Assembly (NCBI RefSeq): GCF_002797715.1
Contig: NZ_PGFF01000001.1
Location: 3,061,304-3,125,303, forward strand
Reading direction: 5' to 3'
Length of the DNA stretch: 64,000 bases
DNA from: Diaminobutyricimonas aerilata
GTDB taxonomy: Bacteria; Actinomycetota; Actinomycetes; Actinomycetales; Microbacteriaceae
The translations under genes were made by a program, and so were the position numbers. Positions within the stretch are counted from its first letter, which is position 1, and the number at the start of each line of letters is the position of its first letter. The notes beneath the pieces were generated by a model. It saw nothing but the letters and a program-made list of their open reading frames with translations. It was not told the origin of the DNA and made no database searches. Below, in pieces: positions 1-64,000 of the stretch.

Positions 1-787
1 CGAGGGTGAGCGGGCGCACCGAGTCGTCGCTCGTGACGAGCAGCGGCCAGAAGTAGTCGTTCCATGCCGTGATGAATCCGAGGATCGACAGGGTGATGAT
101 CGGCCCGGAGGTCATCGGCATGGTGATCTGGAACAGCACACGCAGCCGGCCGGCGCCGTCGATGAGCGCCGCCTCTTCGATCTCCTCGCTCAATCCGAGC
201 ATGAACTGGCGCAGGAAGAAGATGTTGAACGCCGAGAACAGCGCTCCGGGCAGGATCATGCCGGCGAAGGAGTTGAGCAGCCCGAGTTCCTTGATGAGCA
301 CGAAGTTGGGTAGCAGCGTGAGGATGCCGGGCACCATGAGGGCTGCGAGGAAGAGCGAGAACATGAGCTCGCGGCCGCGCCAGCGCAGCCGGGCGAACGC
401 GTAGGCGGCGATGAGCGAGAAGAACACGATGAGCGCCGTCGAGACGGTCGCGTAGATGATCGAGTTGAGCAGGAAGTGCCCCAGTTCGATGGACGCGCCG
501 GAGCCGCCCTCGGCGAGGGACTGCTCGGGCGTGGCGAGACCGAGCACTCGCGCGAAGGCGCCCCAGGTGAAGTCGACCGGCACGAGCGACGCGGGGTCCC
601 GCACCAGCGCGTAGTTGTTCGACAGCGCCGTGCGCAGCATCCAGTAGAACGGGAACACGGTCACCAGCAGCACGAGGCCGATGTAGAGCCAGGCGATGCC
701 GCGGCCGACGCTGAATCGGCGCAGGCTGCGTCCGCGCGGGCGTCGCGGTGCCGGGGCGGCCGGGCGGCCGAGGGCGGTCGCGGTCAT
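1..787 (-). CDS. ABC sugar transporter permease, MalG type (partial, runs off left edge)
   Basis: Inner-membrane subunit of a carbohydrate ABC importer (CUT1 family). Read leftward from the ATG at 787 it begins MTATALGRP, has a basic cytoplasmic N-terminus, a first membrane segment near residues 30-50, and a binding-protein-dependent permease core. The coupling loop EEAALIDGAG followed by RLRVLFQITMP is the EAA motif that contacts the ATPase. About 262 residues are in the window; only the last membrane segment and tail seem missing. A GAGAGGAG ribosome site precedes the start. It lies 55 bases behind the MalF-type partner, so the two are co-transcribed. No ATPase or binding protein is visible; they may lie to the left or be shared from elsewhere. 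Confidence 0.9.
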   Translation of the reverse strand, partial: MTATALGRPAAPAPRRPRGRSLRRFSVGRGIAWLYIGLVLLVTVFPFYWMLRTALSNNYALVRDPASLVPVDFTWGAFARVLGLATPEQSLAEGGSGASIELGHFLLNSIIYATVSTALIVFFSLIAAYAFARLRWRGRELMFSLFLAALMVPGILTLLPNFVLIKELGLLNSFAGMILPGALFSAFNIFFLRQFMLGLSEEIEEAALIDGAGRLRVLFQITMPMTSGPIITLSILGFITAWNDYFWPLLVTSDDSVRPLTL

Positions 788-842
788 GGTCGGCTCCTCT
801 CGAGTCCGGATGCGGTCGGGTGGTCGGCCCGGTGCGGGGCGC

Positions 843-1796
843 TCAATTGGTGTCCGATTCGCTCGCGCGCATGAGGCGCATCTGCATGAAGGTGATGACG
901 ATGAGCATCGCGAACAGGGCGAGCGACATCGTGGCGCCGTATCCGAAGTCGAACTGTCCGAACGCCTTCTCGTAGATGTACATCTGCAGCACGTTCGATG
1001 CGTTCGCGGGGCCGCCCTTGGTGGTCACGGCGACGATGTCGAACACCTGGAACGATCCGATGACGGTGAGGATGAGCACCATCGCGAGGATGGGGCGCAG
1101 CAGCGGCAAGGTCAGGCGGCGGAACATCTGGATCTCGCTCGCCCCGTCGATGCGCCCCGCCTCGTAGATCGACGGCGGGATGGTCTGGAGGCCGGCGAAG
1201 ATGATGATGGCGTTGTAGCCCATCGACTTCCACACGCTGATGAGCGCGATCGAGGGGATGGCCCAGGCCCGCGAACCGAGGAAGAGGATCGGTTCCCCGG
1301 TGATCGCCTCGATGAGCTGATTGACGATGCCGAGCTGCGCGTCGAGCATCCACGACCAGGTCGTCGCGGCGACGACGCCGGAGATGAGGAACGGCAGGAT
1401 GATGATGCCGCGCACGATCGTCGACGAGGTGAGGCGGTGCAGCACCACGGCGGTCATGAGCGAGATCGCCATGCCGATGACGACCGACAGCACCACGAAG
1501 TAGACGGTGACCGCGAGCGACGACCAGAACACCGAGTCGCCGAAGAGCCGCACGACGTTGTCGAGGCCGGTCCAGGTCGGCGGCGTGAGCACCCGGAAGT
1601 CGGTGAAGCTGAGGTAGATGCCGCGTACGGTCGGATAGGCGGCGAAGACGAGGAATCCGACGAGGGCGGGAGTGATGAGGATCCAGGCGAGCCGTGCGTC
1701 GCCGCGGTGCGCCGGCGCGTGGGCGTTGATCGCGCCCGAGCGGCGTCGCCTCCCCTCGAGCGTGCGGGGTGCCCGTCGTGTCGCTGTCATCGCCAT
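843..1796 (-). CDS. ABC sugar transporter permease, MalF type
   Basis: Permease partner of the gene downstream; the pair forms the membrane channel of a CUT1 sugar importer. The 317-residue protein starts MAMTATRRAP, has an arginine-rich N-terminus, six predicted membrane helices and the EAA loop (EAGRIDGAS, then RRLTLPLLRP). The ATG at 1796 is preferred over upstream starts because it gives the usual length and has an AGGAA site in front. The frame stays open upstream to 1913, but that part covers the promoter. It is divergent from an alpha-galactosidase, which suggests an alpha-galactoside (raffinose/melibiose-like) cargo. That substrate is inferred from context only. Confidence 0.9.
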   Translation of the reverse strand: MAMTATRRAPRTLEGRRRRSGAINAHAPAHRGDARLAWILITPALVGFLVFAAYPTVRGIYLSFTDFRVLTPPTWTGLDNVVRLFGDSVFWSSLAVTVYFVVLSVVIGMAISLMTAVVLHRLTSSTIVRGIIILPFLISGVVAATTWSWMLDAQLGIVNQLIEAITGEPILFLGSRAWAIPSIALISVWKSMGYNAIIIFAGLQTIPPSIYEAGRIDGASEIQMFRRLTLPLLRPILAMVLILTVIGSFQVFDIVAVTTKGGPANASNVLQMYIYEKAFGQFDFGYGATMSLALFAMLIVITFMQMRLMRASESDTN

Positions 1797-1836
1797 CGAT
1801 TTCGCCGTTCCTGCCGTCGGAGGTGCTTCCCCCGAG

Positions 1837-1876
1837 TTGCGTGGCGAGCATATGCAGGGATAATTGATGCTGTCAA
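1837..1876. promoter_or_regulatory. overlapping divergent promoters for permease operon and alpha-galactosidase
   Basis: Rightward: TTGCGT (1837-1842), 16-base spacer, GATAAT (1859-1864). Leftward: TTGACA (read from 1876-1871), 18-base spacer, TATGCT (1852-1847). The rightward -10 box and leftward -35 box sit in one inverted repeat, TTGA-N5-TCAA (1864-1876), a possible operator that would close both promoters at once. No regulator gene for it is in the window. Confidence 0.5.
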
Positions 1877-1899
1877 ATAATTCGATGACGAAGGACTCC

Positions 1900-4080
1900 A
1901 TGCCGCACGACACTCCGCCCGCCGTTCACCTCCGTGCCGCGGGCGTGTCCCTCGTCCTCGACCTCGGCCGCGACGTGCCGACGGTGCTGCACTGGGGCCC
2001 GGATCTCGGGGCTCTTCCCGCCACCGCCCTGAGCGCGCTCGTCGCCACCTCGGCGACCGCTCTGCTGCACAACTCGCCCGACGTGCCGCGCGTGTTCTCG
2101 CTCCTCCCGGGCGAGTTCGAGAACTGGTCGGGCACCCCTGCGCTGACGGGTCACCGGGCTGGGGAGGCGCTCACCCCGCGGTGGCGCCGCACCTCCGTCG
2201 AGGTGCAGGCGGACGGCGGCGCGGGAGGTTCCGTGGCGCTCGGTCTCGACGATCCCGCGTCCGGCCTCGCGCTCGAACTCGTGGTGACCCTCGGCGCCGA
2301 GGGCCTGGTGCGCATCCGGCAGTCGTTCCGATCCACGGCACCTGTCGACGCCGCCGACCTCGACCTCGCCTCCGTCGTGACGCTGCTGCCCGTGCCGTCC
2401 CGCGGGCAGGAAGTGCTCGATTTCACCGGCAAGTGGAGTCGCGAGCGTCAGCCGCAGCGCACGCCGCTCGTCGACGGCACCCACGCGCGACGGGTGCGGC
2501 GTGGCAAGCCCGGGGTCGACTCCCCGTACCTGCTGGCCGTCGGCACACCGGCGTTCGGAGCACGCACCGGCGAGGTGTGGGCAGCGCACGTGGCGTGGAG
2601 CGGTGACGCCGAGTGGCTCGTCGAGCGGTTGCCCGAAGGCGCGGGCGCGTTCTCCGCGGCGCTCGGCGGCGGCGAACTGCTGCGCGCCGGCGAGGTGCGC
2701 CTCGCCGCCGGCGAGCGGTACGAGTCCCCCGAGGTCGTCTACGCGTACTCGAGCACCGGCCTCGACGGCATCGCCGATCGCTTCCATGCCGCGCTGCGGG
2801 CGGATCGCCGCCGACCCGGCGCACAGCCCCTCGTACTCAACACGTGGGAGGCCGTGTACTTCGACCACGACCTCGCCCGTCTCACCGAGCTCGTCGATCG
2901 CGCCGCTTCCGTCGGGGTCGAGCGGATCGTGCTCGACGACGGCTGGTTCCGCGGACGCCGCGACGACCACGCCGGGCTCGGCGACTGGCAGGTGGATGCG
3001 GGCGTATGGCCGGAGGGACTCGACCCGTTCGTGGAACGCGTCCGGGCGCACGGCATGCAGTTCGGCCTGTGGTTCGAGCCGGAGATGATCAACCTCGATT
3101 CCGAGCTGGCACGCCGACACCCCGAGTGGATCCTCGGCCCGACCGCGGGGCTCGCCGCGCCGTCGCGTCACCAGTACGTGCTCGACATCGCACATCCTGA
3201 AGCGTTCGAGTACCTGTACGACAGCATCGCCGAGCTCGTCGAGCGACACCGCATCGACTTCCTCAAGTGGGACCACAACCGCGATCTCGCCGAGGCTGTG
3301 CGCCGCACCGCCGGAGGGCGAGCGGGGGTGCACGAGCAGACGCTCGCGCTGTACGCCCTGCTCGACCGGTTGCGCGAGCGGTTTCCTACGCTCGAGATCG
3401 AGTCGTGCGCGTCGGGCGGGGGACGCGTCGACCTCGGTGTGCTCGCCCGCACCGACCGGGTGTGGACCTCGGACTGCAACGACCCCATCGAGCGGCAGCG
3501 CATCCAGCGCTGGTCGGAACTGCTGTTGCCGCCCGAGCTCCTCGGCTCGCATGTCGGCGCGGCACGTTCGCACACCACGAACCGGATGAGCGACCTCTCG
3601 TTCCGCCTCGCGACGACCCTGTTCGCCTCTGCCGGAATCGAGTGGGACATCACCACCTGCAGCGCCGACGAACTCGACCGGTTGCGCGCCTGGGCCGATC
3701 TGTACAAGGAGGTGCGCGAGCTCGTCGCAACGGGCCGCCGTGTGCACGCGGACCTCGCCGACGACCAGACGCTGCTGCACGGCTCCGTCGCGGCCGACGG
3801 CTCGCGCGCGCTGTACGCGTGGGCACGGCTCGACACCTCGCCGGCGGGACAGGCGGGCCGGGTGCCGTTCCCCGGGCTCGACCGCGGACGCGACTACCGG
3901 ATGCGCGTGCGGCGCGAGCTCGGCGACGTGTCACTGCACCAGGGCGCCGGACCGGAGTGGCTCGAGAGCGCCGACGCCGACGGCGTGGTGCTGCCCGGCG
4001 TCGTGCTCGGTGAGGTCGGCGTGCCGCTTCCGACGCTCAACGCCGGTCAGGCGCTCGTGTTCGACCTCGTCGCCGTCTAG
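1900..4080 (+). CDS. GH36 alpha-galactosidase
   Basis: Hydrolyses terminal alpha-1,6-galactose from raffinose-family sugars or galactomannan. The 726-residue protein has the GH36 beta-sandwich N-terminal half and a (beta/alpha)8 catalytic half. The nucleophile is D458 in LKWDHNRD and the acid/base is D525 in WTSDCND; the DDGWF and WFEPEMIN motifs are also present. The length is normal for the family. The ATG at 1900 is chosen because GAAGGA ends four bases before it; an open TTG at 1864 lies inside the promoter. There is no signal peptide, so the enzyme is cytoplasmic and acts on imported sugars, which fits the divergent permeases. Confidence 0.93.
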   Translation: MPHDTPPAVHLRAAGVSLVLDLGRDVPTVLHWGPDLGALPATALSALVATSATALLHNSPDVPRVFSLLPGEFENWSGTPALTGHRAGEALTPRWRRTSVEVQADGGAGGSVALGLDDPASGLALELVVTLGAEGLVRIRQSFRSTAPVDAADLDLASVVTLLPVPSRGQEVLDFTGKWSRERQPQRTPLVDGTHARRVRRGKPGVDSPYLLAVGTPAFGARTGEVWAAHVAWSGDAEWLVERLPEGAGAFSAALGGGELLRAGEVRLAAGERYESPEVVYAYSSTGLDGIADRFHAALRADRRRPGAQPLVLNTWEAVYFDHDLARLTELVDRAASVGVERIVLDDGWFRGRRDDHAGLGDWQVDAGVWPEGLDPFVERVRAHGMQFGLWFEPEMINLDSELARRHPEWILGPTAGLAAPSRHQYVLDIAHPEAFEYLYDSIAELVERHRIDFLKWDHNRDLAEAVRRTAGGRAGVHEQTLALYALLDRLRERFPTLEIESCASGGGRVDLGVLARTDRVWTSDCNDPIERQRIQRWSELLLPPELLGSHVGAARSHTTNRMSDLSFRLATTLFASAGIEWDITTCSADELDRLRAWADLYKEVRELVATGRRVHADLADDQTLLHGSVAADGSRALYAWARLDTSPAGQAGRVPFPGLDRGRDYRMRVRRELGDVSLHQGAGPEWLESADADGVVLPGVVLGEVGVPLPTLNAGQALVFDLVAV

Positions 4081-4093
4081 CGGCCGCACAACG

Positions 4094-4236
4094 GTTCCCT
4101 TCGACGAGCTCAGGGAACGCACACGCCCGCTGAGCCCGTCGAGCGTGCCCTTTGGCGACGCGATCGAGCCGATTTCGGCCCGGATGTGTCGCGAACGGGC
4201 ACGCTCGACGGTCCCTTCGACAGGCTCAGGGAACGG
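4094..4236. repeat. intergenic palindrome cluster
   Basis: Three nested repeats follow the alpha-galactosidase stop. Two short palindromes have GTTCCCT...AGGGAAC or TCCCT...AGGGA arms around a TTCGACNRGCTC core (4094-4118 and 4212-4232). Between them lies a 13-base perfect inverted repeat, GTCGAGCGTGCCC (4138-4150) with its complement at 4197-4209. The right arm shares the 20-mer GTCGCGAACGGGCACGCTCG with an element near 24.3 kb. It may end transcription from both sides, but there is no T-tract. Confidence 0.75.
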
Positions 4237-4258
4237 ATCGGGCACACGGAGCGCGGGC

Positions 4259-5353
4259 TCAGGAGCTGAGCCGGGTCCACTCCTCGTACGGGGTGAAGGG
4301 CACCAGCGGCGGGCGTTCGGCCGTCGTCGTCAGGTCGAGACGGCGACCCTCCCGCGCCGAGGCGAGCAGTGCCGTCATGACCTCGAGCACGTGCAGGGCG
4401 ACCTCGCCGCTCGCGCGGCTTCCGCGGCCCGTGACGTGGTCGAGCAGGCCGATGCCGCGGCCCGCGTTCTCGTAGCCCGCGCGTTCCTGCACGGGCGACC
4501 ATCCGGCGTCGCCGATGCGGCGCATCCGCACCTCCCCGTCGAACATGTTCGGGTCGGGCAGCGACAAGGACGCCGTCTCGCCGTGGATCTCGAGCGGCGC
4601 CGCGCCGCTGTCGACGGCGTCGAAGCTGAAGGTCACCGTCGACAGCGCGCCGCCGACGTGCTCGAGCACGCCGGTCACGTGGGTGTCGACCTCCACCGGG
4701 ATCTGCTCGCCGGCGCGCGGTCCGGAGGCGATGCGCCGCACCTCCTTCGGCCGCGACGACGCGCCGGAGACGCGGGCCACCGGTCCGAGCAGGTGCACGA
4801 GCGACGTGAGGTAGTACGGCCCCATGTCGAGCAGCGGACCGCCGCCGTCCCGGTAGTAGAAGTCGGGGTGCGGATGCCACGACTCGTGCCCGGGCGAGAC
4901 CCACGACGCGGTCGCGGCGACGGGGCGGCCGATGCCTCCCCCGTCGACCACGGCGCGAGCGGTCTGGATGCCCGTGCCGAGCACCGTGTCGGGCGCGCAT
5001 CCGACCCACGCCGACCCGGTCGCATCCATGACGGTGCGGGCCGCGTCGAGCGTGGCCGCGAGCGGCTTCTCGCCGTACACGTCCTTGCCGTGGCTCAACG
5101 CCGCGAGGGCGACCTCGGCGTGGGCCGCCGGGATGGTGAGGTTGAGCACGGTCTGCACCGACGGGTCGGCGACGAGTTCCTCGACGGTGAGCGCCCGGCA
5201 TCCGGGGAACCGGTCGGCGACCTCCGCCGCGCGCGCCATGTCGAGGTCGGCCGTCGCGGCGATGCGCACCGCCGGGTGCGACCCGAGGGTCTTCAGGTAC
5301 TGCGCGGAGATGACCCCGAGCCCGACTATGCCGATTCCGTGCGGCTCGCCCAC
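4259..5353 (-). CDS. Gfo/Idh/MocA family oxidoreductase
   Basis: NAD(P)-dependent sugar or polyol dehydrogenase of 364 residues. The N-terminal Rossmann fold begins GIGIVGLGVIS, and the active-site lysine motif is GEKPLA. The C-terminal alpha/beta domain includes HPHPDFYYRDGGGPLLDMGPYY, whose GGG..LDMG part is typical of the family. The GTG at 5353 is chosen because it sits directly before the Rossmann fold and overlaps the end of the ThuA-like gene by 28 bases, with a GGGGG stretch ahead. It is the last gene of a coupled trio. Substrate unknown; the context suggests oxidation or epimerisation of a sugar. Confidence 0.88.
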   Translation of the reverse strand: MGEPHGIGIVGLGVISAQYLKTLGSHPAVRIAATADLDMARAAEVADRFPGCRALTVEELVADPSVQTVLNLTIPAAHAEVALAALSHGKDVYGEKPLAATLDAARTVMDATGSAWVGCAPDTVLGTGIQTARAVVDGGGIGRPVAATASWVSPGHESWHPHPDFYYRDGGGPLLDMGPYYLTSLVHLLGPVARVSGASSRPKEVRRIASGPRAGEQIPVEVDTHVTGVLEHVGGALSTVTFSFDAVDSGAAPLEIHGETASLSLPDPNMFDGEVRMRRIGDAGWSPVQERAGYENAGRGIGLLDHVTGRGSRASGEVALHVLEVMTALLASAREGRRLDLTTTAERPPLVPFTPYEEWTRLSS

Positions 5354-6033
5354 AGCATCCCCCGTTCGATGATCGTGCGTACGTTGGCGTCGCGGAGCAC
5401 GTCTGGGCTGTGCCCGGGCGTTGCGACGAAGATGCGGCCGCGGCCCCACTCGCGCGTCCAGACGGCGGGCGACGTGATCGGACGGTGCCACGGGTGGTAC
5501 GGCTGCACGGGGTGCGTCGTCGTCGCGAGCACGTCGTTGAGGTCGTCGGCGAGCACCCAGTACTGCTCGGTGTGCAGCGTGAAGTCGTCGAGTCCGGCGA
5601 GGATCTCGTGGGCGCGTCCCAGTTCGGTGAGCTCGACCGTGTAGTCGAGGAAGTTGTCCGCCTCGCCGCCCGCCCGCTCATCCGGATGCTTGGCCGGATG
5701 GGTCGCGAACTGCCCGCCGATGAGCTGCAGGTAGTCGGAGCTGTTGCGGTACGAGTCGGCGATACCGCCGTGCCATCCGGCGAGCCCGGTGCCATTCTCG
5801 ACCGCGGTGCGCAACCCGGTGAGGGCCTCGCCGGAGATCTCCGACATCGTGACGCTCTGCACGATGAGGTCGGTGCGCGCCATGAGGTCCGGGTCGGCGT
5901 AGACCGCGTTGCTCTCCTCCACCCGCACCTCGAACCCGTTCTCGCGCAGGAAGGGGATGAACAGCTCGGTGGCCTCGACGGGACTGTGCCCCTCCCAGCC
6001 GCCTCGCACGACGAGGGCGTGGCGCATGGTCAT
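5326..6033 (-). CDS. ThuA-like domain protein (trehalose-utilisation family)
   Basis: A 235-residue cytoplasmic protein with the class I amidotransferase-like fold of ThuA. Recognisable parts are the first strand (HALVVRGGWEGHSP), GLAGWHGGIADSY and the GGQFATHP segment. ThuA proteins of rhizobia act in keto-disaccharide catabolism beside Gfo/Idh dehydrogenases, the same arrangement as here. The ATG at 6033 overlaps the previous stop (ATGA) behind a GAAGGAG site, so translation is coupled. The exact reaction of this family is not established, and I do not assign one. Confidence 0.85.
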   Translation of the reverse strand: MTMRHALVVRGGWEGHSPVEATELFIPFLRENGFEVRVEESNAVYADPDLMARTDLIVQSVTMSEISGEALTGLRTAVENGTGLAGWHGGIADSYRNSSDYLQLIGGQFATHPAKHPDERAGGEADNFLDYTVELTELGRAHEILAGLDDFTLHTEQYWVLADDLNDVLATTTHPVQPYHPWHRPITSPAVWTREWGRGRIFVATPGHSPDVLRDANVRTIIERGMLWASRTESA

Positions 6034-7217
6034 CGCGGGTCTCCTTCCACCGGGATGTACCGGCTCTGTTCGGCGGCGCTGCGGTCGACGGCGTCGAGCA
6101 CGCGCTGCACCTGCGTCGCCTCGGCGAAGGTCGGATGCACGGTGCCGCCGTCGACCACGGCGCGCACGAAGTCCACCACCTGGTGGGAGAACAGGTGCTC
6201 ATAGCCGAGCCCGTGGCCGGCCGGCCACCAGGCGTCCGCGTACGGATGCTCGGGCTCGGTCACCTCGATGCGACGGAAGCCCTGCTCGCCGGCGGGCAGG
6301 GTCGCGTCGTAGAAGCGCAGCCCGTTCATGTCGGCGAAGTCGAACGAGATCGCGCCGCGGTCGCCGTTGATCTCGATCCGGTTCGAGTTGCGGTGCCCGG
6401 TCGCCATGCGGGTCGCCTCGAAGACGCCGAGAGCACCGTCGGCGAAGGTGGCCGTGAACGCGGCCGCGTCGTCCACGGTGACCTCCTGGCGGGGCGCGTC
6501 GGCGCTGCCGCGACCGCCCAGTCCCACGCGCTCGTCGAGGTGGGGACGGCTGGGAACGAAGGTGCGCAGCATCGCCGAGACCCCGGTGATGTCGGATCCG
6601 GTCAGCCACTGGGCGGTGTCGATGCTGTGCGCGCCGATGTCGCCGAGCGCCCCGGAGCCGGCTCGCGTGCGGTCGAGACGCCAGGTGAACGGGGCGTCGG
6701 GGTCGCTCAGCCAGTCCTGCAGGTACTGCGCGCGCACGTGGCGGACCTCGCCGACCCGCCCCTGCTCGATCAGACGCCGGGCGAGCGACAGCGCCGGGGT
6801 GCGACGGTAGCTGAAACCGCACATGCTCACGACGCCGCGGGTAGCCGCGCTCTCTGCTTCGGCGGCCATCCGTTCGGCGTCGGCCAGGTCGTTCGCGAGC
6901 GGCTTCTCGCACAGCACGTGCTTGCCGGCGGCGAGCGCCGCGAGGGCGATCTCGACGTGCGTGTCACCCGGGGTGCAGATGTCGACGATGTCGATGTCGT
7001 CGCGGGTGACCGCCGACCGCCAGTCGTCCGTCGACTCCGGGACCCCGAACGCGGCGGCCGCGGTGACGGCCCGGGACGCGTCGCTGCCCGCGAGCAGCGC
7101 GGCCTCGACGCCGCGCGGCAGGTCGAAGAAGCGTGGTGCGGTGCGCCAGGCGTGGGCGTGCATCCGCCCCATGAATCCGGTTCCGATGATGGCCACTCGC
7201 AACGGTGCTGTCGTCAT
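6030..7217 (-). CDS. Gfo/Idh/MocA family oxidoreductase (first of the trio)
   Basis: A 395-residue NAD(P)-dependent dehydrogenase. It starts MTTAPLRVAIIGTGFMGRMH (dinucleotide-binding GxGxxG) and carries the CEKPLAN motif with the catalytic lysine. The C-terminal half has DIGAHSIDTAQWL, the conserved histidine helix. The start at 7217 is supported by GAAGAGG just upstream. It shares little sequence with the third gene of the operon, so the two probably act on successive intermediates. A LacI-type regulator is transcribed away from it 91 bases upstream. Confidence 0.9.
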   Translation of the reverse strand: MTTAPLRVAIIGTGFMGRMHAHAWRTAPRFFDLPRGVEAALLAGSDASRAVTAAAAFGVPESTDDWRSAVTRDDIDIVDICTPGDTHVEIALAALAAGKHVLCEKPLANDLADAERMAAEAESAATRGVVSMCGFSYRRTPALSLARRLIEQGRVGEVRHVRAQYLQDWLSDPDAPFTWRLDRTRAGSGALGDIGAHSIDTAQWLTGSDITGVSAMLRTFVPSRPHLDERVGLGGRGSADAPRQEVTVDDAAAFTATFADGALGVFEATRMATGHRNSNRIEINGDRGAISFDFADMNGLRFYDATLPAGEQGFRRIEVTEPEHPYADAWWPAGHGLGYEHLFSHQVVDFVRAVVDGGTVHPTFAEATQVQRVLDAVDRSAAEQSRYIPVEGDPR

Positions 7218-7292
7218 CGACCTCTTCCCCTCCGCGTCGACGGGTGCTGAACGCATCAACGATGCCATCGCGACTCGCGATCCGACGGCGAG

Positions 7293-7300
7293 TTGCGCAA
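7293..7300. promoter_or_regulatory. candidate LacI-family operator TTGCGCAA
   Basis: A perfect 8-base palindrome, TTGCGCAA, lies nine bases before the LacI-type gene and between it and the divergent dehydrogenase operon. LacI regulators bind palindromes with a central CG, so this is the likely site for autoregulation and operon control. Confidence 0.5.
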
Positions 7301-7308
7301 AATGGAGG

Positions 7309-8334
7309 ATGCCCGTCGCCGCTCGTTCCACCCTCGCCCTCGTCGCGCAGACCGCCGGGGTGAGCGTGTCGACGGCGTCGCGCGCGCTGCGCGGACTGGG
7401 CGAGATGTCGGCCGAGACCCGCGCCCGCGTGCTGCGGACCGCCGAAGGCCTCGGCTACCCGGCGGCCGGTCGGCGGCTCGGCCGCCCACGCCGCAGCGCT
7501 TCGCTCAGCATCGACCTCGTGCTCGGTAGCTACCACGACCCGTACACCGAGGAGGTGACCGCCGGTGCTCGCACGGCGGCCACCGCGCTCGGCTACGACC
7601 TCGTGCTCACCGCGGAACGCGACGATCCCGACGACGACTGGCCGGTGCGGGTGCGGGCGCGCGGCACGGCCGGTGTCATCCTCGGCGTGATCGTGCCGAC
7701 GAGCACCCAGCTGGCCGTGATGCGCGCGGCGGGCATCCCCGTCGTGCTGCTGGATCCGCCCTCCGAACGGTTGCCAGAGCTGCCGAGTGTGCGCACGACC
7801 GACCGGGCGGGCGGCGCGGCCGCGGCCCGGCACCTCGTCGAACGCGGCGCCCGGCGCTTCATCGTGATCGGCGGCACGCCGTCGTACCGCTACGGCCGCG
7901 CTCGCGTCGACGGCTTCACGACGGCCCTCGCCGAGGCGCTCCCCGGCGCGCCGGTCGTGCACACGAGCGCGCAGTGGGGAGCCGCGGATGCCCGACGCGC
8001 CTGCGCCGGTGCTCTTGCGGAACTCGACGGCGACGGCCCGATCGGGCTGTTCGCGTGCTCGGACGAGATGGCGGCCGGCGCCTATCGGGCGATCGCCGCC
8101 GCGGGACTGTCGGTTCCCCGCGATGTGCTCGTCGTCGGTTTCGACGACGTGCGCGCGGCACGCTGGCTGCATCCGCCGCTGACGACGATCCGGCAGCCGA
8201 TCCGCGAGATGGCCGCCGCTGCGGTGCATGCCCTCGCGTCGACCGCAGCCGGAACGCCGCCCCCGAGCACGCCGGTCGAGCTGCCGACGGAGCTCATCGT
8301 GCGGGGCTCGACCCGGCTCGATCGGGGCGACTGA
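7309..8334 (+). CDS. LacI family transcriptional regulator
   Basis: Sugar-responsive DNA-binding regulator of 341 residues. The N-terminal helix-turn-helix reads TLALVAQTAGVSVSTASRAL, followed by a hinge (GLGYPAAGRRL) and a periplasmic-binding-protein-like effector domain (IDLVLGSYHDPYTEE to the C-terminus, with VVGFDDVRAARWL and PPLTTIRQP). The ATG at 7309 gives the usual N-terminus for the family; GGAGG abuts it directly, so the exact start is somewhat uncertain. It is divergent from the dehydrogenase/ThuA operon and probably represses it through the TTGCGCAA site. Confidence 0.9.
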   Translation: MPVAARSTLALVAQTAGVSVSTASRALRGLGEMSAETRARVLRTAEGLGYPAAGRRLGRPRRSASLSIDLVLGSYHDPYTEEVTAGARTAATALGYDLVLTAERDDPDDDWPVRVRARGTAGVILGVIVPTSTQLAVMRAAGIPVVLLDPPSERLPELPSVRTTDRAGGAAAARHLVERGARRFIVIGGTPSYRYGRARVDGFTTALAEALPGAPVVHTSAQWGAADARRACAGALAELDGDGPIGLFACSDEMAAGAYRAIAAAGLSVPRDVLVVGFDDVRAARWLHPPLTTIRQPIREMAAAAVHALASTAAGTPPPSTPVELPTELIVRGSTRLDRGD

Positions 8335-8355
8335 ACGTCGCGGGCACGCCTCGGT

Positions 8356-8904
8356 TCAGCGGGTGCGGTACCGCGTGGCGACGACGCCGTTGCCGAACCG
8401 TCGCTCCTCGACGAGCGAGAGCTCGAGTCGCACACCGTCGGGGAGCGCCCGCAGCCCGCCACCGACGAGGATCGGGCACGTGATGAAGTAGTACTCGTCG
8501 ACGAGACCGGCGCGGATGGCCGTGGCCGCGAGGGTGGGACCGCCGATGGTGAGCGGGTCGGTCGCCTCGTCCTTCAACCGACGGAGGGTCGGGACGTCGA
8601 GGGTGCGCAGCAGGGTGGTGCGCCTGGTCTCGACGGCGTCGAGGGTCGACGACACGACGACCTTCTCGCGCGCCCGCCATGCCCGCGCCCATGCCGCTTC
8701 CTCCGCGGTGTCCCCGTCGAAGGCCTCCCAGACCTTCATGGTCTCGTAGAGCCGGCGACCGTAGATCTCGGTGCCGGTGCCCGCCGCGAGTTCGTTGACG
8801 TAGTCGAACACCTCGGCGTCCGGCGCGCTCCAGTCGAAGTCGCCATGCTCGTCGGCGATGTACCCGTCGAGTGAACCGATCACCCCGTAGACGAGGTCGG
8901 CCAT
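8356..8904 (-). CDS. RibD C-terminal / dihydrofolate reductase-like protein
   Basis: A 182-residue reductase-fold protein like YyaP/YwjB. It opens LVYGVIGSLDGYIAD, has EIYGRRLYETM and the KVVVSSTL strand, and the NADPH-loop segment DPLTIGGPTLAATAI. The family uses NADPH, but true substrates are mostly unknown, and this is not the housekeeping dihydrofolate reductase. It stands alone, convergent with the LacI gene. Two GTNCAC half-sites nine bases apart upstream (GTCCAC-AAA-GTACAC, about 8932-8946) could bind a winged-helix regulator. Confidence 0.85.
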   Translation of the reverse strand: MADLVYGVIGSLDGYIADEHGDFDWSAPDAEVFDYVNELAAGTGTEIYGRRLYETMKVWEAFDGDTAEEAAWARAWRAREKVVVSSTLDAVETRRTTLLRTLDVPTLRRLKDEATDPLTIGGPTLAATAIRAGLVDEYYFITCPILVGGGLRALPDGVRLELSLVEERRFGNGVVATRYRTR

Positions 8905-8965
8905 CAGAGAATCTCACGCGTCGTCGACATGTCCACAAAGTACACATCCGAAGGTGCGCGGTCGA

Positions 8966-8992
8966 CCTCACATTTCCTGCTTCTATCGGGTC
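8966..8992 (+). promoter_or_regulatory. candidate ECF41 promoter for the SDR gene
   Basis: CCTCACA (8966-8972), a 16-base spacer and GGTC (8989-8992) match the published ECF41 promoter form TGTCACA-N16-CGTC at most positions. The same CCTCACA-N16 arrangement stands before ndh and the ECF41 sigma gene in this window. The target, an NmrA-like oxidoreductase, is a typical ECF41 partner. Confidence 0.45.
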
Positions 8993-9067
8993 GAGTAGAC
9001 AGCGGCGCATCGCCCGCACCGCGCGCCCGTCCCATCGGGTCCCCCACGACGTACGAGGAGAACAGTC

Positions 9068-9820
9068 ATGCGGATCGCAGTCGCCGGAGGAACCGGCACC
9101 GTCGGACGACACCTGGTCGCGGCGGCGCAGGCACGGGGACACGAGGTGACCGTGCTGTCACGCAGCTCGGGGGTGGACGTGCTGGCGGGCACGAACCTCG
9201 ACCCGGCGCTCGCGGACGTGCCGGTGGTCATCGATGTGCTGAACCTCACGTCGCTGTCGAAGCGCAAGTCCGTCGCGTTCTTCGAGCGCGCGACGCAGAA
9301 CCTCCTCCGCGCCGAGGCGCGCGCGGGCACCGCGCACCACGTCGCCTTGTCCATCGTCGGGATCGACCGGATCGACGCGTCGTACTACGCCGGCAAGCTC
9401 GCCCAGGAGCGACTCGTCAGCGCCTCGGAGGTGCCGCACACCATCGCCCGCGCGGGACAGTTCCACGAGTTCGCCGAGCAGGTCGTCGGACAGGCGACCT
9501 TCGGCGGCGTGTCGATGGTGCCGCGGCTGCTGGGGCGGCCCGTCGCCGCGAGCGAGGTCGCCGAGCACCTGGTCTCGATCGCCGAAGGGGCCCCACTCGG
9601 CCGCGCATCCGATCTCGTCGGCCCGCGGAACGAGACGCTCGCCGACATGGTGCGCCGCATGTACGCGCACGACGGCATCCGGCGCCGGGTGCTCGAGGCG
9701 CGCCTGCCGGGACGGTATGGCCGAGGCCTCGCCTCGGGCGACCTGCGCGGCTCCGGATCGGCGACCGTAGCGAAGGTCGGCTTCGACGAATGGCTCTCGT
9801 CCGGGCATCGACGCCGGTGA
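9068..9820 (+). CDS. NmrA-like SDR family NAD(P)-binding oxidoreductase
   Basis: A 250-residue Rossmann-fold protein. The NAD(P)-binding motif is AVAGGTGTVGRHL, and the YYAGKLAQE segment carries the YxxxK-like pair. The second half (GPRNETLADMVRRM) resembles atypical SDRs that act on quinones or nucleoside-sugar-like compounds. The start is fixed by GAGGAG eight bases upstream. A well-formed terminator follows. Its promoter resembles those of ECF41 sigma factors, whose usual targets are carboxymuconolactone decarboxylases, oxidoreductases and epimerases. Substrate unknown. Confidence 0.85.
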   Translation: MRIAVAGGTGTVGRHLVAAAQARGHEVTVLSRSSGVDVLAGTNLDPALADVPVVIDVLNLTSLSKRKSVAFFERATQNLLRAEARAGTAHHVALSIVGIDRIDASYYAGKLAQERLVSASEVPHTIARAGQFHEFAEQVVGQATFGGVSMVPRLLGRPVAASEVAEHLVSIAEGAPLGRASDLVGPRNETLADMVRRMYAHDGIRRRVLEARLPGRYGRGLASGDLRGSGSATVAKVGFDEWLSSGHRRR

Positions 9821-9842
9821 ACTTCCGCCACCGCGGAACGAG

Positions 9843-9872
9843 AAAGCCCCGGTCCCTCAGGACCGGGGCTTT
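9843..9872. terminator. bidirectional rho-independent terminator
   Basis: A perfect 13-base stem, AAAGCCCCGGTCC with its complement, and a four-base loop, flanked by A and T runs. It serves both the rightward SDR gene and the leftward tRNA-Ser. Confidence 0.85.
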
Positions 9873-9877
9873 CCCCG

Positions 9878-9967
9878 TGGCGGTGACGGTGGGATTTGAA
9901 CCCACGGTGGGTGTAAGCCCACACAACTTTTCGAGAGTTGCACCTTCGGCCGCTCGGACACGTCACC
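9878..9967 (-). tRNA. tRNA-Ser (anticodon CGA)
   Basis: Read leftward from 9967: acceptor strand GGTGACG, the class II D-arm GTCCGAGCGGCC, anticodon stem GCAACT with loop CTCGAAA (anticodon CGA, reading UCG codons), a long variable arm (GTGGGCTTACACCCAC), T-arm GTGGGTTCAAATCCCAC and acceptor CGTCACC. Discriminator G as expected for serine, and the CCA end is encoded. A TAAGCT box lies seven bases upstream. Total 90 nt. Confidence 0.95.
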
Positions 9968-10025
9968 GCCGAAGAGCTTAGTACATTCACGGCGAACGCC
10001 CGATCCTCCCGGTTATCGTGCGCTG

Positions 10026-10847
10026 ATGCCTTGGTTCCTCGTCGCAATCGTCGTCGCCCTCGGGGGCGGGATCGCCGGGTGGGTGCGGTGGCTCGTGCGC
10101 CGCCGCGGCGTCTGGTTCATCCGCCTCAACGACGCGATCCCCGTGAACGCGCACTACTGGCGCGAGCGGATGGCCCGGCACGGCGAGTACCTGTACGTGG
10201 CGATCGGCGATTCCGCCGCGCAAGGCATCGGGGCGAGCCGACCCGGCCGCAGTTACGTCGGCATGATCGCCCGGCACGTCCGCACCGTCTCGCCCGCGAA
10301 GTGGCGGGTGGCCAACCTGTCCGTCTCCGGCGCCACCGTCTCGCTCGCGCTGAAGAACCAGCTGCCCAAGCTCCGCAAGCTCGAGCCGGACCTGTGCACG
10401 GTCGCGATCGGCGCCAACGACATCGCCGCCTTCGACCCGGAGCGGTTCGAGCGCGACCTGCGCGCCCTGTACTCCGCCCTGCCGTCGCACACGATCGTCG
10501 CCGACGTGCCGTGCTTCTACTTCAACCCGCGCGAACGGATCGTGCGGCAGGCGAACGAGATCCTCCGCCGCGTCGCGGGCGAGTTCGGACTCGAGGTCGT
10601 GCCGCTGCACGAACTCACCCGGCGGCAGGGCGCCCGCGGCATCGTCACGCAGTTCGCGGGCGACCTGTTCCACCCGAACGATCGCGGCTACGCAGTGTGG
10701 GCCCGCGCGTTCGAACCGGCGGTGGATGCGCGACTGCGGTCGACCGGACTGGGCGCCGGTGCCCTCGACGCGGACGACCCGCGCTCGACGGTCGGCGATC
10801 CCCTTCCGGTGAGCGCGCCGGAGGCCGACGCTCCGCGCGGTTCCTAG
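10026..10847 (+). CDS. SGNH/GDSL-type esterase or hydrolase, membrane-anchored
   Basis: A 273-residue hydrolase with one N-terminal membrane helix (residues 3-22) followed by basic residues. The catalytic blocks are complete: S63 in AIGDSAAQG, an oxyanion Gly in block II, N132 in GANDI, and D215/H218 in DLFHPNDRG. Such enzymes de-esterify lipids or deacetylate sugars; the natural substrate cannot be read here. Start: TATCGT lies exactly six bases before the ATG, with no ribosome site, so a leaderless transcript is likely. A tail of about 40 residues after the fold looks disordered. Confidence 0.88.
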   Translation: MPWFLVAIVVALGGGIAGWVRWLVRRRGVWFIRLNDAIPVNAHYWRERMARHGEYLYVAIGDSAAQGIGASRPGRSYVGMIARHVRTVSPAKWRVANLSVSGATVSLALKNQLPKLRKLEPDLCTVAIGANDIAAFDPERFERDLRALYSALPSHTIVADVPCFYFNPRERIVRQANEILRRVAGEFGLEVVPLHELTRRQGARGIVTQFAGDLFHPNDRGYAVWARAFEPAVDARLRSTGLGAGALDADDPRSTVGDPLPVSAPEADAPRGS

Positions 10848-10947
10848 GGCGGCCTCGTCATCGGTCGCCGGGCGCGATTGCCCCGGCCTCCGCGCGCCGC
10901 CTAGCCTGCTGGGGGCGGGTGACCGCCGCCGACGGAAGGGTCCACCC

Positions 10948-11718
10948 ATGAGCTACATCAGGTCAGCCGCGTTCGACGAGACGGGATACGTCATCCTCGA
11001 CGCCTACGACCAGGCGAGCGACCCGAAAGAGTGGCTCGACCTCGAGTACGTGGACTGGAGGTCGTCGGGGGTCACCCGGTTCGCACCGCTCGCGAGCGCG
11101 TTCGGCGAGATGGAGGTCGACGGGTTCTGGAACCACACCCCTCCCCGCACCGACAAGGACGGCGTGTGGGTGCGGGCGAACGTCGAGAAGGCGCCGCGGT
11201 TGAAGGCGCGCGCCGAGGAGCCCGGGGCGAACGTCGGCCGCTGCCGGGTGATCGAGCTGCAGCCGAACGGATACGCGGACGCGCTGTTCAACCAGCACCA
11301 GGACGACAACAACCGGCTCAACCCCGACAACTCCGGGTGGATCGTGCGCGGCTTCTTCAATCTGAGCGACGACCGCGAGTCGCTCATGATCCTCCGCGAG
11401 GACCGCCTCGATCCGTCGACGGAGACGCGGATCGCCCTGCCTGCCGGCACGCAGCTCATCGTCGACACGCAGCGCCTGTGGCACTCGGTGTGGCATCAGG
11501 GCACCGAGCCGCGGTACTGCCTCATCACGTCCTGGGAGTCGGGTCGCGAACTCGATGCGTACATCGAGAGGTGGAACGGACGCAGCCGCTCCGAGAGCGC
11601 GCCGCTCGCCCCGGGCGTGCAGGACGCTGCGCAACGGCTCTTCGAGGAGAGGCTCGAGGCGCGGGCCCGTGCGCAGGCCACGCGGGGCCGCGTCGAGCGC
11701 GGCGCCTACGAGGGTTGA
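10948..11718 (+). CDS. conserved protein, probable 2OG-Fe(II) oxygenase fold
   Basis: I do not recognise a named family for this 256-residue cytoplasmic protein. It does show the residues of a non-haem iron dioxygenase with plausible spacing: H117-x-D119 (HQD), a distal H179 62 residues later, then R189 ten residues after it, followed by CLITSW. That is the HxD...H...R facial triad and 2-oxoglutarate anchor. The assignment is motif-based inference. GAAGGG precedes the ATG and TAGCCT lies further upstream. A hairpin follows the stop. The charged, Arg/Ala-rich C-terminus is probably helical. Confidence 0.65.
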   Translation: MSYIRSAAFDETGYVILDAYDQASDPKEWLDLEYVDWRSSGVTRFAPLASAFGEMEVDGFWNHTPPRTDKDGVWVRANVEKAPRLKARAEEPGANVGRCRVIELQPNGYADALFNQHQDDNNRLNPDNSGWIVRGFFNLSDDRESLMILREDRLDPSTETRIALPAGTQLIVDTQRLWHSVWHQGTEPRYCLITSWESGRELDAYIERWNGRSRSESAPLAPGVQDAAQRLFEERLEARARAQATRGRVERGAYEG

Positions 11719-11734
11719 GCCCCGCACACACGAA

Positions 11735-11763
11735 GCGCCCCTGCACTCCGTTGTGCAGGCGCG
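11735..11763. terminator. hairpin after the 2OG-type gene
   Basis: GCGCC-C-CTGCAC, a six-base loop, then GTGCAG-GCGC form a GC-rich stem 17 bases after the stop. There is no T-run, which is common for actinobacterial terminators. Confidence 0.55.
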
Positions 11764-11983
11764 CTCCGCGTATCAGGTGATGGGGGCGTGCCCCATCCGC
11801 GGGACACGTTAGTCCGCTCGGGTTCCCTGCGACGGGACCGAGTCCGAACCGTTACACGGATGCGCCCCGCCGCTGCACAGCCGCCGTTCACACGCGCCGG
11901 ATACGATCGGCGTGCGCCCGATGGGCCAGCGGACGAGGGAGCAGTACCCGCACACGACAAGACTGACTCGGAAGGGTTCCGTC

Positions 11984-12298
11984 GTGTTGTGGATCGTGCT
12001 CGTGCTCTCCGGAGTTCTCGAGGCGGTGTGGGCCTCCGCGCTCGCGGCGTCGAAGGGGTTCCGGCGCCCCGGTCCGACCGTCGTCTTCGTGGCGGCGCTC
12101 TTCGTCAGCATGGCCGGGTTGGCCCTCGCGATGACGGGGCTGCCGACGGGCACGGCGTACGCGGTGTGGGTCGGCATCGGCGCGACCCTCACCGTCGCGT
12201 GGGGCATGCTCACCGGACGGGAGCGGGCGACCTGGGGTCGCAGTCTGCTGCTCGTGCTGCTCGTCGGTTGTGTCGCCGGACTCAAGGCGGTGAGCTGA
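11984..12298 (+). CDS. SMR family transporter, SugE/Gdx-like (subunit 1)
   Basis: Small multidrug resistance protein of 104 residues with four membrane helices. It carries the proton/substrate glutamate E13 in SGVLEAVWA and the GTAYAVWVGIGA loop of the SugE/Gdx branch, which exports guanidinium. The GTG at 11984 has GAAGGG seven bases upstream and gives the family length. A longer frame from 11912 would add an unlikely polar tail. A TACGAT box at 11901-11906 is a candidate -10. The next SMR gene starts one base after the stop, so the two likely form a heterodimer. Confidence 0.9.
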   Translation: MLWIVLVLSGVLEAVWASALAASKGFRRPGPTVVFVAALFVSMAGLALAMTGLPTGTAYAVWVGIGATLTVAWGMLTGRERATWGRSLLLVLLVGCVAGLKAVS

Positions 12299-12299
12299 C

Positions 12300-12680
12300 G
12301 TGCCGTGGCTCGTGCTGCTCGTCAGCGCCGTGTTCGAGGCCGTCTGGGCCACGGCGCTCGGTCAGTCCGCCGGGCTGACCCGCCCGGTGCCCACCGTCGT
12401 CTTCGCGCTCGCGCTCCTCGTCAGCATGATCGGACTCGGCTGGGCCGCCCGGCACATCCCCATCGGCACCTCGTACGCCGTGTGGGTGGGTGTCGGCGCC
12501 GCGCTCACCGTGGGCTACGCGATGGCGACGGGGGCGGAACCGGTGTCGCCATGGCGCCTGGTGTTCCTCGCCGGAATCGTCGGCGCGGTGATCGGGCTGA
12601 AGCTCGTGCCCTCCCGGCCGCGCGACGACCGGCCGGAGCGCGTCGGGGAGGCGACGCGACCGGCATCCGAGCGCACCTAA
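12300..12680 (+). CDS. SMR family transporter, SugE/Gdx-like (subunit 2)
   Basis: Second SMR protein of 126 residues. It has the same four-helix plan, with E13 in SAVFEAVWA and GTSYAVWVGVGA, plus a charged C-terminal extension of about 20 residues absent from subunit 1. The GTG start is one base after the upstream stop, so translation is coupled. Tandem unequal SMR genes usually encode antiparallel heterodimers (as in EbrAB and YkkCD). The stop codon overlaps that of the convergent gene by two bases. Confidence 0.88.
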   Translation: MPWLVLLVSAVFEAVWATALGQSAGLTRPVPTVVFALALLVSMIGLGWAARHIPIGTSYAVWVGVGAALTVGYAMATGAEPVSPWRLVFLAGIVGAVIGLKLVPSRPRDDRPERVGEATRPASERT

Positions 12681-13057
12681 CCGGCGACGGTCGTCGCGAC
12701 GGCGAGCAGCACCGTGCCGGAATGCACGAGCACGACCGCGACGTCCTCGAGGTCTTCGCGGATCGTCGCGCGCTGTTCCTCCGAGACGATGCAGACGGGC
12801 CCGCCGACCGGCATGATCACCCAGTCGGCCGCCACGGCGACCTCGTACATCAGGTCCCACGCGACCTCGCCGGTCACGTGCGTGAACATGAGCCCGTTCA
12901 CGGGGGTGTCGTCGGCGCCATACACCTCGGCATCGCCGTCCGCGGTGATGATCGCTCCGCGGGACTCGTCGAAGTAGGGGCCGAGCACACGCTGCACGGC
13001 CTCGCTCTTGTCGGCGGGGGCGTCGGCGAAGTCCTGCAGGAAGATGTCCATGCTCAC
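12677..13057 (-). CDS. hypothetical protein
   Basis: A soluble acidic protein of about 126 residues that I do not recognise. It begins MSMDIFLQDFADAPADKSEAV, then alternates beta-strand-like segments (GAIITADGDAEVYGA, GGPVCIVSEEQRATI) and ends in a hydrophobic strand, which suggests a small alpha/beta domain. Start choice: the GTG at 13057 has AGGA seven bases upstream; the ATG at 13051 and one at 13075 are alternatives. It stands alone, divergent from radA by about 100 bases. Confidence 0.7.
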   Translation of the reverse strand: MSMDIFLQDFADAPADKSEAVQRVLGPYFDESRGAIITADGDAEVYGADDTPVNGLMFTHVTGEVAWDLMYEVAVAADWVIMPVGGPVCIVSEEQRATIREDLEDVAVVLVHSGTVLLAVATTVAG

Positions 13058-13158
13058 GGCGCCATCCTGATGCATGCGCCTCCCCTGCACCAGCGCGCCC
13101 CCTCCACACCCCAGCGGCGCGAGGGCCCGGTGTCCGCGGCGACGCCTAGGCTGAACGC

Positions 13159-14505
13159 ATGGCCCGCACCACCGCGAACTTCCGCTGCACGGAATGCGGA
13201 TGGACCACCCTCAAGTGGGCCGGTCGCTGCGGTGAATGCCAGTCGTGGGGCACCATCGTCGAGGCGGATGCCCCCACCCGCACGATCGCGCCGGCGCGCG
13301 TGGCCGCGTCGCGCGCCGCCCGCCCGATCACCGAGGTGGGCGTCGAGAGCGCCGCCCGCTGGCCCAGCGGCATCGCGGAGTTCGACCGGGTGCTGGGCGG
13401 CGGCATCGTGCCCGGCGCGGCCATCCTGCTCTCCGGCGAACCCGGCGTCGGCAAGTCCACGCTGCTGCTCGAGGTCGCTTCCCGCGCGGCCCGGCAGGGC
13501 AGCCGGGTGCTCTACGTCAGCGCCGAGGAATCCGTCAACCAGGTGCGGATGCGCGCCGAGCGCACCGGTGCGCTGAGCGACAACCTCTACCTCGCCTCCG
13601 AGACCGATCTCGCGACGATCCTCGGCCAGATCGACCAGGTGGTCCCGCAGCTCGTGATCGTCGACTCCGTGCAGACGGTGTCATCCGCGATGTCGGAGGG
13701 ACTCGCCGGCGGACCGGCGCAGGTGCGCGAGGTGGCGGCGACGCTCACCCGCATCGCCAAGGAACGCGACCTGCCCGTGCTGCTCGTCGGGCACGTCACG
13801 AAAGACGGCTCGATCGCCGGCCCTCGGCTGCTCGAGCACCTCGTCGACGTCGTGTGCTCGTTCGAAGGCGACCGGCAGACGGCGCTGCGATTCATCCGTT
13901 CGCTCAAGAACCGTTTCGGACCGACGGATGAGGTGGGCTGCTTCGAGATGACCGGCGACGGCATCGCCGAGGTGCCCGACCCGAGCGGACTGTTCCTCTC
14001 GCGCAGCAGCTCTCCGGTGAGCGGCACGTGCGTCGCGATCGCCGTGGAAGGCCGCCGGGCGATCCCCGTCGAGGTGCAGGCGCTCATCGTCAAGAGCGCC
14101 GCTCCGCAGCCCCGACGAGTGGTCAACGGTGTCGACTCGTCGCGGGTGGCGATGCTGCTCGCGGTGCTCGAGCGCCGGGCGGGCATCAAGCTCTCCGATC
14201 ACGACGTCTATGTGTCGACGGTCGGCGGCATCCGCCTGCAGGAGCCGGGCGCCGACCTCGCGATCGCCCTCGCGCTCGCGAGCGCGCAGCGGGAACGGGC
14301 GCTGCCGCACACGCTCGCCGCGGTCGGCGAGATCAGCCTCGCCGGCGAGATCCGCCCCGCGTCATCCGGCCGTCAGCGACTCGCCGAGGCGAAGCGCCTC
14401 GGTTTCAGCGAGGTGCTCGACAGCTCGCGGCACAATCTGAGCGATGCGATCCGGCGCGCGTTCATGCGCGCCGCGCCCGACCTCGTGCAGGTGCCGGACT
14501 TCTAG
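13159..14505 (+). CDS. radA: DNA repair protein RadA (Sms)
   Basis: RecA-like branch-migration ATPase for recombination repair, 448 residues. The N-terminal zinc finger has Cys10, Cys13, Cys24 and Cys27 (CTEC...CGEC). Walker A is GEPGVGKST (about residues 94-102), Walker B is LVIVDSVQT, and the RadA-specific KNRFG motif is present. The C-terminal half is the Lon-protease-like domain (VSTVGGIRLQEPGADLAIALAL) without a catalytic serine, as in all RadA. TAGGCT sits six bases before the ATG with no ribosome site: leaderless. Confidence 0.97.
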   Translation: MARTTANFRCTECGWTTLKWAGRCGECQSWGTIVEADAPTRTIAPARVAASRAARPITEVGVESAARWPSGIAEFDRVLGGGIVPGAAILLSGEPGVGKSTLLLEVASRAARQGSRVLYVSAEESVNQVRMRAERTGALSDNLYLASETDLATILGQIDQVVPQLVIVDSVQTVSSAMSEGLAGGPAQVREVAATLTRIAKERDLPVLLVGHVTKDGSIAGPRLLEHLVDVVCSFEGDRQTALRFIRSLKNRFGPTDEVGCFEMTGDGIAEVPDPSGLFLSRSSSPVSGTCVAIAVEGRRAIPVEVQALIVKSAAPQPRRVVNGVDSSRVAMLLAVLERRAGIKLSDHDVYVSTVGGIRLQEPGADLAIALALASAQRERALPHTLAAVGEISLAGEIRPASSGRQRLAEAKRLGFSEVLDSSRHNLSDAIRRAFMRAAPDLVQVPDF

Positions 14506-14509
14506 GGCG

Positions 14510-14911
14510 CTACTCGGCCTCGAGTTCGAGCGCCTTCACGATCTCGGCGGGCTCCGCCTGCATCGCGTGCGGTCCGGCGAGGTCGAACACGACCGCCTCG
14601 AGCAGACCCTCGTTCTGGGCGACGAAGTCGTGCAGCTGCGCCCGGTCGTACATGACCACGCGCTGGTTCTGCTCCGTCGGAGTCATCGCCACGTAGTTCG
14701 CCACCGAGGAGAACAGCAGCAGCATGTACTTCTCCGCACCCTCGCGGCGGAACACCCGCACCTGGTCGGGTCCCGGCGCATCCAGCAGCGGCACCACGAC
14801 CTTGCCGTGACGCAGCGCGAGCGCGACGGCGGCGGTATCCTGCTTCTCGAGCGCATCCGCCAGCTGGGGCGACTGGTAGTTCCGGTCGTCGGACTGGATC
14901 GGTCGTGCCAT
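14510..14911 (-). CDS. SseB-like N-terminal domain protein
   Basis: A 133-residue cytoplasmic protein matching the SseB N-terminal domain pattern: helix LADALEKQDTAAVALAL, strand VVVPLL, KYMLLLFSSVANYVAM, and the C-terminal helix entered by LLEAVVFDLAGP. No catalytic residues are evident; its role is unknown. TAGCCT lies seven bases before the ATG, another likely leaderless start. It converges with radA, four bases between stops. Confidence 0.75.
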   Translation of the reverse strand: MARPIQSDDRNYQSPQLADALEKQDTAAVALALRHGKVVVPLLDAPGPDQVRVFRREGAEKYMLLLFSSVANYVAMTPTEQNQRVVMYDRAQLHDFVAQNEGLLEAVVFDLAGPHAMQAEPAEIVKALELEAE

Positions 14912-14959
14912 GCCGTCCAGGCTAGCGAATCCGCCCGGGCTCGCCGGATGCGCGGCGAC

Positions 14960-15589
14960 TCAGTTGAGCAGGAACTGCCGGGTCTCGTCGCTCGTGATCT
15001 CGCCGACCGTCACGGCGAGGTGGTAGCTCGCGCCGCCGCCGGGCACGAGCGGACGCTCCGCCTCGCAGGTGCTCGGGTCGGACCGGGTGCGATCCCACGG
15101 GATGGGGGCGGGTGAGACCGGCTCGTTCGGCTGCAGGATCATCTCCTGCGCTTGCGGGGCGCTCTGGCAGTGCTTCGACGACCAGATGGTGTCGGGTCCG
15201 CTCGTGATCACGTACTCCTGCACATCCGACCCGACCGGCAGGAGGCACGGCGCGGTGCCGGTGTTGACGAGCGAGAACGACAGCTGCGGCGTCTCCTCGG
15301 GCGCGTAGGTGCCCTTGTCGGTGACGGCGGTGAGCGTGACGCTGCCGGGCGAGCAGGCCGGGGCGTCGCCATCGGCCTCGATCGGCTCGGGCGTCGGCGA
15401 GGAGCTCTCGGCGGTGCCCGCGGTGTCGGCCGGCTTGTCGTCTCCCCCGGCGGACTGCGCGGAACCCGGGCGCACGACGATGAGCACGATGACGAGGATG
15501 ACGGCGAGCAGTCCCAGCAGCACGATCAGACGGCGGCGCCAGTAGACCTTGGCCGGCTGGGGGCCGACGGGATTGCGGAACGTCGACAT
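14960..15589 (-). CDS. membrane-anchored extracytoplasmic protein, function unknown
   Basis: A 209-residue protein with an Arg-rich N-terminus, one membrane helix (residues 21-39) and a Ser/Thr/Pro linker. The extracellular beta-sandwich domain contains SVTLTAVTDKGTYAPEET and LSFSLVNTGTAPCLL, like an immunoglobulin-type DUF4232-like fold. Four cysteines in the outer domain (PACSP, APCLL, KHCQS, STCEA) could make two disulfides. Start: ATG at 15589, with TACCCT six bases upstream (leaderless). Confidence 0.75.
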   Translation of the reverse strand: MSTFRNPVGPQPAKVYWRRRLIVLLGLLAVILVIVLIVVRPGSAQSAGGDDKPADTAGTAESSSPTPEPIEADGDAPACSPGSVTLTAVTDKGTYAPEETPQLSFSLVNTGTAPCLLPVGSDVQEYVITSGPDTIWSSKHCQSAPQAQEMILQPNEPVSPAPIPWDRTRSDPSTCEAERPLVPGGGASYHLAVTVGEITSDETRQFLLN

Positions 15590-15828
15590 GCGGTCAGGGT
15601 ACGTCGCGACCCGCCGTGCGCCGTGCACCCACGCCGCGCGCCGCCGCAACGCCGCTATCGTCCCCGCCGAGCGTGCCCGCGACAGCAGCGAGCGCGGACC
15701 CGTTCCGCGGCACGCCGGTGTGACGGCAGCTCCGGCGGCGCGTCGCGCCGGGGATCCGCGCTCAGTGCCGCGGCACGCCGACCGGTCGAAGCGGCTGAAG
15801 ATCGGGCCCGGTTGCCGGCTGGCTCACA

Positions 15829-15864
15829 TCGACAGGCTCGGGGAACGGTCGCGGAGCCTGTCGA
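15829..15864. repeat. inverted copies of the TCGACAGGCTC repeat
   Basis: TCGACAGGCTC (15829-15839) and its complement (15854-15864) face each other across 14 bases, six bases after the argA stop. The same motif occurs near 4.1-4.2 kb and inside the gene at 55.3-57.1 kb. The rest of 15590-15828 holds no convincing gene. Confidence 0.7.
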
Positions 15865-15870
15865 AGCGAC

Positions 15871-16380
15871 TCAGTCCAGGGTCTTGAGCATGCGGGTGTT
15901 GCCGAGCGTGTTCGGCTTCACCCGGGCGAGCTCGAGCATCTCGGCGATGCCCTCGTCCGGGGAGCGCACGATCTCGGCGTAGACCTCCGGCGGGATGAGG
16001 TCGTCGCCGATCTCGACGAAACCGTGCCGCCCGAAGAAGTCGACCTCGAAGCTGAGGCAGAACAGCCGCTGCACGCCGAGGTCGCGCGCCTGGTCCTCCA
16101 GGGCGAGCAGGATCGCGTGCCCGACGCCGCGCCCCTTCCACTCCGGCAGCACCGCGAGCGTGCGTACCTCGGCGAGGTCCTCCCACACGACATGCAGCGC
16201 ACCGCATCCGATGATCTCGCCCGCGTCGGACTCGGCGACGCGGAACTCCTGCACGGTCTCGAAGAGCACGACGCGGTCTTTGCCGAGCATGATGCGCGAC
16301 TGCACGAAGGGTTCGAAGAGGTGCTCGATCGCGGCGACATCGCTCGTGCGCGCGCGACGCACGTGGAACCCCTCGCTCAC
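15871..16380 (-). CDS. argA: amino-acid N-acetyltransferase (short ArgA type)
   Basis: GNAT acetyltransferase of 169 residues like mycobacterial Rv2747, which makes N-acetylglutamate for arginine biosynthesis without the kinase-like domain of classical ArgA. The acetyl-CoA signature is RTLAVLPEWKGRGVGHAIL, with GCGALHV and FFGRHGFVEIG. The GTG at 16380 follows a GAGAGGTGG site. Its neighbour is an arginase-fold gene, but no other arg gene is nearby, so a different amino-acid substrate is possible. Confidence 0.85.
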   Translation of the reverse strand: MSEGFHVRRARTSDVAAIEHLFEPFVQSRIMLGKDRVVLFETVQEFRVAESDAGEIIGCGALHVVWEDLAEVRTLAVLPEWKGRGVGHAILLALEDQARDLGVQRLFCLSFEVDFFGRHGFVEIGDDLIPPEVYAEIVRSPDEGIAEMLELARVKPNTLGNTRMLKTLD

Positions 16381-16410
16381 GCGGCCACCTCTCGACTCGG
16401 GATTCCGACC

Positions 16411-17259
16411 CTACTCCTCGAGCAGCGCACCGATCCGCGCGACGAACTCGGCGATGCGCGCCGCGGCGGCCCCGCCGTCGAGATCGGGGTTGTAGATGAC
16501 GACACTGGCCCCACGGCAGCCGGGCACCGAGAGCACGGCGTCGACGACCGCGTCGAGCTCGTGCCAGTCGAGTCCGCCGGGTTGCGGGTAGTCCACGGCG
16601 GCGAGCGCCGCCGTGGAGAGCACGTCGAGGTCGATGTGCACCCACCAGGCCCCGGATGCGCGCGCCGCCGTCTGCCGTACGGCGTCGGCGAGGTCGTCGG
16701 AGGTCGCGCGCGCGAGCCACTCGGCGTCGTGCATCCGCACCAGGGAGCCGACGCGCGGAACGCCCGCCGCCTCGAGCTCGTCGGCGTCGCGCGGCCCGAG
16801 CACGAGCACTCTGCCGGGATCGATCAAGCGCCCGAGCGGCGGCGGCGCCGCCACGAGCCCGAGCGCGATCCCCAGCTCGCTGTCCGCCGCCTCACCACTC
16901 GTCGCGTCGCTCGGGGGCCAGGCGTCCTCGTGCCCGTCCACGAAGACGAGACCGAGCGGATGAGCGGCGAGCGCGCCGAGCATCACCGGGCAGTCCCCGC
17001 CGATCACGACGGGGGTGCGCGACTCCGCCCATGCGCGAGTCACCGCGGTGCGCACGTCGTCGACCATCGCCCCGAGGGCGTGCTCGGCGAGGAACCCATG
17101 CTCACCCCGTTCGGCGACCGCACCCCGCACGGTGATCGGATGCCGTGTGACGGTGCCGAGCATGTCGTGCAGACCGCGATCGGCGAGCGCGGCGGGCATC
17201 CGGGCGACTCCGGAATCGGTTCCGGCCGAATTGAACGGCACCTCGATGAGCGCGATCAT
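16411..17259 (-). CDS. arginase/ureohydrolase family protein with variant metal site
   Basis: A 282-residue protein of the binuclear-manganese arginase family. The three metal motifs are present but altered: GGDCPV has Cys where GGDH has His, FVDGHEDA stands for DAHxD, and HIDLDVLS for DxDxxDP. Substrate could be arginine, agmatine or another guanidino or ureido compound. The ATG at 17259 is preferred over an in-frame GTG six bases earlier because TAGCGT lies exactly six bases before it (leaderless). Confidence 0.82.
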   Translation of the reverse strand: MIALIEVPFNSAGTDSGVARMPAALADRGLHDMLGTVTRHPITVRGAVAERGEHGFLAEHALGAMVDDVRTAVTRAWAESRTPVVIGGDCPVMLGALAAHPLGLVFVDGHEDAWPPSDATSGEAADSELGIALGLVAAPPPLGRLIDPGRVLVLGPRDADELEAAGVPRVGSLVRMHDAEWLARATSDDLADAVRQTAARASGAWWVHIDLDVLSTAALAAVDYPQPGGLDWHELDAVVDAVLSVPGCRGASVVIYNPDLDGGAAAARIAEFVARIGALLEE

Positions 17260-17317
17260 GCGCACACGCTACGCGCGCCGTCCGCGGCACGACAGGGCCG
17301 ATCCGCGACCCGCCGCA

Positions 17318-17344
17318 CCTCACATCCGCCTGCCCTGCGTCGTC
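17318..17344 (+). promoter_or_regulatory. candidate ECF41 promoter for ndh-sigma operon
   Basis: CCTCACA (17318-17324), 16 bases, CGTC (17341-17344). This fits the described ECF41 promoter TGTCACA-N16-CGTC at five of seven -35 positions and all four -10 positions. An ECF41 gene is second in this operon, as expected for autoregulation. Confidence 0.55.
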
Positions 17345-17378
17345 GTACAGGTGAAGCGCGAAACGGAAGGAGCGCACG

Positions 17379-18737
17379 ATGACCGAGATCCTCATCATCG
17401 GCGGCGGGTACGCCGGGTTCTACACCGCCTGGAAGCTCGAGAAGAGGCTGCGACCCGACGAGGCCCACGTCACCATCGTCGACCCGCGGCCCTACATGAC
17501 CTACCAGCCGTTCCTGCCCGAGGTGGTCGCCGGGTCGGTGGAGCCGCGCCACGTCGCGGTGTCGCTGCGCAAGCACCTGCACCGCACGCGACTCGTCGCC
17601 GGACGCGTGACCCGTCTCGAGCACGCGACGAAGACGGCCACGGTGCAACCCGCCGCGGGCCCGTCGTTCGATCTGCACTACGACATCGTCGTGGTGACGG
17701 CCGGTGCGGTGACCCGCACCTTCCCGATTCCCGGGCTGCTGGAATCCGCGATCGGGATGAAGAACGTCGAGGAGGCGGTCAGTATCCGCGACCGTCTGCT
17801 CACCGCCTTCGACCGCGCGGCCGTCCTGCCGCGCGGCCCCGAGCGGCAACGTCTGCTCACCGTCGTCTTCGTCGGCGGCGGGTTCTCCGGCGTCGAGGGT
17901 TTCGGCGAGGCGCTCTCGCTCGCGAGCTCGCTCGTCCGCCGGTATCCGGAACTGAGTTTCGACGAGGTGGCGTTCCACCTCGTGGAGGCGCAGGGCCGCA
18001 TCCTGCCCGAGGTCACGGATGAACCGGGCCGGTGGGTGGTGCGCCACCTGGAGGAGCGCGGTGCGCACGTGCACCTCGAGACGCAGCTCGTGTCGGCCGT
18101 CGACGGGCACGTCGTGCTCTCCTCCGGTGATGAGTTCGACAGCGACCTCATCGTGTGGACCGCCGGCAACGCGGCGAACCCGACGGTCGCGAAGCACACC
18201 GACCTCCCGATCGATGCGCGCGGGCTGCTGCAGGTGCGCGCGGACCTGCGGGTCGGAACCGACGAGGCGCCGATCCCGGACGCGTGGGGCGCCGGAGACG
18301 ACGCCGCCGTTCCCGACCTCGCGTCGCCGATGCCCGGCGCGCGCACGGTGCCGAACGCGCAGCACGCGGTGCGGCAGGGCAAGCGCCTCGCCGCCAACCT
18401 CGTCGCCGTCGTGCGCGGCGAGGAGCCCCGCGAGTACGTGCACCACAGCCTCGGCGTCGTAGCGACCCTCGGTCTCGGCCACGGCATCTTCCAGTACAAG
18501 CGCCTCGTCATCCGCGGTGTGCTCGCCTGGCTCATGCACCGCGGCTACCACGTGCTCGCGGTGCCGACGTGGGAGCGCAAGATCCGCGTGCTGCTCGTAT
18601 GGATCGGCGCCGTGTTCGGCGGGCGCGACATCGTGTCGCTCGCCGCGACGACCGAACCGCGGCGCGCATTCGTGGCCGGTGCGGGCCCGACGGTACGGAG
18701 CGCCGATCCCGCCGAGGCCTCCCGCACGGCGGCGTGA
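17379..18737 (+). CDS. ndh: type II NADH dehydrogenase-like FAD oxidoreductase
   Basis: Membrane-associated flavoprotein of 452 residues moving electrons from NADH to quinone without proton pumping. The FAD motif is ILIIGGGYAGFY, the NAD-binding motif VVFVGGGFSGVEG, and the second FAD motif DAWGAGDDAAVPD. A C-terminal hydrophobic stretch (VIRGVLAWLMHRGYHVL) plus a basic helix anchors it to the membrane. The start follows GGAAGGAG. The ECF41 sigma gene begins 51 bases downstream. A dehydrogenase acting on another quinone-linked donor is possible. Confidence 0.88.
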   Translation: MTEILIIGGGYAGFYTAWKLEKRLRPDEAHVTIVDPRPYMTYQPFLPEVVAGSVEPRHVAVSLRKHLHRTRLVAGRVTRLEHATKTATVQPAAGPSFDLHYDIVVVTAGAVTRTFPIPGLLESAIGMKNVEEAVSIRDRLLTAFDRAAVLPRGPERQRLLTVVFVGGGFSGVEGFGEALSLASSLVRRYPELSFDEVAFHLVEAQGRILPEVTDEPGRWVVRHLEERGAHVHLETQLVSAVDGHVVLSSGDEFDSDLIVWTAGNAANPTVAKHTDLPIDARGLLQVRADLRVGTDEAPIPDAWGAGDDAAVPDLASPMPGARTVPNAQHAVRQGKRLAANLVAVVRGEEPREYVHHSLGVVATLGLGHGIFQYKRLVIRGVLAWLMHRGYHVLAVPTWERKIRVLLVWIGAVFGGRDIVSLAATTEPRRAFVAGAGPTVRSADPAEASRTAA

Positions 18738-18788
18738 GCGCGAAGGTATGGGTGGCGGGGACACCCGGCGACGCGGGAAGGTTGTGAC

Positions 18789-19739
18789 GTGAGCGATTCC
18801 GAGCAGGATGCCGCGTCCGGGCGGGCGCCGAGCCTCGGCGACGTCATGGACGAGCGTCGGCGCCTGCTCGCCCTCGCGTACCGGATGACGGGCACCCTCG
18901 CCGACGCCGAAGACGTCGTGCAGGAGACCTACGTGCGCTGGTACCGCATGAGCGACGACGAGCGGGCGGACATCCGCAATCCGGCGGGCTGGCTCACCCG
19001 CGTCGCGAGCCGCGTCGCCCTCGATCAGCTGACCACCGCGCGGGCACGCCGCGAGCGGTATGTCGGCGAATGGCTGCCGGAACCGGTGCCCGCGGATCTC
19101 TTCGCGGGCACCGCTCCCGCCTCCGGCACGTCGGTCACGGCCCACGCCGCGACGGAGGACCCTCTCGACCGGGCGGTGCGCGACGACGCGGTGAGCACGG
19201 CACTGCTCGTGGTACTCGAGGCGATGACTCCGGCGGAACGCGTCGCGTTCGTGCTGCACGACGTCTTCGCGGTGCCGTTCGACGAGATCGCCGAGGTCGT
19301 CGGGCGATCGCCCGCTGCCGTCCGACAGCTCGCGACATCGGCACGTCGTCACGTCGAGCAGCAGCGCGCTGTCGCGGTGCCCCGTGCCGAGCACGACGCG
19401 ACGGTGCGGGCGTTCGCCGCCGCCACGCGCGACGGCGATCTCGACGCGCTCATGCGGGTGCTCGCCCCCGGGGTGACGCTCCGGTCGGATGGCGGAGGTC
19501 GCGTGCGCGCCGCCCGCAACGCGATCGTCGGAGTGGACCACGTCGCGCGCTTCCTGCTCGGCGTCATGGCGAAGCAGCCGTCGCTCGTGTTCGAGGAGGT
19601 CGTCACGCCCGACGGGCTCGCGTTCGGCGCCCGCGCCGGCGATGCGTTCTACGGAGTGCTGAGCGCCGCCGTCGTCGACGGCAAGGTGCGAGACATCTGG
19701 CTCGTGGTGAACCCGGACAAGCTCAGCAGCTGGGTCTGA
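18789..19739 (+). CDS. sigJ: ECF41 (SigJ-type) RNA polymerase sigma factor
   Basis: 316 residues: sigma2 region (LALAYRMTGTLADAEDVVQETYVRWY), sigma4 helix-turn-helix (FDEIAEVVGRSPAAVRQLATSARRHV), then a fused SnoaL/NTF2-like domain. The ECF41 hallmarks are visible: WLPEP in the linker, DGGG in the C-terminal domain and NPDKL near the end. In ECF41 factors this domain replaces an anti-sigma factor and tunes activity. The GTG start has GGAAGG upstream. A matching promoter lies before ndh, so it probably drives its own operon and the SDR gene at 9.1 kb. Confidence 0.92.
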   Translation: MSDSEQDAASGRAPSLGDVMDERRRLLALAYRMTGTLADAEDVVQETYVRWYRMSDDERADIRNPAGWLTRVASRVALDQLTTARARRERYVGEWLPEPVPADLFAGTAPASGTSVTAHAATEDPLDRAVRDDAVSTALLVVLEAMTPAERVAFVLHDVFAVPFDEIAEVVGRSPAAVRQLATSARRHVEQQRAVAVPRAEHDATVRAFAAATRDGDLDALMRVLAPGVTLRSDGGGRVRAARNAIVGVDHVARFLLGVMAKQPSLVFEEVVTPDGLAFGARAGDAFYGVLSAAVVDGKVRDIWLVVNPDKLSSWV

Positions 19740-19792
19740 CGCCCGCGGTCGGGCACCGGCGCCCGTCGTTAGACTCGGGCGCCGGAGGAGCG

Positions 19793-20680
19793 ATGGGAAC
19801 ACCTGCAGCGGAGATCGAGCTCGACGCCTCGGCGGTCGGGCGGCTCGTGTCCGCGCAGCATCCGGCGCTCGCCGGTGAGCTGCGGTTCGTGGCGCACGGG
19901 TGGGACAACGACATCTGGCGACTCGGCGACGACCACTCGGTGCGGATGCCGCGTCGCGCCGCATCCGCGCCGCTGATCGAGCACGAGCAGCGGTGGCTGC
20001 CCCGCTTCGCCGAGCGGATGCCCGTGGCGGTGCCCGCTCCGGTCGCCGTCGGCGAGCCCGGCGACGGGTTCCCATGGCGCTGGTCGATCGTGCCCTGGTT
20101 CACCGGCACGCCGATGGACGGCATCCCCGTCGCGGCACGCGCGACGGCGGCGCGGGACCTCGCCGACGCGTTCGCCGCCCTGCACATCCCCGCCCCGGCC
20201 GACGCCCCCGTGAACGTGTACCGCGGCGTGCCGCTCGCCGATCGCGACCCGCTCGCGCGCGAACGGCTGCGCGAGGTCGAGCTGCCCGAGGCGGAACGCG
20301 CGGCGCTCACCGCGGTGTGGGACGACACGGTCGCGGCGCCGCCGTGGCCCTCCGTGCCGCTGTGGCTGCACGGCGACCCGCATCCGGCCAACATGATCCT
20401 CGACGAGCACGGCGCACTCGAGGCGCTCATCGACTTCGGCGACCTGTGCCAGGGCGATCCGGCGAACGACCTCGCCGCCGCGTGGCTGTGCTTCGACGCT
20501 GAGGCGCGCACCGCGTTCCGCTCACGACTCGAGGCGACCGGCGCCTACGACGCTCACATCTGGCGCCGCGCGCGCGGCTGGGCAGTGCTCGTCGGCACCG
20601 CCCTGCTCATCGCCTCGACGGGCACCGACCGCATGCTCGCGATCGGCCGGCACACGCTGCAGCAGGTGCTCGCCGACTGA
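19793..20680 (+). CDS. aminoglycoside phosphotransferase (APH) family kinase
   Basis: A 295-residue kinase-like protein. The catalytic loop is LHGDPHPANM (Brenner-type HGDxxxxN) and the magnesium motif is IDFGDLCQGDPANDLA. The N-lobe is short. Family members phosphorylate aminoglycosides, macrolides, choline or homoserine-like alcohols; the native substrate cannot be read from sequence, and drug resistance should not be assumed. ATG at 19793 with GGAGGAG; TAGACT at about 19770 gives a very short leader. Confidence 0.85.
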   Translation: MGTPAAEIELDASAVGRLVSAQHPALAGELRFVAHGWDNDIWRLGDDHSVRMPRRAASAPLIEHEQRWLPRFAERMPVAVPAPVAVGEPGDGFPWRWSIVPWFTGTPMDGIPVAARATAARDLADAFAALHIPAPADAPVNVYRGVPLADRDPLARERLREVELPEAERAALTAVWDDTVAAPPWPSVPLWLHGDPHPANMILDEHGALEALIDFGDLCQGDPANDLAAAWLCFDAEARTAFRSRLEATGAYDAHIWRRARGWAVLVGTALLIASTGTDRMLAIGRHTLQQVLAD

Positions 20681-20698
20681 CCTGCACCCCGGGAACGC

Positions 20699-20735
20699 CG
20701 AAGGGCGGCGGACCCGATGGATCCGCCGCCCTTCG
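20699..20735. terminator. bidirectional terminator between APH gene and clpC
   Basis: A perfect 14-base stem (CGAAGGGCGGCGGA and complement) with a nine-base loop lies between two convergent genes, 11 bases from the clpC stop. Confidence 0.8.
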
Positions 20736-20745
20736 TACTGAGCGG

Positions 20746-23226
20746 TTACGCCTCGACGGCGGCCACGGCCTCCGGCAGCTCGCGCCCGGCCTGACGGCCC
20801 GTGGCGAACTGGAAGTCCGTGCCGTCGAAGTCGACCTGCACGTGGTCGCCCGCGTTGAGGCGGCCGTGCAGGATCTCCTCCGAGAGACGGTCCTCGATCT
20901 CGTGCTGCACCGCGCGGCGCAGCGGGCGGGCGCCCAGCGACGGGTCCCAGCCGAGTTCGATGAGTCGCACCTTGGCCGAGTCGGAGACCTCGATCGTCAT
21001 GTCCCGGTCGAGCAGACGCTCGCTCAGGCGCTTGAGGAACAGGTCGACGATCTGCTTCAGCTCGTCGCGGCTCAGCTGCGGGAAGACGATCGTCTCGTCG
21101 ACGCGGTTGAGGAACTCCGGCTTGAAGTGCTTCTTGAGCTCCTCGACCACCTTCGCGCGCATCGCCCGGTAGCTGTTCTCGGTGTTGCCCTCGATCGTGA
21201 AACCGACGGGGCCGCCCGTGATGTCCTTCGTACCGAGGTTGGTCGTCATGATGATCACGGTGTTCTTGAAGTCGACCACGCGACCCTGACCATCCGTCAG
21301 ACGTCCCTCCTCCAGGATCTGGAGCAGCGAGTTGAAGATGTCCGGGTGCGCCTTCTCGATCTCGTCGAACAGCACCACGCTGAACGGCTTGCGACGCACC
21401 TTCTCGGTGAGCTGGCCGCCCTCTTCGAAGCCGACGAATCCGGGAGGGGCACCGAACAGCCGCGAGACGGTGTGCTTCTCGCCGTACTCGCTCATGTCGA
21501 GCGAGATGAGCGCGTCCTCGTCGTCGAACAGGAACTCGGCGAGCGCCTTCGCGAGCTCGGTCTTACCGACACCGGTGGGGCCGGCGAAGATGAACGAGCC
21601 CGAGGGACGCTTCGGGTCCTTCAGTCCGGCGCGGGTGCGGCGGATGGTCTTCGACAGGACCGAGATGGCCTCCTCCTGGCCGATGACCCGCTGGTGCAGG
21701 GCCTTCTCCATGAAGATGAGGCGGCTCGACTCCTCCTCGGTGAGCTTGAACACCGGGATGCCGGTCGCGTTCGCCAGGACCTCGGCGATGACACCCTCGT
21801 CGACGGTGCCGGATGCGGCCACGTCGCCCGAACGCCACTGCTTCTCGAGGCGCAGCCGCTCGCCGAGGAGCTTCTTCTCCTCGTCGCGCAGGCTCGCGGC
21901 CTTCTCGAAGTCCTGGTCCTCGATCGCCGACTCCTTCTGGGCGCGCACCGCGGAGATGCGCTCGTCGAACTCGCGCAGCTCCGGCGGGGCCGACAGGATC
22001 GACAGGCGCAGGCGGGCGCCGGCCTCGTCGATCAGGTCGATGGCCTTGTCCGGCAGGAACCGGTCGCTCACGTAACGGTCGGCGAGGTTCGCCGCCGCGA
22101 CGAGCGCGCCGTCGGTGATCGAGACCTTGTGGAAGGCCTCGTACTTGTCGCGGAGTCCCTTGAGGATGTTGATCGTGTGCGGGAGGCTCGGCTCCTGCAC
22201 CTGCACCGGCTGGAAGCGGCGCTCGAGCGCGGCATCCTTCTCGAAGTGCTTGCGGTACTCGTCGAGCGTGGTCGCACCGATCGTCTGCAGCTCACCGCGG
22301 GCGAGCAGCGGCTTGAGGATGCTGGCCGCGTCGATCGCGCCCTCGGCGGCACCGGCACCCACGAGGGTGTGGATCTCGTCGATGAACGTGATGATGTCGC
22401 CGCGCGTGCGGATCTCCTTGGTGACCTTCTTGAGGCGCTCCTCGAAGTCACCGCGGTAGCGGCTGCCGGCGATGAGCGAACCGAGGTCGAGCGTGTAGAG
22501 CTGCTTGTCCTTCAGCGTCTCCGGCACGTCGCCGCGCACGATCGCCTGGGCGAGGCCCTCCACGACGGCGGTCTTGCCGACGCCGGGCTCACCGATCAGC
22601 ACGGGGTTGTTCTTGGAGCGGCGGGAGAGGATCTGCATGACCCGCTCCATCTCCTTCTCGCGCCCGATGACGGGGTCGAGCTTGCCCTCGCGCGCGGCCT
22701 GCGTGAGGTTGCGGCCGAACTGGTCGAGGATCTGCGAACCCTTGTCGGGGGCCTGGTCGTTGCCGCCGACGGCGACCTGCTCCTTGCCCTGGTATCCGGA
22801 GAGGAGCTGGATGACCTGCTGGCGCACGCGGTTCAGGTCGGCGCCGAGCTTCACCAGCACCTGAGCCGCGACACCCTCACCCTCACGGATGAGTCCGAGC
22901 AGGATGTGCTCGGTGCCGATGTAGTTGTGGCCGAGCTGCAGCGCCTCGCGGAGGCTGAGCTCGAGCACCTTCTTGGCGCGGGGCGTGAAGGGGATGTGCC
23001 CGGTGGGCTGCTGCTGACCCTGCCCGATGATGTCCTGCACCTGCTCGCGCACGGCATCCAGGGAGATGTTCAGCGATTCGAGGGCCTTGGCTGCGACGCC
23101 TTCGCCCTCGTGGATGAGACCGAGCAGGATGTGCTCGGTGCCGATGTAGTTGTGGTTGAGCATCTTGGCCTCTTCCTGGGCCAAGACGACGACGCGACGG
23201 GCGCGGTCGGTGAATCTCTCGAACAT
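20746..23226 (-). CDS. clpC: ATP-dependent Clp protease ATPase subunit ClpC
   Basis: Hsp100 unfoldase of 826 residues that feeds substrates to ClpP. Two Clp_N repeats ([14 protein letters not shown] occurs twice, residues about 25-140), first AAA+ module with Walker [10 protein letters not shown], a UVR-motif coiled middle domain ([17 protein letters not shown]), second AAA+ with [10 protein letters not shown], and a C-terminal D2-small domain. The ATG at 23226 follows GGAGGAG. Upstream is GGGA-N18-CGTT, near the SigH/SigE-type stress consensus. An N-terminally longer open frame is noise. Confidence 0.98.
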
Positions 23227-23276
23227 CTCACTCTCCTCCGGCGCCGAGCACGGGGCGGCGCCGATACAAAGAGAGT

Positions 23277-23302
23277 AACGACGCAGGCTGCTCAGTACTC
23301 CC
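23277..23302 (-). promoter_or_regulatory. candidate SigH-like stress promoter of clpC
   Basis: Read leftward: GGGA (23302-23299), 18-base spacer, CGTT (23280-23277), about 50 bases before the clpC start. The actinobacterial SigH/SigE consensus is GGAA-N18-CGTT; one base differs. Confidence 0.4.
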
Positions 23303-23407
23303 GTGTTCGCTCGGGGCGTGACAGTCCGCTGAACGGGCTGGCAACGACCTGCGGATGTGCGGCAGATTGTGCGAGAACGTGCCCGATCCGGGCGGGGAGG
23401 ATTCTGC

Positions 23408-24190
23408 ATGCCGAACGACGACGACCCCACACAGCCGCTGCCGCCGGCCGACCGCATCCCGAACGGGGCGGACGGAGCCGGAGGGGCGGGAGCCGCAGGA
23501 ACCGGAGCAGGGGGTGCCGGGAGCGCCGCCGCAGGCGGTGGTGCCGCGGGTGCTGCTGGCGCCGCGGCCGGCGGTGGTGCCGCCGATCCGGATGCGCCGA
23601 CTCAGGCGTTCCGGCCCGGCGAGGTGGATGACGGGCTGCCGCCGACGGCGCAGCTGCCCGCCGCGGATCGCGCCTCGCTCGCCGACCCGGACGGCCCCGC
23701 CGTGGTCGCCCCGCACGTGCCGGTGTACGACGGTGCTCCGACCGAGCCGGTGACTCCGCCGCTCGGCACCCCGGTGGCGCCCGCGGCCGTGCCTGTGGCA
23801 CCGGACGATGACGGCGGACGCGGCGGCAACCGGGTGTGGTGGATCGTCGGCGGTCTGCTCGTCGCGGCGATGATCGTGACCGTGCTGCTGTTGACGCAGG
23901 CGTTCGGCGGCCCCGCGCCGGTGGCGACGCCGAGCCCGAGCGCGCCGACGCCGAGCCAGGTCCCCACTCCGTCGCAGACCCCCGTGGAGGAGGAACCCGA
24001 GGACGAGGCGCCGGTCGAGGATGAGCCGGAAGAGCCCGCCCCCGCCCCGCCGCCCGCCGAGGAGCCCGCCCCGGCGCCGGAGCCGACGCAGCCGGACCCC
24101 GCGCCGTCGCAGCCGGTGGATCCGCCGCCCACAGATCCGACGCCGACGGAAGAGCCGCCGACCACCGAGGACGCCCCGACCACTCCCTGA
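23408..24190 (+). CDS. single-pass membrane protein with Gly/Ala-rich and Pro/Glu-rich tails
   Basis: A 260-residue low-complexity protein. The cytoplasmic part starts MPNDDDPTQPLPPADRIPN, followed by about 35 Gly/Ala residues. The DPDAPTQAFRPGE box resembles Thr-containing FHA-binding or kinase-target motifs of actinobacteria. One membrane helix (VWWIVGGLLVAAMIVTVLLL) and an extracellular Pro/Glu/Thr-rich tail of about 95 residues follow. No enzymatic domain is seen. The start is supported by GGGAGGA. It may span the cell wall as an envelope or division accessory protein; this is inference. Confidence 0.75.
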   Translation: MPNDDDPTQPLPPADRIPNGADGAGGAGAAGTGAGGAGSAAAGGGAAGAAGAAAGGGAADPDAPTQAFRPGEVDDGLPPTAQLPAADRASLADPDGPAVVAPHVPVYDGAPTEPVTPPLGTPVAPAAVPVAPDDDGGRGGNRVWWIVGGLLVAAMIVTVLLLTQAFGGPAPVATPSPSAPTPSQVPTPSQTPVEEEPEDEAPVEDEPEEPAPAPPPAEEPAPAPEPTQPDPAPSQPVDPPPTDPTPTEEPPTTEDAPTTP

Positions 24191-24203
24191 CGCGTCGCCG
24201 AGG

Positions 24204-24261
24204 GTGCCTCCATCCGACGTTTCACCACCGCATCCGCGCCCGATCCGTCGGATGGAGGCAC
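24204..24261. repeat. palindromic element, GTGCC family, copy 2
   Basis: Perfect 16-base arms, GTGCCTCCATCCGACG and complement, 26-base loop, 14 bases after a stop codon. Confidence 0.8.
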
Positions 24262-24301
24262 GTTCGACGTCCGATCCCGCTCACGGGTCCGCCACGGACG
24301 T

Positions 24302-24369
24302 CGAGCGTGCCCGTTCGCAACGGAATCCGCCGCTTTCGCGCTCGTTTCTGTCGCGAACGGGCACGCTCG
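24302..24369. repeat. palindromic element, GAGCGTGCC family, copy 3
   Basis: Perfect 17-base arms, CGAGCGTGCCCGTTCGC and complement, 34-base loop. The right arm matches the element at 4.2 kb over 20 bases. It ends 37 bases before the -10 box of the next gene. Confidence 0.85.
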
Positions 24370-24418
24370 GCGGCTCCGCCTCCGTCGCGGCCGACACCGC
24401 CGCGCCTACAGTGCGAGC

Positions 24419-24787
24419 ATGAGCACCACGTCGGGGATGGCCTCGAACGCCCGTTCGCGGGTTCCCGGTTTCGTGCTGTTCCTGCTCATGCTGGTCTACG
24501 GATGTGCGGCGATCGCTACCGCCTTCGGCGCCGGTTTGTCGATGTTCGTGGTCGACTCCTGCGGCGTCGCCACGGGTCGTTGCGCGAGCGACGCGATCGG
24601 AGCGCTCCTGCCGCTGACGCTCGGGTACGTCGCCGTCGTCTCCCTGCTCGTCTTCGTCGGCGTGGTCGTGAACCTGGCCCGCGGTCGGCGGACCATTTGG
24701 ATCCCGCTGGTCGGGATGGTCCTGCTCGTCGTGGGACTCGTCGCGCAGAACATCGCCCTGTCGCTGTTGGTCGCGCCGAAAGGGTGA
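24419..24787 (+). CDS. small integral membrane protein, function unknown
   Basis: 122 residues with three membrane helices (about 18-42, 62-86 and 93-115). It has a short extracellular loop with two cysteines (DSCGVATGRCASD) that could form a disulfide. No family recognised. TACAGT (24407-24412) is six bases before the ATG: leaderless. It lies between two palindromic repeat elements. Confidence 0.72.
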   Translation: MSTTSGMASNARSRVPGFVLFLLMLVYGCAAIATAFGAGLSMFVVDSCGVATGRCASDAIGALLPLTLGYVAVVSLLVFVGVVVNLARGRRTIWIPLVGMVLLVVGLVAQNIALSLLVAPKG

Positions 24788-24801
24788 TCCGGCGGGTACG
24801 C

Positions 24802-24869
24802 CGAACGTGCCTCGAACGGACGGATTCGGCGTCGCCGGGGGCGTGAAACGTCCGGAGAAGGCACGCTCG
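24802..24869. repeat. palindromic element, GAGCGTGCC family, copy 4 (diverged)
   Basis: The 21-base arms at 24802-24822 and 24849-24869 pair at 16 positions; the outer ends CGAACGTGCCT and AGGCACGCTCG keep the family signature. It starts 14 bases after a stop codon. Confidence 0.7.
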
Positions 24870-24937
24870 ACGGTCCAGCGGACCTGATGCGCCGACCGCG
24901 ACCGCTGCGGCGCCCGGGCCGGGCGTAGCATGCGAGC

Positions 24938-25897
24938 GTGAGCAACCTCGAGCGCGACCCGGCGGCGTTACTCCTCGAGTGCCCGGCACCGGACGGGTTC
25001 GAGCTGCTCGAGCCGCGGCTCGTGCCCCTCGGCGGACCGCGCGCGATGGAGGTACGTCGCACCCTGCCGCAGCGCCGCCGCAGTCTGATCGGCGCGTGGT
25101 GCTTCCTCGACCACTACGGTCCGGAACCGAAGCAGATGGTGGTGCCGCCGCATCCGCACACCGGCCTCGCCACCGTGAGCTGGTTGTTCGCGGGCGAGAT
25201 CGAGCACCGCGACAGCACCGGCGCCCACGCCATGGTGCGTCCGGGCGAGCTGAACCTCATGACCGCGGGCCACGGCATCCAGCATTCGGAGGTGTCGACG
25301 GACCGGTCGGATGTGCTGCACGGCGCCCAGCTCTGGCTCGCCCTGCCCGAGGCTCAACGCGAGCATCCGCCCTTCTTCGAGCGGTTCATCCCCGAACCGG
25401 TCGAGGTCGACGACGCCACCGTGCACGTCTTCATCGGCGCGCTCGCCGGACGTGAGAGCACGGCCACCGTGTTCTCGCCGCTCGTCGGCGCGCAGATCGA
25501 CCTGCCCGCCGGCGGGCGCGTGCGGCTCGCGGTCGATCCGGCGTTCGAGCACGGGGTGCTCGCGGACCGCGCGGCGGTGCGGATGAGCGGCCACGACGTG
25601 CCCGCCGACCACCTCGGGTACCTCCCGCCCGGCTCCGACGTGCTCGAGCTCGAAGCGGTCGACGGACCGGCGCGCATCGTGCTCATCGGTGGGGAGCCGT
25701 TCGGTGAGCGCATCGTGATGTGGTGGAACTTCGTCGGCCGCAGCCACGACGACGTCGTCGAGTCCCGCGCCCGCTGGCAGGCGGAGGTGATCGCCGGCGC
25801 CGCGGACGACGGCCGATTCGGCATCATCCGCGACTTCGACGGCCCGGCTCTGCCGGCCCCCGAGTTGCCGAACGTGCGGCTCGCGCCGCGCGGCTGA
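24938..25897 (+). CDS. pirin family protein
   Basis: Bicupin of 319 residues; pirins bind one iron and some act as quercetin 2,3-dioxygenases or redox sensors. Iron ligands are visible in the N-terminal cupin: PPHPHTGLATVSWL (two His) and GHGIQHSE (His and Glu). The C-terminal cupin lacks ligands, as usual. The GTG start has TAGCAT six bases upstream (leaderless). It converges with the sugar transporter operon with 12 bases between stops. Confidence 0.9.
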   Translation: MSNLERDPAALLLECPAPDGFELLEPRLVPLGGPRAMEVRRTLPQRRRSLIGAWCFLDHYGPEPKQMVVPPHPHTGLATVSWLFAGEIEHRDSTGAHAMVRPGELNLMTAGHGIQHSEVSTDRSDVLHGAQLWLALPEAQREHPPFFERFIPEPVEVDDATVHVFIGALAGRESTATVFSPLVGAQIDLPAGGRVRLAVDPAFEHGVLADRAAVRMSGHDVPADHLGYLPPGSDVLELEAVDGPARIVLIGGEPFGERIVMWWNFVGRSHDDVVESRARWQAEVIAGAADDGRFGIIRDFDGPALPAPELPNVRLAPRG

Positions 25898-25909
25898 CGC
25901 GCGTCGCGG

Positions 25910-26815
25910 TCAGCCCTTGACCGCACCGCCGAGGCCCGCCGAGCGCAGGAACACGCGCTGGAACACGAGGAACAGCGCGATCGGCACGAGCGTCGAGATG
26001 GCGAGCGCCGCGAGGAACACGTCGAGTTCGACCGACTGCTGGATCGCGGGCAGGCGCACCGAGAGCGGCTGCACCGCGGGATCCGGCAGCACGAGCAACG
26101 GCCACAGGTAGTCCTTGAGCGAGGCGACGATCGCGAACACCGACACCACACCGAGGATGGGCCGCGACATCGGCAGCACGATCGACCAGAACAGGCGCAG
26201 GGCGCTCGCCCCGTCGGTGCGGGCCGCTTCGAACACCTCGCGCGGCAGATTGTCGAAGAACCGCTTCACGAGCAGGATGTTGAACGCGTTCGCGGCGGCC
26301 GGCAGCCACACCGCCCAGTAGGTGTTGAGCAGACTTGCGTCCTCACCGAGCAGCGGCGGGCGCACGATCGTGAGGTACAGCGGCACGAGCAGCACGACCG
26401 CGGGGATGAACAGGGTCGCGAGCACCGCTCCTTCGACGATCCGCGCGTACCGCGGTCGCAGCACGGAGAGACCGAATCCGCCCGTCGTGGCGATGAACAA
26501 CTGGAAGAACCACGACCCGAACGCGATCACGAGCGTGTTCACGAAGTACTGGTCGATGTGCACGTCGACCCAGGCCTGCTCGAGGTTCGCCCAGTCGATT
26601 CCGGTGGGGAAGAGCGCGAGCGGCTGCCGCAGGGTGTCCTGCGTCGGGGTGAGGGCCGCCTTCGCAAGCCACAGGATCGGCCCGAGCCCGGCGACCACGA
26701 GTCCGATCGACAGCACGAGGTGCACGAGCGTCATCGAGGCGCGCACGCCCGTCTTGCGCCGCTCCATGCTCGAGAGCAGACCGCGGTCCGCGGGGGTGTC
26801 GGATGCGCGCGCCAT
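25910..26815 (-). CDS. ABC sugar transporter permease, MalG type
   Basis: 301 residues, six membrane helices, EAA loop EAARTDGASALRLFWSIVLPMS. The cytoplasmic N-terminus ends near residue 28. The ATG at 26815 shares its A with the stop of the upstream permease (TGATG), so translation is coupled. Last gene of the operon alpha-glucosidase / binding protein / MalF / MalG. No ATPase gene is attached; a shared MsiK/MalK-type ATPase is expected elsewhere. Confidence 0.92.
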   Translation of the reverse strand: MARASDTPADRGLLSSMERRKTGVRASMTLVHLVLSIGLVVAGLGPILWLAKAALTPTQDTLRQPLALFPTGIDWANLEQAWVDVHIDQYFVNTLVIAFGSWFFQLFIATTGGFGLSVLRPRYARIVEGAVLATLFIPAVVLLVPLYLTIVRPPLLGEDASLLNTYWAVWLPAAANAFNILLVKRFFDNLPREVFEAARTDGASALRLFWSIVLPMSRPILGVVSVFAIVASLKDYLWPLLVLPDPAVQPLSVRLPAIQQSVELDVFLAALAISTLVPIALFLVFQRVFLRSAGLGGAVKG

Positions 26816-27786
26816 CAGCTGCTCCACTTCTCGGTGAGTCGGAAGTACAGGAACGAGAGCAGGGCGAGCGCGATCGCGAGCATCACGCTGAGTGCCGTCG
26901 CCTCGCCGTAGTCGCCGCCGAGGCTGTTCTGGAAGGCGTAGCGGTAGATGAGCAGCAGCACCGTGACGGTCGCGTTGTTCGGTCCACCTGCGGTGAAGAG
27001 GAACGGCTCGAGGAACACCTGCGCGGTCGCGAGCACCTGCAGGATGAGCATGACGAACAGCACCCCGCGCAACTGCGGGAGGGTCACGTGCCACACCTTG
27101 CGCCACACCCCGGCGCCGTCGACCTCGGCGGCGTCGTAGAGCTCCGGCGGCACGGCGAGCAGTGCGGCGAGATAGATGATCACGCTGCCGCCGGCCCCGG
27201 CCCACGTCGCCTCGAGCACGAGCGAGGGCATCGCCGTCTCGGAGGCCTGCAACCACGTCTGCGGCGGAACGCCGAACCAGCCCAGCACGGTGTTGAACAA
27301 TCCGGTGGGGCTCGCGTCGTAGAACACCTTCCAGAGCAGCACCGCGACGACCGGCGGCACGACGACCGGCAGGTAGGCGAGGGCGCTGTAGACGCCCTTG
27401 CCACGCCGCACCTCGCTCATCAGCACGGCGAGCGCGAGCGGCAGCGGGAATCCGAACAGCAGCGCGAGCACCGCGAACCAGAGGGTGTTGAGCACGGCGG
27501 TGCCGAGCAGCGGGTCGGCGAGCACGTTGGCGAAGTTGTCGAGTCCGACCCACTCCCACGTGATGAGGTTCGTGCGCTGCAGGCTCATCACGACGGACTG
27601 GACGATGGGCGACCAGCTGAACAGTGCGAACACCACGATGGTGGGCGCGAGGAACAGCAGATTCGCGAGTCCCCCGCCGCTCAGCCAGGTCGCCGGCGAT
27701 CGGCGTCTCCTCGCGCGCGGCGGCGCATCCGATGGGGGTGTGCGCGCGCTGTCGATGAGGACGGGCGCCTCGTCGATCGTCGTCAT
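26815..27786 (-). CDS. ABC sugar transporter permease, MalF type
   Basis: 323 residues: cytoplasmic Arg/Pro-rich head (residues 1-33), six membrane helices and the EAA loop DAAEVDGAGVWRKVWHVTLP. It is the channel partner of the MalG-type gene it overlaps by one base. An 84-base gap with a strong hairpin separates it from the binding-protein gene upstream, which would favour more binding protein than permease. Confidence 0.92.
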   Translation of the reverse strand: MTTIDEAPVLIDSARTPPSDAPPRARRRRSPATWLSGGGLANLLFLAPTIVVFALFSWSPIVQSVVMSLQRTNLITWEWVGLDNFANVLADPLLGTAVLNTLWFAVLALLFGFPLPLALAVLMSEVRRGKGVYSALAYLPVVVPPVVAVLLWKVFYDASPTGLFNTVLGWFGVPPQTWLQASETAMPSLVLEATWAGAGGSVIIYLAALLAVPPELYDAAEVDGAGVWRKVWHVTLPQLRGVLFVMLILQVLATAQVFLEPFLFTAGGPNNATVTVLLLIYRYAFQNSLGGDYGEATALSVMLAIALALLSFLYFRLTEKWSS

Positions 27787-27816
27787 GGTGTGCCTTCCTC
27801 GCCGCGGGTGGGCGAT

Positions 27817-27856
27817 GGCGACGGATGATGCGGGCCCGCCCGCAGCATCCGTCGCC
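27817..27856. promoter_or_regulatory. intercistronic hairpin after the binding-protein gene
   Basis: The 19-base arms GGCGACGGATGATGCGGGC (27817-27835) and 27838-27856 pair at 18 positions. It is inside the operon, between binding protein and permeases, where stabilising or attenuating hairpins set their ratio. Confidence 0.7.
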
Positions 27857-27870
27857 TGTCGTCGTCAGTG

Positions 27871-29235
27871 CTATTCGCCGTCGAGGAGCGCTTGGGCGTC
27901 GGCGTCGGCCTTCTCGAGCAGCGCGTCGATGTCGGCGTCGGGGTCCGTCAGCACGGCCTGCACGATCGGGTCCAGCAGCGCGTAGATCTCCTGCGTGCTG
28001 CCCTTCGGTTCGCCGACGGGCAGCTGATCGAAGACGCCGTCGAAGAAACCGGACATCTGGTCGAGCGGCACGTTGATGTAGTCGGCGATCCACTCGCGTG
28101 ACTGCTGGTAGGTCTCCTCGTCGAGCACGGGGAGCACCGGCGTACCGACGGCCTGGTCGCTCGCGACGAGCGCCTCGGCGTCACGGCGTGCGGCGTCCTC
28201 GTCGAGCAGCTTCTGCATGTAGTACCAGTCGATCCACTCGACCGCGGCCGCCTTCTCCTCCTCGGAGACGCTCGGGCTGATGACGGCGATGTCGCCGCCG
28301 CCGAGCGGACCTGCGTCTTCGCCCTCGAGCGGCAGCACCGTCAGTCCGTAGCTGTCGGGGTCGGCGGAGAAGTCGCGCACGAGAGCGGTGTAGACGTCGG
28401 AGCCGCTCGTGTACATGCCGATGTTGCCGGCCGCGAACTCCTGGTTGATGGTGCCCCAGTCGAGCAGGAAGTTGCTGCCCATCGACTCGTCCTCCCAGCG
28501 CAGCTGCTTGAGGAACTCGAGGGCGGCGACCGTGCCGGGGTTCGCGATCGTCGACGTGTACGTGCCGTCGCCGTTGTCCTCCTGGATGCGTCCGCCACGG
28601 GCGGCCGCCGCGGCCGCGAGCTGCCAGCCGCCGGTGTTGTTCGAGGTCATCTGGGCGTAACCGGCTTTGCCGGTGGCCTCGGCGATGGCGTCCGCCGCCT
28701 CGCGCACCTCATCCCAGGTCGTCGGCGGCGAATCGGGGTCGAGCCCCGCCTGCTCGAACAGGTCGCGGTTGTAGTGCAGGCCCATCGCGTACGCCTGCCG
28801 AGGGAAGCCGAAGATGTTGCCGTCGGCGTCCTGCACCTCGGCGAGGATCACCGGGTTGAACTTGTCGGCGTAGCCGAGCTCTTCGACCTCGGCCGTCACG
28901 TCCGTGAGCTGTCCGTTCTCGAGCAGCGTCTTCGAATCGGTGAACGGCACGGTGAACACGTCGGGAAGGCTCCCGCCGGCGAGCTGGGCGGCGAAGGTGG
29001 GGCCCTCCCACTCGTATTCGACGCCGACCACGTCGATGTCGGGGTTGTCCTTCTCGAACTGCTTCTCCTGCTCCTCGAACGCCTCGTAGGCCGCGGCGTC
29101 GGCGCCGGGCGGGAAGGTCGCGACGCGCAGCTCGAGCTTGCCGCTCTCGCCTCCGGCGCCGGTGGAGCACGCGGCGAGGCTCGCGACGGTGGCGACCGCG
29201 GCGAGGCTCGCGACGATCGTGCGGGGTGACTTCAT
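27871..29235 (-). CDS. ABC sugar transporter substrate-binding lipoprotein
   Basis: A 454-residue extracellular solute-binding protein (family 1). A lipoprotein signal peptide ends with SLAACSTG (Cys23 lipidated); the mature lobes follow (LELRVATFPPGADAAAY, FAQMTS-like and WIDWYYMQKLLDE regions). The ATG at 29235 is chosen for the AAAGG upstream; an ATG at 29250 in frame would add MKGKT. Co-transcribed behind an alpha-glucosidase (35-base gap), so the ligand is probably an alpha-glucoside such as maltose, isomaltose or trehalose; not determinable here. Confidence 0.93.
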   Translation of the reverse strand: MKSPRTIVASLAAVATVASLAACSTGAGGESGKLELRVATFPPGADAAAYEAFEEQEKQFEKDNPDIDVVGVEYEWEGPTFAAQLAGGSLPDVFTVPFTDSKTLLENGQLTDVTAEVEELGYADKFNPVILAEVQDADGNIFGFPRQAYAMGLHYNRDLFEQAGLDPDSPPTTWDEVREAADAIAEATGKAGYAQMTSNNTGGWQLAAAAAARGGRIQEDNGDGTYTSTIANPGTVAALEFLKQLRWEDESMGSNFLLDWGTINQEFAAGNIGMYTSGSDVYTALVRDFSADPDSYGLTVLPLEGEDAGPLGGGDIAVISPSVSEEEKAAAVEWIDWYYMQKLLDEDAARRDAEALVASDQAVGTPVLPVLDEETYQQSREWIADYINVPLDQMSGFFDGVFDQLPVGEPKGSTQEIYALLDPIVQAVLTDPDADIDALLEKADADAQALLDGE

Positions 29236-29270
29236 CGTCTTGCCTTTCATCTCTGGTGGTTCTCCGGCGG

Positions 29271-30941
29271 CTAGTGCTGTGGTCGTAGCCACACCGTGGA
29301 GTCGGGGGGGAGCGCGCCGTCGTCGAGTTCGACGCTCGACAGCAGCACGGCCTCGTGCGCGGGCAGCGCGACGGGGGTCTCGGAGAGGTTCACGACGCAC
29401 ACGAGGCCGTCGCGGTCGAACGCGAGCACGTCGGGAGCGCTCGGTAGCCACGTCATCGCCTCGGTCGTCAGCGCGCGGCGCCGGATGCGGAGGGCGGCGC
29501 GGTAGAGCGACAGCATCGATCCGGGGTCGCGCTCCTGCGCCTCGACGGTGAGCGCCGCCCAGTCCGTCGGTTGCGGCAGCCAGGGCGTCCCGCCGAACCC
29601 GTACGGCGGTTCCGACCCGCTCCACGGCAGCGGCACGCGGCAGCCGTCACGGCCCGGGTCGATGCCGCCGGAGCGGTGGTGCATCGGATCCTGCAGCGCT
29701 TCGAGGGGCAGGTCCTCGACCTCGGGCAGACCGAGTTCGTCGCCCTGGTACACGTACAGGCTGCCCGGGAGAGCGGCGGCGAGGAGAGCCGCGGCGCGAG
29801 CGCGCCGGGTGCCCTTCTCGAGGTCGGTGGGGGTGCCGAAACGCTTCTTCGCGAACGCGAACGAGCTGTCGGCCCGGCCGTAGCGGGTCACCGGCCGGGT
29901 CACGTCGTGGTTGCCGAGCACCCACGTGCTCGGGGCGCCGACCGGCGCGTGGACGGCGAGCATGAGGTCGATCGACGAGCGCAGCTCGCCGGCCTGCCAC
30001 GCCCGCGTCATGAAGTCGAAGTTGAACGCGGTGTGCAGTTCATCGGGCCGCAGGTAGAGGGCGAACCGGTCGGCATCCGGCAGCCACAGTTCGCCGACGA
30101 GCACGCGGGTGCCGTCGTACTCGTCGGCCACCCGGCGCCACCCGCGGTAGATCTCGTGCAGTTCGTCGCGGTCGGTGTTGGGATGCTCGCCGGGCGCGGG
30201 CAGCGCCGGCACCTCGGGCAGCGCCGGGTCTTTGACGAGCAACGCGGCGGAGTCGATGCGGATGCCGGCGACGCCGCGGTCGAACCAGAACCGCAGAACC
30301 TCCTCGTGCTCGCGCACGACATCCGGGTGGCTCCAATTGAGGTCGGGCTGCTGGGGGTCGAAGAGGTGCAGGTACCACTCCCCGGGGGTGCCGTCGGCGT
30401 TCGTCGTGCGGGTCCAGGTGGGGCCGGCGAAGTTGTTCGGCCAACGCGTGGGCGGCTCATCGCCGTTCTCGCCCTTTCCGGGGTGGAACCAGAACCGCTG
30501 CCGCTCGGGGCTGCCCGGCGGGGAGCCGAGCGCCTCCTGGAACCACCGGTGCTCGCTCGACACGTGATTGGGCACGACGTCGACGATCGTGCGGATACCG
30601 AGCGCGAGCGCGTCGGCGATGAGCGCCTCCGCCTCCTCGAGGTCGCCGAACTGCGGGTGGATGCCGCGGTAGTCGGCCACGTCGTACCCGCCGTCGGCGA
30701 GCGGGCTCGGATACCAGGGGGTGAACCAGAGCGCGTCGACGCCCAGCTCCTTCAGGTACGGCAGCCTCGAGCGCACCCCGGCGAGGTCACCGGTCCCATC
30801 GCCGTTCGCGTCCGCGAAGGACCGTACGTACACCTGGTAGATGACCGCGCGGCGCCACCACTGCGGATCGTCGGTCGGCGGTGCCACGGGTGCGTCGTGC
30901 GCCACGGCGGGGGCTGCGGCGGTAAGGACGGGTGCGTCCAC
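29271..30941 (-). CDS. GH13 alpha-glucosidase (oligo-1,6-glucosidase type)
   Basis: A 556-residue cytoplasmic enzyme hydrolysing alpha-glucosidic bonds of imported oligosaccharides. The GH13 regions are all present: DVVPNH, nucleophile D230 in GIRIDSAA, acid/base E284 in VGELWLP, and stabiliser D346 in LGNHDVTR. QVYVRSFADANGDGTGDL is typical of the oligo-1,6-glucosidase/alpha-glucosidase branch. The GTG at 30941 begins just before the catalytic barrel; a Pro/Ala-rich leader of about 25 residues precedes it. First gene of the transport operon; its promoter overlaps a LacI-type operator. Confidence 0.93.
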   Translation of the reverse strand: MDAPVLTAAAPAVAHDAPVAPPTDDPQWWRRAVIYQVYVRSFADANGDGTGDLAGVRSRLPYLKELGVDALWFTPWYPSPLADGGYDVADYRGIHPQFGDLEEAEALIADALALGIRTIVDVVPNHVSSEHRWFQEALGSPPGSPERQRFWFHPGKGENGDEPPTRWPNNFAGPTWTRTTNADGTPGEWYLHLFDPQQPDLNWSHPDVVREHEEVLRFWFDRGVAGIRIDSAALLVKDPALPEVPALPAPGEHPNTDRDELHEIYRGWRRVADEYDGTRVLVGELWLPDADRFALYLRPDELHTAFNFDFMTRAWQAGELRSSIDLMLAVHAPVGAPSTWVLGNHDVTRPVTRYGRADSSFAFAKKRFGTPTDLEKGTRRARAAALLAAALPGSLYVYQGDELGLPEVEDLPLEALQDPMHHRSGGIDPGRDGCRVPLPWSGSEPPYGFGGTPWLPQPTDWAALTVEAQERDPGSMLSLYRAALRIRRRALTTEAMTWLPSAPDVLAFDRDGLVCVVNLSETPVALPAHEAVLLSSVELDDGALPPDSTVWLRPQH

Positions 30942-30990
30942 AGGAGCTGCTCTCGGTCGGCGTCATCGACGGCACGGAAGGGGTGCTCGA

Positions 30991-31040
30991 AATGTAGCGA
31001 TACCGACGAACTGATGCAAGAACTAAACTTTTGCGCGCAA
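30991..31040 (-). promoter_or_regulatory. alpha-glucosidase operon promoter with overlapping operator
   Basis: Read leftward: TTGCAT (31019-31014), 17-base spacer, TACATT (30996-30991). The operator half-site GCAAGAACT (31016-31024) covers the -35 box and recurs before the LacI gene. TTGCGCGCAA (31031-31040) is a second palindrome next to it. Confidence 0.6.
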
Positions 31041-31069
31041 TATTGCAGTCGCTTGCGCCCGCTTACGCG

Positions 31070-32074
31070 TCAGGTGGCGCGTCCCGTGCTGCCGCGCACG
31101 ACGAGTTCGGGCTCGAAGAGGTACTCCTCGGCGACGGCGGTTCCGCCCGCCAGCTGGGCGACGAGCAGCTCGATCAGCATCCGCCCCATCGGCTCGATCG
31201 GCTGCCGCACGGTTGTGAGGGGTGGGTCGATGCTGTTCATGAGCGCCGAGTCGTCGAACCCGACGACCGAGACGTCGTCCGGCACGTTCTTGCCGGCCCG
31301 ACGGACCGCGCGGATCGCCCCGAGGGCCAGTGGGTCGGACGCGCAGATGATCCCAGTGGCTCCCCCGGCGATCAGGCGAGCCGCGCCCGCCTGACCCGCC
31401 TCGAGGTTGTAGTGGGTCGTGACGATGCGGGAGTCGGGCAGCGCGAGGCCGCTCTCCTTCGCCATCCGCTCCGCGGCCGCCCGCTTGCGCTGCGACGGAA
31501 CGTGGTCGGCGGGACCGAGCAGCAGTCCGATCTCGCGGTGCCCGAGCTGCACGAGGTGCTTCCAGGCGAGTTCGACGGCGACGGCGTCATCGGTGGAGAC
31601 GGTGGGGAACTGCAGGCCCGGCACCGGCGCATTGACGAGCACGGTGGGGATCTTGAGGTCGAAGAGGCGCGCGTAGTGGTCGTGCGGCGCCTCCCCTTGC
31701 GTGTACTGGCCGCCGACGAAGACCACACCCGACACCTGCTGCTGCAGGAGCAGGTCGACGTAGTCGGCCTCGGTGATCCCGCCGGCGCTCTGCGTGCACA
31801 GCACCGGCGTGTACCCGTGTTGCGCGAGCCCGCCCCCGACGAGTTCGCCGAACGCGGGGAAGATCGGATTGTGCAACTCGGGCAGGAAGAGCCCCACCAA
31901 TCGGGCACGATCGCCGCGGAGCTTGCTCGGTCGCTCGTAGCCGAGCACGTCCAATGCCGTCAGCACGGCGTTGCGCGTCGCCTCCGATACCCCGGGTTTC
32001 GCGTTGAGCACGCGACTGACCGTGGCTTCGCTTACTCCGACCTGACGTGCGACGTCAGCCAACCGCCTCGACAT
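31070..32074 (-). CDS. LacI family regulator of the alpha-glucosidase operon
   Basis: 334 residues. Helix-turn-helix LADVARQVGVSEATVSRVLN, hinge GYERPSKLRG, and effector domain with VGLFLPELHNPIFPAF, SVVGFDDSALMNSIDPPLTTVRQP. The start at 32074 gives the standard N-terminus MSRRLADVARQ. It is transcribed in the same direction as the operon it precedes, 128 bases upstream. Matching GCAAGAACT sites before both units suggest autoregulation plus repression of the operon. Confidence 0.93.
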   Translation of the reverse strand: MSRRLADVARQVGVSEATVSRVLNAKPGVSEATRNAVLTALDVLGYERPSKLRGDRARLVGLFLPELHNPIFPAFGELVGGGLAQHGYTPVLCTQSAGGITEADYVDLLLQQQVSGVVFVGGQYTQGEAPHDHYARLFDLKIPTVLVNAPVPGLQFPTVSTDDAVAVELAWKHLVQLGHREIGLLLGPADHVPSQRKRAAAERMAKESGLALPDSRIVTTHYNLEAGQAGAARLIAGGATGIICASDPLALGAIRAVRRAGKNVPDDVSVVGFDDSALMNSIDPPLTTVRQPIEPMGRMLIELLVAQLAGGTAVAEEYLFEPELVVRGSTGRAT

Positions 32075-32087
32075 GACGCAACTCTAC

Positions 32088-32099
32088 GCAAGAACTTGC
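32088..32099. promoter_or_regulatory. LacI-type operator before the regulator gene
   Basis: GCAAG-AA-CTTGC: five-base inverted arms around AA, 13 bases before the start codon. Shares nine bases with the site over the alpha-glucosidase -35 box. Confidence 0.6.
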
Positions 32100-32177
32100 A
32101 AAGCGGTCCCGACCATCGCGCCCAGCCGGGCCGACACGCACCGAGGAGGCCGATCGACGGCTGGACCCACCCGCCTC

Positions 32178-32206
32178 TTGACCTTACTTAAGTTACTTAC
32201 GAAAAT
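32178..32206 (+). promoter_or_regulatory. beta-mannosidase promoter with palindrome in spacer
   Basis: TTGACC (32178-32183), 17 bases, GAAAAT (32201-32206). The spacer holds the perfect palindrome ACTTAAGT (32186-32193). The same layout occurs before the Opp-type transporter at 42.5 kb. Confidence 0.55.
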
Positions 32207-32251
32207 GAACCGGGGGCACTGCCGCCCCATGGACTTCGAGAGGCATACGTC

Positions 32252-34729
32252 ATGACCCACCGCTCACTCGACGGAGAGTGGAAGCTCACCGCCGTCTCCG
32301 GACAGGCCCCCGACGACCTGCGGGGGGTGGCGATCCCCGCGGTGGTGCCCGGATGCGCGCACACCGACCTGCTGCGCGCCGGCCTCATCGACGCGCCGTT
32401 CGACGGCGACAACGAGGCGGCCCAGCAGTGGATCGGCAGTACGGTCTGGCGCTACGAGCGCACCTTCGACTGGACGCCCGACGAGCATGAGCGCCACGAC
32501 CTCGTCGCCGAAGGGCTCGACACCCTCGCGACGGTGATCGTGAACGGCACGGTCGTCGCGCAGACGCGCAACCAGCACCGCTCCTACCGCCTCCCGATCG
32601 GCCACCTGCTCGTCGCCGGTGAGAACACGATCGCCGTCGAGTTCGAGGCACCGGTCGACGCCGCCGAGCGGCTCGAGGCCGAGAACGGCGGGCCACTTCC
32701 CCGCGTCAACCACCACCCCTACAACGCGCTGCGCAAGAACGCGTCGAACTTCGGCTGGGACTGGGGCATCGACGTCGCGACGAGCGGCATCTGGCGCCCC
32801 ATCGGCATCGAGTCGTGGAGCCGCGTGCGCATCGACTCGGTGCGCCCGCTCGTCGACGTGGCGGGCACGACCGGTGTGCTGCGCACGCACGTCGCTCTGC
32901 AGCAGCACGGCGTGCCGCACGACGTGCCGGTGACCGTGGCGGTGTCGCGCGCCGGGTCGACCGTCACCGCGAGCGGCGTCGTGCGCCACGACGGCGAGAT
33001 CGTCGCGGTCGTGCCCGACGTCGAGCTGTGGTGGCCCCTCGGCCACGGCGAACAACCGCTGTACGAGGTGACCGTGACGGCCGGGGACTCCCGCTGGGAG
33101 GGCCGGGTCGGCTTCCGTACCCTCGAACTCGACACCCGTCCCGACGAGCACGGGCACCGCTTCGTGCTGCGCGTCAACGGCGAACCGGTGTGGATCCGCG
33201 GCGCCAACTGGATCCCCGATCACGCGTTCCTCACCGAGATGACGCCCGAACGCTACTCGCGGCGCATCGACGACGCGATCGACGCCAACATGAACCTGTT
33301 GCGGGTCTGGGGTGGCGGCATCTACGAGTCGGAGGACTTCTACCGCCTGTGCGACGAACGCGGCGTGCTGGTCTGGCAGGACTTCCTGCTCGCGTGCGCC
33401 GCCTACGCCGAGGAGGAGTGGCTCTCCACCGAGATCGAGGCGGAGGCACGCGAGGCGGTGACCCGGCTCTCGCCGCACGCGTCGCTCGTGATCTGGAACG
33501 GCAACAACGAGAACATCGTCGCCTACGCCGACTGGGGCTGGCGCGACGATCTCAAGGGCCGCACGTGGGGCGACGGGTACTACCGCCGCATCTTCCCGGG
33601 CATCCTGGCCGAGCTCGACCCGACCCGCCCGTACACGCCCGGCAGCCCGTTCTCGTTCGACGACTACCTGCGCCCGAACGAGGACGCCGACGGCACCGTG
33701 CACATCTGGGACGTGTGGAACCAGAAGGACTACACCGCCTATCGCGAATGGCGTCCGCGTTTCGTGGCGGAGTTCGGGTTCCAGGGCCCTCCGGCCTGGA
33801 CGACCCTCACCGACGTCGTGCACGACGAGCCGCTCGACCCGTACGGGCACCAGATGCTCGTGCACCAGAAGGCGCACGAAGGCAACCTCAAGCTCGCGCG
33901 CGGCATGGCGGGTCACCTGCCCGAGCCGGCCACGATCGACGACTGGCACTTCGCGACGCAGCTCAACCAGGCGCACGCCATCCGGTTCGGCATCGAGTAC
34001 TTCCGCTCGCTCACCCCGTACAACACCGGCTGCATCGTCTGGCAGCTCAACGACGACTGGCCGGTCGTGTCGTGGGCGGCGGTCGACTTCGAGGAGCGGC
34101 GTAAGCCGCTGTGGTTCGCGCTCCGCGAGGCGTACCGCCCGCGCCTCGTCACCGTGCAGCCGAGCGAGCAGGGACCGACGCTCGTGCTCGTGAACGACAC
34201 CGCCGAGCCGTGGACGGGCGAGATCGTGTTCGAGCGCGTCGGCTTCGGAGGCGAGCGGATGGCCGAGGCCGCGCTGCCCGCCGAGGTCGGTGCCCGCTCG
34301 ACCCTCGTCGTCGCGATCCCCGCCGACCTGGCGACGGCCGGCGACGCGGGCACGGAGGTGCTCGTCGCGACCGCGCCGGACTTCGGCCGGGCGATCCACG
34401 ACTTCGCCGAGGTGATCGACCAGCGGCTCGACGCGGACCCGTTCGAGACGCGCGTCGAGCCGACGGCGACGGGGGCGCGCCTGACGGTGACCGCCCGCTC
34501 GTACGTGCGCGACATCGTCGTGCTCGCCGACCGGGCCCACCGCTCGGCATCGGTCGACGCGTCGCTCGTGTCGCTGCTGCCGGGCGAGAGCGCGGTGTTC
34601 GAGCTCACCGCCGACGGTCCGCTCGAGGCGGATGCGGTGACCTCGCCGCTCGTGCTCCGCCACGCGGGCCGGCTGGGCGCGTCGCAAACGGCGCGGGACG
34701 AGCAGAGCCTCGCCGACGCATCGGTCTGA
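32252..34729 (+). CDS. GH2 beta-mannosidase
   Basis: An 825-residue cytoplasmic exo-enzyme releasing mannose from beta-1,4-mannooligosaccharides. The N-terminal sugar-binding domain has the beta-mannosidase signature VPGCAHTDLL and LIDAPFDGDNE...WIG. The jelly-roll/Ig domains follow, then the TIM barrel with acid/base E420 in WNGNNEN and nucleophile E507 in VAEFGFQ. It ends in a C-terminal beta domain. GAGAGG nine bases ahead supports the start. Four bases separate it from the GH36 gene, so the two form an operon that trims galactomannan fragments. Confidence 0.93.
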   Translation: MTHRSLDGEWKLTAVSGQAPDDLRGVAIPAVVPGCAHTDLLRAGLIDAPFDGDNEAAQQWIGSTVWRYERTFDWTPDEHERHDLVAEGLDTLATVIVNGTVVAQTRNQHRSYRLPIGHLLVAGENTIAVEFEAPVDAAERLEAENGGPLPRVNHHPYNALRKNASNFGWDWGIDVATSGIWRPIGIESWSRVRIDSVRPLVDVAGTTGVLRTHVALQQHGVPHDVPVTVAVSRAGSTVTASGVVRHDGEIVAVVPDVELWWPLGHGEQPLYEVTVTAGDSRWEGRVGFRTLELDTRPDEHGHRFVLRVNGEPVWIRGANWIPDHAFLTEMTPERYSRRIDDAIDANMNLLRVWGGGIYESEDFYRLCDERGVLVWQDFLLACAAYAEEEWLSTEIEAEAREAVTRLSPHASLVIWNGNNENIVAYADWGWRDDLKGRTWGDGYYRRIFPGILAELDPTRPYTPGSPFSFDDYLRPNEDADGTVHIWDVWNQKDYTAYREWRPRFVAEFGFQGPPAWTTLTDVVHDEPLDPYGHQMLVHQKAHEGNLKLARGMAGHLPEPATIDDWHFATQLNQAHAIRFGIEYFRSLTPYNTGCIVWQLNDDWPVVSWAAVDFEERRKPLWFALREAYRPRLVTVQPSEQGPTLVLVNDTAEPWTGEIVFERVGFGGERMAEAALPAEVGARSTLVVAIPADLATAGDAGTEVLVATAPDFGRAIHDFAEVIDQRLDADPFETRVEPTATGARLTVTARSYVRDIVVLADRAHRSASVDASLVSLLPGESAVFELTADGPLEADAVTSPLVLRHAGRLGASQTARDEQSLADASV

Positions 34730-34733
34730 GCGG

Positions 34734-36881
34734 ATGTCCGTGAACGCGCAAGATGCCCGGGAACTCCGATGGGGCGGCGATCGCATCGCCCTGTCGTTCC
34801 TCGTCGACCCCGGCGCCGCCGTGTCTCTCATCACGGTGGCCGACGCCGCGGGCGGCGCCGCCCGTCTCGAACCGACGGACCGCCGGGCGGACCCGCACCG
34901 CGATCAACCGCTCGTCGAGGTGTCGGCGCACGGACACGGCCGCTTCCCCGGCGGTTACCGGCACGTCGACACGGTGATCGGACGGCGGCTGCGCTACCTC
35001 GACCACCACGATCGCGAGGTCGACGGCGGCCGCGAGTTGCGCATCCGGCAGACCGACGCCGACACGAGCCTCGTCGCGACGAGCGTGTTCCGTGTCGCCG
35101 AGGGTGTACCGGCCGTGCGGGCCTGGACCGAGATCGAGTGCGACACTCCGCTCGTGCTCGACTTCGTCTCGAGCCTCGCGACCGGGGCCGTCTACGACGC
35201 GACCGGACGCGGCATCGACGGGCTCGACCTGCTGTCGGCCGCGAGCGACTGGGTGGCCGAGAGCCGCTGGGAGCGCCGGCCGCTGCGGCGCATCGGACTC
35301 GCGCGCATCGACCGAGAGTTGCAGCACCACCCGCCGCGCAGCCGATACGTGATCGGCTCGCGCGGGGCCTGGTCGACCGGTGAGGCGCTGCCGACGGGCG
35401 TGCTCCTGCCCACCGACGGCGACCGCGACGCGCTGTGCAGCGCGTGGCAGGTCGAGCACAACGGACCCTGGTTGTACGAACTGGGCGAGACGCGGTCCGG
35501 GGCGTACCTGCTGCTCGCGGGCCCGACCGACCAGGAGCATCAGTGGTCGCATCGACTGCTTCCGGGCGAGCCCTTCGTCTCCGTGCCCGTGTCGCTCGCG
35601 GTCGGCCGCGGCGGAGCCGACGGCGCGCTGGCCGCCCTCACCGCCCAGCGCCGCGCCATCCGCCGGCACCGGCCCGTCGACGACACCCTGCCGGTCGTGT
35701 TCAACGACTACATGAACACGCTCATGGGCGACCCCACGCGCGACAAGCTGCTGCCGCTCATCGACGCGGCCGCCGAGGCCGGTGCCGATGCGTTCTGCAT
35801 CGACGCCGGGTGGTACGCCGAGGGCACCTGGTGGGACTCGGTCGGGGCGTGGGAGCCGGCGGCGAGCCGCTTCCCGCACGGCATCCGCGAAGTGATCGAC
35901 CGCATCCGGGAGCACGGGATGGTCGCCGGGCTCTGGCTCGAGCCGGAGGTGGTCGGGGTGCGCTCGCCGCTCGCCCGTTCGCTGCCCGACTCCGCCTTCT
36001 TCTCGCGGGACGGCGTGCGCGTCGCGGAGCACGGCCGGCACCTGCTCGACCTGCGCGACCCGGCCGCACGCGCCCACGTCGACGCGGTCGTCGACCGCCT
36101 CGTGGGCGAGTACGGCATCGCGTTCATCAAGCTCGACCACAACACGATGCCCGGACCGGGATCCGACGCGCACGGCCTCTCGGCCGGCGCCGGGCTGCTC
36201 GGGCACTCCCGCGCGCTGCTCGACTGGATCGACGACGTGCAGGCGCGGCACCCGCAGCTGCTCATCGAGAACTGCTCGTCGGGCGCGATGCGGATGGACT
36301 ACGCGATGCTCTCGCGGCTGCACCTCCAGTCGACCTCCGACCAGCAGGACCCGGTGATGTACGCGCCCATCGCGGCGGCCGCGCCGGCGTCGATCCTGCC
36401 GGAACAGGCGGGTCATTGGGCGTACCCGAACGAGCGGATGGACGACGAGCTGTTCACCCTCTCCCTCGTGAACGGCATGCTCGGCCGGATGTACCTGTCC
36501 GGCTACCTCAACCGCATGGCACCCGCACGTCGCGCCCTTGTCGCCGAGGCGGTGGCCGCGCACAAGGCGCTCCTGCCCGCCCTGACCCGCTCGACGGCGC
36601 TGTGGCCGCTGGGGCTGCCGGACTGGGAGGCGCCGTGGGTGGCGCTCGCCCTCGGGGCCGACGACGCGGTGCACCTCTCGGTGTGGCGCCGGCCCGGGGC
36701 GGAGCCCGAGGTGGCGCTGCCGTTCCCGACGCTGCGCGGCCGCGGACTCGCCGTGGAGCCGTACTTCCCGGCCCAGCCGAACGGCTGGCAGTGGCGATGG
36801 GACCCCGACGCGGGTGTGCTCACCGTCCACACGACGGTCGAGGCCCCGAGCGCGCGCGTACTGCGGCTGCGCGAGGCCTGA
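34734..36881 (+). CDS. GH36 family alpha-galactosidase (divergent member)
   Basis: 715 residues, predicted alpha-galactosidase. Nucleophile D468 in IKLDHN, acid/base D536 in STSDQQD, WLEPEVVG and IENCSSGAMRMD motifs. It differs clearly from the enzyme at 1.9 kb (CIDAGWYAEGTWWD instead of DDGWFRG), so a different linkage or polymer side chain is likely. GH36 also contains alpha-N-acetylgalactosaminidases. The start is four bases after the beta-mannosidase stop. Removing galactose side groups before mannosidase action would be its logical role. Confidence 0.88.
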   Translation: MSVNAQDARELRWGGDRIALSFLVDPGAAVSLITVADAAGGAARLEPTDRRADPHRDQPLVEVSAHGHGRFPGGYRHVDTVIGRRLRYLDHHDREVDGGRELRIRQTDADTSLVATSVFRVAEGVPAVRAWTEIECDTPLVLDFVSSLATGAVYDATGRGIDGLDLLSAASDWVAESRWERRPLRRIGLARIDRELQHHPPRSRYVIGSRGAWSTGEALPTGVLLPTDGDRDALCSAWQVEHNGPWLYELGETRSGAYLLLAGPTDQEHQWSHRLLPGEPFVSVPVSLAVGRGGADGALAALTAQRRAIRRHRPVDDTLPVVFNDYMNTLMGDPTRDKLLPLIDAAAEAGADAFCIDAGWYAEGTWWDSVGAWEPAASRFPHGIREVIDRIREHGMVAGLWLEPEVVGVRSPLARSLPDSAFFSRDGVRVAEHGRHLLDLRDPAARAHVDAVVDRLVGEYGIAFIKLDHNTMPGPGSDAHGLSAGAGLLGHSRALLDWIDDVQARHPQLLIENCSSGAMRMDYAMLSRLHLQSTSDQQDPVMYAPIAAAAPASILPEQAGHWAYPNERMDDELFTLSLVNGMLGRMYLSGYLNRMAPARRALVAEAVAAHKALLPALTRSTALWPLGLPDWEAPWVALALGADDAVHLSVWRRPGAEPEVALPFPTLRGRGLAVEPYFPAQPNGWQWRWDPDAGVLTVHTTVEAPSARVLRLREA

Positions 36882-36882
36882 A

Positions 36883-36905
36883 CGGCGGTCGCCCGGCGAC
36901 CGCCG
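36883..36905. terminator. bidirectional hairpin between convergent operons
   Basis: CGGCGGTCGC, a three-base loop and its exact complement fill the 25-base gap between the GH36 stop and the oppF-like stop. No T-run. Confidence 0.65.
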
Positions 36906-36906
36906 C

Positions 36907-37812
36907 TCACGCCGCGGCGGTGGCCGTCGTCGTCGAGCCCGCCTGCACCCATTCGCCGCGGTGATGGTCGTAGCAGACGGAGTTGTCGAGGGCCGAGCGG
37001 TCGAAGGTCGTCTCCGACGACACGACCTTGCCCGGGCGTTCCGGGTCGGGAGCGGCGAGGGCGAGCAGCTTCGTGTAGTCGTGGTGGGGGTCGAGGATGA
37101 CCGCGTCGGCCGGTCCACGCTCGACGACGCGTCCCCGGTAGAGCACGAGGATCTCGTCGGAGAAGTGCCGCGCCGTGGCGAGGTCGTGGGTGATGTAGAG
37201 CACGGCGAGGTTGTCCTCGCGCTGCAGCCGTCCCATGAGGTTGAGCACCCCGAGGCGGATCGACACGTCGAGCATCGACACCGGTTCGTCGGCGATGAGC
37301 ACTTGCGCGCCGGGGGCGAGCGCCCGCGCGATGGCCACGCGCTGGCGCTGCCCGCCCGACAACTCGTGCGGGCGCCGGGCGGCGAACTCCCCGGCGGGCG
37401 TGAGGTTCACCCGCTCGAGCATCTCGAGCACGCGCTGGTTCGTCTCCCGGGCGCCGCGCGTGCGCTGGTGCAGCAGTAGCGGCCGCGCGATGTGGTGCTC
37501 GATGGAGTGGAAGGGGTTCAACGAGGCGAAGGGATCCTGGAAGACCATCTGCACGTGCCGGCGGTAGAGGGAACCCATCACCGGCGTGCGGTCGTCGAGT
37601 CGCACGTCGATGTGCCCCGACGAGGGCTTCTCGAGCTTCGCCAGCATCCGCGCGATCGTCGACTTGCCCGACCCGGACTCCCCCACCAGTGCGACCGTGC
37701 GCCCGGGCAGCAGGTCGAACGAGACGCGGTCGACGGCCCGGAACGGCGTCCGCCGCAGGCCCTTCCGCAGGCTGAAGTCCTTGGTCAGGTCACGCACCTC
37801 GACGCTCGTCAT
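36907..37812 (-). CDS. Opp/Dpp-type ABC transporter ATP-binding protein (OppF-like)
   Basis: 301 residues. Walker A GESGSGKST, Q-loop VFQDPFASLNP, signature LSGGQRQRVAIARAL, Walker B VLIADEP and H-loop YITHDL. The C-terminal part (DYTKLLALAAPDP) is typical of oligopeptide-type ATPases. The ATG overlaps the oppD-like stop (ATGA). Last gene of a five-gene transporter operon. The Opp family also takes up oligosaccharides, and the adjacent mannosidase suggests that use. Confidence 0.9.
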   Translation of the reverse strand: MTSVEVRDLTKDFSLRKGLRRTPFRAVDRVSFDLLPGRTVALVGESGSGKSTIARMLAKLEKPSSGHIDVRLDDRTPVMGSLYRRHVQMVFQDPFASLNPFHSIEHHIARPLLLHQRTRGARETNQRVLEMLERVNLTPAGEFAARRPHELSGGQRQRVAIARALAPGAQVLIADEPVSMLDVSIRLGVLNLMGRLQREDNLAVLYITHDLATARHFSDEILVLYRGRVVERGPADAVILDPHHDYTKLLALAAPDPERPGKVVSSETTFDRSALDNSVCYDHHRGEWVQAGSTTTATAAA

Positions 37813-38711
37813 CGCGCCTCCTCCTCGTCGACGCCCGAGCGGATGAATGCCCCGCGTGCGCCGCTCAGGCTGGGGAAGGACCCCAGCAGCTTCTTCGTGT
37901 AGTCGTGCGTCGGCGCGCGGTAGATCTGGTCGCTCGGAGCGAGCTCGACGATCTCACCCGCGAGCATGACCGCGATGCGGTCGCTGATCTCGAGCAGCAG
38001 TGGCAGGTCGTGCGTGATGAAGATCACGGCGAACGACAGCTCGTCCTTGAGCCGCACGATCTCGCGCAGGATGTCGCGCTGCACGACGACGTCGAGCGCG
38101 GTCGTCGGCTCGTCCATCACCATGAGCTGCGGCTCGAGCAGCATCGCCATCGCGATCATGACGCGCTGGCGCATCCCGCCCGAGAGCTCGTGGGGATACG
38201 ACCGCATCCGCGCCGGGTCGACTCCGACGCGACGCAGCACATCCTCCGACCGCTGCCGGCGCTCGGCCCGGGACATGCCGGGGCGGTGGGTGCGCAGGGT
38301 GTCGTCGAGCTGGGCCTTCACCGTGGTCACCGGGTTGAGCGCGTTCATCGCCCCCTGGAACACCATCGACAGCTTGTCCCAGCGGAACCGGCGCAGCTCG
38401 TCGTTCTCGAGCGCGAGCACGTCGATGTCGTCACCCGAGCGGTCGTGGAACGTGATCGATCCCTCGGCGATGCGCGCCGGCGGGCGGTGGAGGCGGTTGA
38501 TCGCGTAGGCGAGCGTCGTCTTCCCGCACCCCGACTCGCCCGCGAGCCCCAGGATCTCTCCGGGTGCGAGGGTGAGCGACGCGTTCTTGACGGCCGTGAC
38601 GGGTCGCTCGACCTCGTAGACGACGGAGAGGTTCTCGACGGTGAGTACCGCCGGGCGTCGGCTGCCTCCGCCGCGGGTGTCGGAGACGGGAGGGGTGGTG
38701 AGGGTCGTCAT
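37809..38711 (-). CDS. Opp/Dpp-type ABC transporter ATP-binding protein (OppD-like)
   Basis: 300 residues. Walker A GESGCGKTT, Q-loop VFQGAMNALNPV (the GAMNALNP form seen in OppD), signature LSGGMRQRVMIAMAM, Walker B LMVMDEP, H-loop FITHDL. The start at 38711 overlaps the permease stop by four bases; the frame stays open upstream to 39164 but without homology. Works as a heterodimer with the OppF-like protein. Confidence 0.9.
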   Translation of the reverse strand: MTTLTTPPVSDTRGGGSRRPAVLTVENLSVVYEVERPVTAVKNASLTLAPGEILGLAGESGCGKTTLAYAINRLHRPPARIAEGSITFHDRSGDDIDVLALENDELRRFRWDKLSMVFQGAMNALNPVTTVKAQLDDTLRTHRPGMSRAERRQRSEDVLRRVGVDPARMRSYPHELSGGMRQRVMIAMAMLLEPQLMVMDEPTTALDVVVQRDILREIVRLKDELSFAVIFITHDLPLLLEISDRIAVMLAGEIVELAPSDQIYRAPTHDYTKKLLGSFPSLSGARGAFIRSGVDEEEAR

Positions 38712-39706
38712 CGCACGGCCTTCCTGCGCTCGAGGCGGAGTGCCTGGCGGGCACGCTTGCGGTGCAGGCGCACGTTCTTGAGCTTGGGGTTGATGATCTC
38801 GTCGATCGAGAAGTTGATGAGCGACAGGCCCATGCCGAACAAGGCGATGATGAGCCCGGGAGGACCGAACCACCACCACGCCCCGAGCGGCAGCGCGAAA
38901 CCGTTCTGGGCGTAGAAGAGCATCGTGCCGAGGGTCGACGAGTTCGACGCGCCGAGGCCGATGAACGACAACCCGGCCTCGCCGAGGATCGCCGCGATGA
39001 CCGCGAACACGAACTGCGACGCGAGCACCGGCAGCAGGTTCGGCAGGATCTCGACGGTGATCACGCGCCACGGCTTCTCGCCGGCGACCCGCGCCGCCGC
39101 GACGTAGTCGCGATTGCGGATCGACAGCGTCTGCGCCCGCAGCACGCGAGCGGACGCGGCCCATCCCGTGACGGCCAGCACGACCGCGATCGTCCAGAGT
39201 CCGCGCGACTCGCGGGGCACGAAACCGGAGATCACGATCACGAGCGGCAAGCCCGGGATGACGAGGAACACGTTCGACAGCAGCGAGAACGCCTCGTCGG
39301 CGAAGCCGCCGAGGTACGCGCCGAGGATGCCGAACACGGCCGACAGCGCCGTGGCGAGCACGCCGACGATGAGTCCGATGATGAGCGAGCCGCGGGTGGC
39401 GTGGGCGAGTTGGGCGAGCACGTCCTGCCCGGTCTGGGTGGTTCCGAGCGGATGCTCCCCGGTCGGCCCGGTGAGCCCCGCGTCGCGGATGGCGTTCGGG
39501 TCACCCACGAGGAACGGCCCGATGATGCCGAACAGCGCGATCGCGCCGACGATGATGAGTCCGAGCGCGAGCCACGGCGTCATGGTGGGCACGAGGAGGC
39601 GCCACGAGGAGCGCGGGGGCGTGCCGCCGCGGCGAGCGTTCTCGGCCGCGAGCACGTCGGCGTCGTCGGCGGCGGTCGGCTGGGTGGTGGGGCTGACGTT
39701 GGTCAT
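38708..39706 (-). CDS. Opp/Dpp-type ABC transporter permease (OppC-like)
   Basis: 332 residues with an N-terminal cytoplasmic extension (TQPTAADDADVLAAENARRGG), OppC-specific N-terminal helix, six helices and the coupling loop YVAAARVAGEKPWRVITVEILP. HPLGTTQTGQDVLAQLAHATR is characteristic of OppC/DppC. Starts 12 bases after the OppB-like stop. Confidence 0.92.
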   Translation of the reverse strand: MTNVSPTTQPTAADDADVLAAENARRGGTPPRSSWRLLVPTMTPWLALGLIIVGAIALFGIIGPFLVGDPNAIRDAGLTGPTGEHPLGTTQTGQDVLAQLAHATRGSLIIGLIVGVLATALSAVFGILGAYLGGFADEAFSLLSNVFLVIPGLPLVIVISGFVPRESRGLWTIAVVLAVTGWAASARVLRAQTLSIRNRDYVAAARVAGEKPWRVITVEILPNLLPVLASQFVFAVIAAILGEAGLSFIGLGASNSSTLGTMLFYAQNGFALPLGAWWWFGPPGLIIALFGMGLSLINFSIDEIINPKLKNVRLHRKRARQALRLERRKAVR

Positions 39707-39718
39707 GGTGTCTCCCGC

Positions 39719-40708
39719 CTAGCTGCGCGCACGGGTGCGCGGGTCGATGAGGCCGTAGAGCAGGTCGACGATGAGGTTCGCGCCGAGCACCGCCAGGGTG
39801 ATGAACAGGAACAACCCCTGCATGAGCGCGTAGTCGTTGTTGGTGACCGCGGTGAGCATCTTCGATCCGATACCGGGGTACGAGAACACCTGCTCGGTGA
39901 TGATCGATCCCGACACCACGAACCCGAGCGAGATCGCGAATCCGGCCACGCTCGGCAGCACCGCGTTGCGGGCGGCATAGGCGCGCAGGATGCGTGCGTT
40001 CGAGAGCCCCTTCGCCTGCGCCGTCAGGATGTAGTCCTCCGACAGCGTCGAGACCATCATGTTGCGCATCCCGAGCAGCCAGCCGCCGACCGAGGCGAGC
40101 ACGATCGTGAGCGCGGGCAGGAAGCCGTACTGGATGGTCGAGGAGATGAACTCGGGGCTGAACGCCGGGTCGAGCACCACGTCGTAGCCGCCCTGCGAGG
40201 GGAACAGCTTCATCGTCGTCGCGAAGACGTAGACGAGGATGAGCGCGAGCCAGAAGTACGGCACCGCGGCGAGCAGGGTGGTCGAGGGCACGAGGGAGTC
40301 GACCCACGTTCCGGGCTTCCAGCCCACGAAGGCCCCGAGCGCGACGCCGAGTACCGCGGCGATGATCGTCGCGATGCCGACGAGGGCGATCGTCCAGGGC
40401 AGCGAGGTCGCGATGACCTCGGACACCGGCGCCGGGAAGTAGCTCACCGAGAGTCCGAGGTCACCGCGGAACACGTTGACCAGGTAGTTGCCGTACTGAG
40501 ACAGCAGCGGTTCCGAGGAGTCGCCGCCCAGGAGGAGCTCGTAGGCCTTCCGGGTCTCGGAGGTCACCACGCCGCCGCGCTGTTGCAGCTTGGCGAGCAG
40601 GATGTCGACCGGATTGCCGGGCAGCATGCGCGGGATCAGGAAGTTGAGGGTCAGTGCGGCCCACAGTGCCACGAGGTAGAACCCCAGCTTGCGTACGAAG
40701 TAGTTCAC
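39719..40708 (-). CDS. Opp/Dpp-type ABC transporter permease (OppB-like)
   Basis: 329 residues. Begins with a membrane helix (FVRKLGFYLVALWAALTLNF) and LIPRMLPGNPVD, the OppB N-terminal signature. The coupling loop is YILTAQAKGLSNARILRAYA. A FSYPGIGSKMLTAVTNNDY segment lies near the C-terminus. It follows the binding-protein gene after 49 bases. Confidence 0.92.
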   Translation of the reverse strand: MNYFVRKLGFYLVALWAALTLNFLIPRMLPGNPVDILLAKLQQRGGVVTSETRKAYELLLGGDSSEPLLSQYGNYLVNVFRGDLGLSVSYFPAPVSEVIATSLPWTIALVGIATIIAAVLGVALGAFVGWKPGTWVDSLVPSTTLLAAVPYFWLALILVYVFATTMKLFPSQGGYDVVLDPAFSPEFISSTIQYGFLPALTIVLASVGGWLLGMRNMMVSTLSEDYILTAQAKGLSNARILRAYAARNAVLPSVAGFAISLGFVVSGSIITEQVFSYPGIGSKMLTAVTNNDYALMQGLFLFITLAVLGANLIVDLLYGLIDPRTRARS

Positions 40709-40757
40709 GTCGTCCGATCCCCCACCGTCTCGAGCTCCTCCATCACGTTCCCGCCCC

Positions 40758-42455
40758 TCAGTCGCTCTTCGGGGTGAGCCGCTTGTAGATCTCGGCGTTG
40801 TCGGGCGACGCCCACACGGCCGGGAATGCGTAGAGGTCGTCGAGCGTCGGCCACCCCTCGAACTTCTGGGCGTTGAACTCGCTCGTGGTGCCCCCGGTCA
40901 TGATCGGGATGTACGGCATGTTCTCGACGATGGCCGCCTGGATGATGTCGAACTGCGTCTGGCGCGCGGCGTCGTCGTCGGGGTTCGTCGCGGCCAGTGC
41001 CTCGACGGCCGCGTCGACCGCCGGGTCGCTGAACCGGGCGATGTTCATCGGCGCGGACTCTCCGACGGCGGCGGTGTTCTTCGTCGTGAAGTAGTTGTTG
41101 TACAGGTAGAAGGGGTCGGCCGCCGCGCCCTGACCGAGCGAGTCGATCGCGAGCTGGAAGTTGCCGCGACCCTTCTTGTCGGTCCACTCGTTCCAGGATG
41201 ACTGGGCGGCGCTGACCTCGATGCCGGCCGCCTTCAGCTGCTGCGCGAGGGTGTCGATCGCGGTGATGTAGTCCGTCCATCCGGTGACGACCTCGACGGT
41301 GAGCGACAGCGGCTGCCCGTCCTTCTCGTAGATGCCCTCGGAGTTCTTCGCCCATCCGGCTCCCTCGAGGATCTCCGCGGCCTTGTCGGGGTCGGCCTTC
41401 ATGGGCGCGACCGGCTCGGCCACCTGGTCGGAGATGGCGTCGGCCTGCGAGGTGGTGAGGGCGAAGGTCGGCGACACCTCGCTCGCGGTGTTCTGGAAGG
41501 CGAGCGAGTTCATCTGGTCGCGGTCCATCGCGTAGTAGATCGCGTGGCGCACGGCCGGGTCGGTCTGCGGACCGGTGCAGCCGAGCTCGACGCTCGAGCA
41601 GGTGTGCAGCACCATCTGATTGAGCGGCACGGTGATCGCCTCGTAGCCGGGGTAGTTCTTCGACACGTTGGCGATGTCGGGCACGGGACCGGTCTGCCAG
41701 TCGATCGTGCCCGCGGCGAGCGCGTCCGCTCCGGCCGTGTTGCCCGAGAGCGAGACGTAGCGGAGCGCCTTCACGGCCGGCTCGCCGTCCCAGTAGTCGG
41801 GGTTCGCCTTGAGGGTGTAGGCCTGCGGCTTGAAGTTGTCGAGGGTGAACGGGCCGGTCCCGACCGGCTCCGAGATGACGTCGGTGGTCGGGTCGATCTC
41901 CGACCAGATGTGCTCGGGCACGATCGGCGTGCGGCTCAGTACGGAGGGGCCGGTGGTGAACGCCGAGTGGTCCCACGTGAAGGTGACGTGCGTCTCGTCG
42001 GTCGCGGTGATCGTGCCGTCGAATCCGCCGGTGTTGATCGACGGGGTGTCGAGGATCATCTGGAAGGTGAAGACGACGTCGTCGGCCGTGAACGGCTCGC
42101 CGTCCGACCAGGTGACGTCCTCGCGCAGGGTGACGTCGAGCTGCGTGCCGTCTTCGTTCCAGGTGTACTCGGTGCCGAGCAGCGGCACGGGCTCTTCGGC
42201 GTTGATGTTCGTGATGAAGAACAGGCCTTCGAAGATCGTGCCGATGCCGCCGATCTGCGACGGCGAATAGGGGTTGAAGTTGATCTGGTAGTCGCCGGAC
42301 TGGCCGGTGTAGGCGACCAGAGTGTCGGCGGAGGTGGAGCCGCCGCTCGAGCCGGCCGCGCAGCCGGCGAGGGCGGTGACCGCGGCGAGCGCTGCCGCCG
42401 CGACCGAGAGACGCCGCCGCGTGGAACGGCGGCGGGTGTTCGCTGTGAGGATCAT
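40758..42455 (-). CDS. Opp/Dpp-type ABC transporter substrate-binding lipoprotein
   Basis: A 565-residue extracellular solute-binding protein (family 5). The signal peptide ends TALAGCAAG (Cys32 lipidated). Family features include GLFFITNINAEEPVPLLGTEYTW and the WSDGEPFTADDVVFTFQ block. The family binds peptides, but relatives in Thermotoga bind mannobiose, cellobiose and other oligosaccharides beside matching glycosidases. Context here (beta-mannosidase, GH36, sugar regulators) favours an oligosaccharide. First gene of the operon, with its own promoter at 42541-42569. Confidence 0.92.
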   Translation of the reverse strand: MILTANTRRRSTRRRLSVAAAALAAVTALAGCAAGSSGGSTSADTLVAYTGQSGDYQINFNPYSPSQIGGIGTIFEGLFFITNINAEEPVPLLGTEYTWNEDGTQLDVTLREDVTWSDGEPFTADDVVFTFQMILDTPSINTGGFDGTITATDETHVTFTWDHSAFTTGPSVLSRTPIVPEHIWSEIDPTTDVISEPVGTGPFTLDNFKPQAYTLKANPDYWDGEPAVKALRYVSLSGNTAGADALAAGTIDWQTGPVPDIANVSKNYPGYEAITVPLNQMVLHTCSSVELGCTGPQTDPAVRHAIYYAMDRDQMNSLAFQNTASEVSPTFALTTSQADAISDQVAEPVAPMKADPDKAAEILEGAGWAKNSEGIYEKDGQPLSLTVEVVTGWTDYITAIDTLAQQLKAAGIEVSAAQSSWNEWTDKKGRGNFQLAIDSLGQGAAADPFYLYNNYFTTKNTAAVGESAPMNIARFSDPAVDAAVEALAATNPDDDAARQTQFDIIQAAIVENMPYIPIMTGGTTSEFNAQKFEGWPTLDDLYAFPAVWASPDNAEIYKRLTPKSD

Positions 42456-42540
42456 CGTTGGTCCTTTCTGGGCCCGCCTCCTCGGGGGAGGGCGGCGGGA
42501 CGGGAGAGGCGACGACGGAGGACGTCGTCGTCGACGCCCA

Positions 42541-42569
42541 TTCTTACGCTGCTAAATTTAGTAGGTCAA
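42541..42569 (-). promoter_or_regulatory. promoter of the Opp-type operon with AT-rich operator
   Basis: Read leftward: TTGACC (42569-42564), 17 bases, TAAGAA (42546-42541). The spacer contains CTAAATTTAG (42552-42561), part of a 16-base palindrome with one mismatch (42549-42564). Such AT-rich palindromes in GC-rich DNA are typical ROK or LacI operators. The rest of 42456-42675 shows only the leader and the tail of the regulator gene. Confidence 0.6.
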
Positions 42570-42675
42570 GTAGTTGGCGAAACACGTCGTCATGACCCCA
42601 TCGGGGACAACGATCCCAGGTCGCTCGGACGGCGACGACGGAGCCGGACGCCGGCGGGCCCGGCGCCGGGACGGG

Positions 42676-43542
42676 TCAGGCGGGCGGTGCGGTCGTGCCG
42701 CGCTCGACGACGACCGCGCTCGGCGCGTGCACGACGGTGCCGCGCTCCCCGCGGATCGCGTCGACGAGCCCGCGCGCCGCGGCGGCGCCGACGGTGCGCA
42801 CATCCCGCTGCATGACCGACAGCGGCGGATCGCTCAACTGGCACAGCACGGAGTCGTCCCAGGCGAGCAGCGACAGGTCGTGCGGCACGCGGAGGCCGTC
42901 GGCCTTCGCCGCCTCGAGTCCGGCGGTCGCGGTGAGGGCGTTGTCGTAGATGATCGCCGTGGGTGCGAATCCGGCGAGCAGCGCGCGGGTTCCGTCGGCG
43001 CCCGACGCGACGCTGTAGTCGCCTTCGATGCTCTCGCCCGTGACGCCGTACCTCGCGACCGCCGCGTCGAACGCGGTGGAGCGCGCGATCGTGTGCAGCA
43101 GCCCACCGGGACCGGCGACACGGCCGATCCGTCGGTGACCGAGACCGACGAGGAACGCGACCGCATCCTCGACCGCTCGCGCGTTGTCGACGTCGACGCT
43201 CGGCAGAGGCCACGACGGGTCGCCGCCCAGCAGGATCGCGGGCAGCTCGAGCTCGCTCAACAGAGCCACGCGCGGGTCGTCCTCGACGAAGTCGGCCACG
43301 ACGACGCCGGCCACCTCGCGGGTGCGGGACCAGCGTCGGTAGTCGACCGTCTCCTCCGCCGGGTCGTCGATGACACGCAACAGCACGGCGCCGTCGAGCG
43401 GCAGGAGCACGTCCTCCATGCCGAGCACGAGGTCGGTGTAGAACGGCTCGACTCCCCCGGCTCCGGGGGTGCGACGGGCCACGACAGCGACGACGAGGTC
43501 GCCGCGGTGCGATGATTCGTCGTGAGCGGTCGGGTGCGGCAC
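42676..43542 (-). CDS. LacI-like effector-binding protein without a DNA-binding domain
   Basis: 288 residues, homologous to the C-terminal effector domain of LacI/GalR regulators: DLVVAVVARRTPGAGGVEPFY, GLGHRRIGRVAGP, SLLAWDDSVLCQLSDPPLSV, and VVVERGTTAPP. No helix-turn-helix precedes it. The GTG at 43542 is probably the true start: GATACT lies exactly six bases upstream (leaderless form), and the next bases belong to the divergent ROK gene's leader. It could be a sensor partner of another regulator, or a truncated gene under a new promoter. Neighbours are the Opp-type operon downstream and the ROK regulator. Confidence 0.78.
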   Translation of the reverse strand: MPHPTAHDESSHRGDLVVAVVARRTPGAGGVEPFYTDLVLGMEDVLLPLDGAVLLRVIDDPAEETVDYRRWSRTREVAGVVVADFVEDDPRVALLSELELPAILLGGDPSWPLPSVDVDNARAVEDAVAFLVGLGHRRIGRVAGPGGLLHTIARSTAFDAAVARYGVTGESIEGDYSVASGADGTRALLAGFAPTAIIYDNALTATAGLEAAKADGLRVPHDLSLLAWDDSVLCQLSDPPLSVMQRDVRTVGAAAARGLVDAIRGERGTVVHAPSAVVVERGTTAPPA

Positions 43543-43626
43543 TCTGGCAGTATCGCGCACAGGACGCACGGTCCGGGTGCCGGGCCGGCACGCGGCACGG
43601 GATGGACCCGCGCGGAAGGACGACGG

Positions 43627-44844
43627 ATGGCGCAGGGCAGAGCGACCCTCACGGGCGCGACCAGCCGCGGGATCGTGCTCGACCTCATCCGCTCCCGGGG
43701 CCCCATCAGCCGGGTGCAACTCGCGACCGCGACGGGCTTCACCCAGGCGACCATCTCGCACGTGGTCCGCAGTCTCGCGAGCGACGGCCTCGTGGTGGAA
43801 TCCGGCGAACGCGAATACACAGGCGGTAAGCCGCGCGTGATGCTCACGCTCGCCCCGCGCGCCCGTTTCGCGGTCGGCGTGCAGCTCGGCGCCGACTCCA
43901 CCACCTACGTCGTGACCGATCTGACGGGCACCGTCGTCGGCCGGTTGCGCACCCGAGGCGTCCGCACCGGGGAGCCCGCGGAGAGCATCCTCGCCATCGC
44001 CGCCCGCATCGACCGCCTGCTCGCCGCTCTCGACGTGGATCCTTCGCTCGTGCTCGGCATCGGGGTGGCCACGCCCGGTCCGCTCGATGTGGAACGCGGG
44101 TGCATCCTGCGGTCGCCGACGATGCCCGCCTGGGTGGGATTCCCGTTGCGCGAGCGGCTCGCCGCGGCGACGGGCTTGAGCGTCTCGCTCGACAACGATG
44201 CGACGGCCGCCGGCGTCGGCGAGTTCTGGGGAGGCGACGGCGCATCCTCGGTGGCGCACTGCACCGTCTTCATGGGCGCCGGCATCGGCGCCGGCATCAT
44301 CGTGGGCGGCTCGGTGTACCGCGGCTCGAGCTCGAACGCCGGCGAGATCGGACAGTTGCGCGCCCTGCGGTCGGAACCGGGCGCCACGATCGAGAGTGTC
44401 GCCGCACCCGCGGCGGTCGCCGCCGCCGCCCGCCGCGCGATCGCCGCCGGCCGCGCCACCTCGATGGTGCTCGGCGAAGGCGACGCCTTCGCGGACTTCG
44501 ACGTCGTCGCGGCGAGCGCCACCCGTGGCGATCCGCTGGCGCTCGAACTGATCGCCGAGTCCGCGGAGCACATCGGCGACGCGGTGGTGACCCTCGCGGA
44601 CATCCTCGACCTCGACTCGGTCGTGCTCGCCGGACCGTCGTTCTCGATCGCCGGTCCCCTGTACCTCCGGGCCGTGCAGCGCCGGGTCGATGCGGAGTTC
44701 TTCGCGCGGGAGCTGCACGGGGTGCGGGTGCAGCTCTCGCATCACGTCGTGGACGCCGCGGCCGTCGGAGCGGCGACGCTCGTGCTGCAGCAACAGCTGT
44801 CCCCGCGCCGTTTCGGCATCGGCGCGTTCGCCGCCGCTCCCTGA
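43627..44844 (+). CDS. ROK family transcriptional regulator
   Basis: 405 residues. Winged helix-turn-helix (ISRVQLATATGFTQATISHVV) followed by an actin-like ROK sugar-binding domain (GIGVATPGPLD, DNDATAAGVGEFWGG, GAGIGAGIIVGG). The zinc motif CxCGxxGCxE of sugar kinases and of NagC/Mlc is absent; the segment reads GEIGQLRALRSEPGATI. Likely a repressor rather than a kinase. ATG at 43627 with GGAAGGA seven bases ahead. The AT-rich palindromes before the beta-mannosidase and Opp operons are plausible targets. Confidence 0.9.
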   Translation: MAQGRATLTGATSRGIVLDLIRSRGPISRVQLATATGFTQATISHVVRSLASDGLVVESGEREYTGGKPRVMLTLAPRARFAVGVQLGADSTTYVVTDLTGTVVGRLRTRGVRTGEPAESILAIAARIDRLLAALDVDPSLVLGIGVATPGPLDVERGCILRSPTMPAWVGFPLRERLAAATGLSVSLDNDATAAGVGEFWGGDGASSVAHCTVFMGAGIGAGIIVGGSVYRGSSSNAGEIGQLRALRSEPGATIESVAAPAAVAAAARRAIAAGRATSMVLGEGDAFADFDVVAASATRGDPLALELIAESAEHIGDAVVTLADILDLDSVVLAGPSFSIAGPLYLRAVQRRVDAEFFARELHGVRVQLSHHVVDAAAVGAATLVLQQQLSPRRFGIGAFAAAP

Positions 44845-44907
44845 GTTCGACGGGGTCGGCGTCGGCATCCATGGACGCCGGCGCGAACGCTCGCTAGCGT
44901 CGATCGG

Positions 44908-45657
44908 ATGGACGACGACGCCTTCCTCGCCTCCGTGGCCGCGAGCCTCGCCGGCCTCGACGGGGTGCGCGCGGTCGCGCTCGGCGGGCCTCGTGCACAG
45001 GGCACCGCGCGGCCCGACAGCGACTGGGACTTCGCGGTGTACGACCGCGGCTCCTTCGATCCGCAGCAGCTCCGCGACCTCGGGTGGCCGGGCGAGGTGT
45101 CGGAGATCGGCGGCTGGGGCGGCGGGGTCTTCAACGGCGGGGCGTGGCTCACGATCGGCGACCGGAGTGTCGACGTGCACTACCGCGACCTCGCGACGGT
45201 CGAGCACGAGATCGCGCAGGCGGAGGCCGGGCGCGTGCACATCGAGCCGCTCCTGTTCCATCTGGCGGGCATCCCGACCTACCTGCTGCTCGCCGAACTG
45301 GCGGTGAACCGCGTGCTGCACGGAGAACTGCCCCGTCCCGGGTATCCGGAGGCGCTCCGCCGCGCCGCGCCGCGGGAGTGGTGGGGCCGCGCCGACGCGC
45401 TCTTCGGCTACGCCCGGGCGGGGTTCGCTGCACACGGCCGACTCGCCCAGACGCTCGGCATGACCGCCCAGGCGACCACGTGCGCGGCTCACGCGGTGAT
45501 GGCCGCCCACGGCGAGTGGGTGACCAACGAGAAGACGCTGCTCGAGCGCGCGGGCCTGCGCGACGCCGTGGACGAACGGATGCGCGACACGGCCGACCCG
45601 GTCGCGCTCGTCGACGACATCCGCTCGCTCTGCGCCGCCGCGGTCGAAGCGAGCTGA
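44908..45657 (+). CDS. nucleotidyltransferase-fold protein
   Basis: 249 residues. The N-terminal DNA polymerase beta-like fold has ALGGPRAQGTARPDSDWDFAVY, i.e. GG..R..G..R.DSD.D with two metal aspartates, and a third acidic residue in SVDVHY. An alpha-helical C-terminal domain resembles those of aminoglycoside-type or tRNA-type transferases. Substrate unknown. TAGCGT stands seven bases before the ATG (leaderless). Confidence 0.82.
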   Translation: MDDDAFLASVAASLAGLDGVRAVALGGPRAQGTARPDSDWDFAVYDRGSFDPQQLRDLGWPGEVSEIGGWGGGVFNGGAWLTIGDRSVDVHYRDLATVEHEIAQAEAGRVHIEPLLFHLAGIPTYLLLAELAVNRVLHGELPRPGYPEALRRAAPREWWGRADALFGYARAGFAAHGRLAQTLGMTAQATTCAAHAVMAAHGEWVTNEKTLLERAGLRDAVDERMRDTADPVALVDDIRSLCAAAVEAS

Positions 45658-45666
45658 TGACGGCGG

Positions 45667-45722
45667 TTTCCCGTCAGTAGACGCCCTTTCGGCGCGCCCG
45701 TAAGGGCATCTACTGACGGAAA
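45667..45722. repeat. long hairpin after the nucleotidyltransferase gene
   Basis: About 21 bases pair with one bulge and one mismatch (CCGTCAGTAGACGCCCTT against AAGGGCATCTACTGACGG), loop 13 bases. It may end both convergent genes. Confidence 0.7.
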
Positions 45723-45749
45723 ACGGAGCTACGGATGGCCCGGGACGGC

Positions 45750-45920
45750 TCAGTCGCGCGCGGCGAGCTTGGCGCGTTCTTCTTCCTCGATGCGCGTGTA
45801 GGCGGCGCGCTCGCTGCGGTCGGCGCGGAGGATGGAGCGCATCGCGAGCCAGAAGATGCCGCCGATGAGGATGGTCGGGGTCACCGAGAAGAGCGCGTTG
45901 GCCCAGAAGTCGTCAGGCAC
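45750..45920 (-). CDS. small single-pass membrane protein
   Basis: 56 residues: short N-terminus, one helix (ALFSVTPTILIGGIFWLAM) and a charged coiled C-terminus (RADRSERAAYTRIEEEERAKLAARD). The GTG at 45920 is chosen because TACACT lies exactly six bases before it. No function recognised; similar small proteins sit beside lysS in related genomes as far as I recall, which is uncertain. Confidence 0.7.
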   Translation of the reverse strand: MPDDFWANALFSVTPTILIGGIFWLAMRSILRADRSERAAYTRIEEEERAKLAARD

Positions 45921-46016
45921 CCCGCGAGTGTACCTTCCCGCCCTGAGCGTCGTCACGCCCCGGTGGACAGCGGGCCGGGGCGTGACGCTCAGCCTGGTGT
46001 GCGGAGAAGCGCGGGA

Positions 46017-46151
46017 TCAGCCCTTGGCGATCATGCCGAACAGACCGGACAGCACGAGCCACAGGCCGGCGCCGCCGACCACCACCCAGAGCACGATGCG
46101 GGTCGTCGACGGCTTGTTGGGGTCGCGGTCCTCGGGTCCGAAGTTGGTCAT
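46017..46151 (-). CDS. 44-residue membrane protein downstream of lysS
   Basis: A very small gene: MTNFGPEDRDPNKPSTTR, one membrane helix (IVLWVVVGGAGLWLVLSGLF), then GMIAKG. GAGG six bases before the ATG and a seven-base gap after the lysS stop support translation in the lysS transcript. Codon use is GC-rich like its neighbours. Function unknown. Confidence 0.72.
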   Translation of the reverse strand: MTNFGPEDRDPNKPSTTRIVLWVVVGGAGLWLVLSGLFGMIAKG

Positions 46152-46158
46152 CTCAGCC

Positions 46159-47661
<1,503 letters not shown>

Positions 47662-47737
47662 GGCAGCTCTCCGCTAGAAGGGTGGGGCCCGGGTGGGACC
47701 GTCCCATGCTAGCCAGTGGCGGGATGCGCTCCGGGCG

Positions 47738-48574
47738 TCAGCCGAGCACGATCGGTTCGTTGTCGATCAGTCGCGTGCCGCCGACCCGCGCGGCGACGAG
47801 CACGAGGGCCGCCCCGCGCGCGTCGTCGTCGACGGGCAGGAAGGTGCGCTGGTCGACGACGGCGAGGTAGTCGACGTCGACGAGCTCTTCGCCCATGAGG
47901 CTGCCCTGGGCCGCGGCGAGCACGGCGTCGACCCCGCGGTCCGCGGACGACGCCGCCGCCTCGAGCGCGCGGGAGAGCGCGAGTGCGGCGCGACGCTCCT
48001 CGTCGGAGAGGTAGCGGTTGCGGCTCGACAGGGCGAGGCCGTCGGCCTCACGCACGGTGTCGACCGTCTCGACGTGCACCGGCAGGTTCAGGTCGGTGAC
48101 CATGCGCCGCACGAGGAACACCTGCTGCGCATCCTTACGCCCGAAGAGCACGTGACGCGGTTGCACGATGTTGAGCAGCTTCGCCACGACGGTGAGCACG
48201 CCGTCGAAGTGCCCGGGCCGTGAGCGGCCCTCGAAGAGGCCGCCGACCTGACCGGCGACGACGCGCGTGTCGACCGCGCCCGTCGGGTACATCTCGTCGA
48301 CGGTCGGAGCGAACACGTACTCGACCTCGCGGGCGGCGAGCGCCTCGAGGTCCGCCTCGAGCGTGCGGGGGTACCGGTCGAGGTCCTCGGACGGGCCGAA
48401 CTGCAGCGGGTTCACGAAGATCGACACGACGACCTCCGGCGCGAGCTCGCGCGCCCGGTCCACGAGGGCCAGGTGCCCGGCGTGCAGGGCGCCCATCGTG
48501 GGCACGAGGGCCACGTCGCGACCCGCGATCGCGGAGCGCAGTTCGGCGATGGTGGTGAAGACGGCGGGGGTCAC
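47738..48574 (-). CDS. panC: pantothenate synthetase
   Basis: 278 residues; joins pantoate and beta-alanine using ATP in coenzyme A synthesis. PTMGALHAGHLAL (HxGH nucleotide motif), VNPLQFGPSEDLDRYPRT, FGRKDAQQ and the KMSKS-like LSSRNRYLS. GTG start. In mycobacteria panC follows the DUF2520 gene directly; here a six-gene block lies between them. panD is not seen in the window. Confidence 0.97.
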   Translation of the reverse strand: MTPAVFTTIAELRSAIAGRDVALVPTMGALHAGHLALVDRARELAPEVVVSIFVNPLQFGPSEDLDRYPRTLEADLEALAAREVEYVFAPTVDEMYPTGAVDTRVVAGQVGGLFEGRSRPGHFDGVLTVVAKLLNIVQPRHVLFGRKDAQQVFLVRRMVTDLNLPVHVETVDTVREADGLALSSRNRYLSDEERRAALALSRALEAAASSADRGVDAVLAAAQGSLMGEELVDVDYLAVVDQRTFLPVDDDARGAALVLVAARVGGTRLIDNEPIVLG

Positions 48575-48643
48575 GAAGCACTTCCCGGCCCGCCGACCGT
48601 CGGGAGCCGTGTCGATGCTACTGCGGGGCGCTGCGCGGACGTC

Positions 48644-48997
48644 TCAGCCCGCGGCTTCGACGACCGGCTCCGGATTCCAGCGGTGTGCCCATTGGGTGAG
48701 CGGCTGCAGCGACTCGAGCAGCTCGGCGCCGCTCTCGGTGAGTCCGTAGCGCACCTGCACGGGGGTCGTCGGGATGATGGTGCGCTCGACGAGGCCGTCG
48801 GCCGCGAGCGTCTTGAGTCGCACGGCGAGCATGCGGTCGGAGATGCCGGCGACGTTGGCCCGCACGTCCGAGAAGCGGGTCGCACCGCGGGCGAGAGCGA
48901 GCAGGATCGCGCCGCTCCAGCGCTGCCCGACGAGGTCGACGGCGGAGAGGAAGTGACGGCACTGCTCGTCATCGATCTGCTGATACGCGGGAATCAC
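48644..48997 (-). CDS. HxlR family winged-helix regulator
   Basis: 117 residues. HxlR pattern: CRHFLSAVDLVGQRWSGAILLAL, then the recognition region FSDVRANVAGISDRMLAVRLKTL and wing VQVRYGLTESGAEL. An N-terminal cysteine (Cys13) could be a redox or aldehyde sensor as in related HxlR proteins. The GTG start lies inside its predicted operator. Divergent from the oxidase fusion, which it probably controls. Confidence 0.9.
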   Translation of the reverse strand: MIPAYQQIDDEQCRHFLSAVDLVGQRWSGAILLALARGATRFSDVRANVAGISDRMLAVRLKTLAADGLVERTIIPTTPVQVRYGLTESGAELLESLQPLTQWAHRWNPEPVVEAAG

Positions 48998-49013
48998 TTA
49001 CCTAGAGTAAGTG
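48995..49013. promoter_or_regulatory. HxlR operator palindrome
   Basis: CACTTAC-CTAGA-GTAAGTG: perfect seven-base arms and five-base spacer. It covers the hxlR start codon and lies 49 bases before the divergent gene. Confidence 0.75.
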
Positions 49014-49061
49014 ACTTCCCTGACGTTTGCCAAGGGGTGCGCGTCGCCCGAGGCTGGATGC

Positions 49062-51293
49062 ATGCCCGACTACGGCCATCCGCTTCGCTTCGGAACCTTC
49101 ATCACGCCCGCCGCCGCCCGCCCCGAGAACGTCGTCGCGCTCGCCCGGCACACCGAGCGGGTCGGCCTCGATCTCGTCACCTTCCAGGACCACCCGTACC
49201 AGCCGTCGTTCCTCGACACCCTCACCCTGCTCACCTGGGTCGCGGCGCAGACGGAGCGCGTGCACGTCTCCGCGAACGTGCACAGCCTGCCGCTGCGACC
49301 GCCCGCGGTGCTCGCCAAGGCGGCCGCGAGCGTCGACCTGCTCTCGGGCGGACGCTTCGAGCTCGGCCTCGGCGCCGGCGCCTTCTGGGACGCCATCGAG
49401 GGCATGGGCGCGCAGCGGCTCACCACCGGGCAGGCGGTGACCGCACTGTCGGAGGCGATCGACGTCATCCGGGCGTTGTGGGCGACGGATGAGCGGACAC
49501 CGTTGCGCATGGAGGGCACCTACTACCGGTTGCGCGGCGCCAAGCGCGGGCCGGCGCCGTCGACGCGCATCCCGATCGCGCTCGGCGCGTACAAGCCGCG
49601 GATGCTGCGGCTGGTCGGCGAGAAGGCGGACGGCTGGCTGCCCTCGCAGGCGTACCTCGGCGAGGGCGGGCTGCAGGCGGGCAACGCCGCGATCGACGCC
49701 GCCGCCGAGGACGCCGGTCGCGATCCGCGCGAGGTGCGACGGATGCTGAACATCGCGCCCCCGGGCGGGGACGTCGACTCGTGGGTGGCCGAGCTGGTGC
49801 GCATGGCGGTGGACGACGGGGTCGGCACGTTCATCCTCGCCGCCGACGATCCGCGCACCATCCAGCTGTTCGGCGAGGAGGTCGCTCCGGCCGTGCGCGA
49901 GGCCGTCGCCGCGGAACGCCGCGAGCTCGGAACGACGACCGGGACGGTTCGCCCCCGCGCCGTGCTCGCGAAGCGCCGTGAGGGTATCGACTACGACGAC
50001 GTGCCCGCCGATGTCGAGGCGATCGAGCCCGGCGATCCGAGCTTCGGATCGGTGCGCTCCAACTACCTGCGCGGCGGGAACCCCGGCCTCGTGCTGCGCC
50101 CGGCCGACGTCGACGGCGTCGCCCGCTCGCTCGCCTTCGCGCGACGACAGCCGGTGCCGCTCGGCATCCGCTCGGGCGGTCATGGCGTCTCCGGTCGCTC
50201 GACCAACGACGGCGGCATCGTGCTCGATCTGGGCCGTCTCGACGGCATCGAGGTGCTCGACGAGGCGACCCGCCGCATCCGGGTGGGCGCCGGCGCCCGG
50301 TGGGGCGACGTGGCCGCGGCGCTCGACGACTACGGGTGGGCCCTGAGTTCGGGCGACTACGGCGGCGTCGGCGTGGGCGGCCTCGCCACCACCGGCGGCA
50401 TCGGCTGGCTCGCCCGCGAGCACGGGCTCACGATCGACCACCTCCGCGCGGTCGAGGTCGTGCTCGCCGACGGCCGCATCGTGCGCGCCTCGCCCACCGA
50501 GGAGCCCGAGCTGTTCTGGGGGATGCGCGGTGCCGGCGGCAACTTCGGCATCGCGACCGCCTTCGAGTTCGAGGTCGACGAGGTCGGTGCGGTCGGCTGG
50601 GTGCAGCTCGCCCATGACGCCACCGACCTGGCGCGCTTCCTGCAGGCCTGGAGCGCGATCGTGGAGTCGTCGCCGCGCGACCTGACGGCCAACCTCATCG
50701 TCGGCCGTTCGAGCGGTCGGATCATCGCTCAGACGATGGCCCTCGTCGACTCCGCCGAGGCCGATGTCATCCTCGCCCGGGTTCAACCCCTCGCCGACAT
50801 CGCGCCGCTTCTCGACTCATCCGCCCAGCTCACCTCGTACGCCGCCGTCATGGGCAATGCCTCCGGCGAACCGCACCAGGGCCGTGGCGAGCCGGTCGCG
50901 CGCTCGGTGCTCGTGGAGGCGATCACGCCGCAGGTCGCCGAGGTGGTGCAGCGCCTCGTCGAGTCGGGCGACTCGCACTTCTTCCAGGTGCGCTCCGTCG
51001 GCGGGGCGGTGTCGGACGTCGCCCCGGACGCGACGGCGTACGGGCAGCGCGGCGCGAGCTTCTCCCTCGTGGCGATGGGCTCGGACGACACCCGCCTCGA
51101 CCGGCACTGGACCCGGATGCGCGAACTCGGCTCCGGCCTGTACCTCTCGTTCGAGACGTCGCAGGATCCGGCGCTGCTCGAGCAGGCGTTCGGCGCGGAG
51201 AACCTCGTGCGGCTGCGCGAGCTCAAACGGCGCTACGACCCGGAGAACGTGTTCGGCGGCAACTTCCCGATCCCACCCGCACTCGAGGCGTGA
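49062..51293 (+). CDS. fusion of luciferase-like monooxygenase and BBE-type FAD-linked oxidase
   Basis: 743 residues in one frame. Residues about 5-285: LLM-fold flavin monooxygenase (PLRFGTFITPAAARPENVV, GGRFELGLGAG, EKADGWLPSQ). Residues about 330-743: FAD_binding_4 domain with LGIRSGGHGVSGRS, where H374 should bind FAD covalently, and a C-terminal BBE tail (RYDPENVFGGNFPIPP). The second covalent cysteine of true bicovalent BBE enzymes is not apparent; the region reads SSGDYGGVGVGGLA. ATG at 49062 after GAGG. Substrate unknown. Controlled by the divergent HxlR gene. Confidence 0.88.
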   Translation: MPDYGHPLRFGTFITPAAARPENVVALARHTERVGLDLVTFQDHPYQPSFLDTLTLLTWVAAQTERVHVSANVHSLPLRPPAVLAKAAASVDLLSGGRFELGLGAGAFWDAIEGMGAQRLTTGQAVTALSEAIDVIRALWATDERTPLRMEGTYYRLRGAKRGPAPSTRIPIALGAYKPRMLRLVGEKADGWLPSQAYLGEGGLQAGNAAIDAAAEDAGRDPREVRRMLNIAPPGGDVDSWVAELVRMAVDDGVGTFILAADDPRTIQLFGEEVAPAVREAVAAERRELGTTTGTVRPRAVLAKRREGIDYDDVPADVEAIEPGDPSFGSVRSNYLRGGNPGLVLRPADVDGVARSLAFARRQPVPLGIRSGGHGVSGRSTNDGGIVLDLGRLDGIEVLDEATRRIRVGAGARWGDVAAALDDYGWALSSGDYGGVGVGGLATTGGIGWLAREHGLTIDHLRAVEVVLADGRIVRASPTEEPELFWGMRGAGGNFGIATAFEFEVDEVGAVGWVQLAHDATDLARFLQAWSAIVESSPRDLTANLIVGRSSGRIIAQTMALVDSAEADVILARVQPLADIAPLLDSSAQLTSYAAVMGNASGEPHQGRGEPVARSVLVEAITPQVAEVVQRLVESGDSHFFQVRSVGGAVSDVAPDATAYGQRGASFSLVAMGSDDTRLDRHWTRMRELGSGLYLSFETSQDPALLEQAFGAENLVRLRELKRRYDPENVFGGNFPIPPALEA

Positions 51294-51300
51294 CCCGCTT

Positions 51301-51343
51301 GTTAGTACGATGAAAGTCGTAGTACGGTTCTCGTCGTACTAAC
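51301..51343. promoter_or_regulatory. inverted-repeat operator before the ArsR gene
   Basis: GTTAGTACGA (51301-51310) and TCGTACTAAC (51334-51343) are exact complements; GTAGTACGG between them looks like a third half-site. Probable autoregulatory site overlapping the promoter. Confidence 0.65.
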
Positions 51344-51358
51344 GACCTGGGAGCGACC

Positions 51359-51685
51359 GTGCGCACGTTCGAGCATCCGCACGTCGACGATCTGACGATC
51401 GGCGCCGTGCTGGCCGCGCTCGCCGATCCGTATCGGCGGCAGGTGGTGCGACAGCTGGCCGACGAGGCCGATGAGCTCACCTGCAGTCAATTCGACCTCG
51501 CGGTGGGCAAGTCGACGCGAACCCATCACTTCCGGGTGCTGCGTGAGGCAGGCATCATCCGGCAGCACTACGAGGGCACGACGATCCACAACGCGTTGCG
51601 CGCCGACGACGTGGGATCCCGGTTCCCTGGCCTGCTCGACTCGGTCATCGAGGCCGAACGCGCCGCGCTCGCCTCGACCCGCTGA
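51359..51685 (+). CDS. ArsR-type winged-helix regulator
   Basis: 108 residues. ALADPYRRQVVRQLADEADELTC is the usual entry of ArsR-like helix-turn-helix proteins, followed by GKSTRTHHFRVLREAGIIRQ (recognition helix) and wing YEGTTIHNAL. No metal-binding cysteine pair typical of metal sensors is present; only Cys42. GTG start, 15 bases after the operator. The epimerase gene follows 63 bases later, its likely target. Confidence 0.87.
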   Translation: MRTFEHPHVDDLTIGAVLAALADPYRRQVVRQLADEADELTCSQFDLAVGKSTRTHHFRVLREAGIIRQHYEGTTIHNALRADDVGSRFPGLLDSVIEAERAALASTR

Positions 51686-51748
51686 GCGTCGGTACAACGC
51701 CCATCCGCGCCGGTCCCTGACGCGACGCCCCACGAAGGAAGATCCCTG

Positions 51749-52633
51749 ATGCACGTGCTCCTCACCGGCTCGACCGGCTACATCGGTTCCGCCGTCCTCC
51801 GCGCGCTCCGGAGCGCCGGACACACCGTCACCGCGCTCGTCCGCAGCGACGAGGCGGCCGGCCGCGTGCGCGGAGCGGGCGCCGAGCCCGTCGTCGGCGA
51901 CATGCGCGACGCGGACCTGGTGCGGCGTCTCGCCTCCGGGGTCGACGGCGCCATCCACGCCGCCGCCACGGGCGACGAGCAGAGCGCCGACGCCGACCGC
52001 GCGTTGACCGAGGCCGTCATCGCTGGCCTCGGCGAGCGCGGAGCTCCGTTCGTGCGCACCGGCGGCATCTGGGCGCACGGCAGCGGCGAGGCGATCACCG
52101 AGCAGACCCCGCGGAACGCTCCCGGCATCGTCGCCTGGCGGGAGGCCATCGACGTCGCGGCGCTCGCCGCGCCGGGCATCCGCTCGGTGCTCATCGAGCC
52201 CGGCATCGTCTACGGGCACGGGCAGGGCATCCCCAACGTGGTGACCCGCGCCGAGGTGACCGCGGACGCGGAGCCCGCGCTCGTGCTGCTCGGCGACGGC
52301 TCGCAGCACTGGGCCACGGTGCACGTCGACGACCTCGCCACCCTGTACCTGCTCGCCCTCGAGAACGCTCCGCACGGCTCCACCTACCTCGGAGTGAACG
52401 GACACAACCCCACCGTGCGCGAGATGGGCGAGGCCGCCAGCCGGGTCCGTGGCCTCGGCGGACGCGTCGTTCCCGAGCCCGCGTCGGCGACCGTCGAGCG
52501 GCTCGGCGCCTTCGGCGAGGCCCTCCTGCTCGACCAGCAGGCCACCGGCACGGCCGCACGCACCGACCTCGGTTGGACTCCGACGCGCCCGACGCTGCTC
52601 GACGAGATCGAGGCCGGCCACTACACCGACTGA
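51749..52633 (+). CDS. NAD-dependent epimerase/dehydratase family protein
   Basis: 294 residues, extended-SDR Rossmann protein. NAD(P) motif LLTGSTGYIGSAV, DMRDADLV, and HWATVHVDDLATLYLLAL typical of the family. The catalytic YxxxK is not obvious (region WRTGGIWAHG), so it may be an atypical, reductase-like member. Start set by GAAGGAAGAT. Probably regulated by the ArsR-type gene just upstream. Confidence 0.87.
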   Translation: MHVLLTGSTGYIGSAVLRALRSAGHTVTALVRSDEAAGRVRGAGAEPVVGDMRDADLVRRLASGVDGAIHAAATGDEQSADADRALTEAVIAGLGERGAPFVRTGGIWAHGSGEAITEQTPRNAPGIVAWREAIDVAALAAPGIRSVLIEPGIVYGHGQGIPNVVTRAEVTADAEPALVLLGDGSQHWATVHVDDLATLYLLALENAPHGSTYLGVNGHNPTVREMGEAASRVRGLGGRVVPEPASATVERLGAFGEALLLDQQATGTAARTDLGWTPTRPTLLDEIEAGHYTD

Positions 52634-52649
52634 GGGCGGCGCACCCCGC

Positions 52650-53489
52650 TCACGAGGTGAACTGCTCCGACCCGAGCACTCGCAGCAGCGCGAGCTTCTC
52701 GGCGGCCTCCGTGCGCGGAGCCGCGGTGAGCACGAGCAGGCACTGGGACTGGTCCTCCGTGAACAGCGCCTGACAGTCGAGCTCGATCTCCCCCACCTCC
52801 GGGTGCAGCAGGATCTTGTGGTCCTCGAACCGCTGCGCCACCTCGTGCCGGTCCCACAGCTCGGCGAACTCGGGACTGCGCGCGAGCAGCGCGCGCACGA
52901 GCTCGCCGGCCCGTGATCCGGCGCCGGTGACCCCGTAGGCGAGCCGCAGCCCCGCCACGTGGGCGCGACTCTGCCGCGCGTGATCCGCGACCGGGTAGAC
53001 GTCGCGCTCCGCCGCATCCGTGAACCAGCGGTAGACGCCCGACCGCGCGAGTCCGGTGTGGCGGGTGTGGTCGCCGAAGATCGCGGCGGCGAGCCGGTTC
53101 TGCACGAGCGTCTCGGCGAGGTTCGAAAGCACGAGGGCCGGGGTGTCGTCGAGCCGGTCGAGCACCCGCTGCAGCGCCGGGGCGACGTGGGTGTCGACGG
53201 GCGTGCGGTGGGGCGGATGGTGTCCGCTGATCCGGTAGAGATGGTCGCGTTCGTCGGCGGTCAACCGCAGGGCCCGCGCGAGCGCGGACAGCATCTGCGC
53301 CGACGGCTGAGGACCGCGGCCCTGCTCGAGTCGCGTGTAGTAGTCGGCGGACATCCCGGTGAGCTCGGCGACCTCCTCGCGGCGCAGCCCGGGCACGCGG
53401 CGGCGGGCTCCCTCGCGCAGGCCCACGTCTTCGGGGCGGAGTTCCTCGCGACGGTGGCGGAGGAAGTCGGCGAGCTGCTGGCGGTCCAT
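52650..53489 (-). CDS. XRE family regulator with MmyB-like ligand-binding domain
   Basis: 279 residues. N-terminal helix-turn-helix (LRREEVAELTGMSADYYTRLEQGRG) of the XRE type, then the MmyB-like domain (ALQRVLDRLDDTPALVLSN, RFEDHKILLHPEVGEIELDCQ), thought to bind a fatty acid or similar small lipid. ATG at 53489 gives the standard start MDRQQLADFLRHRREEL. Divergent from an SDR gene that it most likely represses, as is common for this family. Confidence 0.92.
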   Translation of the reverse strand: MDRQQLADFLRHRREELRPEDVGLREGARRRVPGLRREEVAELTGMSADYYTRLEQGRGPQPSAQMLSALARALRLTADERDHLYRISGHHPPHRTPVDTHVAPALQRVLDRLDDTPALVLSNLAETLVQNRLAAAIFGDHTRHTGLARSGVYRWFTDAAERDVYPVADHARQSRAHVAGLRLAYGVTGAGSRAGELVRALLARSPEFAELWDRHEVAQRFEDHKILLHPEVGEIELDCQALFTEDQSQCLLVLTAAPRTEAAEKLALLRVLGSEQFTS

Positions 53490-53612
53490 GAGGCCATGAT
53501 CCTCCCGCGCCGCGGCGGGAGGGAGGGATCGGGAGTCCCCCGACAACGGCTCCTCTCGTGCCGCCGCCGGTGCCGGCGGAGGGTGGATCCGATCGAACGA
53601 AAGGGATCAGCC

Positions 53613-54356
53613 ATGGACCTCTCCGGCAACACCGTCTTCATCCCCGGCGCCACCTCCGGGATCGGCCTCGCGCTCGCCGTGCGGCTCCAGCAGGAGGGCA
53701 ACACGGTCGTCATCGGCGGCCGCCGCGCCGACCTGCTCGAGCGGCTCGCGGCGGAGCACGGACTCGACACGGTCGTGATCGACACGACCGACCCGGCGTC
53801 GGTACTCGCCGCCCGCGACGCCGTGCTCGCGCGTCACCCCGAACTGAACGTGCTCATCGCGATGGCGGGCATCATGGTCGTCGAGGACGTGACGAAGGCC
53901 GGCTTCCTCGAGGCGGCCGAACGCGTCGTGAACACGAACGTGCTCGGACCGCTGCGGCTCATCGACGCGTTCGACGAGCAGCTCCAGTCGCGCCCGGCGG
54001 CCGCCATCGTGACGGTCTCCTCGGGGCTCGCCCACACCCCGCTGCGGCTCACGCCGACCTACAACGGCTCGAAGGCGTTCATCCACCTCTTCAGCGAGAG
54101 CATCCGGATGCAGTTCGCCGGCACGTCGGTGCAGGTGATCGAACTCGTGCCGCCTGCCGTGCAGACCGAGCTGCTGCCCGGCGGTTCGCAGGAGGAGTCG
54201 TACCTGCCGCTCGACGAGTACATCGACGAGACCGTATCCCTCCTCGCGTCCCAGCCGGACGCGACCGAGATCCTCGTCGAGCGGGTCAAGCCGCTCCGCT
54301 TCTCCGAGGTGAACGGCGCGTACGAGCAGACGGTCGCGTTCCTCAACGCGCACTGA
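53613..54356 (+). CDS. SDR family oxidoreductase (DltE-like)
   Basis: 247 residues, classical short-chain dehydrogenase. Cofactor motif PGATSGIGLALA, catalytic Ser in VTVSSGLAH and the YxxxK motif in TYNGSKAF, and PPAVQTELLPGG after it. Start after AAGGGA. Divergent from the XRE regulator; 123 bases between them hold CCCGC-N6-GCGGG as a weak possible operator. Confidence 0.92.
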   Translation: MDLSGNTVFIPGATSGIGLALAVRLQQEGNTVVIGGRRADLLERLAAEHGLDTVVIDTTDPASVLAARDAVLARHPELNVLIAMAGIMVVEDVTKAGFLEAAERVVNTNVLGPLRLIDAFDEQLQSRPAAAIVTVSSGLAHTPLRLTPTYNGSKAFIHLFSESIRMQFAGTSVQVIELVPPAVQTELLPGGSQEESYLPLDEYIDETVSLLASQPDATEILVERVKPLRFSEVNGAYEQTVAFLNAH

Positions 54357-54396
54357 CGCAGGCGGGCCGTTCGCTCCTCGCCGGGCTCTCGCGGCC

Positions 54397-54462
54397 TCGC
54401 GCTACAGAAACGCGGGCGCGCTACAGGTATTCGTGGCGCGCAGACGCTTTTCTGTAGCGCGA
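54397..54462. repeat. palindromic element, GCGCTACAG family, copy 1
   Basis: Perfect 14-base arms (TCGCGCTACAGAAA and complement) enclose a 38-base centre that itself contains GCGCGC...GCGCGC. A 28-base stretch (54416-54443) is identical to copy 2. Confidence 0.85.
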
Positions 54463-54489
54463 CGCGGGAACGGCACGGCGTCGCACGGC

Positions 54490-54557
54490 TTGCGCTACAC
54501 CAATGCTGTGCGCGCTACAGGTATTCGTGGCGCGCAGGATGCACTTCTGTAGCGCAA
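54490..54557. repeat. palindromic element, GCGCTACAG family, copy 2
   Basis: Perfect 10-base ends TTGCGCTACA and complement, same inner 28-base core (54510-54537) as copy 1. Both copies lie in the 281-base gap between convergent genes; no gene is seen in this gap. Confidence 0.85.
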
Positions 54558-54637
54558 CGCTCGCCCGGCTCGGGACCGGGAGGACGCGGGACCGTGCGGA
54601 CGCGGGGGGCGGGCGCTCGCGCGGCGCGCGCTCCGGG

Positions 54638-55345
54638 CTAATCCTCGGGCGGGAGGAGTTCCGGCGCGGCGCCACCGAGGGCGTTCTCGACGGCCGAGCG
54701 CACGAGCGGGCCGAGCACGCGTCCCGGATCGGGGATGCCGAGCTCGTCGAGGATGCCGACCGTCTGGGCCACGATCGCGGTCGAGAACGTGCTCGCGGTC
54801 GACACCGCCTCCGCCCACGCGGCACGGTCCTCCTCGGCGACGATCACCGGTTCCGCGCCCATCTCGACGACGAGCGCCTGTCCGATCGGCTGAACGGGCG
54901 TCGGCGCGGTGACGGCACAGTAGGCGCCACGCAGTCGGACGAGGTCGATGCTCGTGCCGGTGAACGCCATCGCCGGATTGACGGCGAGAGGGATCGCCCC
55001 GGCGGCCCGGGCGGGGGCGAGCACCGACGTGCCGACTCCCGGCGCCGTGTGCAGCACGAGCTGCCCCGGCTGCCATGTGCCGGTCGCCGCGAGTCCCTCG
55101 ACGAGTGCGGCGAGCTCGGACTCGGGCACGGCGAGCAGCACGAGCTCGCTGCGCCGCACCACCTCCGGCACGGTGAGCACCGGCACGCCGGGCAGCATCG
55201 CCTCGGCGCGGTCGCGGCTCTCCTGCGACACGGCGGAGATGCCGACGATCGCGTGGCCCGCGCCGCCGAGCGCGGCCCCGAGCACGGGGCCCACCCGACC
55301 GGCGCCGATGATGCCGACGCCGAGGCGTCCGGAACGTTCGGTCAC
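54638..55345 (-). CDS. Rossmann-like / DUF2520 domain protein
   Basis: 235 residues, resembling mycobacterial Rv3603c. N-terminal NADP-binding fold (GVGIIGAGRVGPVLG) and helical DUF2520 C-terminus (HTAPGVGTSVLAPARAAGAIPLAVNPAMAFTG region). Often encoded directly before panC, so a ketopantoate-reductase-like role in pantothenate synthesis has been suggested; that is inference. The GTG at 55345 overlaps the PH-protein stop by four bases (GTGA). Confidence 0.9.
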   Translation of the reverse strand: MTERSGRLGVGIIGAGRVGPVLGAALGGAGHAIVGISAVSQESRDRAEAMLPGVPVLTVPEVVRRSELVLLAVPESELAALVEGLAATGTWQPGQLVLHTAPGVGTSVLAPARAAGAIPLAVNPAMAFTGTSIDLVRLRGAYCAVTAPTPVQPIGQALVVEMGAEPVIVAEEDRAAWAEAVSTASTFSTAIVAQTVGILDELGIPDPGRVLGPLVRSAVENALGGAAPELLPPED

Positions 55346-57051
55346 ACCGTCTCCTGCGAGCGCCACCGGTGCGAGGTGTCGGAGCTCGCCGACTCGACCG
55401 CCGAGCGGGCGACGTCGTCGAAGAAGCGCTCAGCGCTGCCGCGGTCGACGGCTCCGAGTCGGGCCGAGATGGGGCCGGCGACCGTGTGCACGTGCACCGT
55501 CGCGAGATCGAGCGAACGCAGCAGCGGGCCCTGCGTCATGGCGACGCTCTGCATCCGGGGTGAGGGCACGACGACCAGCTCGCGCCAGATCGCGCCCCGG
55601 CGCAGCACCACCGCATCCGGGATCAGCGCATAGCCGTTGCGGCGCCAGCTGAACCAGCGCAGCACCGCGGCGCGCTTGGGCGAGTTGACGAACCCGTCGG
55701 ACTCGCCGCCCTTCGACACGAGACCCTCGCGCAGCATGTCGGTCTCGATGCCGGGCAGCAGCAGCGCGATCACCCGCATGACGTCGTCGACATCGCCGAC
55801 CGGCAGGATGATCGACCGCGCCTGGTTCTCGCTCTGCCCTCCGGAGGAGTTGTACGAGGTGGACCGCGACGCACGGTTGACCTTCACCTCCCACCAGCCC
55901 GCCGGACGCCACAGCAGCGACTGCGAGATCGACACGGAGTGGATGCGTCCGGGCGGCAGCGTCTCATTGGTCGTCGAGAGCAGGCCGTAGCCGACGCGCA
56001 CACCGTCGCGGGTGAGCGCGATCGAGTAGCGCAGCGAGCGCAGGAGCCGGTTGACGAGGTATCCGCCCATCCCGAGGGCGGCCGGAACGAACGCGAACAC
56101 CGGCCAGAACTCGCCCAGGAGGAACGGCAGCGCGATCGCCGCCGCGACGAACAGCAGGAAGAAGATGAGCACCTCGCTGAGCAGCAGCGAGCCGATCAGC
56201 CGGCCGAGGTGCAGTTTCACCACGGACTCGGGCGGTGCCTCGTCGGGGTCGAGCTCGGGTGCCAGGAACTCGTTGACCCGGCGCTCGATGATGTTGCCCT
56301 CGGCGTCGCGACGTTCCCGCGCCTCGACCTGCTGCGTGCCCGAGGCGAGTCGCAGGATCTCGCGACGCAGGTCGTCCGTCTGCCCGCTCGCGAGGTAGGT
56401 GAGCTGCACGTTGGCGTCCTGACCCGCTTGCGACACCTCGAGCTTCGCGGCGCCGAAGATGCGGGCGAACAGCGGACGCGCGATGTTGATGCCCTGGATG
56501 CGATCGAGCCGCGCCTTGCGGTTGGTGCGGAACAGGATGCCGCTGCGCACCTCGACGACCTCGTGCGTGATGCGGAAGGTGTGGAAGCGCCACGACAGGT
56601 AGAACGCGAGCAGACACACGATGAGCACGCCGGCGACGGCGAGCAGCGCGATGCCGATGAGGTCTTCGCGCAGGATCAGATCGAACGGGTCCCCGCCGTA
56701 CTCCCCGCCGGGCACCTCGAAGAAGATCTCGATGAGCCGCTCGCGCAGGTTGGCGATCACGACACCGAGGATGGCGAGGAAGGTGATGCCACCCTTCAGC
56801 AGCGGCGTGGCCGGGTGCAGCCGGTGCCACTCGCCGTCCGCGAGGCCGGTCGCCTCGACGGGCGGAGCGGGCGTCGGCTCCTGCAGCGGCGCTCCGGGTG
56901 CCGGGTGCTCTGCGGGAACGGGCGGAGTGCCGTCGGATGCGGCGGGCGGGGTCGCTTCGACAGGCTCAGCGACCGGAATGCGGTCTGCGGCGGGCGGGGT
57001 CGCTTCGACGGGCTCAGCGGCCGTGTCGCGGGGGTGGTGCTCGTCGTTCAC
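55342..57051 (-). CDS. PH domain (bPH2/YdbT-like) membrane protein with repeat-derived N-terminus
   Basis: 569 residues: disordered N-terminal tail of about 65 residues, membrane helices, and three bacterial PH modules (TFRITHEVVEVRSGILF, SIALTRDGVRVGYGLL, GYALIPDAVVLRRGAIW). Role in the envelope unknown. The tail contains two in-frame 16-residue repeats (AEPVEATPPAA) encoded by a dispersed DNA repeat. The GTG at 57051 overlaps the upstream stop (GTGA). Member of the folate-ftsH transcript, as in mycobacteria. Confidence 0.88.
   Translation of the reverse strand: MNDEHHPRDTAAEPVEATPPAADRIPVAEPVEATPPAASDGTPPVPAEHPAPGAPLQEPTPAPPVEATGLADGEWHRLHPATPLLKGGITFLAILGVVIANLRERLIEIFFEVPGGEYGGDPFDLILREDLIGIALLAVAGVLIVCLLAFYLSWRFHTFRITHEVVEVRSGILFRTNRKARLDRIQGINIARPLFARIFGAAKLEVSQAGQDANVQLTYLASGQTDDLRREILRLASGTQQVEARERRDAEGNIIERRVNEFLAPELDPDEAPPESVVKLHLGRLIGSLLLSEVLIFFLLFVAAAIALPFLLGEFWPVFAFVPAALGMGGYLVNRLLRSLRYSIALTRDGVRVGYGLLSTTNETLPPGRIHSVSISQSLLWRPAGWWEVKVNRASRSTSYNSSGGQSENQARSIILPVGDVDDVMRVIALLLPGIETDMLREGLVSKGGESDGFVNSPKRAAVLRWFSWRRNGYALIPDAVVLRRGAIWRELVVVPSPRMQSVAMTQGPLLRSLDLATVHVHTVAGPISARLGAVDRGSAERFFDDVARSAVESASSDTSHRWRSQETV
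56956..57017. repeat. in-frame 48-base tandem repeat with TTCGACAGGCTCAG core
   Basis: TTCGACAGGCTCAG (56956-56969) and TTCGACGGGCTCAG (57004-57017) are 48 bases apart and embedded in near-identical flanks. The motif also occurs in intergenic DNA at 4.1-4.2 kb and 15.8 kb. Confidence 0.85.
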
Positions 57052-57530
57052 AGTCCCGCCCGACGGGATTCGGCGAGCTCCACCAGCCGGTCGCGCAGCT
57101 CCTCGGCCTCGCCCTCGGGGAGTCCGGGGATGACGACGTTCGACATCGCCGCGGCCGTGACGAACTTGAGTTCGGAGAGCCCGACGGCGCGCGCGATCGG
57201 TCCGCGGTTGATGTCGATGAGCTGCATCCGCCCGTAGGGGACCGCGACGATGCGGCGGAACATGATGCCGCGACGGAACAGCAGGTCGTCCTCGCGCAGC
57301 TGGTACCCGATGGACCGCACGCGCCGCGGGGTGAAGGCGACGATGAGCAGCCCGATGACGCCGACGACCGTGGGCAGCACCCACGCCCACTCCCAGTCGC
57401 TCACGAAGAACGGGATGGCGCTGGCGCCCGCGATCACGATCATCGTGATGAGGGTGCCGATCAGATCGACCACGACGTATTTGGGAGAGACCCGGCGCCA
57501 CTCCACGTCGGTCAACTCGATGGCGTTCAT
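57048..57530 (-). CDS. PH domain-containing small membrane protein
   Basis: 160 residues: two membrane helices (about 18-38 and 48-66) then one bPH2 domain (IGYQLREDDLLFRRGIMFRRIVAVPYGRMQLIDI). ATG at 57530 after GGAGGGG. It is paired with the larger PH protein downstream, a common YdbS/YdbT-like arrangement. Confidence 0.88.
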   Translation of the reverse strand: MNAIELTDVEWRRVSPKYVVVDLIGTLITMIVIAGASAIPFFVSDWEWAWVLPTVVGVIGLLIVAFTPRRVRSIGYQLREDDLLFRRGIMFRRIVAVPYGRMQLIDINRGPIARAVGLSELKFVTAAAMSNVVIPGLPEGEAEELRDRLVELAESRRAGL

Positions 57531-57553
57531 GGACCCCTCCGGATGGGGCTCGA

Positions 57554-58030
57554 TCACGCGGCGGCGGCCGGGCCCGAATTCTCGTTCTCGTCGTCCGGCG
57601 GGATGGTGCACATCCGCTCGGCGACGAGTCCGCCGACGAGCAGCGCCACGGCTCCCGCCGTCATGGCCGCGGCCATCAGCACCGAGCCTACTCCGCCGGG
57701 CACCGACGAGCGCCCGACGAGATAGATGAGGATGCCGATGCCGCCACCGCCCAGCAGGGAGCCGGTGAGCGCGGCCGCCTTCGCGAGCAGCACGACCCGC
57801 ATCGCGTAGAAGGGGTCGACCTTGTTGTGCATCCGGTCGCGCACCGCGCGCCGGACCGGCAGCGCCGCGAGCACGACGATGGCCGCGAGCACGAGCAGCA
57901 CGATCGCGAGCGAGTACGGCGGCATGACGATCGCCTGCCCGGCGGCGGCGAGTCCCGCGTCGAGGAAGAATCCACCGACGGTGCCGATCACGGCGAAGAG
58001 CACGAGGGTGGAGGGGGTGGTGTGCTTCAT
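57554..58030 (-). CDS. DUF3180 membrane protein
   Basis: 158 residues, four membrane helices and a polar tail (ERMCTIPPDDENENSGP). Position between folK and the PH genes matches mycobacterial Rv3605c. Start overlaps the folK stop (ATGA). Function unknown. Confidence 0.88.
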   Translation of the reverse strand: MKHTTPSTLVLFAVIGTVGGFFLDAGLAAAGQAIVMPPYSLAIVLLVLAAIVVLAALPVRRAVRDRMHNKVDPFYAMRVVLLAKAAALTGSLLGGGGIGILIYLVGRSSVPGGVGSVLMAAAMTAGAVALLVGGLVAERMCTIPPDDENENSGPAAAA

Positions 58031-58506
58031 CGGACGCCTCCACGGAGCTCGGTCAGAAGATCCCGCACCGGTCCGGCGCCGGTGAGTCGCGCATCCGGGT
58101 CGGCCTCGAGCCAGGGTGCGAGCACGAACTCGCGCTCGGTGGTGCGCGGATGCGGGAGGGTCAGCCGGGGGTCGTCGCTCACGACCCCGTCGACGTCGAT
58201 GAGGTCGAGGTCGAGGGTGCGGTCACCCCAACGTTCGGCGCGTACCCGCCCATGCGCGCGCTCGATCCGCTCGAGTTCGGCGTGCAACGCCGTCGGCTCG
58301 AGTTCCGTCTCGACGACGACGACCGCGTTGAGGTACCGGGGCGCGGAGTCGTCGACGCCGTCGAGCTTGAGTGCCGCCGTCTCGTGCAGACCCGACCGGG
58401 CCACGACCGCCGTGTTCTCGAGCGCTTCCAGCTCGGCGATGGCCGCCTCGAGCGTCGCGGCGCGATCGCCGAGGTTGCCGCCGAGAGCGATCACGGCGCG
58501 CGTCAT
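58027..58506 (-). CDS. folK: 6-hydroxymethyl-7,8-dihydropterin pyrophosphokinase
   Basis: 159 residues; pyrophosphorylates the pterin before DHPS. Motifs LGGNLGDR, RWGDRTLDLDLI and PHPRTTEREFVLAP. ATG overlaps the folB stop (ATGA). Confidence 0.96.
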   Translation of the reverse strand: MTRAVIALGGNLGDRAATLEAAIAELEALENTAVVARSGLHETAALKLDGVDDSAPRYLNAVVVVETELEPTALHAELERIERAHGRVRAERWGDRTLDLDLIDVDGVVSDDPRLTLPHPRTTEREFVLAPWLEADPDARLTGAGPVRDLLTELRGGVR

Positions 58507-58865
58507 CGTCGGCTCCGCACGATCGTCACCGACACGTCGACGAACGGCACGGTGATCGGGGCGTGCGGCTTGTGCACGGTGACGATCGTCTGCTCGACCA
58601 CGGGATGCGCGAGCACGACCTCGGCGATGCGTTCGGCGACGGTCTCGATGAGGTCGACCGGGTCGCGTTCGACCGCCGCGACGACCTCTTCCGCGAGTTC
58701 CCCGTAGTGCACGGTGTCGTGCAGCGCGTCCGTCAGCGCCGCGGCACGCAGGTCGAGTTCGGCGACGACGTCGATCACGAACTCCTGCCCGTCGCGGCGC
58801 TCGTGCTCGAAGACGCCGTGGTGGGCGGTCGCGCGCAGGCCGGTGAGCGTGATGCGGTCCATCAT
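58503..58865 (-). CDS. folB: dihydroneopterin aldolase
   Basis: 120 residues; cleaves dihydroneopterin to 6-hydroxymethyl-dihydropterin. GVFEHERRDGQEFVIDV, DTVHYGELAEEV and LIETVAERIAE are the family signatures, with the catalytic Lys in VHKPHAPI. Start overlaps the folP stop. Confidence 0.96.
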   Translation of the reverse strand: MMDRITLTGLRATAHHGVFEHERRDGQEFVIDVVAELDLRAAALTDALHDTVHYGELAEEVVAAVERDPVDLIETVAERIAEVVLAHPVVEQTIVTVHKPHAPITVPFVDVSVTIVRSRR

Positions 58866-59710
58866 GCGAGTGCCCCCTGTCGCCAGGCCTCCGCGACGGC
58901 GAGCGCCGCGCGGGTTCCGGGTACATCGTGCACCCGAACGGCCCATGCGCCCTCGCGCGCCGCGAGCGCGCTCACGATCGCGGTCGGGGCGTCGCGGTCG
59001 GTGACGGGCGCGTCGGGGTCGAGCAGTTTGCCCAGGAATCGCTTGCGGCTCGCGCCGACGAGAACGGGGAAGCCCAGCTCGACGAGCTCGCCGAGGTGTC
59101 CGAGCAGGGCCCAGTTGTGCCGCGCCTTCTTGGCGAAGCCGAGCCCCGGATCGAGCACGATGCGCTCGACCGGCACTCCCCGGATGATGAGTTCGGATGC
59201 GCGCAGCGCGAGGGTGTGGTGCACCTCACGCACCACGTCGGCGTACTGGGTGTGCTTGTTCATGGTGGCGCTGTGCCCACGCCAGTGCGAGGCGATGTAG
59301 ACCGCGTCACTCTCGGCGATCACGCGATGCATCTCGGGGTCGGCGAGGCCGCCCGACACGTCGTTGATGTAACGCGCGCCGGCCGCGATGGCCGCGACGG
59401 CGGTGGCGGAGTTCATGGTGTCGACGCTCACGGCCACGCCACGCTCGGCGAGGGCCCGCACGACGGGGATGACACGACGCTGCTCCTCCTCGACGGGCAC
59501 GCGGTCGGCGCCGGGACGCGTCGACTCGCCGCCGACGTCGACGACGTCGGCGCCCTGCTCGACGAGCTCGAGGCCGCGGGCGATCGCATCGTCGGCGGAG
59601 TCGAAGCGCCCGCCGTCGCTGAACGAGTCGGGGGTCACGTTGAGCACGCCCATGATCGACGTGCGCCGCGAGCGTCCCGTGCGATCCTGCTGCACGAGCG
59701 CGTCACCCAT
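58862..59710 (-). CDS. folP: dihydropteroate synthase
   Basis: 282 residues; condenses pterin pyrophosphate with p-aminobenzoate (sulfonamide target). MGVLNVTPDSFSDGG, DVGGESTRPGA, LDPGLGFAKK and GASRKRFLG are all intact. Start overlaps folE by eight bases. Confidence 0.97.
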   Translation of the reverse strand: MGDALVQQDRTGRSRRTSIMGVLNVTPDSFSDGGRFDSADDAIARGLELVEQGADVVDVGGESTRPGADRVPVEEEQRRVIPVVRALAERGVAVSVDTMNSATAVAAIAAGARYINDVSGGLADPEMHRVIAESDAVYIASHWRGHSATMNKHTQYADVVREVHHTLALRASELIIRGVPVERIVLDPGLGFAKKARHNWALLGHLGELVELGFPVLVGASRKRFLGKLLDPDAPVTDRDAPTAIVSALAAREGAWAVRVHDVPGTRAALAVAEAWRQGALA

Positions 59711-60293
59711 CGCGGCTCCCGGCGTCGCCGCGACCGCCGATGAGCGCCATGACGTCGGCGCGCGCGACGGGGTCGGTGAGCAGTCCGCGACTCGCCATCG
59801 TCACCGTGGAGCTGTGGGCCTGACGCACCCCGCGCGCGTTGACGCATCCGTGTTTCGCGTCGAGCACGACGAGCACTCCACGCGGTTCGAGGCCGGTCTC
59901 GAGCGCATCCGCGATCTCGTCGGTGAGGCGTTCCTGCACCTGCGGCCGCGAGGAGAGCGTCTCGACCACGCGCGGCAGCCGGCCGAGGCCGACGACGCGG
60001 CGGTCGGGCAGGTAAGCGAGGTGGGCGACGCCGGTGAACGGCAGCAGATGGTGTTCGCACATCGACCGGAACTCGATGTCGCGCAGCACGACGGCCTCGC
60101 CCGTGCGGTCGCCGACGTCGATCGTCTCGCGTAGATGGTCGAGCGGGTCGGCGTCCAGCCCGGAGAAGAATTCGCCGTACGCCTCCGCGATGCGTTGCGG
60201 AGTCGTCGCGAGCCCCGACCGGGTCGGATCCTCACCGATCGCGGTCAGGAGCTCGACGACGGCCGCTTCGATGCGCCGGGTGTCGATCGCCAC
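59703..60293 (-). CDS. folE: GTP cyclohydrolase I
   Basis: 196 residues; first step of folate synthesis. Zinc ligands are in RSMCEHHLLPF and in KHGCVNARGV. GTG at 60293, six bases after the ftsH stop. Confidence 0.97.
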   Translation of the reverse strand: MAIDTRRIEAAVVELLTAIGEDPTRSGLATTPQRIAEAYGEFFSGLDADPLDHLRETIDVGDRTGEAVVLRDIEFRSMCEHHLLPFTGVAHLAYLPDRRVVGLGRLPRVVETLSSRPQVQERLTDEIADALETGLEPRGVLVVLDAKHGCVNARGVRQAHSSTVTMASRGLLTDPVARADVMALIGGRGDAGSRDG

Positions 60294-60299
60294 CGCGGC

Positions 60300-62306
60300 C
60301 TACGCGGTCGCGATGCCGGGGGTCTTCCGCGGGCGCGGCGCGCGACGCGAGGTGTCCGCCGGCGGCTCCGAGTCGACGCCGCCGTCGACGGCACCCGCAT
60401 CGATCGGGGCCTTCGCGGGGATCTTCACGGGAGGCAGATCGGAGATCGGGCGCTTCTGGCTCGAGAGCCACTGCGGACGCTCCGGCAGGCGACGCACGTC
60501 GGCGAAGATCTCGGCCAGCTGGTTGTGGTCGAGGGTCTCCTTCTGGAGCAGCTCGGTGGCGAGCCGGTCGAGGATCTCGCGGTTGTCGCTGAGCACCTGG
60601 TACGCCTCATCGTGCGCCTGCTCGATGAGGAGGCGCACCTCCTCGTCGACGCGCTCGGCGATCGTCTCGGAGTAGTCGCGCTGGTGGCCCATGTCGCGCC
60701 CGAGGAAGACCTCGCCGCTCGACTGTCCGAGCTTCACAGCGCCGACGTTCGCGCTCATCCCGTACTCGGTGACCATCTTGCGGGCGATGCCGGTGGCCTT
60801 CTCGATGTCGTTCGACGCACCCGTCGTGGGGTCGTGGAACACGATCTCCTCGGCGACGCGGCCACCCATCGCGTAGGCGAGCTGGTCGAGTAGTTCGTTG
60901 CGGGTCACGGAGTACTTGTCCTCGAGCGGCAGCACCATCGTGTAGCCGAGGGCGCGACCGCGGGGCAGGATCGTGACCTTCGTCACCGGGTCGGTGTGGC
61001 GCATCGCGGCGGCGGCGAGGGCGTGACCACCCTCGTGGTACGCCGTGATGAGCTTCTCCTTGTCCTTCATCACGCGGGTGCGGCGCTGCGGACCGGCCAT
61101 CACGCGGTCGACGGCCTCGTCGAGGGCGCGGTTGTCGATGAGCTGCGCGTTGCTGCGCGCGGTGAGCAGTGCGGCCTCGTTGAGCACGTTCGCCAGGTCG
61201 GCGCCGGTGAATCCGGGCGTCTTGCGGGCGAGCACCTCGAGGTCCACCCCGGCGGCCATCGGCTTGCCCTTCGCGTGCACCTCGAGGATGCGCTTGCGAC
61301 CGAGCAGGTCGGGGGCATCGACGCCGATCTGGCGGTCGAAGCGACCGGGACGCAGGAGCGCCGGGTCGAGGATGTCGGGGCGGTTCGTCGCCGCGATCAT
61401 GATGACGTTGGTCTTCACGTCGAAGCCGTCCATCTCGACCAGCAGCTGGTTGAGGGTCTGCTCGCGCTCGTCGTGACCGCCGCCCATCCCGGCACCGCGG
61501 TGACGGCCGACGGCGTCGATCTCGTCGACGAAGATGATCGACGGGGAGTTGTTCTTCGCCTGCTCGAACAGGTCACGCACACGACTCGCGCCGACACCGA
61601 CGAACATCTCCACGAAGTCCGAACCGGAGATCGAGTAGAACGGCACGCCCGCCTCACCCGCGACAGCGCGCGCGAGGAGCGTCTTACCGGTACCGGGAGG
61701 GCCGTAGAGCAGCACGCCCTTGGGGATGCGCGCGCCGACCGCCTGGAACTTCGCCGGCTCCTTGAGGAACTCCTTGATCTCGTGCAGCTCCTCGATCGCC
61801 TCGTCGGCGCCCGCGACATCCGCGAAGGTGACCTTCGGGCTCTCCTTCGACACGAGCTTCGCGCGGGACTTGCCGAACTGCATGACGCGGTTGCCGCCGC
61901 CCTGCACGCGCATGAAGAGGAAGTAGAAGATGACGCCGATGATGAGGAACGGCAGCAGCACGCTGAACAGCTGCGTGAAGAAGTTGACCTGAGGCACCTC
62001 GTCGTCGAAGTCGGCCTTCGACGCGTCGATCGCCTCGATGATCTCCGGTCCGCGCGGCTGCACGTAGTAGAACTGCACGCGCTCGCTGCCCTCGTAGGCC
62101 TTGCTCAGCACGAGGTCGACGCGCTGCTCGCCGTCGACCGTCTTGGCCTGTTCGACGGTGTCACCGCGCAGCAGGGAGAGACCCTGCTGGGTGGTGATCT
62201 CGCGGAATCCGCCCCCGGCGGTCAACAGACTGAAGCCCAGCCAGAGGGCGAGCGCACCGACGATCACATAGATGATCGGTCCGCGGAAGAGGCGCTTGAA
62301 ATCCAT
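60300..62306 (-). CDS. ftsH: ATP-dependent zinc metalloprotease FtsH
   Basis: 668-residue membrane AAA+ protease. Two helices ([17 protein letters not shown] and [19 protein letters not shown]) flank the outer domain. Walker A is GPPGTGKT, Walker B IIFVDEID, and the zinc site HEGGH with a distal Asp helix. The C-terminal tail is Pro/Ala-rich. An aggcta box (TAGCCT leftward, 62321-62316) stands nine bases before the ATG, giving a near-leaderless transcript for the ftsH-fol operon. Confidence 0.98.
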
Positions 62307-62397
62307 GGTCCGCCAAGGCTACAACCCGGGCGCTGTGCGGGCACCGGGTGTTCGCCGTCGGGGTAATGGGCGCGCGCTCGGCGCCCGCTGTGCGGCG

Positions 62398-62949
62398 TTA
62401 CTCGTAGACGTGCGGCGCGAGCACCGCGACACCGCGCAGATTGCGGTAGCTCTCCGCGTAGTCGAGGCCGTAGCCGACCACGAAGTCGTTCGGGATGTCG
62501 AAGCCGATGTACTCGACGTCCACCTCGACCTTCGCCGCATCCGGCTTGCGCAGCAGGGCGCAGATCTTCACCGACGCGGCGCCGCGGCTCTGCAGGTTGC
62601 CGAGCAGCCACGAGAGCGTCAGTCCGGAGTCGATGATGTCCTCGACGATGAGCACGTCGCGCCCGGAGAGGTCGGTGTCGAGATCCTTGAGGATGCGCAC
62701 GACGCCGCTCGACTTCGTGCCGGCGCCGTACGACGACACCGCCATCCAGTCCATGTCGATGTGCATCCGCAATTCGCGGGCGAGGTCGGCCATCACCATG
62801 ACCGCACCCTTGAGCACGCCGACGAGCAACGGCTTGCGCCCCGCGTAGTCGGCCTCGATGCGGCGGGCGAGCTCGGCGATCTTGTCGTGGATCTGCTCTT
62901 CGGTGAGCAGCACATCCGTGAGGTCGTCGCGCACGTCATCCAGCCGCAT
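62398..62949 (-). CDS. hpt: hypoxanthine phosphoribosyltransferase
   Basis: 183 residues, purine salvage. PRPP loop [30 protein letters not shown] and [22 protein letters not shown]. Start overlaps the tilS stop by 14 bases, the common actinobacterial tilS-hpt pair before ftsH. Confidence 0.97.
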
Positions 62950-64000
62950 CCGGGTTCCCTTCGGTCGTCTCGGCCGCGCTGAAGACGAGGAGCCCCGCGC
63001 GCCTCTCCACCCTAACGCCGGGCAGGTGCACCGGGCCCTGCCCGTGCCAGTCCGTCACGAGCCGCGCGATTTCGAGGGTCTGCGCCCGGCTCAGGCTCAC
63101 GTGGAACTCGCTCGACACCGCGAGCCGGATGAGCCGCTGCCGCAGCGCCGCCGGGTTGCTCGCGAGCGCGGCGACCGGCAGCGAGATGCCCGCCTCGGCG
63201 TGCTCCGCGAGCTCCTCCGCCACCTCCTCTGCGAAGCGGTCGAGCGCCTCGTCGTCTTCCCGCAGTTGGTCGGCGGTGCGGGCGAGCGCCTCGGCGACAC
63301 CCGGCCCGAGCTCGCGTTCGAGCACGGGCAGCACGTGCTCGCGCACCCGCACGCGCGTGTACGCGGGGTCGGAGTTGTGCGGGTCCGTCCACGGCTCGAA
63401 CCCCGCATCCGCACACGCCGCGATCGTCGTGGCCCGGCGCAGGGCCAACAGCGGGCGCCGGTAAAGGCCCGCTGTGGCGGGCATCCCGTGCAGGCTCGAC
63501 GCGCCGCTGCCGCGGGCGAGGCCGAGCAGCACCGTCTCGGCCTGGTCGTCGAGCGTGTGTCCGAGCAGCACCGCCGCGGCGCCCGTCTCGGCGGCGGCCG
63601 CGTCGAACGCGGCGTACCGGGCGGTGCGCGCGGCCGCCTCGGGTCCGCCCTCCGTGCCCACCTCGACCCGGCGCACGAGCACGGGGGCGAGCCCGAGCTG
63701 CTGCGCCTGCCGCGCGGCCCGGTCGGCGACCTCGGCTGACGCCGCCTGCAACCCGTGGTCGACGATCACCGCGCCCGCCCGCACCCCGGCGCGCGGCGCC
63801 TCGAACGCGGTCGCCGCGGCGAGCGCGAGCGAGTCCGGCCCGCCGCTCAGCGCGACGAGCACGAGCGGCGCGTCCGCGGGCACCGTGGTCGGCGCGAGCT
63901 CGTGCGTCGGAAACTCAGGAGTTGCGGGCTCCGCGCCCACCGGCTCGTGTGTCGGAAATTCAGGAGTTCCCGCGACGGGCCGCGTTGCGGGTTCAGGAGT
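62936..64000 (-). CDS. tilS: tRNA(Ile)-lysidine synthase (N-terminus possibly beyond right edge)
   Basis: Makes lysidine at the wobble base of tRNA-Ile(CAU). The PP-loop ATP motif is [10 protein letters not shown], with IVDHGLQ and [19 protein letters not shown]. The frame stays open to the window end. A GTG at 63940 would give 334 residues and a normal length, but the residues before [10 protein letters not shown] are repeat-derived ([10 protein letters not shown]) instead of the usual N-terminal helix, so the true start may lie outside. Confidence 0.93.
63898..63968. repeat. 45-base-period repeat at the tilS 5' end
   Basis: Two 26-base copies (63898-63923, 63943-63968) differ at two positions and share GTCGGAAA-TCAGGAGTT; a third partial copy (TTCAGGAGT) touches the edge. 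Spacings of 45 and 33 bases keep the reading frame. Confidence 0.8.

Follow-up and report, generated by a model that had tools for sequence, protein, structure and literature searches.

The window, a stretch of 64,000 nucleotides from Diaminobutyricimonas aerilata, contains a gene whose single product joins a luciferase-like (LLM) barrel to a BBE-type FAD oxidase, with a divergent HxlR regulator and a palindrome just upstream (Table 1). Its reading frame opens with the ATG at 49062, which is the likely start because the resulting N terminus, MPDYG, is common to many homologues, and runs through 743 codons without internal stops to the stop codon at 51291-51293.

Table 1. Positions of the fusion gene, its parts and its regulatory elements in the window, with the basis of each assignment.
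Feature	Position	Strand	Basis
Divergent HxlR (DUF24/MarR-like) regulator, 117 aa, N-terminal Cys	48644..48997	-	PF01638, E 2.2e-25
Probable HxlR operator: palindrome 48995-49013 and third half-site CTTCC 49015-49019	48995..49019	.	Conservation, spacing
Fusion gene, LLM and BBE-type FAD oxidase, 743 aa	49062..51293	+	Pfam profiles, AlphaFold model; frame open in 132 distinct loci
LLM (luciferase-like) TIM-barrel half, residues 1-290	49062..49931	+	Pfam match 14-233
Inter-domain linker, residues 291-318	49932..50015	+	R305, Y311, P315 conserved; dN/dS 0.28
BBE/VAO-type FAD oxidase half, residues 319-743, EncM-like	50016..51290	+	Pfam, alignment, fold comparison
His374, predicted 8-alpha covalent FAD anchor	50181..50183	+	Aligns with EncM His78; invariant in 31 aligned fusions
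Oxygen-reactivity motif G431-D-Y433-G-G-V436	50352..50369	+	EncM alignment; Gly/Val gate placed by motif spacing

The initial annotation had read two complete flavin-type folds in one frame, free of stops and frameshifts, and the domain search and whole-protein structure prediction it proposed bear this out, each half matching its own family. Bac_luciferase (PF00296) covers residues 14-233 (E 1.3e-45; 156.5 bits against a curated score of 27.9), FAD_binding_4 (PF01565) residues 342-477 (E 1.6e-32) and BBE (PF08031) residues 707-737 (E 7.7e-7), the last two over their gathering scores. In the AlphaFold model (pLDDT 87.1, pTM 0.84) the LLM half has eight barrel strands alternating with helices, a (beta/alpha)8 arrangement, and the BBE-type domain follows after a linker at about 291-318; the low-confidence stretches 374-378 and 433-445 lie around the FAD site. 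Each of the linker residues R305, Y311 and P315 is missing from no more than one of 53 solo fusions, that is, fusions with no neighbouring LLM gene. Relative to an in-frame orthologue with 81% identity to the window protein (genome G023), dN/dS is 0.18 for the LLM half, 0.28 for the linker and 0.19 for the BBE half. This orthologue and the many further in-frame fusions exclude a sequencing or annotation artefact.

The proposed count of genomes keeping the fusion shows it to be widespread. At a cut of E 1e-60, an open fused frame occurs in 60 of the 299 genomes of the family sample, a figure that takes in one genome with an eroded barrel (G262) and leaves out one in which the fusion is broken across frames (G010, 86% complete and 5% contaminated). 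A phylum sample overlapping with it has the fusion in 10 of 396 genomes, and the best 80 loci of a scan of named genomes, a lower bound, all carry the fused frame. Among the matches listed, hosts are Microbacteriaceae, Cellulomonas, Promicromonosporaceae, Jiangella, Micromonosporaceae, Streptosporangiaceae, Frankia, Nakamurella, other Actinomycetota and Chloroflexota metagenome-assembled genomes. Merging loci with identical BBE stretches reduced 149 loci to 132 distinct fusions from Actinomycetota and Chloroflexota, without the broken G010 copy. One such identity, exact to the letter, is between L093 (genome G120) of the family sample and the named locus L189 of Amnibacterium kyonggiense, in line with Microbacteriaceae as the family sampled. 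A plasmid search returned three matching records, one with the whole fusion and no annotated feature beneath it. The architecture is thus conserved and, as far as the open-access literature shows, undescribed: among open-access papers we found no account of an LLM and BBE fusion.

In a quick BBE tree made without bootstrap, a branch with support 100 splits the 132 fusions from the two nearest standalone BBE rows; a smaller tree of the same kind with ten standalone rows gives the same split with support of only 69. A single origin of the fusion is therefore likely rather than proven. Separate genes in close relatives, which the initial annotation had named as the sign of a fusion created by sequencing error, were seen once among the loci examined, in a genome (G060) that also has an intact fusion; the second locus (L107:3600-5875), a two-gene version occurring in nature, encodes the LLM and BBE proteins in different frames, the LLM stop overlapping a GTG start (GTGA) with GGAGAG ahead of it as a possible ribosome site. 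The split LLM gene groups with a fused relative (L099) at 100/100 and the split BBE gene also groups with it, so the pair is probably a later fission of a fusion; the error reading itself fails on the in-frame G023 orthologue.

The catalytic face of the LLM half includes F13, Q42-D43-H44-P45-Y46-Q47, N72, R79, G104, G106, F108, G175, P194 and N230. Its best subfamily models, both of F420-LLM families, are TIGR03619 (124.1 bits, below the cut-off of 166.9) and TIGR03560 (110.1 bits, below 231.4), no subfamily model reaching its cut-off, and its nearest solved chains are mostly the F420-dependent enzymes Mer, FGD, hydroxymycolic acid dehydrogenase and Adf. The general statement of the initial annotation that LLM enzymes need reduced flavin is therefore too narrow. 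The match to these enzymes spans the barrel, to which the window protein adds a second enzyme. In the alignment D43-H44 falls on the Asp-His pair that Mer and FGD have, whereas Ala107 falls on the active-site Glu of FGD (Glu109 in M. tuberculosis). FMN-type LLM enzymes (RutA and alkanal monooxygenase chains) also match this half.

The genome of D. aerilata has both CofD and CofE, the latter away from CofD. Near CofD (locus L202, genome positions 1303000-1317500; CofD at 6877-7857 on the minus strand) are genes of an F420-0 ABC transporter, whose binding protein (9652-10785, minus strand) scores over the cut-off and whose ATPase falls just under it. The search for FO synthase used the CofH model alone; CofH had no match in 15 of the 21 fusion genomes tried, that of D. 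aerilata among them, and CofE was found in 20 of the 21. From CofD beside an F420-0 transporter and the missing CofH match we read a probable salvage of F420 precursor in this organism. F420 is thus available in the host, which does not by itself prove that the LLM half uses it. Within the family sample, CofD is present in 51 of the 60 fusion genomes versus 80 of the 239 others, a comparison confounded by kinship; the nine fusion genomes lacking CofD all have CofE and show no CofH match. On co-occurrence, a strict F420 dependence is no more than a possibility. Judged by its relatives, the LLM half probably uses F420, and FMN is possible.

The FMN alternative has its own form, a two-component arrangement in which a free flavin reductase would supply FMNH2 to the LLM half, acting as a monooxygenase, and the product would go on to the BBE half. 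We regard it as rather unlikely: the FMN-type matches and the fusion genomes without CofD fit it, but F420 enzymes mostly outrank FMN enzymes among the matches, CofE is kept in all nine of those genomes, and no flavin reductase occurs among eight typed representatives of neighbour clusters, two of which have no Pfam match. More generally, a scan of neighbours at the 90 loci with longer flanks singled out no conserved pathway enzyme.

The relatives of the window protein differ in what stands next to them. An LLM gene on the same strand directly follows 18 of the 132 fusions and directly precedes six. Scoring used the 75 LLM-half positions with at least 97% invariance in the 107 solo fusions, the only set from which they were chosen: 26 lie on the catalytic face, taken as the loops that lead from strand to helix in the window model, and 49 elsewhere. 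Scores are for 131 of the 132 loci; L193, whose fused barrel keeps 23 of 26 face residues, was left out because its upstream LLM gene lies in two frames. None of the 107 solo fusions lacks more than one of the 26 face residues. With a barrel called eroded when less than 0.8 of the face is kept, counted only among fusions with a downstream partner, 14 of the 18 are eroded, with 3-17 of 26 face residues left; the other four (L129, L145, L165 and L198) keep 22-26. The six fusions with an upstream partner keep 20-26, the lowest of them (L007, 20/26) also falling below the erosion threshold.

The losses concentrate on the catalytic face. Pooled over the 14 eroded fusions, 98 of 364 face residues are kept versus 531 of 686 other residues, and 20 of the 26 face positions are lost in most eroded fusions versus 7 of the 49 others (Fisher p 1e-7, positions treated as independent). 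Thirteen of the 14 keep most of the other invariant positions; the exception and extreme is L106, in which the barrel is nearly gone and 16 of 49 other positions remain. The BBE half of the eroded fusions retains 81-85 of 85 invariant columns, and all 24 partner LLM genes keep 24-26 face residues. Consequently the best LLM site at a locus, fused or adjacent, scores 26 in 117 loci, 25 in 13 and 24 in one. The eroded half thus appears to be a scaffold whose site lies in the gene next door. The pattern recalls LuxA/LuxB, a pair of homologous barrels in which a single barrel carries the active site (PMC8508739): at the level of genes, the partner corresponds to the barrel with the site and the eroded fusion to the barrel without it. 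Unlike in LuxA/LuxB, the inactive barrel of the eroded fusions carries an FAD oxidase. Such a pair of active and inactive barrels is found in 14 of the 18 loci with a downstream partner and not in the window, where the fusion is solo with its own site intact and no close LLM gene adjoining; none of the other LLM matches in the same genome exceeds about 35% identity across the LLM half.

Related loci do not count as independent, and anything from one to three origins of erosion is compatible with the trees. The BBE tree requires three changes for erosion and four for the downstream partner, and places the intact-barrel fusions L129 and L145 near the eroded L057-L060, and L165 near L011, L106 and L197. 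In LLM trees the eroded barrels form one clade (100/99 in one tree, 91 in the other), in which long branches may attract each other; each tree holds 13 eroded rows, the first made without L106 and L197 and the second without L106. The downstream partner LLM genes are a lineage of their own and not recent copies of the fused half, so coupling might reflect co-inheritance; an independent-contrast test of partner gene against erosion offers only 2-4 pairs and has no power.

These data bear on whether the two halves work together at all. Each half might do its own chemistry, the tether serving only to fix stoichiometry and co-expression, with no intermediate passed on. The overlapping separate genes of the G060 split pair agree with this, as do LLM genes of the same family without an adjacent fusion (34 rows, one of them the split pair, with 20-26 of 26 face residues). 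Against it, the split was seen once among loci examined non-systematically, compared with 132 fusions; the linker is conserved; and eroded barrels stay attached to the oxidase, one of them (L098) still being modelled with eight barrel strands, from an alignment that also held intact fusions. We regard such independence as rather unlikely. Coupling finds its strongest support in evolution: at 131 of 131 loci a near-intact LLM site is present, whether in the fusion itself or in the next gene. The channelling of substrate or peroxide between two flavin sites that the initial annotation raised is a conjecture. From the LLM site present at every scored locus, and from the retention of most of the barrel everywhere but in L106, we infer that LLM and BBE form one unit, in which the LLM reaction would be needed with the BBE reaction and the barrel would dock or dimerise by analogy with LuxA/LuxB. 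The loss of most of the barrel in L106 speaks against an essential docking role there.

The BBE half, compared with the PDB over residues 306-742, has the Streptomyces FAD oxygenase EncM, a member of the BBE/VAO family, as its best match in both sequence and fold (28% identity over 427 residues, Z 43.9), with the mitomycin radical oxidase McrA (29%, Z 41.5) and 6-hydroxy-D-nicotine oxidase (6-HDNO; 23%, Z 38.8) among the other close matches. EncM has no LLM barrel, and McrA and 6-HDNO are likewise standalone, not fused. About 54 kb from the fusion, the genome also encodes a BBE oxidase that stands alone (L118:3567-4796; genome positions 3166960-3168198) and, at 44% identity to the fused BBE half, offers a possible single-domain comparison. 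The covalent-FAD oxidase features that the initial annotation expected of this half are recovered by alignment. EncM His78, the counterpart of His374, is the flavin-linking residue according to PMC7662398, and the gate residues of oxidase-type enzymes are Gly and Val according to PMC4898691. Both Gly431 and Val436 are invariant in the 31 aligned fusions.

A second, 6-S-Cys link is typical of BBE-like enzymes and not universal. By motif spacing its position is occupied by Tyr433, with no Cys, so the FAD should be monocovalent, as in EncM, which also has a single His anchor and no 6-S-Cys link; monocovalent BBE-like members are described in PMC11375781. The EncM-type O2 pocket of Thr139 and His138 is absent, these residues aligning with Val436 and Gly435, and a Val in place of Thr139 indicates the oxidase type. 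Taken together, the Gly/Val gate, the Tyr at the Cys position and the Val for Thr139 lead us to predict a monocovalent FAD oxidase and not an N5-oxide oxygenase. That the BBE half forms a flavin-N5-oxide with the LLM half supplying electrons or substrate, as its closeness to EncM might suggest, is very unlikely in view of the substituted pocket, the invariance of Val436 and the oxidase activity that PMC7662398 reports for EncM T139V.

Upstream, both elements named in the initial annotation, the divergent HxlR gene and a perfect palindrome CACTTAC-N5-GTAAGTG, are present. The palindrome CACTTACCTAGAGTAAGTG (48995-49013) has 0 mismatches, and the 3.49 Mb single-contig genome has one site with its core (on both strands, as a palindrome); in shuffled sequence, allowing up to three mismatches, the mean is 0.30 matches, with at least one in 22 of 100 shuffles. 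It overlaps the start codon of HxlR, which suggests that HxlR is autoregulated. An HxlR gene is divergent from the fusion in 52 of 132 loci, with the N-terminal Cys in 51 of them. The corresponding intergenic regions (7,269 bases) contain CTTAC-N5-GTAAG exactly in 26 cases and within one mismatch in 45, with none within one mismatch in the other 372,321 bases of these loci. Three bases on, 40 of the 45 sites carry a third half-site that departs from CTTAC at no more than one base, giving the consensus CTTAC-N5-GTAAG-N3-CTTAC, and in 29 of the 45 the operator stands 50 bases from the first aligned LLM codon. The conserved site and its mostly fixed spacing argue for HxlR control through the palindrome, as had been proposed. 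According to PMC6943732, a Cys of this kind lets DUF24 regulators sense quinones, HOCl and diamide, and HxlR itself is tied to aldehydes. The inducible detoxification or catabolic role suggested for the enzyme is plausible.

Against a general HxlR control, no HxlR gene lies in the fetched flank at 75 of the 132 loci, an upper bound since many loci had only a 1.5 kb flank. Among the 90 loci with longer flanks, 57 are without HxlR and 33 with it. A divergent upstream gene of one cluster, the commonest neighbour cluster (22 of 90 loci), occurs in 22 of the 57 and 0 of the 33; the one representative scanned is a MarR-type gene. At these loci a gene probably of MarR type stands where HxlR would be, as if the regulator had been replaced. 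Divergent MarR-type genes of this kind are seen at L173:2889-3479 and L129:2917-3393, in other lineages, at the position where Microbacteriaceae often have HxlR.

On the 3' side of the fusion, reading by eye reveals a further inverted repeat, TTAGTACGA / TCGTACTAA (51302-51342), just upstream of an ArsR-type regulator (51359-51685) that is paired with an epimerase gene. It is likely to be the operator of this gene pair. The pair was found beside the fusion in 0 of 79 other loci (mostly with 1.5 kb flanks), nor was it found in loci L081-L120.

Our preferred reading, to which we give a probability of roughly 0.5, is a bifunctional enzyme in which an LLM barrel using F420 or FMN and a covalent-FAD oxidase act on linked substrates, the barrel doubling as a docking element and the gene being induced through HxlR. 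The N-terminal barrel, probably with F420, would carry out a hydride transfer or an oxygenation. The C-terminal half, holding FAD through His374, would oxidise a small organic substrate with O2 and release H2O2. The two sites would be linked through their substrates, the product of one feeding the other, and the barrel would serve as a dimer or docking platform. In most relatives and in the window protein, docking barrel and active site would be one and the same barrel; in lineages with a downstream LLM gene, the fused barrel would mostly be a non-catalytic docking subunit in a predicted heterodimer with the neighbour that carries the site, comparable to LuxA beside LuxB. The Cys-bearing HxlR, acting at its three-half-site operator, would sense an electrophile or aldehyde as the probable inducer of expression. 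More tentatively, the F420-barrel and covalent-FAD-oxidase family as a whole may obligately work as one particle, some lineages having split the catalytic LLM off in trans and kept the inactive barrel as a handle of the oxidase.

A luciferase-type barrel and a covalent-FAD-type oxidase are here paired in one conserved chain, and the probable operator provides a simple handle on the inducer and thereby on the substrate. If the family reading is true, the eroded members would be a natural pseudoenzyme-tethered oxidase, and the barrel would at first have been both catalyst and dimer platform. Most can be learned from the relatives with eroded barrels, as they make the coupling testable: with intact, eroding, eroded-plus-partner and split forms, the relatives constitute a natural separation-of-function series, through which the need for a dimer platform and the coupling of two redox chemistries become directly accessible to experiment.
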